A model generated the notes under the pieces. It saw only the letters and a list, made by a program, of their open reading frames with translations. It was not told the origin of the DNA and did not search any database. From Thermotogaceae bacterium (lineage in GTDB: Bacteria > Thermotogota > Thermotogae > Thermotogales > Thermotogaceae): a DNA stretch of 44,489 nt. The position numbers were made by a program, and so were the translations under genes. Of this stretch, positions 1-44,489 are shown in pieces. The stretch is taken from positions 1-44,489 of the forward strand of contig JALWSA010000050.1 of assembly GCA_026993805.1 (NCBI GenBank), written 5' to 3'. Position 1 is the stretch's first letter. Each line of letters begins with the position of its first letter.

Positions 1-492
1 CTCCACGACATTGGAAAAATCCGGACACCTCTGTCAATTCTTCATAAAAGCGGGCCTTTGAATGAGTGGGAAAGGGCTGTGATGAAAATGCATGTCGTTG
101 AGACCTACAAAATGTTGGAAGGACTCGATGAGCTCTATGAGATAGTCCAGACCGCCATACTCCATCATGAAAGACTCGACGGGAGCGGGTATCCATCGGG
201 GCTCAAGGCAAGGGATCTTCCGATGAAGGCCAGAATACTACAAATTGCAGATGTTTTCGTTGCTCTAACGGAGGATCGACCTTATAGAAAGGGACTCGAT
301 TACGGAGACGCGATTAAAATAATAGAAAAAGATGTTTTAGCTGGAAAATTGGACGGAAATGTCTATTCCGTTTTGAACGAGATGTTGAAAAACGGTTATA
401 GAATTCCACATAGGAAAGGGGTTTTGGATGGAATGTTCGATGTGACCACGCCAGAACAACTGTTCAAAGTCGTGGGGGAGTGTCAGAATTGA
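1..492 (+). CDS. HD-GYP domain phosphodiesterase, C-terminal part (5' end outside window)
   Basis: The open frame is already running at base 1, so only the last 163 residues are visible. They form most of an HD-GYP domain: the metal-binding HDIGK motif at the left edge, then KMH, LHHE and the diagnostic RLDGSGYP, followed by DVFVALTEDRPYR. HD-GYP proteins are metal-dependent phosphodiesterases that usually hydrolyse cyclic di-GMP or a related dinucleotide. The missing N-terminus probably carries a sensor, receiver or membrane module, so the input signal cannot be judged here. All the motif residues I can place are intact, so an active enzyme is likely. Its TGA stop overlaps the ATG of the next gene (TGATG at 490-494), which suggests translational coupling with the hydrolase downstream. 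Confidence 0.9.
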   Translation, partial: LHDIGKIRTPLSILHKSGPLNEWERAVMKMHVVETYKMLEGLDELYEIVQTAILHHERLDGSGYPSGLKARDLPMKARILQIADVFVALTEDRPYRKGLDYGDAIKIIEKDVLAGKLDGNVYSVLNEMLKNGYRIPHRKGVLDGMFDVTTPEQLFKVVGECQN

Positions 493-1268
493 TGGGACCC
501 TTCGAGGTTATAAAGGGTGCAGAGCAGATCGTGCTGCCTGGGAGTAAACGATGTTTCCTCTTGTTTCATGGCTTCACCGGCTATCCGGGGGAGATGAGGT
601 ATCTTGCAAGGGGAGTAAATGAAAAACTTGGAATGAGCGTTTTTGTGCCAAGACTTCCGGGGCATGGAACCGGCAAAGATGATTTTTACAGATCGGGAAT
701 GAGGGATTGGCTTAGAAAAGCACTCGACAGTTATGTTGATATGAAAGCGAGCTGCGATGAAGTGGTGGTCGGCGGTTTGTCAATGGGAGGAATTTTGGCG
801 ACGATAGTTTCGGCCGTTTTCGGTGTCTCAAAAACTCTCCTTTACGCTCCGGCTCACACAACGACTCACCAGAAGTACAAACCTCTCGCGTATCTATTGA
901 GTCTTTTCGTGAAGAGAAAGTTAAAGAAAACATCTGTCTCTAAAGAAGATTTTGAGGATGAAACGAGAAAGAGAATCTGGGAGGAATACTGGAGATACGA
1001 TCACTTCAAGCAAGCAAGGGAATTCTTCCGTCTTCAGAGTCTCGGAAGGAAACTTCTTCCAAAGCTTGGGGGAAGTGTGCTCATTGTGGTTTCCAAAGCT
1101 GACAAGACCGTACCGTGGACTGTGGCTGATTACATAGAGGCAAAATCCAGTGCAAAAGTGGATAAAGTTATTCTTGAAAGAAGTTCTCATGTTGTGGTGA
1201 ATGGTGAGGAGAAGGATAAGGTGTTAGAGGTGACCGTTGAATGGCTTCAAAGCTTTCGGAGTTTTTGA
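492..1268 (+). CDS. Alpha/beta hydrolase (carboxylesterase / monoacylglycerol lipase type)
   Basis: Serine hydrolase of the alpha/beta fold, about 258 residues, most like small thermophile carboxylesterases of the Est30 type. The nucleophile elbow is GLSMGG (Ser97 from the ATG), the oxyanion loop HGFTG is near residue 26, and the likely acid and base are Asp204 (SKADKTVP) and His233 (SSHVV). No signal peptide is present, so it should be cytoplasmic. The start is a choice: GTG at 480 has no room for a ribosome site, while ATG at 492 overlaps the upstream stop and lies about 12 bases after GGGGAG, so 492 is preferred. The natural ester substrate cannot be told from sequence. The gene lies in a row with an HD-GYP protein and a NurA-like protein, without an obvious common function. 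Confidence 0.88.
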   Translation: MGPFEVIKGAEQIVLPGSKRCFLLFHGFTGYPGEMRYLARGVNEKLGMSVFVPRLPGHGTGKDDFYRSGMRDWLRKALDSYVDMKASCDEVVVGGLSMGGILATIVSAVFGVSKTLLYAPAHTTTHQKYKPLAYLLSLFVKRKLKKTSVSKEDFEDETRKRIWEEYWRYDHFKQAREFFRLQSLGRKLLPKLGGSVLIVVSKADKTVPWTVADYIEAKSSAKVDKVILERSSHVVVNGEEKDKVLEVTVEWLQSFRSF

Positions 1269-2164
1269 GAACGGCGAGTTTTGATGTTCGCGAGGTTGAA
1301 AGACAGGAATATGTGGATATTGTGGATTATACCGAAGGCAGGGTGAAAGTCTTAGATGAGGATGTAATCCAAGAAGAGTCGTTTGAAGGGGCGATTTATT
1401 TCATCGATGGAAAGGTGAGACATCTTCTTTATTCGAGAAATTTTGACAGGAGCTATCTCATTTCTCAGGTGGTTGTGGGCGCGCTCCGATGGTCGAGTGA
1501 TGAGGGATGCAAGCCAGAAGATGTGAAAACCTTTCTGGTGATCACAGGTGATCCGCGTACGGTAAAAGCCGCTGAAAACTTTTTCGATGATACGCTTGGA
1601 ATCGATGTCAGAATGCTTCCTTCCAGCGTTCCCGAACTGACTCAAACGGTACTCGCGCTCATGGCGCTTGAAGAATACTCGCTATCCCTTGCTCTTGCGA
1701 AAAGAATGGATGGACTCGTTATAAAAGACGGCAGTCTGAAACCGATTTTCGAGGCAAAAGTTAAAGGGGCATTCTTTCCCGGTTCGGGTCCCTTGGGGCT
1801 TGTCAAGAACATATGGGATTCACCGCAGCAGGAAATAGCGTCTAACCTTGTCAGGGACCTGAGTGTTGGCGAGAGGTCCAGAGCTTTTTTGATCGAATAC
1901 GGTGAGATAGTTTATGTAAGTTCGTATTTGAGGATCGCAGAGAGGGCTTTCCTTAGAATGGATGTCGCAGGAAGAAAAGACGAGATTGAGTTCGAGGATG
2001 TTTTCGCTCTTTTTAACAGAGCGGCTTCCATAATTCCCGAGATGACATTAGAGTATTACCACAGAAGATATCCCGAGAATATCCTTCCGATCAGATCTCT
2101 GGAGGAGTATCTTTCGGCTTATTTTTTGAGCCCACAGGAGATCATGGCTGCTGTTTATTATTGA
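1241..2164 (+). CDS. NurA-like putative nuclease
   Basis: A 307-residue protein that looks like a member of the NurA family, metal-dependent 5'-3' nucleases with an RNase H-like fold that in archaea work with Rad50-Mre11 and HerA in end resection. The recognisable points are an early Asp in IYFIDGKVRH, the mid-protein pair MDGLVIKDGSL that matches the family's DG-type metal site, and a later RAFLIEYG strand. Similarity is weak and the assignment rests on motif layout and length, so it is tentative. The ATG at 1241 lies inside the end of the hydrolase gene (28-base overlap) but has a fitting AGAGGTGA nine bases upstream. A strong bidirectional terminator follows directly. No HerA or Mre11 gene is nearby; a Rad50-like ATPase lies about 40 kb away at the other end of the window. 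Confidence 0.5.
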   Translation: MASKLSEFLRTASFDVREVERQEYVDIVDYTEGRVKVLDEDVIQEESFEGAIYFIDGKVRHLLYSRNFDRSYLISQVVVGALRWSSDEGCKPEDVKTFLVITGDPRTVKAAENFFDDTLGIDVRMLPSSVPELTQTVLALMALEEYSLSLALAKRMDGLVIKDGSLKPIFEAKVKGAFFPGSGPLGLVKNIWDSPQQEIASNLVRDLSVGERSRAFLIEYGEIVYVSSYLRIAERAFLRMDVAGRKDEIEFEDVFALFNRAASIIPEMTLEYYHRRYPENILPIRSLEEYLSAYFLSPQEIMAAVYY

Positions 2165-2171
2165 CAACAAA

Positions 2172-2200
2172 AAAGCGGCCCGAAGGCCGCTTTATTTTTA
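2172..2200. terminator. Bidirectional intrinsic terminator
   Basis: Perfect nine-base stem AAAGCGGCC (2172-2180) / GGCCGCTTT (2185-2193) with a CGAA loop, then TTTATTTTT on the plus strand. The other strand ends in a T-rich run too, so it can stop both the NurA-like gene coming from the left and rplA coming from the right. Confidence 0.92.
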
Positions 2201-2202
2201 CC

Positions 2203-2907
2203 TCACTTCTTTTTCAAGAGTTCGGATAAATCGAGTTTTATGCCTGGTCCCATCGTGGACGCCAGAACGGCTTTTCTTATGAGCTGTCCCTTAACTCCCT
2301 GGGGTTTCATGCTCATAACCTGATCGAAGGCGGCAAGGATGTTCTCTTTGAGTTTTTCGTTATCAAATGAGACCTTTCCGACGGGTATGTGGAGATTACC
2401 GGTTTTGTCAGTTCTTATCTCAATTCTTCCCTTTTTGAACTCCTTAACGGCTTCCCCGATCTCGTTCGTCACCGTTCCGCTCTTTGGAGATGGCATCAAA
2501 CCTCTTGGACCGAGGATTCTTCCCAGTCTTCCAATAACCCTCATCATATCCGGAGTGGCTATGGCAACGTCGAAATCGAGAAATCCTTCTTTTTCTATCT
2601 TCTCAACGAGATCTTCGGCTCCGACATAATCTGCTCCGGCTTCCTGTGCTTCCTTTGCCTTATCTCCTTTAGCGAAAACCAGCACCCTTACTGGCTTTCC
2701 AGTTCCATGCGGAAGGGATATCGTTCCCCTTATGTGCTGTTCTGGCTTTCTGTAGTCTATATTTGTGGCAAGATGAAGTTCGACGGTCTCATCGAATTTC
2801 GCAGTTGCAGTCTTTTTGACGAGCTCTATCGCTTCATCCAGATCGTAGTATTTCATTCTATCGACGAGCTTTTTAACTTCAAGATATCTTTTGGAGTGCT
2901 TCGGCAT
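2203..2907 (-). CDS. rplA: 50S ribosomal protein L1
   Basis: Full-length L1 (234 residues) with the family's conserved features, including [10 protein letters not shown]-like sequence near residue 37 (here [12 protein letters not shown]), the [11 protein letters not shown] stretch around residue 135, and the closing region [10 protein letters not shown]1 forms the stalk next to the ribosomal E site and in many bacteria represses translation of its own operon. ATG at 2907 is preceded by GGAGGAGG. It is the last gene of the secE-nusG-rplK-rplA transcript and ends at a strong terminator. In most bacteria, including Thermotoga maritima, rplJ-rplL-rpoB-rpoC follow directly; here they do not. Confidence 0.98.
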
Positions 2908-2932
2908 GGCGCCTCCTCCTTTCCTCAGAGTT

Positions 2933-3358
2933 TCAGTCCACCACTTCGATTCCCATGCTTCTTGCCGTTCCCTCTATGATCCTCATCGCAGCTTCGAGTG
3001 AATTGGCGTTGAGGTCCGGCATCTTAAGTTTTGCGATTTCCTCAACCTGTTTTCTCGTAACCTTTCCCACGATCTTCCTTCCGGGCTCAGACGCACCCTT
3101 CTCGATGCCGGCAGCCCTCTTCAGAAGGAACGAAGCCGGTGGGGTCTTCACTATGAATGTGAAGGACCTGTCCTCGTATACCGTGATGACCACGGGCAGG
3201 ATCATTCCGGCTTTGTCCGCTGTCTGAGCGTTGAAGCGCTTACAGAATTCCATTATGTTGACACCCTTGGGTCCGAGTGCCGTACCTACCGGAGGTGCCG
3301 GTGTGGCTTTTCCAGCGGGTAGCTGAAGTCTGATCTCCGCGACAACCTTCTTAGCCAT
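2933..3358 (-). CDS. rplK: 50S ribosomal protein L11
   Basis: Complete L11, 141 residues, the usual length. The N-terminus carries the proline-rich helix [19 protein letters not shown] typical of the thiostrepton-binding domain, and the C-terminal rRNA-binding part has the ARSMGIEV ending. L11 sits in the GTPase-associated centre on 23S rRNA and is contacted by elongation factors and RelA. ATG at 3358 follows a clear GGGAGGAGGG. It is co-transcribed with rplA 25 bases downstream and with nusG 48 bases upstream. Confidence 0.98.
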
Positions 3359-3406
3359 AAAGCCTTCCCTCCTCCCTTGTGGTATGGGCGAAACCGCCCT
3401 TCCACA

Positions 3407-4468
3407 TCACTCTATCTTCTCCACCTCGGATATGTGGAGCTCCACAGGAGTTTCTCTTCCCAGGAGCGTCACGGTAACTTTCAGCATCTGCCTGGCTGGA
3501 TCTATCTCCTTCACAACTCCTATGAAATCCTCGAACGGTCCGCTTATTATCTTCACGGTATCGCCTATGTTGAAGTCGAGTTCGATCTTCTCGGCTTTCT
3601 TCTTCTCGTACTCTTCTATTCCAGCGAGTCTCAGAATCGCCCTGACATCTCTATCCTTTAACGGTACAGGCCTTCTCCCTTCCGAAAGAAATCCATAGAC
3701 TCCTGGCACTGTCCTAACGAAAGAATAGGTCTCATCGTTCATTATCATTTCGACAAAGACATATCCGGGAAAGAGTTTCTTTCTTTTTGTCTTGGCAATG
3801 AGTATCTCCTTTCTCGTTCCGAGATCCCGAACTTCAACCCTTCCACTCGACATTGCGTAATATTTCTTACCTTCGGCCAGAATGTCCCCAGCTTTCACTT
3901 TCATTCCCTTTTTAACCATACTTGGGTCGAATACTTCTCTGTGAATATAATAGTGTTCTTCCTCTCCGTCTTCCGACTTGACCACAACCCTTTTCATCTT
4001 CTCCATGTTCACAACTCTTCCGTTGAGTTCAGATACGTATTCTCCATTCTGAGTGAAAGGCATTCCTTGCCTTATAAGACTGCCGATCTTGATTCCAGTC
4101 TCTATCTTGGCGCTTTCGGGGACGTTGTATATCTTCTGAAATTTCCTATCCGCGGTCTCGACGATGATCCTCCTGTAGTTCTTTATCTCCGTTATCTCGC
4201 CGCTCTTTCTCACCCTTACGGGTGGCTCTTCAGCGAGAAGATCACCTTTTTGCACTTCCTGACCGCTTTTAACATGGAGCTTTGCATCAGGTGAAAGAAT
4301 GTGTTTTTCCATGGACTTTTTCGTTGCGTCCAGTATCACTTCTTCCGGAACCACAACCCTTCCCACGATGTTGTGGGATTTCAGGAGATTTACTTTTTTC
4401 TCGATGTTTTCCTTGACCTTGTCCTCCAGACCCGTTAGGGTCTGAACGACGTACCATTTCTTTCTCAT
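3407..4468 (-). CDS. nusG: Transcription antitermination factor NusG with large inserted domain
   Basis: NusG binds RNA polymerase through its NGN domain and links it to Rho or the ribosome through its KOW domain. This protein has 353 residues instead of the usual 180 or so. The NGN fold starts at KKWYVVQTLTGLEDKV (residues 3-18), breaks off near residue 45, and resumes at KRKKLFPGYVFVEM (about 228-241). The roughly 180 residues between are a separate beta-rich, Lys/Glu-rich insertion with RIIVETADRK-like and GDILAEGKKYY-like segments that suggest an internal duplication. The KOW domain (FNIGDTVKIISGPFEDF) closes the protein from about residue 298. An insertion of this kind is known from Thermotoga NusG, so this is a lineage marker and not an assembly error. 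ATG at 4468 lies four bases after the secE stop. Confidence 0.97.
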   Translation of the reverse strand: MRKKWYVVQTLTGLEDKVKENIEKKVNLLKSHNIVGRVVVPEEVILDATKKSMEKHILSPDAKLHVKSGQEVQKGDLLAEEPPVRVRKSGEITEIKNYRRIIVETADRKFQKIYNVPESAKIETGIKIGSLIRQGMPFTQNGEYVSELNGRVVNMEKMKRVVVKSEDGEEEHYYIHREVFDPSMVKKGMKVKAGDILAEGKKYYAMSSGRVEVRDLGTRKEILIAKTKRKKLFPGYVFVEMIMNDETYSFVRTVPGVYGFLSEGRRPVPLKDRDVRAILRLAGIEEYEKKKAEKIELDFNIGDTVKIISGPFEDFIGVVKEIDPARQMLKVTVTLLGRETPVELHISEVEKIE

Positions 4469-4472
4469 GTTA

Positions 4473-4679
4473 TCACTCTCCGTATGTTATACCCAGAGCT
4501 CCAAAGAGGAGTTTCATCGCCGCTGTGAAGCCAAGGTCCAGAATGGCAAAGTAAATGCCGGTTACGGCAAGAATAATTATAACTACTCCAGTAGCCCCCC
4601 ACAGTTCCTCCTTGGAAGGCCAGTGAATCTTCTTTATCTCAGTTCTTATTTCCCTGAAGAATTTCCTGATCTTTTCCAT
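4473..4679 (-). CDS. secE: Preprotein translocase subunit SecE
   Basis: Small single-span SecE of 68 residues, which clamps the SecYEG channel. The amphipathic KIRKFFREIRTEIKKIHWPS helix with the family's typical W-P-(S/T) motif comes first, followed by one membrane segment (GVVIIILAVTGIYFAILDLG). A longer reading from GTG at 4697 is possible, but that codon lies upstream of the AAAGGAGGG ribosome site that fits ATG at 4679 with six bases between, so 4679 is chosen. It is first in the transcript with nusG, rplK and rplA. No rpmG (L33) or tRNA-Trp precedes it, unlike the common bacterial order. Confidence 0.95.
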   Translation of the reverse strand: MEKIRKFFREIRTEIKKIHWPSKEELWGATGVVIIILAVTGIYFAILDLGFTAAMKLLFGALGITYGE

Positions 4680-4697
4680 GTCTTTCCCTCCTTTCAC

Positions 4698-4723
4698 ACA
4701 AAAACAAAAGGGGGTCTTCCCCC
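4698..4723 (-). terminator. GC hairpin with T-run in the secE leader / ispE 3' region
   Basis: On the minus strand GGGGG (4723-4719), loop AAGA, CCCCC (4714-4710), then TTTTGTTTTTG. By position it can terminate the upstream ispE operon, but it also lies just downstream of the secE promoter, so nascent secE mRNA would begin with it. It could be an attenuator or a stabilising 5' stem. The stem is only five GC pairs, so leaky function is likely. Confidence 0.6.
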
Positions 4724-4733
4724 GCTCGTGCGT

Positions 4734-4761
4734 ATTATAGCAAAAAATGATGTTGGATCAA
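4734..4761 (-). promoter_or_regulatory. Promoter of the secE-nusG-rplK-rplA operon
   Basis: Minus strand TTGATC (4761-4756), 16-base spacer, consensus TATAAT (4739-4734). It starts transcription about 50 bases before the secE start codon. Confidence 0.8.
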
Positions 4762-4789
4762 GGTGTGTAGATTATTATTGATTTCGATA

Positions 4790-5632
4790 TCAAAGGAGAT
4801 GTGGGGTGCCTTTAGATTCCCTTCCAAACGAAAATGTTCCCCGGCCCGGTGGATGGACTGTGAAGATTGTGCTTCCCGAACCCGTCATGAGAGATACGAT
4901 GGCATCGGGGGCTTTCTTTGCGACCTTGAGAGTTGAATTGAGTTCCCAGTAGTGCTGCAGCATTATCTCGTGGAATATGTTGTAGGAGCACTTCTTGATC
5001 TTTTCTAAGTCCTGATCCTTGTAAGCCTGATAGAGCTCCCATGGGGTGCATGGGGCTTTCCCAAAATCTTTTTCCCTTAACACCTTGTAGGCAAAAGATG
5101 TATCGATTCTGACCTCGGGAGTGAAAAGAGTTATTCCGTAAGGCGGGAGTGGATCGAGCGATTCTATTATCTCCCCCTTTCCCGAAACGACAGCAGTACC
5201 GCCCTTTATGAAAAAGGGAACATCGCTTCCGACGAAGGAGGCTATTTCCATCAAGTCAATTTCGTCCATTCCGACTTTTTCGGCGAGAAATTTCAAAAGA
5301 GCTGCAGCGTTGGAGCTTCCTCCCCCAAGACCTCCGCCCATGGGAATTCGCTTTATAAGCTTCACCTTGATGCCCCAATCTATTCCCGCCTTCTCCTTGA
5401 AAATCTCATACGCAATCTTCAATGTGTTGTTTTCCGGCAGGGGTTTTGTGCTTTCAATCAATATTCCCGGTTCTTTCGTGATTGAGACGAAAAAAGTATC
5501 GTGAAAAGATATCTCCTGAAATAGCGAGATTATGTTGTGATATCCGTCTGGCCTTTTTTCGACGACATCGAGCATCAGGTTTACTTTTGCATGAGAATTG
5601 ATCTCAACCCACTGAGGGCTATTTTTGACCAC
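4790..5632 (-). CDS. ispE: 4-diphosphocytidyl-2-C-methyl-D-erythritol kinase
   Basis: GHMP kinase of the non-mevalonate isoprenoid pathway; phosphorylates the 2-hydroxyl of CDP-methylerythritol with ATP. Diagnostic sequence: N-terminal SHAKVNLMLDVVEKRPDGYH, the ATP-binding loop PMGGGLGGGSSNAA, and the C-terminal GHMP motif LMTGSGSTIFT. The start is most likely GTG at 5632, which has GGAGGG nine bases upstream; there is no later start codon in frame before the conserved SHAKVNL. This makes the gene overlap the 3' end of the NUDIX gene by 52 bases, which is unusually long. The last 25 residues after the GSGS motif are short and not obviously conserved. It is last in the fliQ operon. Confidence 0.95.
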   Translation of the reverse strand: MVKNSPQWVEINSHAKVNLMLDVVEKRPDGYHNIISLFQEISFHDTFFVSITKEPGILIESTKPLPENNTLKIAYEIFKEKAGIDWGIKVKLIKRIPMGGGLGGGSSNAAALLKFLAEKVGMDEIDLMEIASFVGSDVPFFIKGGTAVVSGKGEIIESLDPLPPYGITLFTPEVRIDTSFAYKVLREKDFGKAPCTPWELYQAYKDQDLEKIKKCSYNIFHEIMLQHYWELNSTLKVAKKAPDAIVSLMTGSGSTIFTVHPPGRGTFSFGRESKGTPHLL

Positions 5633-6171
5633 CCTTCCATTCCCTCCTCGTAATCTTCGAGCTCTTCCAAAGGAACGAGTTTCCATTCGAAAAGATCTTT
5701 TTCTCTCATTTCCCTGAAATTAACGTATGCCAGGTACATGTATCCAAGGTGGACCCTGCTAACCTCGCTTGAGAGGTCGTTTATAAGCCCGACGAATTTC
5801 ATCTCTTTAACATCGGCATCTACCTCTTCGTGAATTTCCCTGTTCATCCCGTTCCAAAAGGCCTCAAAGGGGGTTCTTCCGTCGCCTTCCTCTATATGAC
5901 CGCCCACTCCTATTGAATAAAGGTTGTGAAGACGCTTTTCCGTCTGATTTTCCGTTCTTTTCATCAAGAGCACTTTTCCTGAATCGATCATCACAACGTA
6001 GGGTATTATCTGTCTCCAGTTTTCGTTTACCTCTGCAAGGTCTCTATCTACGAAAAAACCGCTTTCGAGCAAAGAAAAAGCGTCTTTTTCAGAGACTGCT
6101 ATCATTCCTTCCTGGCATTTCAAAAAGTTTCTAACGAACTCGGACTGAACTACGAGTACTTTGGTGCTCAA
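5581..6171 (-). CDS. NUDIX-family phosphohydrolase
   Basis: 196 residues with a C-terminal NUDIX domain. The NUDIX box runs from GGHIEEGDG to NREIHEEVDADV, with the E-x7-REIHEE core intact; the spacing from the Gly to the first Glu is shifted by one and the last small residue is changed, so it is a divergent box. NUDIX enzymes hydrolyse nucleoside diphosphates linked to another group X; the substrate here is unknown. The first 55 residues are extra, without recognisable features. The start is TTG at 6171: its codon overlaps the stop of the upstream gene (TTGA) and GGAGGTG lies eight bases before it. Similar to predicted phosphoesterases of the COG4112 type, from memory. Confidence 0.8.
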   Translation of the reverse strand: MSTKVLVVQSEFVRNFLKCQEGMIAVSEKDAFSLLESGFFVDRDLAEVNENWRQIIPYVVMIDSGKVLLMKRTENQTEKRLHNLYSIGVGGHIEEGDGRTPFEAFWNGMNREIHEEVDADVKEMKFVGLINDLSSEVSRVHLGYMYLAYVNFREMREKDLFEWKLVPLEELEDYEEGMEGWSKIALSGLRSILMQK

Positions 6172-6620
6172 TGTATATTCACCTCCACGATCTTTCCCGG
6201 AAATCTTCCTTTTCGGTAATCTTTAAAAATCTCAGATTTTTTCTCATCTACCCATACGACGTCTCTCATTATCTTATGAATCTTAATGGGATTCACGCTT
6301 CCCTTGTAATAAACCACGGCGAGTATTTTTCCAGTTTCTTCTTGGTTCTTTAGCCACATCAGACCATAATTCTGCGAATATCCTTTTTTCAGGTAATATT
6401 TTTCCTCCAAAAGCTTTATGTTTACCTTTTCTGGATGTCGAATCCCTTCTGAATAGAACATTTGCCCCAATGCGAAGGCCACATCGTTGATATCGGATGA
6501 AACTGCTCTCGCTTTGAAAGTTGCAGTCAGAGAGACAGAAATTGGCACTATCACAATGATCGCAGATGTTACAAGTGCGGCGAAGGCCAGAAATCCCATA
6601 TCCATCAATTTCACTTTCAC
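6168..6620 (-). CDS. Uncharacterised single-span membrane protein
   Basis: Not recognised. A 150-residue protein with a short N-terminal cytoplasmic stretch, one long membrane segment (about residues 6-30, GFLAFAALVTSAIIVIVPIS) and a soluble domain of about 110 residues. This is the layout of pilin- or pseudopilin-like or secretion-accessory proteins, but the prepilin peptidase motif is absent. The chosen start is GTG at 6620: it has GGAGGAGG seven bases upstream and overlaps the stop of the preceding gene (GTGA); the longer frame up to 6668 has no such site. Being in the fliQ operon suggests a cell-envelope role, but this is only context. Confidence 0.7.
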   Translation of the reverse strand: MKVKLMDMGFLAFAALVTSAIIVIVPISVSLTATFKARAVSSDINDVAFALGQMFYSEGIRHPEKVNIKLLEEKYYLKKGYSQNYGLMWLKNQEETGKILAVVYYKGSVNPIKIHKIMRDVVWVDEKKSEIFKDYRKGRFPGKIVEVNIH

Positions 6621-7429
6621 CGTGATACCTCCTCCATTTTGAATCTGAATATCCTTCTGCTGTTCCACACGATGAGTTCGTTTTGACTACAAAATGCTCC
6701 TTTGATCTCGGGAAGTTCAAGATACTTTTGCCCGCTTATCCATATAGAATCTTTGAACACAGAGACGATTTTGCCGCCGCATGAAAAGAGATCGACCAAA
6801 CTACCCTCTCCCAGAAATTTCCCGTTTTCCAAAAAGCATCTGTTTTCTTTACATATTGCAAGAATGACTCTTCCCTCTTCCACGATTAAAGATCTTGCAT
6901 TGCTGATAGGAAGATTTTCAAGAATTTCTCCTGCTTTGTCCAGAACTATGAACGATTTTTCAAACAAAACGAAGACGTTCGTATCAGTTGATAAGAGTCT
7001 CAGAGGTTTTCCAACGAGTGGCAGCGAGATCTTGAAAATTTCGTCTCCGTACTGATCGAATGCGGCGATGGAGGAAAAAGGTCCGGATTTCCAAGTGGCG
7101 AAGATGTACCCCTTTTTGTAATGTATTAAAGCGATATCCGCATTGTCTTTGTACATTTTCAATGAGCAAATTCCCGAAGGGGTGAAACTGGTGAAAAAGA
7201 GGTGAAAATGTTTGATGCAAAGACAGAACAGCCGGTCTGATGAACTCGTGCACGACAATACTTTACAGAATGTTGGAGAAATTGTCAGGTCTCTCTTAAA
7301 GAATTGGAGTACCAGTCGCTCTCCTTCTTGTTTTATGACGACTATGTCATCGTCTGTTGGGAGGACATCTACGATGACGGAAAAGCCCAAGATGGTAATA
7401 AAGAGCAAAAAAGGTATTAGAATGCGCAC
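6617..7429 (-). CDS. Uncharacterised exported or membrane-anchored protein
   Basis: Not recognised. About 270 residues with an N-terminal hydrophobic segment (RILIPFLLFITILGFSVIV) that is a signal peptide or anchor, then a beta-strand-rich domain with repeated patterns such as GYIFATWKSGPFSS, NVFVLFEKSFIVLDK and GGKIVSVFKDSIWIS, which hint at a propeller-like fold. It has several cysteines in the first half. GTG at 7429, with GAGGTGAG just upstream, is a better start than ATG at 7450, which has no ribosome site. It follows fliQ closely and overlaps the next gene by four bases, so the three are coupled. Any flagellar role is speculation. Confidence 0.65.
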   Translation of the reverse strand: MRILIPFLLFITILGFSVIVDVLPTDDDIVVIKQEGERLVLQFFKRDLTISPTFCKVLSCTSSSDRLFCLCIKHFHLFFTSFTPSGICSLKMYKDNADIALIHYKKGYIFATWKSGPFSSIAAFDQYGDEIFKISLPLVGKPLRLLSTDTNVFVLFEKSFIVLDKAGEILENLPISNARSLIVEEGRVILAICKENRCFLENGKFLGEGSLVDLFSCGGKIVSVFKDSIWISGQKYLELPEIKGAFCSQNELIVWNSRRIFRFKMEEVSR

Positions 7430-7462
7430 GGCCTCACCTCGGATTTTCATCTGAAAGGGCTT

Positions 7463-7729
7463 TCAAATCATTTGGAAGTACTTTTCCAGTACCTCTCTGG
7501 CGAAGTCCATCATCTTTTGGAATATCCAGCCACCTATAACCATCAAGGTTATGAATATGGCGAGAACTCTTGGAGCGAACATGAGAGTTTGTTCGTGAAT
7601 TTGTGTTACAGCCTGAAATATACCTATAATCAAGCCCACTATCAAACTAACAATTAGTGGAGGAGTTATCACGGTTATAAGAAGTTGAATTCCGCTTCTC
7701 ATCACATCTAAGAAGACTTCTAAGGTCAT
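7463..7729 (-). CDS. fliQ: Flagellar type III export protein FliQ
   Basis: FliQ, 88 residues, the family's normal size, with two membrane segments (LLITVITPPLIVSLIVGLII and LAIFITLMVIGGWIFQKM) separated by the conserved loop FQAVTQIHEQTLMFAPR. It is part of the export gate with FliP, FliR, FlhA and FlhB, which secretes flagellar rod, hook and filament subunits. The start is ATG at 7729 after GGGGGGCGG; longer readings to 7822 run through the promoter. It stands alone, without fliP, fliR or flhB nearby, at the head of an operon otherwise holding unknown membrane proteins, a NUDIX protein and ispE. Its presence implies a flagellated cell. Confidence 0.94.
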   Translation of the reverse strand: MTLEVFLDVMRSGIQLLITVITPPLIVSLIVGLIIGIFQAVTQIHEQTLMFAPRVLAIFITLMVIGGWIFQKMMDFAREVLEKYFQMI

Positions 7730-7750
7730 ATGCCGCCCCCCTCGCATTGG

Positions 7751-7779
7751 ATTGTACCAATGTGATATACTATACGCAA
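7751..7779 (-). promoter_or_regulatory. Promoter of the fliQ operon
   Basis: Minus strand TTGCGT (7779-7774), 17-base spacer, TACAAT (7756-7751), about 20 bases before the fliQ ATG. It overlaps the divergent transporter promoter. Confidence 0.75.
7763..7771 (+). promoter_or_regulatory. Extended -10 promoter of the ABC transporter operon
   Basis: TGATATACT, an extended -10 (TGn then TATACT at 7766-7771), with no good -35 hexamer. Transcription would start near 7778, about 25 bases before ATG 7803. It lies inside the fliQ promoter spacer, so the two polymerases would compete. Confidence 0.55.
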
Positions 7780-7802
7780 GCTTGGCGCGGGGTGGGGGAT
7801 AT

Positions 7803-8684
7803 ATGGCTGGAGTAGAGGACAAGTTTATTTCTCATAAGCTTGGTCTTTTCTTCAAGGAACTCTTCGGGTCGAGCACGGGTTGGATAACTTTCATCGGCCT
7901 TTCCATACTCGTTTTCTATGCCTTCTTGGCGTTTTTCGCGCCTCAATTGGCACCGTACGATCCCACTAAAAGGGTTGGAGTTTCGCTTAGCGCACCGAGC
8001 AAAGAGCATCCTTTCGGTACGGACAACCTCGGAAGGGATGTTCTGAGCAGGGTGATCTGGGGTGCGAGAATAGCACTCATCATAGCGTTCATATCCGTTT
8101 TGATCGCTTCGGCTATAGGTGTACCACTCGGGCTCATTTCCGGGTACGTTGGTGGAATATTCGACAGGGTCATAACGCTCATAATGGATGCCATGTACTC
8201 GTTCCCTGGTCTCATACTCGCTATAGCCATCGCAGCACTTCTGGGTCCCGGAATTTTGAACATAGCGATATCCATCGCCGTCGTCTATGCTCCGACTTAC
8301 TTCAGGGTTATAAGGAGTCAGGTGACCTCGGTTAAGAACGAACTCTACGTCGAAGCTGCGAGAGCGATAGGGGCAAGGCAGAGCGTAATACTTCTGAGAT
8401 ACGTGCTTCCAAACGTGCTGCCTTCTGTCGTCGTGGTTCTTTCCATGAATTTGGCCGATGCGATAATGACCGAAGCTGGTTTGAGCTTCCTCGGGCTTGG
8501 AATTGCTCCTCCTACTCCCGACTGGGGATTCGACCTTTCCAACGGCAGGAGGTTCGTTCTGAGCAGGGCATGGTGGTCACTTCTCTATCCAGGTCTTGCG
8601 ATAATCACAGTGGTGCTTGGTTTCTCCATGTTCAGCGAGGGAATAAACGAATTCCTGAATCCCACCGTTAGGGAAAAGAGGTGA
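7803..8684 (+). CDS. Peptide/oligosaccharide ABC transporter permease (DppC/OppC type)
   Basis: Inner-membrane permease, 293 residues, of the binding-protein-dependent transport family. The N-terminus has the DppC-type transmembrane helix (WITFIGLSILVFYAFLAFFA) followed by the signature HPFGTDNLGRDVLSR, and the cytoplasmic coupling loop is EAARAIGARQSVILLRYVLPN. About six membrane segments are visible. It pairs with the DppB-type permease at 12240. The start is ATG at 7803 after GGGGTGGGGG, not the earlier TTG at 7752, which lies in the promoter. It is the first gene of a five-gene importer. In Thermotogota, such Dpp/Opp-type systems often import oligosaccharides and not peptides, so the substrate is open. 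Confidence 0.93.
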   Translation: MAGVEDKFISHKLGLFFKELFGSSTGWITFIGLSILVFYAFLAFFAPQLAPYDPTKRVGVSLSAPSKEHPFGTDNLGRDVLSRVIWGARIALIIAFISVLIASAIGVPLGLISGYVGGIFDRVITLIMDAMYSFPGLILAIAIAALLGPGILNIAISIAVVYAPTYFRVIRSQVTSVKNELYVEAARAIGARQSVILLRYVLPNVLPSVVVVLSMNLADAIMTEAGLSFLGLGIAPPTPDWGFDLSNGRRFVLSRAWWSLLYPGLAIITVVLGFSMFSEGINEFLNPTVREKR

Positions 8685-8691
8685 CCTGCCG

Positions 8692-9666
8692 GTGGTGCTG
8701 GATATAAAAGATCTGCGAATACATTATCAGACCAGAAAGGGAATGGTAAAAGCTGTTGATGGGGTTAGTTTTCAGTTGAAAGAGAAAGAGACTCTTGGCC
8801 TTGTGGGGGAATCTGGATCGGGAAAGTCCACCCTTGGTTTCGGGATTTTGAAACTTCTCCCAAAAACCTCCAAACTGAGCGGTGAGATCCTGTTTGGAGA
8901 GAGCAAAGAGAATCTCGTCCAAAAGAGCGAGAAGGAAATGCGCAAGTTAAGGGGAAAAGATATCTCCATGATCTTCCAGGATCCAATGACTTCCCTCAAT
9001 CCGATAATGAAAGTTAAAGACCATTTCGTTGAAACGATAAAGACGCATATTCCCGATATAGAAGAAGAAAAGGCAGAAGAGATGGCGAAGAAAGCCCTTG
9101 AAGCGGTTGGAATAGATCCGGTCAGAATAAACGACTATCCCTTCCAGTTCTCCGGTGGTATGCGCCAAAGAGTGATGATAGCCCTTGCCCTCGTTCTCAA
9201 TCCAAAGTTAGTTATAGCAGACGAGCCGACAACATCACTGGATGTCATTGTTCAAGCTCAAATTTTGGAACTCTTGAAGGATCTTAAAAAGCGCTTCAAC
9301 ATGTCTATGATACTCATAACGCACGATCTCGGAGTTGTCGCCGAAATGGCAGACAGAATAGCCGTTATGTACGCAGGGCACCTGGTTGAGCTGGCAGAGA
9401 GCGAGAAGATATATTACGAACCTAAGCACCCTTACACGAAAGCTCTCCTTGAATCGATTCCCAACACAAATATAAACGATCTCGAGCTCAGGTATATTCC
9501 CGGCAGTCCTCCGGACCTCGTAAATCCTCCCAAGGGATGTAGATTTGCTCCGAGGTGTCCCTTTGCTAAGAAGATATGTTTTGAAAAGGAACCGCCCACC
9601 GTTGAAGTTGATGGAAGCATAGTAAAATGCTGGCTTTACAAGGGTGATGAGAATGGCGATGGTTGA
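8692..9666 (+). CDS. ABC transporter ATP-binding protein (DppD/OppD type)
   Basis: ATPase subunit of the importer, about 324 residues. Walker [10 protein letters not shown], signature [12 protein letters not shown], Walker [13 protein letters not shown] and the switch histidine ILITHDLG are all intact. The C-terminal extension typical of OppD/DppD (oligo_HPY) begins at KHPYTKALL and contains four cysteines (CRFAPRC, ICFEKE, VKCW), which in some relatives bind an iron-sulfur cluster. GTG at 8692 follows GAGGTGA; the next GTG, at 8695, is equally possible. The permease gene ends seven bases upstream. Confidence 0.95.
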
Positions 9667-10639
9667 GGTCAGAAACCTGAAAAAGCATTTTCCAGTTAAG
9701 AGAACGTTTATAGATGCCATGCTCGGAAAACCTCAGCTTTTCGTCAAGGCTGTGGACGGGGTGTCGTTCGATATAGAAGAAGGAGAAGTTTTGGGGCTTG
9801 TCGGTGAATCGGGTTCCGGTAAGACGACCACCGGCAGGCTGATACTGAGGCTCATAGAACCAACGGCGGGAGAAGTTCGCATAGGAGGAAATGACATATT
9901 CAGGATGTCAAAGGAAGAGCTTCGGCGTTTCAGAAGACATATACAGATAATATTCCAAGATCCGATGGCGGCCCTCAATCCTTACATGAGAATAGGAGAA
10001 GCCGTTAAGCATCCTTTGGAGATACATGGTATAGGTTCTTCCGAAAAAGAAAGAAGAAAAATGGTCTATGAAATGCTGGAAAGAGTGAACCTGACTCCTC
10101 CGGATGAATTCTACAGGAGATACCCCAAAGAGCTTTCCGGAGGTCAACGTCAGAGGGTTGTGATAGCAAGGGCTTTGATAACGAGGCCAAAGTTCGTGGT
10201 TGCGGACGAAGCCGTCGCCATGCTCGATGTCTCCATAAGATCTCAGCTTTTGAAACTCTTGGCGGATTTGAAAAACGAGTACAATCTGACCATGCTTTTC
10301 ATAACTCACGATTTGGCAACAACGAAGTATCTTTGCGATAGAATAGCTGTGATGTATCTCGGAAAAATAGTTGAGATGGGGAGCTTCAGGCACATATACG
10401 AAAATCCGAAACATCCGTACACGAGAGCTCTTATATCTGCGGTCCCCGAACCAGATCCAAAGAAGAAAAAGAAGAGGTACATTCCAAAAGGAGAGGTTCC
10501 CAACCCGATAAATCCACCGAAAGGCTGCAGATTTCATCCAAGGTGTGATCAGGTCATGCAGATATGTTCTAAAAAGGAACCGAAACTCGTTGAAGTTGAG
10601 CCGGGCCATCAAGTCACTTGTTTCCTTTATGAAGAGTGA
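9653..10639 (+). CDS. ABC transporter ATP-binding protein (DppF/OppF type)
   Basis: Second ATPase subunit, about 328 residues, forming a heterodimer with the DppD-type subunit. Walker A GESGSGKTTTGR, signature LSGGQRQRVVIARAL, then the Walker B region FVVADEAVAMLDVSIR, where the usual EPvSALD has become EAVAMLD; the catalytic Glu is kept. The C-terminal oligo_HPY region has the cysteines CRFHPRC, ICSKKE and VTCF. Several starts are possible (GTG 9644, ATG 9647, 9653 and 9659); 9653 fits the AGGGTGA ribosome site best. The gene overlaps the end of the preceding one. Confidence 0.95.
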   Translation: MAMVEVRNLKKHFPVKRTFIDAMLGKPQLFVKAVDGVSFDIEEGEVLGLVGESGSGKTTTGRLILRLIEPTAGEVRIGGNDIFRMSKEELRRFRRHIQIIFQDPMAALNPYMRIGEAVKHPLEIHGIGSSEKERRKMVYEMLERVNLTPPDEFYRRYPKELSGGQRQRVVIARALITRPKFVVADEAVAMLDVSIRSQLLKLLADLKNEYNLTMLFITHDLATTKYLCDRIAVMYLGKIVEMGSFRHIYENPKHPYTRALISAVPEPDPKKKKKRYIPKGEVPNPINPPKGCRFHPRCDQVMQICSKKEPKLVEVEPGHQVTCFLYEE

Positions 10640-10675
10640 AATGCGGGCAAACCTTTTTGGGGAGGTGGTGCTGGC

Positions 10676-12187
10676 ATGAGGAAACTTCTCTTAATCGTCA
10701 CGGTCATTTTGATGATCTCCTTTGCATTCGCTGCCAAAGACACCATAGTAGTGGGAACGACGGATAAGATCAACATACTCGATCCTGCGAAGGCCTATGA
10801 CTATTTCTCGAGTAACATCATGCAAAACGTCATGGTAGGCCTCGTCAACTACAAAGTCGGAACCTCCGAGCTCGTACCAGAACTTGCGACAGGCTGGGAG
10901 GCCAAGGAAGGCGGAAAGGTTTACATCTTCCACATCAGGAAAGATGCGCGTTTCAACAACGGGGATCCCATAACCGCTCCAGTTATAGCTTGGTCTCTCA
11001 ACAGGACAATGAAGCTCAACGGAGATCCGGCGTTCCTGCTCACCGATGTTGTAGAGAAGGTAGAAGCCCTTGATGACTACACCTTGAAATTCACTTTGAA
11101 GAAACCGGATGTTACGTTTGTTTCCAGGCTCGGTTACACCGTTGGATATCCCGTCAATCCGAAAGAGTACCCTGCAGACAGCTTCTTCAACGATGCACCC
11201 ATGAAGAGCTGCTCTGGACCTTACCAGATAACGGAGTGGGTCAGAGATGTGAAGATAGTCCTTGAAGAGAATCCGTACTGGTACGGTCCAAAGCCCAAGA
11301 CCAAGAGAATAGTAATACTCTTCTACGAAGACGCAGCCACTCTCAGGCTTGCTCTCGAAAATGGCGAGATAGACGTTGCTTACAGGCACCTTGACCCGAG
11401 GGACTTCCTCGATCTTAAGAATCTCGGAATGGTCAAGACATACGAAGGCGCGAGTCCGCAGATAAGGTACATCGTCTTCAATGTTAAGAAGGCGCCGTTC
11501 AACAATGTCTACGTTAGAAGAGCGATAGCATATGCGGTTGATAGACAGAGAATAATTGATAACGTTTTTGTAGGACTCGCTAAACCGCTCTATTCCATGG
11601 TGCCCATGGGAATGTGGAGCCACAAAGATGTCTTCCCGGAAAGAGATCTTTCGAAAGCCAGGCAGCTTCTCCAGAAAGCCGGCTACAGCAAGAGCAACCC
11701 GCTCAAGATAACCCTCTGGTACACGCCGACTCATTACGGAACGACAGAGGCGGACGTGGCCCAGGTTCTCAAAGAGTCACTCGAGGAGACCGGCATGATC
11801 AAGGTGGATATAAAGTATGCGGAATGGTCAACGTATGTCGATTACTTCCTCAACGGTACAATGGGAATGTTCTTGCTTGGCTGGTATCCGGACTACATAG
11901 ATCCTGATGACTACACCGCTCCATTCCTTGGAACCGAAGGAGCCAAATCTCTCGGAAGCTTTTACAGCGATCCTCAAATGGATGAATGGCTTGAAGAGGC
12001 AAGAACTTACACTGATATGAACAAGAGAACGGAATTCTACTACAAGATCCAGGAGAAATTGGCTGAGGATGTTCCGTACCTGCCGCTCTGGCAAGGTGTG
12101 GCAACGGCTGCTGCACAGCCGTATGTGAAAGGGCTAATACTCGAGCCGACGCAGATATTCAGGTACTACTTGCTCTACAGCAAGTGA
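10676..12187 (+). CDS. Extracellular solute-binding protein, family 5
   Basis: Periplasmic binding protein of the Dpp/Opp importer, 503 residues. A classic signal peptide (KLLLIVTVILMISFAFA, cleavage probably after FAFA at residue 19) has no lipobox cysteine, so the protein is exported and probably freely soluble in the periplasm, unlike lipoprotein OppA of Gram-positive bacteria. The family-5 hallmarks include the GWEAKEGGKVYIFHIRKDARF strand pattern (close to the SBP_bac_5 consensus W.....TytFkLR..vkF), SGPYQITEW and the RRAIAYAVDRQRI helix. The cargo may be a peptide or an oligosaccharide. Strong GGAGGTGGTG before ATG 10676. A GC-rich hairpin directly follows. Confidence 0.95.
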   Translation: MRKLLLIVTVILMISFAFAAKDTIVVGTTDKINILDPAKAYDYFSSNIMQNVMVGLVNYKVGTSELVPELATGWEAKEGGKVYIFHIRKDARFNNGDPITAPVIAWSLNRTMKLNGDPAFLLTDVVEKVEALDDYTLKFTLKKPDVTFVSRLGYTVGYPVNPKEYPADSFFNDAPMKSCSGPYQITEWVRDVKIVLEENPYWYGPKPKTKRIVILFYEDAATLRLALENGEIDVAYRHLDPRDFLDLKNLGMVKTYEGASPQIRYIVFNVKKAPFNNVYVRRAIAYAVDRQRIIDNVFVGLAKPLYSMVPMGMWSHKDVFPERDLSKARQLLQKAGYSKSNPLKITLWYTPTHYGTTEADVAQVLKESLEETGMIKVDIKYAEWSTYVDYFLNGTMGMFLLGWYPDYIDPDDYTAPFLGTEGAKSLGSFYSDPQMDEWLEEARTYTDMNKRTEFYYKIQEKLAEDVPYLPLWQGVATAAAQPYVKGLILEPTQIFRYYLLYSK

Positions 12188-12197
12188 TTGAGATGTC

Positions 12198-12223
12198 GCC
12201 CCGCCCGTGCAGGGCGGGGCTTT
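12198..12223 (+). terminator. Hairpin between binding-protein and permease genes
   Basis: Nine-base GC-rich stem GCCCCGCCC (12198-12206) / GGGCGGGGC (12212-12220), loop GTGCA, followed by TTTAAAG. The T-run is short, so this is probably a leaky terminator or an RNA-stabilising stem that keeps binding-protein mRNA more abundant than the permease mRNA after it. Confidence 0.7.
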
Positions 12224-12239
12224 AAAGGGAGTGATAGGG

Positions 12240-13247
12240 GTGTCGCTCAAGCAGTACATAATAACCAGAATCTTTCTTGCAATTCCAATGCTCTTCATAC
12301 TCTTGGCGATAATATTTTTTGTCTTGAGAATAATGCCGGGAGATCCGGTAGCTGCCATATTAGGTGGGAAGGCAAGTGCCGAAGTTATAGAAAAACTCAG
12401 ACATGAACTGGGTCTTGATAAACCCCTATTGGTCCAGTTTGGTGACTATCTTTTAAACCTTCTCAAAGGGGATCTTGGAATATCGACTCTCACCAAGCGT
12501 CCCGTTTGGAACGAGATAATGGATAAGTTTCCAGCTACTCTGGAACTCACACTATTTGCGTTTGTGATAGCCGTTGCCATAGGAATTCTCTGGGGTGGAC
12601 CCGCCGCGAGATACAAAGACCGTGCTGTAGATGTCTCTGCAAGGATGTTTGCAATACTCCTTTACGCCATTCCTGTGTTTTGGCTTGGTCTTATGATGCA
12701 GCTCATATTCGGCTCTTATCTCAGATGGCTTCCCGTTGGGGGAAGGCTCTCTCCCGTTATAGATCTTAAGGTTATAACAGGGCTCTATCTCGTAGATTCA
12801 CTTATAACGGGAAACTTCAAAGCCTTTGTTGATGTTTTGAAACACCTTCTTCTTCCGGGAACAACTCTTGGACTGGTGATCTCGAGCATCTTCCTGAGGA
12901 TGGTTAGAAATAACACCGTTCTGATGTACGGACAAGATTTCGTTAAGGCGGCAAGGGCAAGGGGAATAAAGGAAAGAGATATTCTCTACAAGCACGCACT
13001 CAAAAACGCTCTCGTTCCGATAATGACCATGATGGGTCTTCAATTTGCTCTTCTTTTGGGTGGAGCGGTTTTGACAGAAACAACCTTCTCATGGCCTGGA
13101 ATGGGAAGCTTTTTGGTATTGAGAATAAGGTACAGGGACTTTCCAGCCATACAAGGTACGGTCGTTTTCTTCGCTTTGATGGTGATAGTGATAAGCATAA
13201 TAGTCGATGTTATAAACGCTTTGATAGACCCGAGAATAAGATACTGA
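12240..13247 (+). CDS. Peptide/oligosaccharide ABC transporter permease (DppB/OppB type)
   Basis: Second permease of the importer, 335 residues. The N-terminal helix (KQYIITRIFLAIPMLFILLA) followed by FVLRIMPGDPVAAILGG is the DppB family signature, and the coupling loop is VKAARARGIKERDILYKHALKNA. About six membrane helices. Start GTG 12240 has GGGAG eight bases upstream; the earlier in-frame GTGs fall in the hairpin. The order C-D-F-A-B, with the binding protein between the ATPase and the second permease, differs from the common A-B-C-D-F. The TGA stop directly abuts the smc stop on the other strand. Confidence 0.94.
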   Translation: MSLKQYIITRIFLAIPMLFILLAIIFFVLRIMPGDPVAAILGGKASAEVIEKLRHELGLDKPLLVQFGDYLLNLLKGDLGISTLTKRPVWNEIMDKFPATLELTLFAFVIAVAIGILWGGPAARYKDRAVDVSARMFAILLYAIPVFWLGLMMQLIFGSYLRWLPVGGRLSPVIDLKVITGLYLVDSLITGNFKAFVDVLKHLLLPGTTLGLVISSIFLRMVRNNTVLMYGQDFVKAARARGIKERDILYKHALKNALVPIMTMMGLQFALLLGGAVLTETTFSWPGMGSFLVLRIRYRDFPAIQGTVVFFALMVIVISIIVDVINALIDPRIRY

Positions 13248-16200
13248 TCAGCCGGTTTGAAGCATCTGAACCGGTATTACGAGTGAGACTCCATCCGTCA
13301 TCGTTATTCCATGGAGCACATCCGCCGCTTCCATGACTATTTTGTTATGAGTTATCACTATGAATTGCGCGTCTTTTGAAAAGTGACGCAGAAACTTTGC
13401 GAAGCGCTCTGCGTTGTAGTCGTCGAGCGGACCGTCCACTTCGTCAAGGACGTAGAAGGGACTTGGATTTACGCTTAGGAAGGAGAAAAGAAGTGCTATC
13501 GCAACTAATGCCTTCTCACCACCTGAAAGGAGCTGAAGCTTTTGGATTTTTCTTCCAGGTTTCTTAACGACTATCTCCAGCTCGGATTCGAGCACATTTT
13601 CTTCCGAGATCATCCTTATCCTTCCTTCCCCACCAAAGAAAAGCTGTGATATGTATTTCGAGAAGTTTTCGTTCACCTTGTTGAAAACTTCCAAGAACCT
13701 ATTTTTGGCTTCTTCTTCTGTTTTCTTCATTATGTCCTTTAGCTTCTTCTTGGCCTGGAGAAGATCTTCTCTCTGCTCCAAAAGCTCGTTGTAGTCTTTT
13801 TCCACCCTTTTGTACTCTTCCACAGAGTCAAGATCCACGCTCCCTATTCTCTTTAGCTTGGAAAGAAGAGAGTCTTTCTCTTCTTCGAGTCTTCGGAGCT
13901 CTTCGTCGTTCACCACCGTGACATCTTCAGCCCCTTCAGGGAGCTCTTCTTCGTAGCGAGAAAGGGCATTTTTTGCATCCTGGAGATCGAGCTCAAGCGA
14001 ATGTATGTTCTCAACTATCTCTTCTCTCTTTTCCTTCAAATCGGAAAGAGTTTTCTCGAGCTTTTGGACTTCTTCAAGGAGTTTGGTCTTGTCTTCGTGA
14101 TGGAGATTCATACTTGAAAACAGTTCTTCGAGCTCTGTTGAGATGGCCTTGAGCTGCTCTTCGTTTTCTTTTAACTGCTCTTCGACTTCTTTTATGCTCT
14201 TTTGGAGCTCTGCTTCCTTTCCCTTCAGCTCCGCTAATTCTTTTCTAATCTGCTCTTCCCTTCTCAGATTCTCTTCCATCTCCCTTTTGTAGGACTCTTC
14301 CTTTTGCTTTGTTTCGGCAAGCTTTGTTCCCAAATCTATTAGCTTCATGCTCACCTTTTCGAGTTCTTCCCTTATCTCATCGCTTTCTTTAGAGAACCTT
14401 TCGAGCTCTCCTTCCAGCCTTTTCACAAAAGCCCTTTTCTCCCCAAGCTCATGGCGGATGTTGTCCATTCTCGCTTCGGCTCCCGCTATCTTGGCCGTGT
14501 AGTTGACTTTTAGCTTCTCCAGACTGTCCACATCGTTTCTCAGCTCTTCTGAAGTTTTCAAAAGCTCCTGTAGCACCCTTTTTGTGGAGCTTGCCTTCGT
14601 CGTGGCTTCAGAAAGAAGCTCCCTTACTTCGTCTTCCTGCTTCTGGATCTCCCTTATCTGCTCTTCGACGACTTTTAGCTCGGATTCCAGCTCCTTCAGG
14701 TGATCTGATATCGCCGCCTTCTCTTCTTCAAGCGCCTTTAACTTCGTCTTCCTTCCAAGAATCGGATCTTCGTACTTTTTCACACTTCCACCCGTTATCG
14801 CTCCCCTTGAACTTATGATGTCTCCTTCGAGCGTCGCGATCCTTCCCTTTACCTTGTACTTTCTTTTGATCTCTATCGCGTCATCCAGCGTTCTTACCAC
14901 GATGTCGTTTCCGAAAAGATAGGAAGGTAGGACTTCGAAACCCTCTGGAACTCTAACAAGATCTGCCGCCAGTCCCACAAAGCCCGGATGGTTTTTCACC
15001 TGCCCCGCCTGCGGCACGCTGGCCTGGAGCATGTCGAGCGGCAGGAAGGTAGCTCTTCCGTAGTCTCCTTCTTTCAGAAACTCTATTATTTGCTTTGCCA
15101 CTTCCGCGCTCTTCACGACGACATTCTGCATGGCCCCGCCAAGAAGAGCTCCTATCGCTTGCTCGGTACCTTCTTCTATCTCGATGATGTTCGCAACCAC
15201 ATCGTAGAGCCCTTCGAATCTTTCCTTGTTCTTGAATATCGCCCTTACCGCCTGTGAGAAACCCGCGTATTCTTCTATCAGGTGCCTAAGTGAGTTTATG
15301 TGACCTTCTATCTCGCTCTTTTTTCTTAAAAGCTCGTTCATCTCAGAGAGAATGTTTTCTCTCTTTGACCTGATCTCTTCCCTTCTCTGGATCAAAACAT
15401 TGAGTTCTTGCAAAAGCTCTTTCTCTCTCTTTGTTGCCGCTTCAAGAGTGCTCGTCAAAGACTCTATCTCTCTTTCTATATCTTTGAGTCTCTCTCTCTT
15501 TTCCAATAGCTGCTCTTCTATGAACTCAAGCCTTGAAGCCATGTCTTTCACATTGTCGTCGAGCCTTGCAAGTTCGGAGTTGAGTTTCATTATCTCTTTT
15601 TCCGCCGCTCCGATCTTTTCACGGATCTCAAGAGCTTTCTTCTCTCTCTCCGAAAGTCTTGACGATATCTCTTCTTTTTTCCTCTCAAGCCCTTCAACCT
15701 TGCTTTCAAGATCCTTTTTCTCAGATGTAATTCCTTTCAGTATCGCAGATATCTCTTCCTTTCTCTTTTTAAGCCTTTCGAGTTCTTCTTTTTTGGACGA
15801 TATTTCTGTCGCTACCCTTATGTATTCTCCTTCCACTTTGGAAAGTCTTTGGTGATAAAGGTTTTTTAGATCCAGAAGCTGCTTTTTTCTCTTGTCAAAA
15901 TCTTCAAGCATCTTCGTGAAAGACGACAATTTTTTGTCCATCTCTTCCATTTCAGTTCGAAGACTGCTCCATCTGCTTTCAACCTGTGCCATCTCTTTTC
16001 TCAAATTCCTGAGACTTTCCCTTTTCTCTTCAAGCTCTCTTTCCATCCCTTCGATCTTTTCTTTCTGCCTGATTATCAGATTTCCGTAATAGAGCTTCTT
16101 GACTTCTTTTAGCTTTGCGGAGTACTCGAGATACCTTTCTGCTCTTTTCGCCTTAAGGTAGAGCGACTGCATGAGCTTGCCCCGTTCGTATATCACCTGG

Positions 16201-16757
16201 TCTATAGCTCGAAGATTCGCTTCAACTCTCTCTAACTTTTGCATCGTCTCTTTTTTCTTTTCCCTGAAAGCGGCCGTTCCCGCAGCTTCCTCGAAAAGGT
16301 TTCTGAGTTCTTTTGATGAAGAGCTAACTATTCTTTCCACCTGGCCCTGAGCAATTACAGAGTAAAAATCTTTTCCAACGCCCGTGCCAGCGAATAGATC
16401 CTTTATATCCTTCAAACGGGAGGGCTTTCTATTTATGAGAAAAGTGTTTTTTCCTTCTCTCGTAAGCTCTCTTGCAACCGTGAGAAATGCGCCGTCCTCC
16501 GTTTCGAAGGTGAGTTCTACAAAGGCTTTTCTTGAGGGCGGAAGATTTTCGGAGCCAGCGAATATCAGGTCGTACTTTTCATCTGCGCGTAGATTTTTCA
16601 GTGACTGCTGACCGAAGAGCCATTTTATGGCGTCCATTATGTTCGATTTTCCAGATCCGTTGGGCCCCACAATTGCAGTTATTCCGTCTGATATGGTGAG
16701 CTCCACCGGATCCGCAAAAGATTTAAATCCCTGAATGAATATTTTCCTCAGCTTCAT
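13248..16757 (-). CDS. smc: Chromosome segregation protein SMC
   Basis: Structural maintenance of chromosomes ATPase, 1169 residues. The head carries Walker A GPNGSGKSN (residues 33-41) and, at the other end, the signature LSGGEKALVAIALLFSF with Walker B FYVLDEVDGPLDDYN; most bacterial SMCs have DEVDAALDD, so the Gly-Pro is a small variation. Two long coiled-coil arms surround the hinge near residues 500-650 (YDVVANIIEIEEGTEQAIG ... GDYGRATFLPLDML). It compacts and orients newly replicated chromosomes together with ScpA and ScpB, whose genes are not in this window. ATG at 16757 follows GAGGTGG. A longer frame to 16841 covers the promoter and is discarded. Confidence 0.98.
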   Translation of the reverse strand: MKLRKIFIQGFKSFADPVELTISDGITAIVGPNGSGKSNIMDAIKWLFGQQSLKNLRADEKYDLIFAGSENLPPSRKAFVELTFETEDGAFLTVARELTREGKNTFLINRKPSRLKDIKDLFAGTGVGKDFYSVIAQGQVERIVSSSSKELRNLFEEAAGTAAFREKKKETMQKLERVEANLRAIDQVIYERGKLMQSLYLKAKRAERYLEYSAKLKEVKKLYYGNLIIRQKEKIEGMERELEEKRESLRNLRKEMAQVESRWSSLRTEMEEMDKKLSSFTKMLEDFDKRKKQLLDLKNLYHQRLSKVEGEYIRVATEISSKKEELERLKKRKEEISAILKGITSEKKDLESKVEGLERKKEEISSRLSEREKKALEIREKIGAAEKEIMKLNSELARLDDNVKDMASRLEFIEEQLLEKRERLKDIEREIESLTSTLEAATKREKELLQELNVLIQRREEIRSKRENILSEMNELLRKKSEIEGHINSLRHLIEEYAGFSQAVRAIFKNKERFEGLYDVVANIIEIEEGTEQAIGALLGGAMQNVVVKSAEVAKQIIEFLKEGDYGRATFLPLDMLQASVPQAGQVKNHPGFVGLAADLVRVPEGFEVLPSYLFGNDIVVRTLDDAIEIKRKYKVKGRIATLEGDIISSRGAITGGSVKKYEDPILGRKTKLKALEEEKAAISDHLKELESELKVVEEQIREIQKQEDEVRELLSEATTKASSTKRVLQELLKTSEELRNDVDSLEKLKVNYTAKIAGAEARMDNIRHELGEKRAFVKRLEGELERFSKESDEIREELEKVSMKLIDLGTKLAETKQKEESYKREMEENLRREEQIRKELAELKGKEAELQKSIKEVEEQLKENEEQLKAISTELEELFSSMNLHHEDKTKLLEEVQKLEKTLSDLKEKREEIVENIHSLELDLQDAKNALSRYEEELPEGAEDVTVVNDEELRRLEEEKDSLLSKLKRIGSVDLDSVEEYKRVEKDYNELLEQREDLLQAKKKLKDIMKKTEEEAKNRFLEVFNKVNENFSKYISQLFFGGEGRIRMISEENVLESELEIVVKKPGRKIQKLQLLSGGEKALVAIALLFSFLSVNPSPFYVLDEVDGPLDDYNAERFAKFLRHFSKDAQFIVITHNKIVMEAADVLHGITMTDGVSLVIPVQMLQTG

Positions 16758-16790
16758 ACCGCCACCTCGTGTGAGTTTTTCTTTGATTAC

Positions 16791-16818
16791 ATTATATTTT
16801 ACTTTAAAAATAACACAA
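16791..16818 (-). promoter_or_regulatory. Promoter of smc
   Basis: Minus strand TTGTGT (16818-16813), 16-base spacer, TATAAT (16796-16791), about 35 bases before the smc ATG. Confidence 0.7.
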
Positions 16819-16956
16819 GATCCCAAAAGCTCATGCTTCATAACGTCTTGTTGTGAAATCCTACCGATTTATTTGGTTATTATATGACTTGCCAGGTAAA
16901 AAACATGGCATTGATGCAGCCCCGAGTTGGTTTTTCAGCATCCCACTTTTCAGGTG

Positions 16957-16985
16957 TTGACTCTTTTGTCATAACGTATTATCAT
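16957..16985 (+). promoter_or_regulatory. Promoter of the ArsR/SPW operon
   Basis: TTGACT (16957-16962), 17-base spacer, TATCAT (16980-16985). It ends inside the ArsR-type operator, as expected of a repressible promoter. Confidence 0.75.
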
Positions 16986-17003
16986 ATGAACGAATATTCA
17001 TAT
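16984..17003. promoter_or_regulatory. Probable ArsR-family operator
   Basis: Perfect inverted repeat ATATGAA, six bases, TTCATAT. The TGAA-N6-TTCA arrangement resembles SmtB/ArsR-family operators, and it overlaps the -10 box and start of the promoter ahead of an ArsR-type gene, so autoregulation is likely. Confidence 0.72.
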
Positions 17004-17026
17004 ATACATATTGAGAGGTGTTTGTG

Positions 17027-17392
17027 ATGGTTGGCGAAGGAGCCGGTATGGAAAATGAATTCGATCTTGGAAGGTTCGCGTGTAAGGAATGGATTGAGAA
17101 GAATCACGAAACCGTGAAGGAACTTTCCAAGTTCTTTTCAGTTTTCTCGAATCCTACAAGGCTGAGCATTCTGCTTCTGCTTACGAAGAGAGATATGTGC
17201 GTTGGTAGGATTGCGGCGGCGTTGGGGATGGACCAGTCTACGATTTCAGCGCAACTTCGAATACTGAGGCATTTGAACCTCGTAAAGACAAAACGACACG
17301 GGAAGTACATAAGATATGCACTCGACAACAAGCACGTAAAGAATGTTTTGAAAGAAGGCTTTAAGCATGTAATGAAGAAACCCCACATTTGA
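17027..17392 (+). CDS. ArsR/SmtB-family transcriptional regulator
   Basis: Winged-helix repressor of 121 residues. The region FSVFSNPTRLSILLLLTKRDM is the ArsR entry helix, the recognition helix is MDQSTISAQLRILRHLNLV and the wing KTKRHGKYIRYAL. Classical metal sensors have an ELCVCDL metal site in helix 3; here the equivalent DMCVGRIA keeps one Cys only, and one other Cys sits near the N-terminus (RFACKEW), so the ligand may be something other than a metal, or metal is bound across the dimer. ATG at 17027 has AGAGGTG seven bases upstream. It is first in a two-gene operon with the SPW-like membrane protein 15 bases downstream. Confidence 0.92.
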   Translation: MVGEGAGMENEFDLGRFACKEWIEKNHETVKELSKFFSVFSNPTRLSILLLLTKRDMCVGRIAAALGMDQSTISAQLRILRHLNLVKTKRHGKYIRYALDNKHVKNVLKEGFKHVMKKPHI

Positions 17393-17407
17393 AAGGGAGG
17401 TGATTTT

Positions 17408-17725
17408 ATGGGTTGGAAAGGTTGGACTGCTCTTATTTTCTCAATCTGGCTGATCGTTGCATCATTGATCCCTGGTATAGTGGGCAGCAAAGGTGCCAAT
17501 CTTGCAGACTTTCTCATAGTAGGAATAGTCCTTTTAGTTGCGGGAATATTTATGCTCGGCACTTCGAAGGTAGGTGGCTGGATCGAGCTCCTTCTGGGCA
17601 TCTGGCTGATCATCGCAGCATTCATACCGGCGATAACCGGCTCCAAGGGTGCGGCTATAACAAACGGAATTGTAGTCGGTATTCTCGGGCTGATCTTTGC
17701 ATTCTTTGACAGAAGGAGAGCATGA
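17408..17725 (+). CDS. SPW-repeat-like small membrane protein
   Basis: 105 residues, almost entirely four membrane helices, made of two similar halves: WTALIFSIWLIVASLIPGI and WIELLLGIWLIIAAFIPAI, each followed by a GSKGA turn and a second hydrophobic helix. The pattern (W, then a helix ending G/S-x-WLI, then a P) matches the SPW repeat family of small bacterial membrane proteins of unknown function. The ribosome site GGGAGGTGA is strong. It is co-transcribed with the ArsR-type regulator, which probably controls it; no transporter or enzyme motif is visible. A strong terminator follows. Confidence 0.75.
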   Translation: MGWKGWTALIFSIWLIVASLIPGIVGSKGANLADFLIVGIVLLVAGIFMLGTSKVGGWIELLLGIWLIIAAFIPAITGSKGAAITNGIVVGILGLIFAFFDRRRA

Positions 17726-17728
17726 AAG

Positions 17729-17750
17729 AAGGGGGCCATCTGGCCCCCTT
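17729..17750. terminator. Bidirectional terminator between SPW-like gene and alpha-mannosidase
   Basis: Stem AAGGGGGCCA (17729-17738) / TGGCCCCCTT (17741-17750) with a minimal TC loop (the inner A-T pair probably opens), T-rich on the plus side (TTTGATTTT) and a short T-rich tract on the minus side. It lies between convergent genes. Confidence 0.85.
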
Positions 17751-17756
17751 TGATTT

Positions 17757-20700
17757 TCAAACTGGTTTCAAGAGCAGTGTATAGATTTTGAACGGCCTGT
17801 AGTCTAATTCAAGTTCGTCCGAAGTAGTGATCTTTCCCAGGTTGTCTTCCAGTATGTTGGATCTGTGAATTTCGAACCTTCTCCAGAGCTTTACCTTCGC
17901 TCTGCCTGACCTTCCGGCAACTTCCACGAATCTCAAAACCATTCCTTCCTTCGATCTTTTCAGTGCGAGAATCTTGAAGAGCCCGCCGAGCAGCTCAAGT
18001 TTGGGAATATTCAGCTTTCCTTCGAGCACAAGAAGACCGCCCGAAAACCTTATGGAAGCCTTTATCACATCTTCGACATTTCCGCCATGCGGAAAGATTC
18101 CCAGCTTGAAGAAATGCATCCCTTCGTCCGCGTAAAAGTCCGGGAATATCCCTGCTTTTATAAGAGAAATCCCGACCTTGCTGGCGTTCACGCTGCAGCC
18201 GTATTTGCTGTCGTTCAAAATCGCAACTCCAAAGCCGTTTTCAGAAAGCGAGACCCACATGTGCATCGGGACTTCGAACCTTGCCATTTCGTACTTCGTG
18301 TTGCGCGTCGTGGGTCTTTCAACATACCCGCCATCTACATCAAAAAGTGCTTTCCTTGTCAAAACATCGATGTCAAACACCTTCTTTAGAATGACTCTTC
18401 TCGTGTTCCACTTGACTTCGTACGCGATCTCCAAAATATCGGAATCGCCTTCAAGGATTATGCATTCATGAATTTCCGATCTTTCGTATCTGTAAGAAAC
18501 TGTGGCGAATTGTCTTGAAGGTTTGTACTCAACTGTATGGAGATAACCTTCCAGCGGAAAACCTTCTTTTTCGGTGTTTATGTCTATATCCCAATTGTCC
18601 CAGTAATAGGGGATGTTCTTGTAAATCCAAAGCCTTGGCGGCTTTTTGAAGAGATTTCGGCCGTACTTTTTCGAAAAGACTTCAAAACTACCGTTCCTAT
18701 ACACAGTCACCCTGAGATGCTTGTTTTCAAGGACAACGGGACCCATGATATCTGTTTGACCCAAAGGCGGCTGGATATCCATGATGCCTTCGACGGGAAT
18801 GGCCACACTCTCAAAAGGACCGATCTTTTTGGGAATCTTGTAGAGATACCCTTCAACGCCATACTTGGGACGGAGCTTCTTTTCCCCGTATCTCAAAAGA
18901 AACGGCCGGTCAAGGAAAAATCTCAAGTTCATGGGGATGTTGTACGGATTGAAAACCGTTATGAAGCCTTCGGCCTTTTCGGCACTCTTCTTGGCCACTT
19001 CTTCCATCTTTTCCTTCGCCCACCTAATCACACTTTCGAGCTCTCTTTCGGTATCTTCCACCACTTTTCTTATCGATGTCCCAGGAAGGATATCGTGGAA
19101 TTCGTTTCTGAGAACGGCTTTCCACTTCTCGTCTATCTCGTCCTGTATATCCTGACCAAGAAGGGTGGAGACCAGCTCAAGGTTTCTCAAGGCTATCTCT
19201 GCCTGTCTGTGGAGCGCCTTTATCCTTGACTGGGAAGTGTATGTTCCCCTATGAAGTTCAAGATAAAGCTCACCATCCCACACAGGAAGTTCTTTCTCCG
19301 AGACAGCCTTTTTTAGCTCCTTCGCGAACCCTTCAACCGTTGAAATTTTGAGCTCCGGAACTTTTGGTAGATCTTTGAAAGAGTATATCTTCCTACACAT
19401 CTCGTCAGACGGCCCGCCGCCACCGTCCCCGTATCCGAAGGAAAGAAGCGCAAACGGTGCGATGTGCTTTTGGCGGTGGTTCTTCCAGGTGGAGAGCAAA
19501 GCGTTTGCGTTTATCTTGCCGTTGTAGCCTTCTTCGGGATTGTTGAAGCTGTAATAGAGAATTTCGCTTCCGTCAAGCCCCTTCCAGATGCAAAGATCGT
19601 ATGGGAACTGTGTGGCTTCGTTCCAGTAAAGCTTCGTGGTCACGAAAAGTTCCATTCCCGCTTCTTTTAAAATCTGCGGGAGAGTATGGGGAAAGCCAAA
19701 CACATCCGGAAGCCAGCACACTTTCGATCTTCTCCCGAAATTCTCCTGGAAAAATCTCTGACCGTAGAGGAATTGCCTTATTAGCGATTCGACCGATGGA
19801 ACGGTCGTATCGGGTTCAACCCACATGCCTCCTATAGGTTCCCAGACTCCTTTTTCCACAGCTTCTTTAATCCTCTCGAAAAGCTCTGGGTCGTTGTTTT
19901 TCACATCCTCGTACATCTGTGCGGACGATTGAGCGAATGTTATTCCGTATTTTTCCATGAGATTCAAAACATTCGAGAAAGTTCTTCTGAGTTTTCTTTT
20001 CGTCTCGCTTACAGGCCAGAGCCAAGCGTAATCTATGTGGGAGTGTCCAACCAGAAAGAGCTTTCCTTCCTTTGGCCAGATCTTTTTGAGTTTGAAGACT
20101 TCCTTTTTGTAGTCTTCAAAATTTTTGAGCAGCTTTTCTTTTTCGGGATATTCGAAGCCGTGAACCAAGGGAAATCCAGCGAAATCCCAAACACTCTTAA
20201 GTTCATTTCTTATCGTGCTGTTGTAGCCGGAAGCTTCTTTATACTCTTCAGTTCTTCTCGGGATGTATACGCCGGCAAGGAAAGATTCCGTGGCTTCTAT
20301 CAATGCCAAGGCGAGCGACTCATCTTCCACCCTTGAAGCAAGATCTATGACAGCTTGCGTGAAATCTATTACGCTCCTTATCTCTTCATCGATCTCAACG
20401 AGATAGGAGTACTCGAAAACTGCGTTCTCCCTATTCCCGAAAAGTCCCCTTGGAACGACCTGAACCTTCACATTGTGCTCTCCACGAGAAAGCCTTCCAA
20501 GCCATAGCTCTTTCTGGAGCGGGTTTATCTGCCCGTAGCTCTTTCCGTCCACTACGACAAGACTTTCCCCGCCAAACCAGGCGAAAAGATAGGTGTTTTT
20601 ATCATATAGGTCTATTTCCGTCTCAAAGACCGCAAAGTTTCCGCTCCATTTGAAAGGCGGGTGTATCGTTCTTTTTTCATAGATCCAGTCCGTTTGATAG

Positions 20701-20783
20701 TGGATTTTCCTATAAACATAGGGTTCAAGCTCTCCAAGCATTCTTTTGAGATGTGCGATTTCGCGATCCTTTTCTCTGTACAC
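17757..20783 (-). CDS. Alpha-mannosidase, glycoside hydrolase family 38
   Basis: 1008-residue retaining alpha-mannosidase, close in length to Thermotoga enzymes. The metal-binding motif HSHIDYAWLWP is at residues 247-257, the nucleophile is probably Asp360 in WLPDVFGFP, and further zinc-region sequence follows (ALLSFGYGDGGGGPS). The N-terminal ~240 residues form the beta-rich region and linker found in bacterial GH38 enzymes, and the C-terminal ~430 residues the beta-sandwich domains. No signal peptide, so it acts in the cytoplasm on imported mannosides. GTG start at 20783 after AAAGGAGGG. It has its own promoter and probably works with sugar importers elsewhere, perhaps the one in this window. 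Confidence 0.96.
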   Translation of the reverse strand: MYREKDREIAHLKRMLGELEPYVYRKIHYQTDWIYEKRTIHPPFKWSGNFAVFETEIDLYDKNTYLFAWFGGESLVVVDGKSYGQINPLQKELWLGRLSRGEHNVKVQVVPRGLFGNRENAVFEYSYLVEIDEEIRSVIDFTQAVIDLASRVEDESLALALIEATESFLAGVYIPRRTEEYKEASGYNSTIRNELKSVWDFAGFPLVHGFEYPEKEKLLKNFEDYKKEVFKLKKIWPKEGKLFLVGHSHIDYAWLWPVSETKRKLRRTFSNVLNLMEKYGITFAQSSAQMYEDVKNNDPELFERIKEAVEKGVWEPIGGMWVEPDTTVPSVESLIRQFLYGQRFFQENFGRRSKVCWLPDVFGFPHTLPQILKEAGMELFVTTKLYWNEATQFPYDLCIWKGLDGSEILYYSFNNPEEGYNGKINANALLSTWKNHRQKHIAPFALLSFGYGDGGGGPSDEMCRKIYSFKDLPKVPELKISTVEGFAKELKKAVSEKELPVWDGELYLELHRGTYTSQSRIKALHRQAEIALRNLELVSTLLGQDIQDEIDEKWKAVLRNEFHDILPGTSIRKVVEDTERELESVIRWAKEKMEEVAKKSAEKAEGFITVFNPYNIPMNLRFFLDRPFLLRYGEKKLRPKYGVEGYLYKIPKKIGPFESVAIPVEGIMDIQPPLGQTDIMGPVVLENKHLRVTVYRNGSFEVFSKKYGRNLFKKPPRLWIYKNIPYYWDNWDIDINTEKEGFPLEGYLHTVEYKPSRQFATVSYRYERSEIHECIILEGDSDILEIAYEVKWNTRRVILKKVFDIDVLTRKALFDVDGGYVERPTTRNTKYEMARFEVPMHMWVSLSENGFGVAILNDSKYGCSVNASKVGISLIKAGIFPDFYADEGMHFFKLGIFPHGGNVEDVIKASIRFSGGLLVLEGKLNIPKLELLGGLFKILALKRSKEGMVLRFVEVAGRSGRAKVKLWRRFEIHRSNILEDNLGKITTSDELELDYRPFKIYTLLLKPV

Positions 20784-20810
20784 TCTGCTCCCTCCTTTCT
20801 TTTGCTTGAC

Positions 20811-20838
20811 TTTATAATATCCTTGGGGGATGGGTCAA
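20811..20838 (-). promoter_or_regulatory. Promoter of the alpha-mannosidase gene
   Basis: Minus strand TTGACC (20838-20833), 16-base spacer, TATAAA (20816-20811). Confidence 0.7.
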
Positions 20839-20886
20839 AGATCGATTTGGGCAGATATAAGGAGTGTGCCGGAAATATTTGGATTG

Positions 20887-20906
20887 ATACAGGTATATAC
20901 AGGTAT
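20887..20906. repeat. Perfect 10-base tandem repeat
   Basis: ATACAGGTAT occurs twice in direct succession between the end of the helicase gene and the mannosidase promoter. The second copy runs into TATAAT (20904-20909) on the plus strand. It may be a regulator site for the mannosidase gene or chance; no matching inverted partner is seen. Confidence 0.6.
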
Positions 20907-20937
20907 AATAAAGGTGGGAGAGATAGAAGGCATGCCT

Positions 20938-22887
20938 TTAAACTTCCCAGAATTCAACAAGGTCTTCTGGGATCCTCTCGATGAAGTCCAGATCCCTTGC
21001 GAACCTTATCGAATTTCCGACATAAGGCATCGCAGTTCCAAGCGCTTGCTTTATTATGTAAAGCCGCTCCTTTGCCCTTGTTATAGCGACATAGAAGAGC
21101 CGTTCTTCTTCATCAAGGTGCCCTTCTTGGATGGCTTTAGCGTTTGGAAGATCTCCCGGATTCACGGAAACGACGAAGACAGTGTTCCATTCGAGTCCTT
21201 TTGCCTGATGTATGGTCGTTAGGGTTACTTTTTCTTTGTCTTCATAAATTTCAGGTGATATCTCTTCTGTCAGGGAGAGGTCTGAAAGAAACCTTTCTAA
21301 ACTGTTGTATCTCGATGCGAGCTCAGAGAGCTTTTCCAGATCTTTTTCCCTTTCATACGCGTCCTCGTATCTCATGAGTAGGTAGTCACTGTAAAAGTGC
21401 GAAAGAACGGTGTTTATCATCTCTTCGGGCGAGCTCATTTCCTTTATTTCAGAGAGAATCTCTTCCATCTTGGAAAGGGTCGTTTTTCGTGAAGCCCTGA
21501 CTTGTTTTATCGCTTCTGTGTAATCAAGGCCAGAATCCACGTATTTTGAAGCTAACTGTGCAAGCTTCGATGCTGTACGGTCTCCGACTCCTTCGAAGAG
21601 CTTCGCAGCTCTAACCCATGAAACGACATCCTTGGGGTTTTGAACGATTCTAAGGAATGCGAGAACGTCCTTTATATGAGCGAGCTCCAAGAAGCTCCTG
21701 CCAGCCAGAACTCTGAAAGGTATCGATCTTGCCGAAAGGTCGAGCTGTATATCCAAACTCATGTAGTTTGACCTGTAAAGAACGGCGATCTCTCTTGGTG
21801 GGACTCCTTCTTCTAAGAGCTCTTCTATTCTCTGGCCGACGAACATCGCCTGATCCCTTGAGTCCATCGTCGTGACGACGACGGGCTTCACTCCACCTTC
21901 CCTTGTAGCTCTTAATATCTTTGGAACTGCGGATCTTGGAAGTAGCGCATTGACAAGTTTGACGATATTTCCGGTGCTTCTGTAGTTAGTCTGTATCTTG
22001 AATACCTTTGTTCCTTCTATTTTCATGAAATCCATGACGTTTTCGAATCTTGCACCCCTGAAAGAGTAAATGCTCTGTGCGTCATCCCCAACTACGAATA
22101 TATTTCCATGGACCTTTGCAAGCTCTTCTACTATGTAATACTGCACGATGTTGGTATCCTGAAACTCATCCACGAGTATCCACTCGAACCTTTCAGAAAG
22201 TCGTTCAGCGATCTTGGGATATTCTTTCAATAGTCTCAAGAAATTCACCAAAAGGTCGTCATAATCCATAGTGTTCTGCTTTTTCTTTTCCAGATTATAC
22301 TCGGCGAATATCTCGGCTATGATGGAGGATATTTCCATGAAATAAGGCGCCAGATCCTTCAGGGCTTTTTCAAAGTTGGATAGGGTGTTCATCATGTATG
22401 AGTGTATGTGAAGGAGCAAGCCTTCCTTGGGAATATTTTTTCTCAGCTCTTTTGGAAGCCGCTCAAGAACGATTGCTCTTGCATGTTTCATCATCGTCTT
22501 TGAGTCGTCCCTGTCTAGTATGGTGTAGTTGCTCTCATAGCCCAGCCTTGTTGCGTATTTTCTCAAAAACAGGTTGCATACGCTGTGAAATGTTCCCGCA
22601 ACCATTTCTTCTAAATCCCTGCCAGTTGCCACCTTTGCCCTTTCTATCATCTCTTTCGCCGCTGCCCTTGTGAATGTCACGAGCATTATCCGACTTGGCG
22701 GCACTCCCTGAGAAATAAGATGGACGATTTTGTAAGTAACAACACGCGTTTTGCCCGAACCAGGCCCTGCGATAACTATGGACCTGCCGCTCGAGTTCAC
22801 AACGGCGTTCTGCTGCTCATTGTCAAGATCGGTGAAGATCTTCTGCGGCACCGGCCTCGGCTTTAGCACATACTTTTTCTTCTCCAA
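20938..22887 (-). CDS. UvrD/PcrA-type superfamily 1 DNA helicase
   Basis: ATP-dependent 3'-5' DNA helicase, about 649 residues. The SF1A motifs appear in order: Q-motif LDNEQQNAV, Walker A AGPGSGKTRV, motif II VDEFQDTN, motif III DDAQSIYSFRGA, motif IV QTNYRST, motif V TTIHQAKGLEW and motif VI YVAITRAKERL. It acts in repair and in clearing replication-blocking complexes. TTG at 22887 is proposed as the start: it follows GCGGGGGTG and lies downstream of the promoter, whereas ATG at 22917 would sit upstream of the transcription start and lacks a ribosome site. The C-terminus is short; a PcrA C-terminal tail was not recognised. Confidence 0.95.
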   Translation of the reverse strand: MEKKKYVLKPRPVPQKIFTDLDNEQQNAVVNSSGRSIVIAGPGSGKTRVVTYKIVHLISQGVPPSRIMLVTFTRAAAKEMIERAKVATGRDLEEMVAGTFHSVCNLFLRKYATRLGYESNYTILDRDDSKTMMKHARAIVLERLPKELRKNIPKEGLLLHIHSYMMNTLSNFEKALKDLAPYFMEISSIIAEIFAEYNLEKKKQNTMDYDDLLVNFLRLLKEYPKIAERLSERFEWILVDEFQDTNIVQYYIVEELAKVHGNIFVVGDDAQSIYSFRGARFENVMDFMKIEGTKVFKIQTNYRSTGNIVKLVNALLPRSAVPKILRATREGGVKPVVVTTMDSRDQAMFVGQRIEELLEEGVPPREIAVLYRSNYMSLDIQLDLSARSIPFRVLAGRSFLELAHIKDVLAFLRIVQNPKDVVSWVRAAKLFEGVGDRTASKLAQLASKYVDSGLDYTEAIKQVRASRKTTLSKMEEILSEIKEMSSPEEMINTVLSHFYSDYLLMRYEDAYEREKDLEKLSELASRYNSLERFLSDLSLTEEISPEIYEDKEKVTLTTIHQAKGLEWNTVFVVSVNPGDLPNAKAIQEGHLDEEERLFYVAITRAKERLYIIKQALGTAMPYVGNSIRFARDLDFIERIPEDLVEFWEV

Positions 22888-22907
22888 GTCAACACCCCCG
22901 CAAGGGA

Positions 22908-22936
22908 ATTGTAGCATCGCAAGGCAGTGTGGACCA
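22908..22936 (-). promoter_or_regulatory. Possible promoter of the helicase gene
   Basis: Minus strand TGGTCC (22936-22931), 17 bases, TACAAT (22913-22908). The -35 is weak. If right, it excludes ATG 22917 as start codon. Confidence 0.5.
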
Positions 22937-22954
22937 GTTGGAATACGATGTGAT

Positions 22955-22990
22955 CACAAAAACAAAGGTGAGCCACAAAGGCTCACCTTT
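22955..22990 (-). terminator. Terminator of the repeat lipoprotein gene
   Basis: Eleven-base perfect stem AAAGGTGAGCC / GGCTCACCTTT (22964-22974 and 22980-22990), five-base loop, followed on the minus strand by GTTTTTGTG. It ends the lipoprotein transcript ahead of the helicase promoter. Confidence 0.88.
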
Positions 22991-23010
22991 CAGGGCAGGA
23001 AAGTGATTTT

Positions 23011-24693
23011 TTATTCTATCTCTATCACCCAAAAGTCGCTCCCGGCGTGGAGCCCGGATACATCATCGTTGTTTGATCTGGTATACCCCGCCACCAAGCA
23101 CTTGCCATCACTCGTGGGTTGAACTACATATGCTTTCTCAGAGTCAGGACCTCCAAATGTTTTCTGCCATTTTAAGTTGCCTCTATCGTCCAATTTAACC
23201 AGCCAAAAATCCCAACTTCCATGATTTCCCGAAGCATCACCGTCATTTGAAGCTGTGTACCCGGCTACGATGTATCCTCCGTAGCTCGGCTGGCATACGG
23301 AAAATGCTTCTTCGTCCAAAGAACCTCCGAGGACTCTTTGCCACTCCAAATTCCCCACACTGTCGAGTTTTACTATCCAAAAATCTTTTGTTGGATCGCC
23401 ATTTGTGTCTTCGTGATTCTCCTGAACATCTCCATCGCTGGACTTTGAATATCCCACAACTATATATCCGCCATCACTTGTCTGCACCGCGGAAAACGCT
23501 TCTTCGTCTTCAGATCCCCCAAGCGATTTTTGCCACTCTATGTTCCTGTTTTCATCAAGCTTTAACACCCAAAAATCTCTTTCACCATGGTTTCCAGAAA
23601 CATCCCAATTATTGGAATAGGAATATCCCACTACTATGAATCCACCATCTGCCGTTTGCTTTATGAAATGTGCCTCTTCATCACCGTCTCCCCCGAAGTT
23701 TTCCTCCCACACCAGGTTTCCGTTGTCGGCGTTGATTTTCACGATCCAAAAATCTTTTCCTCCGTGATTGCCAGAGACATCTCCGTCCGTTGAATTACTC
23801 CATCCGGCTACTACAATAGAACCGTCATCGGTCAGGCATGCGGAATATGGTATCTCATCACCCGATCCCCCGAATGCTTTTTGCCAGTCTACACTTCCGT
23901 CTTCTTTCAAGCGAGAAACCCAAAAGTCATATCCACCATGGGATCCTGTGCCATATACGCTGCCAGAAATGTATCCCACTATTATGTATTCCCCGTCGTC
24001 TGTCTGGAGCACTGAATATGCTTCATCGTCATTTTCTCCCCCAAGAAGGTTGTCCCATTCTTTTGTTTTGTGCTCATCATCGCTAAACTTTATAACCCAT
24101 ATATCCTTGGTAGACCCTGAACCATTAGGCACACCTCCCACATCTCCGTCGGAATCTCCGGGAGATACTTTGGTTGTTGTATAACCGGCCGCAATGTATT
24201 TCCCATCGCTCGTTTGAAGGATTGAGTAAGCTTCCTCTTCTCCAGAACCCCCAAGGGGTCTTTGCCAAGCTATCCTTATGGCTCTCGTGGTAAAACTCCA
24301 AATAGAACTATTCGTAGTTGCACCGTTCTCATCCTTTGCCACGACTTGCCAGTAGTATTTGGTATCGTATTCAAGATCTTTTACTTCGTATGAGGTAACT
24401 GTTAAGTCCTTAGCGATAATGGAGAGGTTGTTTTCGTCTTCTCCGAAATAAACATCGTATTTTATGCTATCTCCCTCAGAATCTGTTGAGGCATTCCAGG
24501 ATAGTTTCACCGACGAACGCTCTACCTCTGTTTTTTCATCTACTGGGCTCGGATTAGCTGGTGCGGTTGGGGGATGGTTCTCGGGTGAGGGTTGATCTTC
24601 CGTGGGAGTATTTCCGAGCTCTGGTGAACTGCACGAGGCAATGAATACCAGGAGAGATAGCATCACGGTGAATACTATGGCTTTGAGTTTCAT
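23011..24693 (-). CDS. Exported lipoprotein: FN3 domain plus seven propeller-like repeats
   Basis: 560 residues. The signal peptide ends in a lipobox (VFIASC, Cys21 lipidated), then a Pro/Glu-rich linker (residues 22-45), one fibronectin type III domain (about 46-137, ending YYWQVVAKDENGATTNSSI) and seven repeats of about 58 residues to the end. The repeat consensus is W-(Q)-x2-(L/F)GGS-x-DEEA-x-S-x2-QT-x-DGGYIVVGY-x-S-x-DGDVSGNHG, then DFWIVKL. The same fold-like unit appears in bacterial surface proteins with delta-60-type repeats and PQQ-like blades, and seven copies suggest a closed seven-bladed propeller. The recurring Asp-rich loops may bind calcium. It is anchored in a membrane and faces outside the cytoplasm; binding partner unknown. 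RBS AAAGGAGG; own promoter and terminator, so it is a single-gene unit. Confidence 0.85.
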   Translation of the reverse strand: MKLKAIVFTVMLSLLVFIASCSSPELGNTPTEDQPSPENHPPTAPANPSPVDEKTEVERSSVKLSWNASTDSEGDSIKYDVYFGEDENNLSIIAKDLTVTSYEVKDLEYDTKYYWQVVAKDENGATTNSSIWSFTTRAIRIAWQRPLGGSGEEEAYSILQTSDGKYIAAGYTTTKVSPGDSDGDVGGVPNGSGSTKDIWVIKFSDDEHKTKEWDNLLGGENDDEAYSVLQTDDGEYIIVGYISGSVYGTGSHGGYDFWVSRLKEDGSVDWQKAFGGSGDEIPYSACLTDDGSIVVAGWSNSTDGDVSGNHGGKDFWIVKINADNGNLVWEENFGGDGDEEAHFIKQTADGGFIVVGYSYSNNWDVSGNHGERDFWVLKLDENRNIEWQKSLGGSEDEEAFSAVQTSDGGYIVVGYSKSSDGDVQENHEDTNGDPTKDFWIVKLDSVGNLEWQRVLGGSLDEEAFSVCQPSYGGYIVAGYTASNDGDASGNHGSWDFWLVKLDDRGNLKWQKTFGGPDSEKAYVVQPTSDGKCLVAGYTRSNNDDVSGLHAGSDFWVIEIE

Positions 24694-24719
24694 GGTTAAT
24701 TCCTCCTTTCATTTTTTAA

Positions 24720-24748
24720 ATACTATCATATTTTGATTGGAATCTAAA
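24720..24748 (-). promoter_or_regulatory. Promoter of the repeat lipoprotein gene
   Basis: Minus strand TTTAGA (24748-24743), 17 bases, then TAGTAT (24725-24720) with an upstream TGA that makes an extended -10. Confidence 0.55.
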
Positions 24749-24825
24749 TATTTTTTTGAGGTTTTGAATATTCTGCGTGTAGAGGAAAAACTGGGATGAA
24801 GATTTTCACCCTACGGCCCATATAG

Positions 24826-24834
24826 TGCTACAAT
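24826..24834 (+). promoter_or_regulatory. Extended -10 promoter of glyA
   Basis: TGCTACAAT (TGn then TACAAT at 24829-24834), about 22 bases ahead of the GTG start; no convincing -35. Confidence 0.5.
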
Positions 24835-24855
24835 CGCTCTTGGAGGTGATGGGGC

Positions 24856-26151
24856 GTGTGGGAGCATGTGAAGAAGACAGATCCTGAAATTTACGAAGTA
24901 CTTCTTGGAGAGCTAAAGAGACAGGAGTTTGGTATAGAGCTTATCGCTTCTGAGAATTTCGCTTCTTTGGCTGTCATAGAGGCGATGGGATCTGTGCTCA
25001 CAAACAAGTACGCAGAAGGGTATCCGAGCAAGAGATATTACGGTGGATGTGAATGGGTTGATAAGGCTGAAGAACTCGCAAGGGAAAGAGCGAAGAAGCT
25101 CTTTGGAGCCAAATATGTCAATGTTCAGCCGCACTCTGGATCTCAAGCTAACATGGGAGTTTACATGGCGTTGATGGGACCGTGTGATACCTTGATGGGA
25201 ATGGCTCTCTCACATGGAGGGCATCTCACGCACGGTGCGCAGGTGAATTTCTCGGGAAAGATCTTCAAGGTAATCCAGTACGGGGTGAATGATGATGGCT
25301 TCATAGATTACGATCAGGTTGAAACCCTTGCAAAACAGTTCAAGCCTAAGGTGATAGTCGCCGGTGGGAGTGCGTACTCGAGGATAATAGATTTCAAGAG
25401 ATTCAGGGAGATAGCCGATGAAGTTGGAGCCTATCTGATGGTAGATATGGCACATTTTGCAGGACTCGTGGCCGCCGGAATTTATCCAAATCCGCTGGAA
25501 TATGCTCATGTCGTTACGACTACAACTCACAAGACCCTGCGTGGGCCAAGGGGCGGGATGATCCTTACAAACGACGATGAGATAGCCGAAAAGATAGACA
25601 AGACGATCTTCCCGGGTATCCAAGGTGGACCTTTAATGCATGTAATAGCTGCAAAAGCGGTTTCCTTCAAAGAGGCCATGACAGAGGAATTCAAGGAATA
25701 CCAGAAGCAGATAGTAAAGAACGCGAAAGCCCTTGCCAAAGCCATGGAAAAGAGGGGTTATCACATAGTATCCGGTGGAACAGACTCGCACCTGTTCTTG
25801 GTTGACCTTTCGAAGTCCAAGGAAGCCGCTGTGCATGTGACCGGAAAGGCGGCAGAGAAGGCTCTCGAAAGAGCGGGAATAACCGTGAACAAGAACACGG
25901 TACCCGGTGAGAAGAGGTCTCCATTCGTCACTTCCGGAATAAGGATTGGAACGCCGGCCGTTACCACGAGAGGAATGAAAGAAGAGCAAATGGAAGAGAT
26001 AGCAGAGCTCATAGACATGGTAATCACGAATGTTCAGGACAAGAAAGGAAACATTCCTGACAATGTGAGGGATGAAGTCAGGGAGAGGGTAAAGAAACTC
26101 TGTGAGCAGTTCCCACTATATGCAAAATATGTGGATTTTTCCAAGCTATGA
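24856..26151 (+). CDS. glyA: Serine hydroxymethyltransferase
   Basis: PLP enzyme that converts serine and tetrahydrofolate to glycine and 5,10-methylene-tetrahydrofolate, the main one-carbon source for purine, thymidylate and methionine synthesis. 431 residues, normal length. Family motifs are [36 protein letters not shown], the PLP-binding [12 protein letters not shown] and the lysine site [15 protein letters not shown]. The GTG start follows GGAGGTGAT. A structured leader for upp starts at its stop codon. Confidence 0.98.
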
Positions 26152-26153
26152 GT

Positions 26154-26159
26154 TATAAT
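26154..26159 (+). promoter_or_regulatory. Possible -10 element for upp, at the end of glyA
   Basis: Consensus TATAAT three bases after the glyA stop; the -35 region 17 bases upstream (GTGGAT) is poor. If used, the transcript would start near 26166 and include the whole upp leader. Confidence 0.4.
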
Positions 26160-26178
26160 CAACCTTGAGGTGGGAAGA

Positions 26179-26313
26179 GTGAAGGGTGCGAGCATCGTAT
26201 GGAATAAGACATCGAGAATGGTTTCTTCCCATAGATATGGGAAGGCAATTTCCAATTTCAGAGGGGCTTTGCCCCTCTTTCTTTTAGCCGAAAATCAATA
26301 TCAGGAGGGGTGA
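26179..26313 (+). CDS. Possible 44-residue leader peptide ahead of upp
   Basis: A short frame with GTG start, preceded by TTGAGGTGGGAAGA, reading VKGASIVWNKTSRMVSSHRY at its start and closing with NQYQEG. It runs through the hairpin and terminator of the leader and stops in the upp ribosome site, so its translation could influence termination. No known homology, and composition does not settle whether it is translated. Treat as a hypothesis. Confidence 0.3.
   Translation: MKGASIVWNKTSRMVSSHRYGKAISNFRGALPLFLLAENQYQEG
26225..26244 (+). promoter_or_regulatory. Perfect hairpin in the upp leader
   Basis: CTTCCCATA (26225-26233), loop GA, TATGGGAAG (26236-26244). A second TGGGAAG at 26171-26177 can pair with the same CTTCCCA, so two mutually exclusive foldings exist; the alternative would cover the ribosome site of the small frame. 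Confidence 0.65.
26260..26285 (+). terminator. Intrinsic terminator between glyA and upp
   Basis: AGAGGGGC (26260-26267), loop TTT, GCCCCTCT (26271-26278), then TTTCTTTT. It ends glyA transcription or acts as an attenuator for upp, whose start codon is 35 bases further. Confidence 0.88.
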
Positions 26314-26949
<636 letters not shown>

Positions 26950-26973
26950 TCCGGGCACGACGAAGGTGAGAAG

Positions 26974-27591
26974 ATGTATGTCATAGGAGTAGGGGGAGGA
27001 ACGGGTTCTGGAAAGACCACCGTTGCAAGTAGAATAAAAGAACTTTTGGGCGGCGACATGTGTGCCGTCATTCCCATGGATAATTACTACAGGGATATGT
27101 CTCATCTTCCAATGGAAGAGAGGCGGCGCCAAAACTACGACCATCCCTCGATGATAGAGCACGAACTTTTAGCAAAGCATCTGAGGGAGCTCCTTCAGGG
27201 GAAGGAAATAGCCATTCCCACCTACGATTTCACCACGTACACTCGTGGGGTAGAAACCATAACCTTTGAGCCAAAGCCATTCGTCATAGTGGAAGGGATA
27301 TTCGCGCTCTATTATCAAGAGCTTCTGGAGCTTTACGACCTTGCGATATATGTGGATGCGGAGGCGGATGTGAGGTTCATAAGAAGGCTCAAGAGGGACA
27401 TAGACGAGAGGGGAAGAAGCGTTGAATCCGTGGTGGAGCAGTATTTAAGCACTGTGAAGCCCATGCACGATGCGTATGTCGAGCCCACGAAGAAAAACGC
27501 CGACATCATAATCCCGCGTGGCGGTTTTAACGAGAAAGCAATACAGGTCATCGTCAGGTATATGATGGAAAAAACAGCAAGTGGAAAATGA
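26974..27591 (+). CDS. udk: Uridine kinase
   Basis: Phosphorylates uridine and cytidine with ATP or GTP to the monophosphates. 205 residues, P-loop GGGTGSGKTTVA at residues 6-17, then MDNYYRD and the substrate region YDHPSMIEHELL; further family motifs are PTYDFTTYTRG and VEGIFALYYQELLELYDL. The DERGRS lid segment is present. It is in one operon with upp, so uracil and uridine both feed into UMP. Convergent with the HAD gene, 13 bases away, with no terminator between them. Confidence 0.95.
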   Translation: MYVIGVGGGTGSGKTTVASRIKELLGGDMCAVIPMDNYYRDMSHLPMEERRRQNYDHPSMIEHELLAKHLRELLQGKEIAIPTYDFTTYTRGVETITFEPKPFVIVEGIFALYYQELLELYDLAIYVDAEADVRFIRRLKRDIDERGRSVESVVEQYLSTVKPMHDAYVEPTKKNADIIIPRGGFNEKAIQVIVRYMMEKTASGK

Positions 27592-27604
27592 AAAGGCCGC
27601 AAAT

Positions 27605-28372
27605 TCAAATGAGCTTCGCGACTTCTCCAAGATCTTTTGCGATGAATATTCCTTTTTCCTTTTTTGCTTCTTCAAAACTGGTTTCTCCTGTTAGAACGAG
27701 AATGGGCAGAGCTCCTGCCCTTTTTGCCATCTCCATGTCCGTGTAAAGCCTGTCTCCGATAACAGCGATGTTTTCCACTTTTTCGCCGAATTTTTTGGCT
27801 ATCTCAAAGAGCATCTCGGGATTTGGTTTTCCTATGATCTTCTCAGGAACCCTTCCTGTGGATTTTTCGAAAAGCGCAATGAAGCTTCCTGCATCCGGGA
27901 TCAAACCTTCCGGCGAAGGGCAGTTTATATCCGGATGAGTGGCTATGTAAGGAAGTCCTTTTCTCAAGAATATGGCAAACTTTCTTATCTTCTCGTATGT
28001 TACCTGGGTGTCGTATCCAAGGACGAGAACATCGGGATCGTCTTCGACCACATTTACGCCTTCTTGCAGGAAAACTCTTCTCAAACTGTCTGTTCCAAGT
28101 ATGTAAACCCTTTTCCCTGGAAAGGCTTCTTTGATATAGCCGGCAGTTGCCTCTCCGGATGTGAAAACGACAGGATCTTCCACTCCCATTTCCTTGAGCA
28201 TTTCTTCGTAATCCTTAGGACCCTTGGACGAGTTGTTGGTCAAAAAGACATACCTTTTCCCGGTTTCCTTAACCCTTCTGAAGAATTTCTTCGCAAAGTC
28301 AAAGAGCTTCCCACCAATGTGTATCGTTCCGTCCATGTCAAGGACGAATAGCTTTATCCTCGAAAGATCCAA
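27605..28372 (-). CDS. HAD-superfamily phosphatase, NagD/4-nitrophenylphosphatase type
   Basis: 255-residue HAD subclass IIA phosphatase. Motif I LDMDGTIHIGG (Asp12 nucleophile, Asp14 acid), motif II FLTNNSS, motif III GKPNPEML and motif IV VIGDRLYTDMEMA are all intact, and the cap contains YDTQVTYEKIRKFAIF. Likely acts on small phosphate esters; the natural substrate is not evident. TTG start at 28372 with GGGAGGGAG upstream. It lies 97 bases after the PEGA-protein gene and has its own extended -10 promoter. Confidence 0.92.
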   Translation of the reverse strand: MDLSRIKLFVLDMDGTIHIGGKLFDFAKKFFRRVKETGKRYVFLTNNSSKGPKDYEEMLKEMGVEDPVVFTSGEATAGYIKEAFPGKRVYILGTDSLRRVFLQEGVNVVEDDPDVLVLGYDTQVTYEKIRKFAIFLRKGLPYIATHPDINCPSPEGLIPDAGSFIALFEKSTGRVPEKIIGKPNPEMLFEIAKKFGEKVENIAVIGDRLYTDMEMAKRAGALPILVLTGETSFEEAKKEKGIFIAKDLGEVAKLI

Positions 28373-28448
28373 ACTGCTCCCTCCCTAATACGAGAGATGC
28401 TTTTTCAAAATCTCTTTTGGGATCTCTTTTCCCATTCTTCTGAAACCG

Positions 28449-28457
28449 AGTATAACA
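28449..28457 (-). promoter_or_regulatory. Extended -10 promoter of the HAD phosphatase gene
   Basis: Minus strand TGTTATACT (28457-28449), TGn plus TATACT; no convincing -35. Confidence 0.5.
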
Positions 28458-28469
28458 GCTCCAACTCCT

Positions 28470-29351
28470 TCATTCGCTCATTCCCAAGTACACCAGCAGG
28501 GCGAATGCTGCTATGAAAAGGCCTGTGATGGTTAGAACGATTTCCTTTTCGTATGTATATACGCTCCTGTCTATGGTGATCTTTGCAGTTTTTGATTTTC
28601 CACGTGCGTTTGCGAGTAGCGTGTAGGTCCCATCTGGGAGGCCTGAACCGTCCCAGGTTATCTCGTTAACGCCTACATGAGCGCTGATGATCTTTTCATA
28701 TACCACCTCGTTGGAATCGTTCAAGATGGACACGGTTACGGTCGAATCCTTCGTAAGGACAATACCTATTGTTGTCGTATCGTCCGTCCAATCTCCGTTT
28801 GGTGAGAAAACAGAGGGATGTACAAAAAGCTGCATGGAAAATGGGCTTTCTTCGAGATGGACAGGGATGATCTGCTTCTCTCTCCAGGCAAGCGCTACAT
28901 GTGTTTTAAAGAGTTCGTACCCGGGCTTTTTGAACGTTACAGAATGCTCACCAGCTGGCACTTTAATGTAATCCCCTGGATCCTCTATCTCCCCTAAATA
29001 TTCACCGTCCACGAATACGGAGAGTGGATAGACATTTGAGAGCGCGGATATATAAGCCGCGGGTTTTACGTTTATGAATACGATAGCCTTTTCTCCTTCC
29101 TTTATAACCACCGGCTCTCCTATTTGGATGTAGTCCTCAGAAACGGCACTCAGATTGTACGTTTGCCCAAAACTGAGTGAAATGGAGATTTTTCCGCTGC
29201 TTCCTATATATCCCACGAATGTTCCATTGAGATATATGGAAACCCCTGGTGTCGAGCTTATTATCACCGTTATCGAATCGTTGTCCTCGGCATCTCCAAA
29301 ATAAATGCTGGCAAGTAATAGCAAAATGAGCATTAAAATTGTCTTTTTCAT
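28470..29351 (-). CDS. Envelope protein with two PEGA-like domains, FlgD-like Ig domain and C-terminal anchor
   Basis: About 293 residues. Signal peptide (KKTILMLILLLLASIYFGDA), then two PEGA-like beta units (STPGVSIYLNGTFVGYIG and NVYPLSVFVDGEYLGEI, each ending in a GE(K/H) turn), then an Ig-like domain opening with FSPNGDWTDDTTTIGI and closing with ITWDGSGLPDGTYTLLANA, the pattern of FlgD/CHU_C-type C-terminal domains, then a membrane segment (LTITGLFIAAFALLVYLGM) with almost no tail. Thus exported and fixed in the membrane by its C-terminus. Role unknown; PEGA proteins often attach to peptidoglycan, glycans or secreted partners. ATG at 29351 follows GGGAG. It sits directly behind the htrA terminator, so its expression may depend on read-through. 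Confidence 0.75.
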   Translation of the reverse strand: MKKTILMLILLLLASIYFGDAEDNDSITVIISSTPGVSIYLNGTFVGYIGSSGKISISLSFGQTYNLSAVSEDYIQIGEPVVIKEGEKAIVFINVKPAAYISALSNVYPLSVFVDGEYLGEIEDPGDYIKVPAGEHSVTFKKPGYELFKTHVALAWREKQIIPVHLEESPFSMQLFVHPSVFSPNGDWTDDTTTIGIVLTKDSTVTVSILNDSNEVVYEKIISAHVGVNEITWDGSGLPDGTYTLLANARGKSKTAKITIDRSVYTYEKEIVLTITGLFIAAFALLVYLGMSE

Positions 29352-29373
29352 ATCCACTCCCTTCTTCCCTTTG

Positions 29374-29406
29374 AAAAATCAAAAAGCGGGGGAGGTCACT
29401 CCCCCG
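29374..29406 (-). terminator. Terminator overlapping the htrA stop codon
   Basis: Minus strand CGGGGGAG (29406-29399), loop TGAC, CTCCCCCG (29394-29387), CTTTTTGATTTTTC. The htrA TGA stop is in the loop itself. The next gene starts about 20 bases after the T-run. Confidence 0.88.
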
Positions 29407-30766
29407 TGTATGGGAAAGCCACGTAGAGTTTTGCACCTTTCCTGTAGATGTAAAGCGCCACATAGTCTCCTTTGTGAAGATCTCCAATGGCTTTGTTCCA
29501 GTCGTCGATACTCTCCAGTTTGTACTCTTTTCCGTTTATGACTATCTTCAAGATAACATCTCCGACCTTTATTCCAAAGAGTGATTTTTCGACCTCTCTC
29601 ACAATGACACCTTTTATATACGTCGGTATGGAGAACGTTTCTCTGTCTCCTGCTGTGATCTCTCCGACCTTTATTCCGAGGAAGCTCTTTGCTCCCCCTT
29701 CGCTTTCCTCATATTTTCCAAGTGTTACAGTGAGCTCAAGCCTCTTGCCTCTTCTGTCCACGACGACTTTCACGGTGCTCCCTGGCGTGTAGGAATGGAT
29801 CACGGAGACAAGCACTCCTGCACTTGTTATATCCTGATTGTTTATCTTAACTATTACATCGCCTTCCTTTATTCCAGCGATGTCTGCAGGAGATCCCTTC
29901 ACCACTTCAGTGACCAGAGCGCCCCGATCGACTTTGAGGGCAAGTGCTTTCTTAAGATCCTGTGTCACATCGGTTATCCTGACCCCAAGATATGCTTTTT
30001 CCGCCTTTCCTGTTCTTATTAAGGAGTCTATGAATCTTTTAGCGGTGTTTATGGGTATGGCAAATCCGAGGTTTACAGCTTCCCTTGGATCCACTATAGC
30101 GGTGTTTATTCCTATAACCTGTCCGTGGATGTTTAGGAGCGGACCGCCGCTGTTTCCAGGGTTGATGGCAGCATCTGTCTGGATCAGATCCGTGTAGTAT
30201 CCTTTTCCATCGGGTTTCAAGATCTTTCTATGAAGGGCGCTCACGACACCGAGCGTGACTGTGTGCTGAAAGCCGAGGGGGTTACCTATGGCTATAGCCC
30301 ATTCTCCTATCTGGACTTTATCTGAATCGCCGAATTCGAGAACGGGCAGGTTCTTTCCCTTCGGATTTATCTTTATAACTGCTATGTCTAATTCATCGTC
30401 TCCTCCTATGTACTCGGCTTTGTATGTGGTTCCATCTAACATGGTGACGGTTATCTGTTTTGCGTCCTTCACGACATGTTCATTCGTGAGAATGTAGCCT
30501 TCCTTGTCGAATATGAATCCGGAGCCAACTCCTCTGACTTCTCTCTTTCCGTATCCCCAGGGAACATCACCGAAAAATCTTTTGAAGAACTCATCAGCGA
30601 AGGGATCAAAATAAGGGACGCTTTCTATACGTACAACGTCGATCTTCACAACGGCTGGCGCGCACTGTTTGACCACTTCAACGACAGGGCTGACGTAATT
30701 CGGATTCAATATGGCGAAGATGCTGAGAGATGCAAGAAGAGCTACTACGACGAGAAACTTCCTCAT
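29396..30766 (-). CDS. htrA: Periplasmic serine protease HtrA/DegP
   Basis: 456 residues. Signal peptide or anchor (KFLVVVALLASLSIFAIL), trypsin-like domain with triad His97 (TNEHVV), Asp127 (DELDIAVIK) and Ser206 (NPGNSGGPL), then two PDZ domains (about 250-345, with AYLGVRI, and about 365-440). It degrades or refolds damaged envelope proteins, mainly under heat stress. Length and architecture match Thermotoga HtrA. ATG at 30766 after AGGAGGG. It is followed by the PEGA protein behind a terminator that overlaps its own stop codon. Confidence 0.97.
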   Translation of the reverse strand: MRKFLVVVALLASLSIFAILNPNYVSPVVEVVKQCAPAVVKIDVVRIESVPYFDPFADEFFKRFFGDVPWGYGKREVRGVGSGFIFDKEGYILTNEHVVKDAKQITVTMLDGTTYKAEYIGGDDELDIAVIKINPKGKNLPVLEFGDSDKVQIGEWAIAIGNPLGFQHTVTLGVVSALHRKILKPDGKGYYTDLIQTDAAINPGNSGGPLLNIHGQVIGINTAIVDPREAVNLGFAIPINTAKRFIDSLIRTGKAEKAYLGVRITDVTQDLKKALALKVDRGALVTEVVKGSPADIAGIKEGDVIVKINNQDITSAGVLVSVIHSYTPGSTVKVVVDRRGKRLELTVTLGKYEESEGGAKSFLGIKVGEITAGDRETFSIPTYIKGVIVREVEKSLFGIKVGDVILKIVINGKEYKLESIDDWNKAIGDLHKGDYVALYIYRKGAKLYVAFPYTGE

Positions 30767-30893
30767 TTTTCATCCCTCCTTCTGCGTATTTTGCTCACCT
30801 TTACCTTTGACGATACAGAAGGCTTTTTAGTTCAAGCGCTCTCGTGCAACGAAGCAAAAGATATGATATTCTCGGGCTTGGAGGTGAAAATAG

Positions 30894-31724
30894 ATGGTGA
30901 AACTCGCTGGGAATACTTTCATGATAGAGGCTCCTACGAATGTTGGGATATATTTGGATGGTGAGACCGTTTACGTGGTAGATCCAGGCACTTCGAGAAA
31001 GGCACTCAGAGAAATAGAAGAAAATTTCAGAGAAAAGAAAGTGGTGGTTTTGAACACACACCACCATGCCGACCACATTCTTCTCGATTATCTATACGAG
31101 AAAAGACTCGGCGCTAAAGTCTTCACGAGCGAGATAGAGACCCATCTTCTATTACATCCGGAGCTTGAGGCTTATTACCTTTTCGGTGCTGAGACTCCAA
31201 AACTTTTCAAAAAGACGTTCTTCATGGCAAAACCCGTAAATGCTCAGCCTTTTCCGGAGGGAATTCCTTTAAAGCCTGTGTTCCTTCCAGGGCACACACC
31301 AGGCCACCACGGATTTCTCACGCCTGATGGAGTTCTCTTTTGCGGGGATCTTTACTTTTCGCCCGATATAGTCGACAAATATGGATATCCATATCATTTC
31401 TCCGTTTCAATTTTGAGAAAGACCGTTGAAAAATTCAAGGACGTGGAGTACGATCTTGTGGTGCCCGCTCACGGGAAACCATCTGCTGATCCGACCGGCG
31501 AGATAGATTACATGATGAGAAGGATTGACGAAATAGAAAACCGGCTTTACGAGCTTTTGAAGGAGCCCCATTCGGTTGAAGAAGCGGCGTACAAACTCGC
31601 GGATCATTTCGGTTTCAAATTCAGCAGCGGCTTCTTTTATCTCTTCAGGTCGTTCGTCTCGTCTCTGCTGCAGGATTTAGAAGAACACCTTGAGGAGGAT
31701 GGTGGAAGATGGAAAAGGATATGA
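30894..31724 (+). CDS. Metallo-beta-lactamase-fold hydrolase
   Basis: 276 residues with a binuclear zinc site: THHHADH (HxHxDH) near residue 55, HTPGHHGF about 80 residues later, FCGDLYFS and PAHGKPS near the end. The layout is that of glyoxalase II-type and similar hydrolases of the MBL superfamily; thioesters, esters or phosphoesters are all possible substrates. The C-terminal 70 residues form a helical tail that resembles the winged-helix ends of some family members. RBS GGAGGTGA before ATG 30894. First of six genes packed end to end, with the next gene starting inside its 3' end. Confidence 0.9.
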   Translation: MVKLAGNTFMIEAPTNVGIYLDGETVYVVDPGTSRKALREIEENFREKKVVVLNTHHHADHILLDYLYEKRLGAKVFTSEIETHLLLHPELEAYYLFGAETPKLFKKTFFMAKPVNAQPFPEGIPLKPVFLPGHTPGHHGFLTPDGVLFCGDLYFSPDIVDKYGYPYHFSVSILRKTVEKFKDVEYDLVVPAHGKPSADPTGEIDYMMRRIDEIENRLYELLKEPHSVEEAAYKLADHFGFKFSSGFFYLFRSFVSSLLQDLEEHLEEDGGRWKRI

Positions 31725-32596
31725 GAGAGCTCTCAAAGCTCATAACAGAGATAGAAGGTGACCCGGTAAGGGCAAGGGACATCTTAAAGGGGATGAAACT
31801 CCGAGATATTCCCGTGATAGGTGTTACGGGCGTTGCGGGAGTCGGAAAGAGCACGCTTGTCGATGCGATGATAAAGGTTTTAAGAGAAATGGGAAAGAAG
31901 GTGGCGGTAGTCGCAGTAGATCCTTCGAGTCCTTTCAGCGGCGGAGCGTTCCTTGGTGACAGGATAAGGATGAAAAGGCACTTCACCGATGAAGGGGTTT
32001 TCATCAGGAGCATGGCGAGCCGCGGTGCTCTCGGAGGATTGAACGACTCGATCTTCGATGTCGTGGATCTTTTCAGGGGATTCGATTTCGATGTGGTAAT
32101 AGTCGAGACGGTCGGTGCGGGTCAGACCGAAGTCGATATAGCATATGTAGCAACTACGGTGCTTTTAGTTCTGGCTCCCGGCGGGGGAGATGAAGTTCAG
32201 ATGATGAAGGCGGGGATAATGGAGATAGCCGACATCTTCGTGGTGAACAAGGCGGATCTTCCCGGAACGGATAGCCTGGTTTTGAGCCTTAGAGCGATGC
32301 TCGAGATTTCACCAAAAAAGGAATGGGTGCCGCCCATCGTGAAGACGGTGGCTTCGAGCGGGGAAGGCGTCACCGATCTCATAAAGGAGATAGAAAGGCA
32401 CGAAGAGCATCTCAGAAGCTCGGGAGAGATAGTCTCGAGAAGGCGAAGGAATGTGAAAAAGCATGTTGAGCACATTTTGAGAAACGAGATAGTCAGGATT
32501 CTGGGGGGTCATGAGAGCGTTGATGCGGATGAGCTTTTGATGAAAACAGTGGACAGACTCTGCAAGGAGGTGAAAGATAGATGGACAGGAAAGTGA
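31709..32596 (+). CDS. meaB: MeaB/ArgK-type G3E GTPase
   Basis: 295 residues, P-loop GVTGVAGVGKSTLVDAMI, Mg-binding ETVGAGQTEVDIA, then VVNKADLPG and the specific VDPSSPFSGGAFLGDRIRM stretch. This is the chaperone of B12-dependent mutases such as methylmalonyl-CoA mutase, where it gates cofactor loading and exchange of damaged cobalamin. No mutase gene is in the window. ATG at 31709 overlaps the MBL gene by 16 bases, and the gene overlaps the following one by 16 bases, so translation is probably coupled along the operon. Confidence 0.93.
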   Translation: MEKDMRELSKLITEIEGDPVRARDILKGMKLRDIPVIGVTGVAGVGKSTLVDAMIKVLREMGKKVAVVAVDPSSPFSGGAFLGDRIRMKRHFTDEGVFIRSMASRGALGGLNDSIFDVVDLFRGFDFDVVIVETVGAGQTEVDIAYVATTVLLVLAPGGGDEVQMMKAGIMEIADIFVVNKADLPGTDSLVLSLRAMLEISPKKEWVPPIVKTVASSGEGVTDLIKEIERHEEHLRSSGEIVSRRRRNVKKHVEHILRNEIVRILGGHESVDADELLMKTVDRLCKEVKDRWTGK

Positions 32597-33459
32597 TAGT
32601 CAGGGAGTATGTGATAACTACATTCGGACTCGTTTTGACGGCGCTCGGGCTTGTTATGTTTTTGATACCAAATGGAATAGCCGCCGGTGGTGTGAGCGGT
32701 ATGTCGATGATTCTCTCGAGCTTCACGAAGATCCCCGTTGGTATATGGATGTACATACTCAACGGGATACTATTTCTCATAGCCTTTCTCACGATAGGCT
32801 TTGACTTCAGCACAAAGACCATCTACTCCACATTCGTTCTGAACTTTCTCGTTGACTTTTTCGACAGAATCGTTCCAATCTGGAGATATTCCAAAGAGTA
32901 CATACACGGGGAAGTGGACATGATTCTTGCCACCTTCTTCGGCGTCGTTCTAACTGCCATAGGCATGGCTCTAACCTTCTCGCAGAACTCTTCTACCGGC
33001 GGCACTGACATAATCGCAAGGATAATAAACAAATACTTCGGTTCTTCCATTGGAGTTACGCTTCTTTTCATCGACTTCACCATAGGATTTTCTTCTATAA
33101 TTTCCTTTGGAATCACAAAAGCGATGTATGCGATCCTTGCTATAATGATGAACGGAGTAATGATCGACTTCGTTCTCCACGGTATAGAGATGTCCAGTGA
33201 AGTCCTGATATTCTCCGAGAAGATAGACGAAATAACCAACTTCGTTTTGAACAAGCTCAAAAGAGGTGCAACAAAGCTTCCCGTCGTGGGTGCGTACACA
33301 GGCAAAGAGAGAATGGCGCTTTTGACAGTGGTCAGGAGAAGGCAGCTTGCAGAGCTCATCCACTTTCTGAAAGAAGTCGATCCGAAGGCTTTCGTCGTCA
33401 TAGGTGAAGTGAGGCAAGTTCTGGGAGAAGGCTTTAGGAGGATAGAGAAGGCCCTTTGA
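32581..33459 (+). CDS. YitT-family membrane protein
   Basis: 292 residues with five or six membrane helices in the first 200 residues (ITTFGLVLTALGLVMFLIP, GIWMYILNGILFLIAFLTI, MILATFFGVVLTAIGMALT) and a C-terminal cytoplasmic domain of about 80 residues (DUF2179-like, with GKERMALLTVVRRRQL). The SSTGGTDIIARI stretch between helices is typical of YitT/YpjC proteins. Function unknown; transporter roles have been guessed for relatives. ATG at 32581 is preceded by GGAGGTGA. Confidence 0.88.
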   Translation: MDRKVIVREYVITTFGLVLTALGLVMFLIPNGIAAGGVSGMSMILSSFTKIPVGIWMYILNGILFLIAFLTIGFDFSTKTIYSTFVLNFLVDFFDRIVPIWRYSKEYIHGEVDMILATFFGVVLTAIGMALTFSQNSSTGGTDIIARIINKYFGSSIGVTLLFIDFTIGFSSIISFGITKAMYAILAIMMNGVMIDFVLHGIEMSSEVLIFSEKIDEITNFVLNKLKRGATKLPVVGAYTGKERMALLTVVRRRQLAELIHFLKEVDPKAFVVIGEVRQVLGEGFRRIEKAL

Positions 33460-33472
33460 AGGGGGTGGTTTT

Positions 33473-34903
33473 GTGAAAAAGACCAAGATAGTCTGCACGA
33501 TAGGTCCTGCGAGCGAGAGTGAAGAAGTCATCGAAGAGCTCATAAAGAGCGGTATGAATGTTGCAAGACTCAACACTTCCCATGGAGACGAACAGGAGCA
33601 TGCAAGAAAGATCGAAAGGATAAAAAAGATAAGGGAAAAGCTTGGGTTGCCTGTGGGAATACTACTCGATCTTGCTGGGCCAAAGATAAGAACAGGAAAC
33701 CTTGAAAGAGACGAGATAGAACTCGTTCAGGGTCAAGAGCTCACTCTGACGACGGAAGACATCGTCGGGAATGAGAAAGTAATATCGGTGAACTACAAAG
33801 GGCTGCCAGCGGACGTGAAGAAGGGAGATAGGATACTTCTTTCCGATGGTGCAATAGAGCTCGAGGTAATAGAAACTGATGGTGAGAAAAACATAAAGAC
33901 CCGAGTTAGAAACGGTGGGGTTATAACCCACAGAAGAGGAGTTAATGTGCCGGGCGTGGATCTCAAGGGGATTTCTTCGGTGACAGAAAAAGACAAAAAG
34001 TACATAGAGTTCGGCGTCAAGATGGGCGTGGACATGTTCGCGCTCTCTTTCGTGAGAAAGGCAGAAGATGTTCTTTTGGCAAAAGAGCTCATTAAAAAAG
34101 CAGGCGGAGACCAGCCGGTGATTTCAAAGATAGAGACTCTTCAGGCACTGAATAGCTTGGATGAGATCATAGAAGTCTCGGACGGGGTCATGGTGGCAAG
34201 GGGAGACCTGGGAGTTGAGATACCGCTCGAAGAAGTCCCGATGGCGCAGAAAAGAATAATAAACATGGCTAATCGCTACTCAAAGCCAGTAATAACCGCT
34301 ACTCAGATGCTCGAATCGATGGTGGAAAACCCAAGACCCACAAGGGCGGAAGTGACCGATGTGGCAAACGCGATTCTGGACGGGACGGATGCTGTTATGC
34401 TTTCTGAAGAGACCGCAATGGGAAAGTACCCAGTCGAGGCGGTTAGGTATATGAGCAAAATAGCGATGGAGACGGAGAGACTTTTCGGTGAATTGAAAAA
34501 CCTAACTTTCGATTGGATACGTTCTTTCAGCTTCTCCGTCGATGTTTCAGATGCTATATCCAACGCCTGCTGGCGCATCTCCGAAGACCTTTCTGCCACG
34601 GCGATAATAACATTCACAAGTACCGGATCCACTGCAAGAAGGGTTTCGCGCTTCAGACCGAGCATGCCCATACTCGCACCGACCCCGCATCAAGAGACCT
34701 ACTATAGACTTTCTGTGGTCTGGGGAGTCGTTCCAATGATGATAGATTTTGCGAAAAGCACCGATGAGATGATAGACCTCGCTATAACGAAAGCCAAGGA
34801 AGAGGGCTATGTGAGGATTGGGGACACCGTGGTAATCACTGCGGGGATACCGGTCGGTGTTCCGGGAACGACGAACATGATAAAGGTTCACGAGGTGAAG
34901 TAA
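33473..34903 (+). CDS. pyk: Pyruvate kinase
   Basis: Last ATP-forming step of glycolysis, phosphoenolpyruvate to pyruvate. 476 residues, one chain, with KKTKIVCTIGPASESEE at the N-terminus, substrate and metal motifs LDLAGPKIRTG, ISKIETLQALNSLDEII, MVARGDLGVEIP and TATQMLESMVENPRPTRAE. The C-terminal domain carries the effector region (TSTGSTARRVSRFRP, ITAGIPVGVPGTTN). GTG start after GGGGGTGG. Co-transcribed with thiI, five bases downstream. Confidence 0.98.
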   Translation: MKKTKIVCTIGPASESEEVIEELIKSGMNVARLNTSHGDEQEHARKIERIKKIREKLGLPVGILLDLAGPKIRTGNLERDEIELVQGQELTLTTEDIVGNEKVISVNYKGLPADVKKGDRILLSDGAIELEVIETDGEKNIKTRVRNGGVITHRRGVNVPGVDLKGISSVTEKDKKYIEFGVKMGVDMFALSFVRKAEDVLLAKELIKKAGGDQPVISKIETLQALNSLDEIIEVSDGVMVARGDLGVEIPLEEVPMAQKRIINMANRYSKPVITATQMLESMVENPRPTRAEVTDVANAILDGTDAVMLSEETAMGKYPVEAVRYMSKIAMETERLFGELKNLTFDWIRSFSFSVDVSDAISNACWRISEDLSATAIITFTSTGSTARRVSRFRPSMPILAPTPHQETYYRLSVVWGVVPMMIDFAKSTDEMIDLAITKAKEEGYVRIGDTVVITAGIPVGVPGTTNMIKVHEVK

Positions 34904-34908
34904 GAACG

Positions 34909-36069
34909 GTGATGAAGAAGGTCGTGGTTGTCAGGTTCGCGGAGATAGGTCTTAAGGGGAGAAACAGGAGCGATTTTGAAAGGGCTCTCGTTGAGAATAT
35001 AAAGAAAGTGACAGGAAAAAGCGTTGAGTGGCGCTGGGGAAGGATATATGTTGAGACTGATTGGGAGAGCGAAGACATCTCCGTTTTTGGTAAAGTCTTT
35101 GGAATTCAAAACTACAGCCCGGCTATCATCACGGAGCTTGAATACGGCAAGATCGAAGAAGCAGTTTTGAAACTGGCACGGATGGAAGTTGCAGAAGGGA
35201 AGAAAACCTTCAAGATAAACGCGAAAAGGCCTTACAAGGATTTTCCAATGGGAATATACGATCTCAATAGGGATTTAGGAGCGGCTGTTTTAAAGAATAT
35301 CGGCGGTTTGGTTGTAGATGTTCACGAGCCAGAATTCACCGTCGGCGTAGAGATAAGGGAAGAAGGTGCGGTCGTATTTTCAAGGAAGATAGAAGGGCCC
35401 GGCGGGCTTCCCGTGGGGGTGAGTGGCAAGGCTCTTCTGCTTCTCTCAGGGGGAATAGACAGTCCAGTAGCCGGTTGGTATGCAATGAAAAGGGGTATTG
35501 TGGTTTCTGCTCTGTCTTTCGTCTCGCCGCCGTACACGGGAAAGGAATCAAAGGAAAAGCTTATAAAACTCGCTGAAGTTTTGAAAGGGTATTCGGGTGG
35601 CAAAGGCGTGGATCTATATCTCTGCCCGCTAACGAAAGTTCTTGAGTTTTTGCAGGACAATGTTCCGAGAAAGTACATGCTCGTCATGCAAAGGAGGAGC
35701 ATGATGAGAATCGCCAACAAGCTCGCAAGGAATATAAAGGCGCAGGTTTTGGTAACCGGGGAAAGCGTGGGGCAAGTTGCAAGCCAGACTCTGACGAATC
35801 TTTCCGTTATAGACCAGGCGTCCGACCTTGCGGTCTTAAGGCCGCTCTGCTGCTTCGATAAGATAGAGATAATAAACATCGCGAAAAAGATCGGCAGCTA
35901 CGATATCTCCATAATAGAGCACCCTGATGTCTGTACAATATTCTCCCCGAAAAATCCGTCTACAAGGGTCAAATTGAGTGTTGTTAAGGAGATAGAAAAA
36001 GAGCTTGGGGAAAGATTGAGGGTTGTGGAAGACGAGGCTTTCTCCTACATTGAGAAGGTGGTGGTGTAA
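34909..36069 (+). CDS. thiI: tRNA 4-thiouridine synthase ThiI (short form, no rhodanese domain)
   Basis: Sulfur-transfer protein that adenylates U8 of tRNA for s4U formation and feeds thiazole synthesis. 386 residues: N-terminal ferredoxin-like and THUMP domains (to about 165), then the PP-loop domain with LLLLSGGIDSPVAGW. The C-terminal rhodanese domain of the E. coli enzyme is missing, as in many thermophiles, so sulfur must reach it in another way; the cysteines in PDVCTIFSPKNP and LRPLCCFD are candidates. GTG at 34909 (or ATG 34912) follows GAGGTGA. Confidence 0.94.
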   Translation: MMKKVVVVRFAEIGLKGRNRSDFERALVENIKKVTGKSVEWRWGRIYVETDWESEDISVFGKVFGIQNYSPAIITELEYGKIEEAVLKLARMEVAEGKKTFKINAKRPYKDFPMGIYDLNRDLGAAVLKNIGGLVVDVHEPEFTVGVEIREEGAVVFSRKIEGPGGLPVGVSGKALLLLSGGIDSPVAGWYAMKRGIVVSALSFVSPPYTGKESKEKLIKLAEVLKGYSGGKGVDLYLCPLTKVLEFLQDNVPRKYMLVMQRRSMMRIANKLARNIKAQVLVTGESVGQVASQTLTNLSVIDQASDLAVLRPLCCFDKIEIINIAKKIGSYDISIIEHPDVCTIFSPKNPSTRVKLSVVKEIEKELGERLRVVEDEAFSYIEKVVV

Positions 36070-36070
36070 T

Positions 36071-36730
36071 TTGGCCAAGATACTTGTAGCAGAGGATGAC
36101 AGGAGAATAGCCCGTTTTCTGGAGATAGAGCTCACGCACCGAGGCCACGAAGTGAGGAAAGCCGAGACGGGAATAGACGCGCTCGTCGAGTTCGAAGAGT
36201 TCAAGCCCGATGTTGTTCTTCTCGATGTCATGCTTCCAGAGATGGACGGTATGAAACTGGCCGAAAAGATGAGAGAACTTTCTCCCGATGTGGGGATAAT
36301 AATGGTGACGGCTCTGGGGGATGTCAAAGACAAAGTCGAAGGGCTCAAGAAAGGCGCTGACGATTATGTCGTAAAGCCATTCGACACGGATGAACTTCTT
36401 GCAAGAATAGACGCACTTTTGAGAAGAAAAGGGCTATTTGAAAAAGAAAAACTAAGCTACGGCGGAATTGAACTCGATCCTAAAGCGAGAAAGGTTTTCG
36501 TCGACGGGGAAGAAGTCTCGCTTTCAAAGACGGAATTTGACCTCCTGTACTATCTCATGAAGCACCCAGAAACCGCTCTCTCAAAAGACAGGATACTGGA
36601 CGCAGTCTGGGGCTATGAAGCAGCTCCGAATGTGGTTGAAGTCTATGTGAACTACCTGAGAAAGAAGTTAAAAAGTAAAGGAAACCTTATAAAGACAGTC
36701 AGGGGCGTGGGGTATATGCTCAGCGAGTAA
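36071..36730 (+). CDS. OmpR/PhoB-family response regulator
   Basis: 219 residues. Receiver domain 1-120 with acidic pocket EDD (8-10), phosphoacceptor Asp52 (LLDVMLP), Thr80 and Lys102; winged-helix DNA-binding domain from about 130 (LSKTEFDLLYYLMKHPETALS ... TVRGVGYML is the usual closing). The start is TTG at 36071, right after the thiI stop, with GGTGGTGG upstream; the longer frame from 36023 overlaps thiI without reason. No histidine kinase gene lies beside it, so it is an orphan regulator here; relatives in T. maritima are also partly orphan. Confidence 0.93.
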   Translation: MAKILVAEDDRRIARFLEIELTHRGHEVRKAETGIDALVEFEEFKPDVVLLDVMLPEMDGMKLAEKMRELSPDVGIIMVTALGDVKDKVEGLKKGADDYVVKPFDTDELLARIDALLRRKGLFEKEKLSYGGIELDPKARKVFVDGEEVSLSKTEFDLLYYLMKHPETALSKDRILDAVWGYEAAPNVVEVYVNYLRKKLKSKGNLIKTVRGVGYMLSE

Positions 36731-36733
36731 TGC

Positions 36734-37231
36734 TCACCAGCTGTTTTCATGTATTCTCTCTCTGTTTATCTCTTCTTCAGTGTGCGGCGGCTTCTTCTCT
36801 GCCGGATATCCGAACCCAAGCACGCACAAAACTCTGAAGCCTTCCGGGATTTTAAGGAGCTCTTTCATTTCTTTTTCCACTCTGTTTGCGACATGCCCCC
36901 AGCAGCTTCCAAGTCCAAGGCTCGTAGCCCTGAGCTGCATGAATGCAGCTGCAATGGCTCCATCACTCTCCCAAGTGTCGTAATCCTTCACAGCGACGAC
37001 TATCGCAAGCGGTGCGCTTTCAAGGAATGTGAATGCACTCTCCCGGAGTTTTCTTATCTTTTCTATGATGCTTCTTTCTTTAACGATTATCAAATGAACA
37101 GGGCGTCTGTTTCTCGCGGTGGGCGCAAACATCGCAGCTTTTATGAGCTCATCCACCAGTTCTTCTGGAATGGATTTTTCCGAGAACTTCCTTATGCTTC
37201 TTCTCTTTTCAATCGCTTCTGAAACGTCCAT
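36734..37231 (-). CDS. Nitroreductase-family flavoprotein
   Basis: 165 residues, FMN-binding nitroreductase fold. N-terminal RRSIRKFSEKSIPEELVDELI gives the FMN-phosphate site, then APTARNRRPVHLIIV, a GAIAAAFMQLRATSLGLGSCW helix and the closing VLGFGYPAEKKPP. Short for the family, like several oxidoreductases of thermophiles. Substrate unknown. ATG after AAAGGAGGGAG. Convergent with the response regulator, three bases apart, without a terminator. Confidence 0.94.
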   Translation of the reverse strand: MDVSEAIEKRRSIRKFSEKSIPEELVDELIKAAMFAPTARNRRPVHLIIVKERSIIEKIRKLRESAFTFLESAPLAIVVAVKDYDTWESDGAIAAAFMQLRATSLGLGSCWGHVANRVEKEMKELLKIPEGFRVLCVLGFGYPAEKKPPHTEEEINRERIHENSW

Positions 37232-37252
37232 TTAACTCCCTCCTTTGAGAAA

Positions 37253-37282
37253 ATTATAACTTGCTGTTTTAAAAGTTATCAC
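37253..37282 (-). promoter_or_regulatory. Promoter of the nitroreductase gene
   Basis: Minus strand GTGATA (37282-37277), 18 bases, TATAAT (37258-37253), about 20 bases before the ATG. Confidence 0.55.
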
Positions 37283-37321
37283 AGAGTCAAAACGATGTGT
37301 GTGATATGTGTGACTTATCAT

Positions 37322-37349
37322 TTGATTTTCGCTGAAAGTGTGATAGCTT
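37322..37349 (+). promoter_or_regulatory. Possible promoter of the PfpI-PrxQ fusion gene
   Basis: TTGATT (37322-37327), 16 bases, TAGCTT (37344-37349) preceded by TGA, about 35 bases before the start codon. Confidence 0.45.
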
Positions 37350-37384
37350 AAATGTGAAAAAACGAGTCGCTGGGGGTGATGACT

Positions 37385-38341
37385 GTGAAAGTCTTGATAC
37401 TGGTGGAAGATGGTTACGAAGACCTCGAGTTTTACTATCCCTACCTTCGCCTTCTTGAAGAAGGTTTCGAAGTGGATGTGGCTGCACCGAAAGCCGGGAT
37501 AAAGAAGGGGAAAAACGGAACGAGCTTTGATGTTAAAAAGGAAATTTCTGGGCTAAATGCAAAAGATTACATCGGCGTTTTCGTCCCGGGCGGGCACGCT
37601 CCAGACAGGCTCAGAAGGTATGAAGAAGCCGCCGGAATAGTCCGTCAGATCTACGAGGGCGGCGGAGTCGTGGGAAGCATCTGCCATGGACCGCACCTTC
37701 TGATATCTGCCAAAATAGTAAAGGGAGTTAAGATGACTTCCTTCTTCTCGATAAAAGACGATCTCATAAACGCCGGAGCGAAATGGGTGGATGAGCCTGC
37801 AGTGGTTGACAAAAGAATCGTCACCGGCAGAGTTCCATCAGACCTTCCAAAACTCATGCCGCTTTTCATAAAAGAGCTTAAAAAGCTTTCCGGAAAAAGC
37901 ACGCAAGAAAGTCTTCCCGATTTTGAGCTAAAAGACGAAAACGGCAAGACCGTGAGAAAAGACGACATTCTCGGAAAATACACGGTGCTTTACTTTTTCC
38001 CAAGAGCGAACACTCCGGGATGCACGCAGGAAGCCAAGGACTTCACCGAGCTTTCATCTTCTTTCAAAAAACTCGACGTGAAAGTCTTCGGCATCTCCCC
38101 GGACTCTCCAAAAGCTTTGAAAAACTTCAAGCAAAAGCACAGCCTTAAAGTGAGATTTCTTTCAGATCCTGACAAAAAGCTCGCAAAAGCCCTTGGTGCC
38201 TTAAAGGAAAACGGCGGAATAAAGAGATCGACTTTCATAGTCGATGAAAACGGCCGTATAGTCAAGGCATGGAAGGGAGTAAAGGTAAAGGGCCATGCAA
38301 AGGCGGTTTTGGAAGAAGTGAAAAAGCTCATGACTTCTTGA
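37385..38341 (+). CDS. Fusion protein: DJ-1/PfpI domain plus PrxQ/Bcp peroxiredoxin
   Basis: 318 residues in two parts. Residues 1-170 are a DJ-1/PfpI glutamine amidotransferase-like domain with SICHGP (Cys100-His101), FVPGGHAPDRLR and an acidic GYEDLEF near the N-terminus; this family covers proteases, glyoxalase III-type deglycases and chaperones. Residues 175-318 are a thioredoxin-fold peroxiredoxin of the PrxQ/Bcp type with PRANTPGCT (peroxidatic Cys213). The resolving Cys usually five residues later is Ala here (CTQEA), so it behaves as a 1-Cys enzyme. The peroxidase would remove peroxides while the PfpI part deals with oxidised or glycated products. GTG at 37385 fits the GGGGGTGA site; other starts are at 37376 and 37379. 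Its last 14 bases overlap the nitrilase gene on the other strand. Confidence 0.9.
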   Translation: MKVLILVEDGYEDLEFYYPYLRLLEEGFEVDVAAPKAGIKKGKNGTSFDVKKEISGLNAKDYIGVFVPGGHAPDRLRRYEEAAGIVRQIYEGGGVVGSICHGPHLLISAKIVKGVKMTSFFSIKDDLINAGAKWVDEPAVVDKRIVTGRVPSDLPKLMPLFIKELKKLSGKSTQESLPDFELKDENGKTVRKDDILGKYTVLYFFPRANTPGCTQEAKDFTELSSSFKKLDVKVFGISPDSPKALKNFKQKHSLKVRFLSDPDKKLAKALGALKENGGIKRSTFIVDENGRIVKAWKGVKVKGHAKAVLEEVKKLMTS

Positions 38342-39149
38342 GATCTTTAAAGCAAAGGTCTTTGTAAAGCCGGGGGTCTCTGTTTTTGAAGTAGGCGTGC
38401 GAGTCCCCAGCTTCTTCGTATCTGTAGTGATAAAGCACGTCAAGATCGAGCTCGCGAATTATCATTCCCTGCTCTTCTTCAAGCTCTGCCATGACCTGCC
38501 CGCTCGGGTGAACTATCCTTGTGTGGCCTATGAAGTCCATAAAGCCCTTGCCTGTAGTGGAAGAAGCAACCAGGTAGCAGCCGTTTTCAATGGCCCTTGC
38601 CTTCGTAGCCGTGTCGTAGATCTTCCATCTTTCCTTCCCGAAGGCGAAAGAGACCAGAAGAACCTGGGCTCCCCTTAGCGTAAGGCATCTCGATATCTCG
38701 GGAAAGCCTATCTCGTAGCATGTTAGAACACCGAAGGTGACTTCTTTGAACTTGAATGTTAGAAAATCGTCTCCGGGCTCGAATACATCTTTTTCGGCCC
38801 GGAAGAGATGGGTTTTGTCGTAAAAGAGCACTTCTCTCTTTTTTTTGAAGATGGCAGTCGAGTTTCTAAGGTTCCCCCCAACGATTCGGGGCGTTCCGAA
38901 GATTATCGCCATATCGCACATCCGAGAAAGCCTTAAAACTTGCTCACTCACCTGTTTGAAGTACTCCCACGCCTTCTTCAGAACGGCTTCATCAAGGGTA
39001 TAGCCGCTAAGGGAAAGCTCTGGGAAAAGGACAAGATCTGCCCCGCTTTTGCATGCCTTCTCCGACATTTCCATTATGAAGCTAAAGTTGCTTTCGAAAT
39101 CCCCTACTTTGGGCTGCATTTGGACTGCCGCTACTTTCAAAGCTTTCAC
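38328..39149 (-). CDS. Nitrilase-superfamily amidohydrolase
   Basis: 273 residues with the Glu-Lys-Cys triad: Glu44 (FPELSLSGY), Lys112 (YDKTHLFRAEK) and Cys144 (LTCYEIGFPE). Members cleave amide or nitrile C-N bonds, for example omega-amidases, N-carbamoyl amidases or the amidase half of NAD synthetase; the substrate cannot be fixed. The GTG start at 39149 overlaps the upstream TGA (GTGA), but TTG at 39140, with AGGGGTGA before it, is also plausible. Third in the rplI-radical SAM-nitrilase operon; the 3' end overlaps the fusion gene on the plus strand. Confidence 0.92.
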   Translation of the reverse strand: MKALKVAAVQMQPKVGDFESNFSFIMEMSEKACKSGADLVLFPELSLSGYTLDEAVLKKAWEYFKQVSEQVLRLSRMCDMAIIFGTPRIVGGNLRNSTAIFKKKREVLFYDKTHLFRAEKDVFEPGDDFLTFKFKEVTFGVLTCYEIGFPEISRCLTLRGAQVLLVSFAFGKERWKIYDTATKARAIENGCYLVASSTTGKGFMDFIGHTRIVHPSGQVMAELEEEQGMIIRELDLDVLYHYRYEEAGDSHAYFKNRDPRLYKDLCFKDLKKS

Positions 39150-40318
39150 CCCTGAATCACGGACTCGACTATCCTTGCAAGGCTTTGCTGCTTGTGCCAG
39201 TATCCATCGACTATCCCTTTCGCAGACAGTCTTCCGAGCACCTTGTAGTGCTTTTTCGTTAGCCTTCCCGCTCCGAATCTTGCAAGCGATGTTCCGGGAA
39301 GGGGCATGAATGTATGAGCGTGGATCTTCGCGCCGTACTTTTCGACGATTCTTTCGATGAAGGCGAATGTCTCTTCTATGTCTTCTTCTGTCTCGAAAGG
39401 AAAGCCGAATATGAAGTCGACATGCGGCGTAAAGCCCTCAAGGCTCGTTATCTCTATAGCCCTTTCAACTGTCTCAACATCGTGGCCTCTGTTTATGATC
39501 TTCAGCACCCTGTTTGATCCCGATTGAGCCCCTATTATTATCGAGCGATTCTTCACATACTTTTTTATGAGGCGCAGCACTTGGTGGTTTATGGACTCGG
39601 GACGCACATCGGACGGGAATGTACCGAAAAAGATCTCTTCTATTTCCACCTTTTTCAGGCCGAAGAGAAGCTCTTCTATCTTATCAAGGTTTGGGTTCAC
39701 CCCGTTTTTGGACATGTAACCAAAGGAATTGGAAGCTATGAAGCGCGCTACTTTTCTGCCCTTTTTCACTCCGAGCGATGCGTAATGAAGGATCGACTCA
39801 ACGGATCTGTAACGCATCCTTCCCCCGCCTATTATCGGAGTGAAGCAATAGCCGCACCTGAAAGGACAGCCCCTTGTTATCTCCATTGGCATGAACATCT
39901 CTCTTTTCACATCGAAGGGTGGGTAGTGATCCAGATCGACCCTGTTTTTGATCCCGTCGAAAACCCTTGACCTTGGCCTTTCACCCATTATGTACCTTAT
40001 GATGTTTTCTTCCCCGTCACCGACGAAGACATAATCCGCCCCGAGCTTTAGCAACCCTTGTGGGTCTGCCGTCGGATGTGGCCCTCCCACGATAATCGTG
40101 TAGCCATGCTCTTTAAGGGTTTTGATTTCCTTGGAAGCCCACGGAAGATCAAAGCTCATTAGAGAGAATGCCACGACCCAGTCCTTGGAAAGAGAAAGAA
40201 CTTCCTCGAGTGAGGAAGCCAGTTTTATCTCAACATTCAAATTCCTGCTCGTTATGGCCGCGACAAGGGCGACTATGGAATAGTAATTGTTTTTGCTCTT
40301 CCTGAAGACTATCTTCAT
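39146..40318 (-). CDS. B12-binding-type radical SAM protein (MJ_1487-like)
   Basis: 390 residues. The N-terminal ~110 form a Rossmann-like B12-binding-type domain ([25 protein letters not shown] is typical of the fold, though I see no DxHxxG cobalamin ligand), followed by a radical SAM core with the cluster motif [10 protein letters not shown] (Cys151, 155, 158), ITRG before it, [14 protein letters not shown] and [13 protein letters not shown]. Resembles the MJ_1487 family of unknown function known from archaea and thermophiles; it may modify a small molecule or RNA. ATG at 40318 overlaps the rplI stop as ATGA; the longer frame to 40423 is discarded. Confidence 0.88.
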
Positions 40319-40761
40319 TCCGGAACTATCCTCACTTTTACCTTTCCCTTTACTCCACCGGGAAGTTTTATCTCGATATCGTATTCTCCAACTTCCTTTA
40401 TGGGCTTTTTCACCTTCACCCACCTTTTGTCTATCTCTTCTCCCGATGCCTGCGATAGTCTTTCTGCTATGTTGCCGCTCGTTAAAGACCCAAAGAGCTT
40501 CCCCTTTTCCCCCGCCTTTACCTTTATCTCCCAGACTTTTTTCTTAAGTCTTCCCAGAAGCTCTTCGCTTTTTTTCCTGATCCTTTCTACCTTTTCTTCC
40601 TTTTGCTTTAGCTCATCCTTCAGGTGTTTCAGGTTTCCTTCCGTTGCTTCAACGGCGAGCTTTCTCGGTATCAGGTAATTTCTCGCATACCCGTCCGATA
40701 CTTCCTTAACTTCCCCTTTCTTTCCAACTCCTTTGACATCCGCGATTAGGATTACCTTCAC
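40315..40761 (-). CDS. rplI: 50S ribosomal protein L9
   Basis: 148-residue L9 with the classic [20 protein letters not shown] start, [11 protein letters not shown] loop and KVKVRIVPE end; a long central helix links two RNA-binding domains at the base of the L1 stalk. GTG at 40761 is chosen over earlier starts because L9 begins with MKV and GAGGTGATGG lies properly upstream. It is the first gene of an operon with a radical SAM protein and an amidohydrolase, and not with rpsF-ssb-rpsR as usual. Confidence 0.96.
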
Positions 40762-40793
40762 CGCCATCACCTCTCACAGCTTTTTGCTCTTTG

Positions 40794-40828
40794 ATTATAC
40801 AAGACAATCCGTGCCAAGTTTTTGTCAA
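40794..40828 (-). promoter_or_regulatory. Possible rplI promoter
   Basis: Minus strand consensus TATAAT (40799-40794) with TTGACA (40828-40823) 23 bases upstream, too far for a classical pair, so another -35 or an activator may be used. Confidence 0.35.
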
Positions 40829-40893
40829 CTCGTCCATTTGGGAATAGTATACTCTCATCCCCGCACGCTTCGTATTGACAACCAAGTTTTTGT
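40814..40893. repeat. 12-base direct repeat in the divergent rplI / acidic-protein intergenic region
   Basis: CCAAGTTTTTGT occurs at 40814-40825 and again at 40882-40893. One copy overlaps TTGACA of the minus-strand -35, the other lies in the spacer of the plus-strand promoter, so one regulator could act on both genes. Confidence 0.6.
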
Positions 40894-40902
40894 AGGTAAA
40901 AT
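40875..40902 (+). promoter_or_regulatory. Promoter of the acidic-tail protein gene
   Basis: TTGACA (40875-40880), 16 bases, TAAAAT (40897-40902), about 30 bases ahead of the GTG; close to consensus, so strong expression is likely. Confidence 0.85.
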
Positions 40903-40931
40903 ATCTCCGACTTTCGAGGGGAGGGAAGAGC

Positions 40932-41375
40932 GTGCGATTCAAGTATAGATTGAAGATCTTTGTGGATGAACCAACTGCAAGGCGAGCTTCCATTATTCCC
41001 GAGGTTGTAAAGAAGTTGAGAAGTACAGGAACAAGGCTTGAGTATTCTTCTGGTGTGATGATTCTGGAGTCGAAAGAGAATCACGACATCGATGAAGATT
41101 TAGTTAAGGCTGTTGTAAAGGCGATAGGCAGGATAGTGGAAGCCGTTGCGGAGATAGAGCTTGAAGGTAGAGTTAAGGAGGTTTTCAGAGGAAAGCTTGA
41201 CCCCAACAAGCCCCTCGGTATAGTCTCTGATACCCAGGAGGAAAAGCCCAAGGAAGAGGAGGAAGAGGAAGAAGAAGCAGAAGACGAAGAAGAATATTAC
41301 GAAGAAGACCTTTTCTTGGATGAGGAGGAACTCGAGGAGGAAGTGTATTACAACGAAGATGAGGAGGAGTACTGA
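40932..41375 (+). CDS. Protein of unknown function with very acidic C-terminal tail
   Basis: 147 residues, not recognised. The first ~100 residues are a small alpha/beta domain (MRFKYRLKIFVDEPTARRAS, then a strand-rich middle LEYSSGVMILESKEN and a helix DEDLVKAVVKAIGRIVEAVA). The last ~45 residues are about two-thirds Glu/Asp, with scattered Tyr and Leu. No membrane segment, signal peptide or cysteine. Such tails appear in proteins that mimic nucleic acids, bind basic partners, or act as chaperones. GTG start at 40932 after GAGGGGAGGGAAG; the promoter is near consensus. Single-gene unit, convergent with a small membrane protein. Confidence 0.7.
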   Translation: MRFKYRLKIFVDEPTARRASIIPEVVKKLRSTGTRLEYSSGVMILESKENHDIDEDLVKAVVKAIGRIVEAVAEIELEGRVKEVFRGKLDPNKPLGIVSDTQEEKPKEEEEEEEEAEDEEEYYEEDLFLDEEELEEEVYYNEDEEEY

Positions 41376-41390
41376 AGCTCCTCCTCTTTC
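41361..41390 (+). terminator. Possible terminator over the stop of the acidic-tail gene
   Basis: GAGGAGGAG (41361-41369) / CTCCTCCTC (41378-41386), eight-base loop that contains the TGA, then TTTC. The T-run is weak and the left arm is part of the Glu-codon run, so the match is partly forced by coding. Confidence 0.5.
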
Positions 41391-41718
41391 AAAATCTCGT
41401 TTCTATCTTGAATTTGAACCTGTCCATTAAAACCTGGATTCCCCACTGAATCAGTGCCAAGCCTGCTATTGCGAGGATGAAAGCCCAGAATCCCATGTTT
41501 ATAACCTTCAAAAGTATGAGAGCTATGAGTATACCGCCTCCAAGTGATGTCAGGCCTTTGGGGAAACCCATTCTTGCCATATTCAGAGCTCCAGATATTC
41601 CGAATCCCAGAGCGATCATCCAGAGGATGAATGTCCAGAATCCCATGGGTATCAGACCTAAGGCCCCAAGGAATATTAGAATACCGAGAATTATAAGGGC
41701 GATCCCGAATACCTTCAT
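41389..41718 (-). CDS. Small four-helix membrane protein (LiaF/LiaI-like transmembrane type)
   Basis: 109 residues, nearly all membrane helices, made of two related halves: LIPMGFWTFILWMIALGFGI and VINMGFWAFILAIAGLALIQ share the MGFW-x-FIL pattern. The layout resembles the transmembrane region of LiaI/LiaF-type and DUF5668-like proteins, of unknown function. ATG overlaps the Sua5 stop (ATGA) with GAGGTGATAAG before it, so it is translated with sua5. Confidence 0.65.
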   Translation of the reverse strand: MKVFGIALIILGILIFLGALGLIPMGFWTFILWMIALGFGISGALNMARMGFPKGLTSLGGGILIALILLKVINMGFWAFILAIAGLALIQWGIQVLMDRFKFKIETRF

Positions 41719-42731
41719 CTTATCACCTCACTTGCCGCTTTTCTGAGTCTGTTCATCACAGAAAAAAGCACTCCTTTTTCTTCAAAGCCTTCAACTATTA
41801 TAACCTCTCCCTCTATTTTATCCGCTTCTCTTAAAGATTTGAACAAGTTTCTTGCTATTGAGAATGGATTTGAAATGCTTCCAATTATGATCGTTTTGCT
41901 GTATTCAAGTTTTTCTGCCAATTCCTTTGAGCATATCAATATGGCTTTGGGTGTCTCGTATAGCACTTCTTTCAGTTTTTCTTTAGATTCAACTAAGATG
42001 AGCTTTTTTTCAGGAGCGTAATGCCGGTATTTCATCCCAGGGGAAGGGGGTCTATCGAGAGCCTTTAATCCTTTTGCGGCTTCATGAACCGTCACTTTGC
42101 CAATCTCTTTCAGCTGTTCTATGTATAAAGGCCCGGGTCTCAGGAGAACGGGTGGATCCTTTGTAAAATCTATTATCGTGGATTCTAAACCGAAGAGAGT
42201 TTCTCCCCCATCTATTATTACATCTGCTCTTCCGTTCATATCTTCGAAGACGTGCTCAAATGTTGTGGGACTGGGCTTGCCCGAAAGATTTGCACTGGGT
42301 GCTGCTATGGGAACTTCTGAGAGCGAGATCAAAAGCTTGGCGATTGGATGGGAAGGCATTCTGACCGCAATGGTGGAAAGACCCGCTGTAACGACACCTG
42401 GAATTTCTTCTTTCTTTTCGAGAACTGCTGTGAAAGGTCCTGGCCAGAGTCGTTCCATGAATTTAAAAGCACTTTTGGGGATTTTGTGAGCAACTTTTTC
42501 GAGCATATCGAATGAATCTATATGCACTATGAGTGGGTTGTCGGAAGGACGTCCCTTGGCCTGAAATATCTTCTTACAAGCCAATTCGTTGAAGGCATCT
42601 GCTCCGAGGCCGTACACTGTTTCTGTGGGAAAAGCCACGATTTTTCCCTGCTTGATCGCATCTACCGCTCTTTCGAGCTCTTTCGTTGAGGGATTTTCGG
42701 GATCAACCTTCAAGATGAGTGTTTTTGCCAT
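41715..42731 (-). CDS. sua5: Threonylcarbamoyl-AMP synthase, Sua5 type
   Basis: Makes threonylcarbamoyl-AMP from threonine, bicarbonate and ATP, the first step of the t6A modification of tRNAs that read ANN codons. About 338 residues: a YrdC domain (GKIVAFPTETVYGLGADA, KIFQAKGRPSDNPLIVHI, the substrate loop AAPSANLSGKPSPT) and a C-terminal Sua5 domain, linked by SPGMKYRHYAPEKKL. ATG at 42731 follows GAGG; the GTG at 42737 is too close to it. It starts at the end of the ATPase gene. Confidence 0.96.
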   Translation of the reverse strand: MAKTLILKVDPENPSTKELERAVDAIKQGKIVAFPTETVYGLGADAFNELACKKIFQAKGRPSDNPLIVHIDSFDMLEKVAHKIPKSAFKFMERLWPGPFTAVLEKKEEIPGVVTAGLSTIAVRMPSHPIAKLLISLSEVPIAAPSANLSGKPSPTTFEHVFEDMNGRADVIIDGGETLFGLESTIIDFTKDPPVLLRPGPLYIEQLKEIGKVTVHEAAKGLKALDRPPSPGMKYRHYAPEKKLILVESKEKLKEVLYETPKAILICSKELAEKLEYSKTIIIGSISNPFSIARNLFKSLREADKIEGEVIIVEGFEEKGVLFSVMNRLRKAASEVIR

Positions 42732-42733
42732 GT

Positions 42734-44489
42734 TCACAGCCTCATGATTTCCGTTTCCGGTATGGACGAGAATATTCTATTGTCGCTCGTGAAAACAATT
42801 ACCTGTCTTTGTGAAGAGATGTCTTTTAGGAGTTGCAGCACTTCTTTGAGTCTGTTCTCATCGTACCTTACGAGCGCATTGTCGATAACGAGTGGGTATT
42901 CCTCATCGGGAGAGAGGGTTTCATAGAGAGCCAGCTTGTATGCCAATTCTATCTGGTCTCTCGTTGCCCGACTCAAAGAGTTCACATTACCGGATTTTCC
43001 TGGGGCTAAAGATATCTCAATTCCAAGGTCGTCTCTTACCATGAGCCTGAATGTCGTATTCTTTATCAATTTATCGATGAATTTCTGGAATTTCTCTTCG
43101 AATATCATCTTGTATTTCTCAACGAATTCAGACTTTATTTCCTGGAAAACCTTCATTACTTCGGGGAATACTCTCACCGCTTCAACGTACATTTCATGCT
43201 TTAGTCTGAGCATTTCCATTTCTTCCAACTTTGAGAAGAGCTCTTCCGGTTTCACCTTTCTTTCCTGGAGCTCTCTCTCCATCTCTTCCAGGCGGCTCTT
43301 CGTGCTCTGAAGCTCGGACTGCGTGTTTTCTATTTTAGCAACGAGAATCTCCTCATGTGGCAAATTGGATGGCTCTACCTCCTGAGGTATCTCCATATCC
43401 TGATACTGTTTGTAGTTCTCCCATTTTTCCTTTAGCTCTTTCAGTCTCTCTTCTAACTTTTCTCTTTTCTTAACGAGCTCTTCATATTCTAATTTCTTCT
43501 TTACTATCTCTTCGCAGTCTTCATAACTTTCGCATTCCAATTTTCTCAGGAGTTTTTCATATTCATCCAGTATTTCCTCTCTTGCTCTTCTCAGTTCTGA
43601 GAGCCTGGCTTCCAGGCTTTCCATGGTCATATTCAAAACACCCAATTTTTCTCTCAAGCTTGTGTATTCATCCACTTTTTCTTTGAGTACGTTTACGAGG
43701 TCCCTGTAATTTCCATGGACCTCCTCGTAAAACTCTGAAAGCCCTTTTATGAGTTCCTGTTCGATCAATTTCACTTCTTCGGATTCCGTTATTCTCTTAC
43801 TCTCGTCCTTCCACCTCTTGTAAAGCCTGAACTCGTTGAGGAGCTCTTCCGAACTCTCGAAACCCATACTCTCCACCAAACGTGAGAGATCGGAGCGAAG
43901 TCCCTCTAATTTTTTCTCGAGGACCCTTTGATTTAGTTCGAGCCTGACTTTTTCAGATTCGAGGGTATTCCTGCTTTTTCTGTACTCTGTGGTGGATATG
44001 AAGAGGGCAAGTGATATTCCCGCGGAGACGGATGCTATTATCGTGAGGAGGAAGAGGAGCTTGGTGATGAATCCAACTGCTATAAGACCGCCCGCAAGAG
44101 CTATGAAGACAAGGGCCAAATATTTTCTCAACGAGAACCTAAGCTGTGAAAACTTTATCTCATTGTCTATCTTCGTTACGTCACCTTTGACTTTTTCGAG
44201 GTCTTCTTCTACTTGTTTTATGTTGAGCAGCATCTCCCTTATTCTTTCTATTCTCTCCTCTATCTTGGGTGCGGATTCAAAGACTCTCCATTTTTCATCA
44301 AAACCCTTTGGCTTTAGCTTGTCCTCGTACATTCTCAATGACAGTTCGAGATTTTTCACCTTTAAGCCAATGCGTTCAGCATCTTCTTCCGTTTCTATAC
44401 TTAGGTCTTTTTCCAATTCCGAGATTCTGTTCTTCAGTTTCAAAGCCTCTCCCCGACGTTCTTCCAAATCCTTCTCGTACCTTCTGATC
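42734..44489 (-). CDS. YhaN/Rad50-like ATPase with membrane hairpin (5' end outside window)
   Basis: The frame stays open to the right edge, so the N-terminus with Walker A is outside; 584 residues are visible. A long coiled coil (Glu/Lys/Leu-rich throughout) is broken by two membrane helices (LALVFIALAGGLIAVGF and LLFLLTIIASVSAGISLALF) around bases 44000-44120. The C-terminal ATPase part has the signature NSLSRATRDQIELAYKLA and Walker B EEYPLVIDNALVRYDENR. This is the layout of YhaN-type proteins, SMC/Rad50 relatives with a membrane anchor that often sit next to a SbcD/Mre11-like nuclease (YhaO). The residue after the Walker B Asp is Asn, where relatives have Asp or Glu. The stop lies just ahead of the sua5 start, so the two are likely one transcript. 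Confidence 0.8.
   Translation of the reverse strand, partial: IRRYEKDLEERRGEALKLKNRISELEKDLSIETEEDAERIGLKVKNLELSLRMYEDKLKPKGFDEKWRVFESAPKIEERIERIREMLLNIKQVEEDLEKVKGDVTKIDNEIKFSQLRFSLRKYLALVFIALAGGLIAVGFITKLLFLLTIIASVSAGISLALFISTTEYRKSRNTLESEKVRLELNQRVLEKKLEGLRSDLSRLVESMGFESSEELLNEFRLYKRWKDESKRITESEEVKLIEQELIKGLSEFYEEVHGNYRDLVNVLKEKVDEYTSLREKLGVLNMTMESLEARLSELRRAREEILDEYEKLLRKLECESYEDCEEIVKKKLEYEELVKKREKLEERLKELKEKWENYKQYQDMEIPQEVEPSNLPHEEILVAKIENTQSELQSTKSRLEEMERELQERKVKPEELFSKLEEMEMLRLKHEMYVEAVRVFPEVMKVFQEIKSEFVEKYKMIFEEKFQKFIDKLIKNTTFRLMVRDDLGIEISLAPGKSGNVNSLSRATRDQIELAYKLALYETLSPDEEYPLVIDNALVRYDENRLKEVLQLLKDISSQRQVIVFTSDNRIFSSIPETEIMRL

Follow-up and report, generated by a model that had tools for sequence, protein, structure and literature searches.

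Here we report that a thermophilic bacterium of the family Thermotogaceae encodes a single polypeptide in which a DJ-1/PfpI domain is joined to a peroxiredoxin of the PrxQ/Bcp family, and we confirm that this fusion is real, conserved and, within Thermotogota, rare. The gene lies in a 44,489-nucleotide (nt) stretch of DNA (assembly GCA_026993805.1, contig JALWSA010000050.1), the whole of which is hereafter referred to as the window. The fusion is probably a bifunctional stress enzyme composed of independent, tethered domains, in which a PfpI glyoxalase or deglycase accompanies a 1-Cys peroxidase that is recycled by an external reductant. Both domains, and the propensity of this Bcp for fusion, are already known; here, a Bcp lineage that is mostly fused in Thermotogota, with nitroreductase as the partner in the majority, gains PfpI as a further partner. 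The natural chimera offers a simple system for testing whether oxidising equivalents pass between DJ-1-family cysteines and peroxiredoxins; if no such exchange occurs, as is likely, the chimera would represent another instance of stress enzymes tethered together.

Architecture of the fusion

The reading frame at positions 37376 to 38341 of the forward strand is uninterrupted and open over 321 codons. Its likeliest start is the GTG at 37385, with a GGGGG stretch (37372 to 37376) 8 nt upstream and a second in-frame GTG at 37376, and translation from 37385 to the stop at 38341 yields a chain of 318 residues. The chain comprises a DJ-1/PfpI domain (residues 2 to 167; positions 37388 to 37885), an interdomain linker (residues 168 to 177; 37886 to 37915) and a 1-Cys PrxQ/Bcp domain (residues 178 to 316; 37916 to 38332), after which it stops, with no C-terminal nitroreductase domain. 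Pfam places DJ-1_PfpI (PF01965) at residues 5 to 166 (E value 2.9e-46; 157.8 bits against a gathering score of 26.6) and AhpC-TSA (PF00578) at residues 178 to 297 (E value 5.2e-38). The fusion also passes the NCBIfam PfpI subfamily model TIGR01382 (154.6 bits against a cut-off of 139.05), and the top NCBIfam peroxiredoxin model for the Bcp half is PrxQ, but with a score under the strict equivalog cut-off. The initial annotation had described one uninterrupted chain joining PfpI and PrxQ, and this description holds: both domains are complete in the one frame, and both motifs that it had read are present, SICHGP with C100 (codon 37682 to 37684) and PRANTPGCT with the peroxidatic C213 (codon 38021 to 38023). 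The short linker that it had placed near residue 172 corresponds to the variable segment of about ten residues at 168 to 177.

An AlphaFold2 model of the fusion (nine sequences) has a pLDDT of 93.9 and a pTM of 0.57, with residues 171 to 174 of the linker below a pLDDT of 50, and it consists of two confidently predicted domains whose mutual orientation is left undefined. The PfpI half of the model matches 1g2i and 5tw0 at 0.9 Å and the Bcp half matches 4eo3 at 1.2 Å, and no solved structure among the structural matches listed spans both domains.

Distribution of the fusion

The fused order was queried among 103 Thermotogota genomes, as the initial annotation had suggested, and a full-length match was found in three, the window genome included. 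The other two are metagenome-assembled genomes (MAGs) of another Thermotogaceae genus, g2 (JAMOOR010000372, G001; JAGHBG010000166, G005), which carry the same single-frame fusion with 65–67% identity to that of the window. Because the same single frame occurs in these two independent assemblies of another genus, the fusion is not an artefact of a frameshift or an assembly join; nor do all close relatives have a stop between the halves, which had been named as the other observation that could overturn it. Pairwise identity among the three fusions is 72–78% in the PfpI domain and 58–76% in the Bcp domain, with 10–30% in the linker.

The window genome has no full PfpI domain and no Bcp apart from those of the fusion; its one other AhpC/TSA match falls in a 238-residue frame on contig C39. 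A wider scan of genome contigs, which used two PfpI peptide patterns only, returned the two g2 fusion copies and otherwise PfpI-only matches. Of 498 matched plasmid records, none had a place covering 80% of the fusion query. No description of a PfpI–peroxiredoxin fusion was found in open papers, which is weak evidence, and the genome comparison covered essentially Thermotogota.

The PfpI domain

The PfpI half aligns to PH1704 without gaps, and the E12, K43, C100 and H101 residues are all in place. D74 stands where PH1704 has the Glu of the partner subunit, and F120 occupies the position of PH1704 Tyr120, a residue described as a gate of that enzyme's active site (PMC4156298); this Phe counts against the function proposed here. 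The C100–H101 pair of the nucleophile elbow and the N-terminal E12 are invariant in the three fusions. Among members of the family, methylglyoxalase activity is known for P. aeruginosa PfpI and E. coli YhbO, the Pseudomonas enzyme requiring its Cys and His (PMC11987610), and the PfpI relative PH1704 is a peptidase (PMC4156298).

PH1704, PfpI and YhbO (1g2i, 5tw0 and 1oi4) share with the fusion a complete PfpI domain with an E/C/H active site, and archaeal PfpI is 46–47% identical to the PfpI half in the structural match. However, these are single-domain proteins, whereas the fusion has a peroxiredoxin behind its PfpI domain and Phe in place of Tyr120. Ava_4496 from Anabaena (3fse) likewise joins an N-terminal PfpI domain to another stress-related domain, but its partner is a ferritin-like domain rather than a peroxiredoxin. 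In the PfpI tree, the fused PfpI halves cluster together (100/99), with no outside group supported as their nearest kin; one row of this tree (L083) duplicates the window locus itself, and hence the group table shows two changes.

The Bcp domain and its fused relatives

Elsewhere in the order, the Bcp that matches best is, for most genomes, part of a longer frame of about 325–400 residues: it forms the N-terminal half, and the C-terminal half is a nitroreductase, as in T. maritima 4eo3. A tree of Bcp domains from Thermotogota, 44 in all, groups the three PfpI-fused Bcps as one clade (support 98/94) within a larger clade of 25 (100/99), which contains 3 PfpI-fused, 21 nitroreductase-fused and 1 unfused Bcp and outside which the 19 stand-alone Bcps fall. 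The branching order inside the larger clade is weakly supported (84/65) and is compatible both with PfpI having replaced a nitroreductase and with its having joined a free ancestor. The fused Bcps have in common a shortened loop before RSTF. The T. maritima Prx–nitroreductase (Prx–NR; 4eo3) resembles the fusion in being a two-domain chain whose Bcp falls in the same clade, has the shortened loop and lacks a Cys five residues after the peroxidatic one (+5), and it matches the Bcp half structurally with 44% identity and 1.2 Å rmsd; its partner is a C-terminal FMN nitroreductase, whereas that of the fusion is an N-terminal PfpI. A Bcp–nitroreductase fusion in another genome (G020; L028, 958 to 1929, reverse strand) has lost the peroxidatic Cys (GTSTSTMQA), and its Bcp domain is probably inactive as a peroxidase, since it contains no Cys at all.

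The missing resolving cysteine

The fusion carries the peroxidatic motif PxxxTxGC, as PRANTPGCT, within its AhpC-TSA fold, and the whole chain contains just two cysteines, C100 and C213. The residue at +5 after C213 is Lys, and the usual PrxQ resolving Cys is therefore absent; as there is no third Cys, the Bcp domain also has no alternative resolving Cys, which bears out the earlier reading of this half. By its sequence, the Bcp domain is of the 1-Cys type and still belongs inside the PrxQ/Bcp family: the +5 Cys marks the 2-Cys type only and is missing from many PrxQ/Bcp members, so it does not define the family. Indeed, the majority of prokaryotic BCPs have no resolving Cys, and a Burkholderia 1-Cys BCP accepts electrons from Trx or, with greater efficiency, from GSH/Grx (PMC8945050).

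None of the 44 Thermotogota Bcps compared has the +5 Cys, and PfpI is attached to none of them outside this fusion. The fused clade is without it whether the partner is nitroreductase or PfpI, and many nitroreductase-fused Bcps have a single Cys within the Bcp domain. Because the +5 Cys is absent from Bcps that have no PfpI, its absence did not evolve as a counterpart to Cys100; the comparison indicates that the 1-Cys state predates the joining of PfpI or is independent of it.

A candidate reductant

The window genome has matches over the cut-off to a PDO/Grx-like protein (C64, 32511 to 33143) and to thioredoxin reductase (C64, 33201 to 34088), the latter beginning about 60 bp downstream of the former. 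These two neighbours, the PDO/Grx-like gene directly followed by thioredoxin reductase (G000:C64:32511-34088), recur in G002, G003, G014 and G015, and in G001 the pair lies at a contig end. In T. maritima, BCPs are reported by Couturier et al. 2013 to be recycled through NADH, thioredoxin reductase and Grx-like proteins. By analogy with T. maritima, this pair could recycle Cys213, and its Grx-like member is probably the reductant of this Bcp.

Proposed function and alternatives

The fusion, its conservation, its complete active-site residues, its clade placement and the encoded reductase pair are all observed directly. Building on them, we propose a cytoplasmic two-headed enzyme that would clear reactive carbonyls and peroxides. 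The PfpI domain would assemble as PfpI oligomers do and act via Cys100–His101–Glu12, most likely as a glutathione-independent methylglyoxalase or deglycase and possibly also as a peptidase. The 1-Cys PrxQ domain, derived from the fusion-prone Thermotogota clade but with PfpI at its N-terminal side instead of the C-terminal nitroreductase of its relatives, would use Cys213 to reduce peroxides. The sulfenic acid of Cys213 would be resolved by an external dithiol protein and not by Cys100, a role that probably falls to the PDO/Grx-like protein whose gene adjoins that of thioredoxin reductase on contig C64. The flexible linker would tether the two domains, which are probably independent by analogy with T. 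maritima Prx–NR, in which a different partner sits on the other end and each domain functions on its own, no redox equivalents passing between them (PMC8395237).

The initial annotation had instead suggested that PfpI Cys100 serves as the resolving thiol, making the fusion a self-contained oxidative repair enzyme. Cys100 would then resolve the sulfenic acid of Cys213, within the chain or between oligomer subunits, in a self-contained 2-Cys peroxidase. C100 and C213 are indeed the sole two cysteines, neither varies among the three fusions, and a contact between them is possible because the AlphaFold2 model leaves the domain orientation undefined and the linker is flexible. However, the PfpI nucleophile sits inside a closed pocket close to the interface between subunits, a poor position for a disulfide, and across the phylum Bcps as a rule lack the +5 Cys even where PfpI is absent. 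Moreover, Cys100 is the invariant nucleophile of PfpI, and its conservation, explained by PfpI's own chemistry, is therefore uninformative about a resolving role. With an external reductase pair encoded in the window genome and no exchange between the domains of the homologous Prx–NR fusion (PMC8395237), we regard resolution by Cys100 as quite unlikely. Thus, what stands of the self-contained repair enzyme is a conserved, plausibly bifunctional stress enzyme, and the resolving role of Cys100 is unsupported. There is likewise a slim chance that Cys100 and Cys213 form a redox pair, with a DJ-1-family domain acting within the same chain as resolver or relay for a 1-Cys peroxiredoxin; such a pair would connect the sensing of peroxide with the detoxification of glyoxal or the repair of proteins.

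The domains might also be linked functionally without thiol exchange, the tethered Bcp clearing peroxide locally and thereby protecting Cys100 from over-oxidation. DJ-1/PfpI cysteines are oxidisable, as illustrated by the cysteinesulfonic acid in the solved SAV1875 (4y1r), and the fusion has been kept across two genera, but PfpI commonly occurs in the phylum as a stand-alone protein and we consider such protection unlikely. That the fusion is fortuitous and retained without functional coupling or benefit is highly improbable: although it is rare (3 of 103 genomes) and its linker is variable, the frame and all active-site residues have been retained despite about 35% divergence, across two genera whose gene neighbours differ.

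Genomic neighbourhood

A stand-alone nitroreductase gene (36734 to 37231, reverse strand) and the fusion gene are arranged divergently, and the intergenic region between them (37232 to 37384) contains several TGTGATA/TATCACA repeats, possibly an operator common to both genes. We considered whether this nitroreductase is the detached nitroreductase domain of an ancestral fusion, which is unsupported, as it is nearer to stand-alone nitroreductases (41–48% identity) than to fused nitroreductase domains (23–35%). The only synteny seen for a detached partner is in a genome of the same family (G007, genus g5; C2, 37399 to 41484, L093), where a Prx–nitroreductase fusion has, about 3 kb away, a stand-alone nitroreductase akin to the one beside the fusion in the window, with no further common gene order. 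In genus g2, unlike the window, the fusion is preceded by a gene of another kind, which looks like a candidate member of the DUF72/YecE family. Because the upstream genes differ in this way, the fusion has no conserved neighbourhood, and conserved operon partners were rejected. Downstream in the window, a convergent nitrilase-family gene (38328 to 39149, reverse strand) overlaps the fusion gene tail to tail by 14 bases (38328 to 38341).
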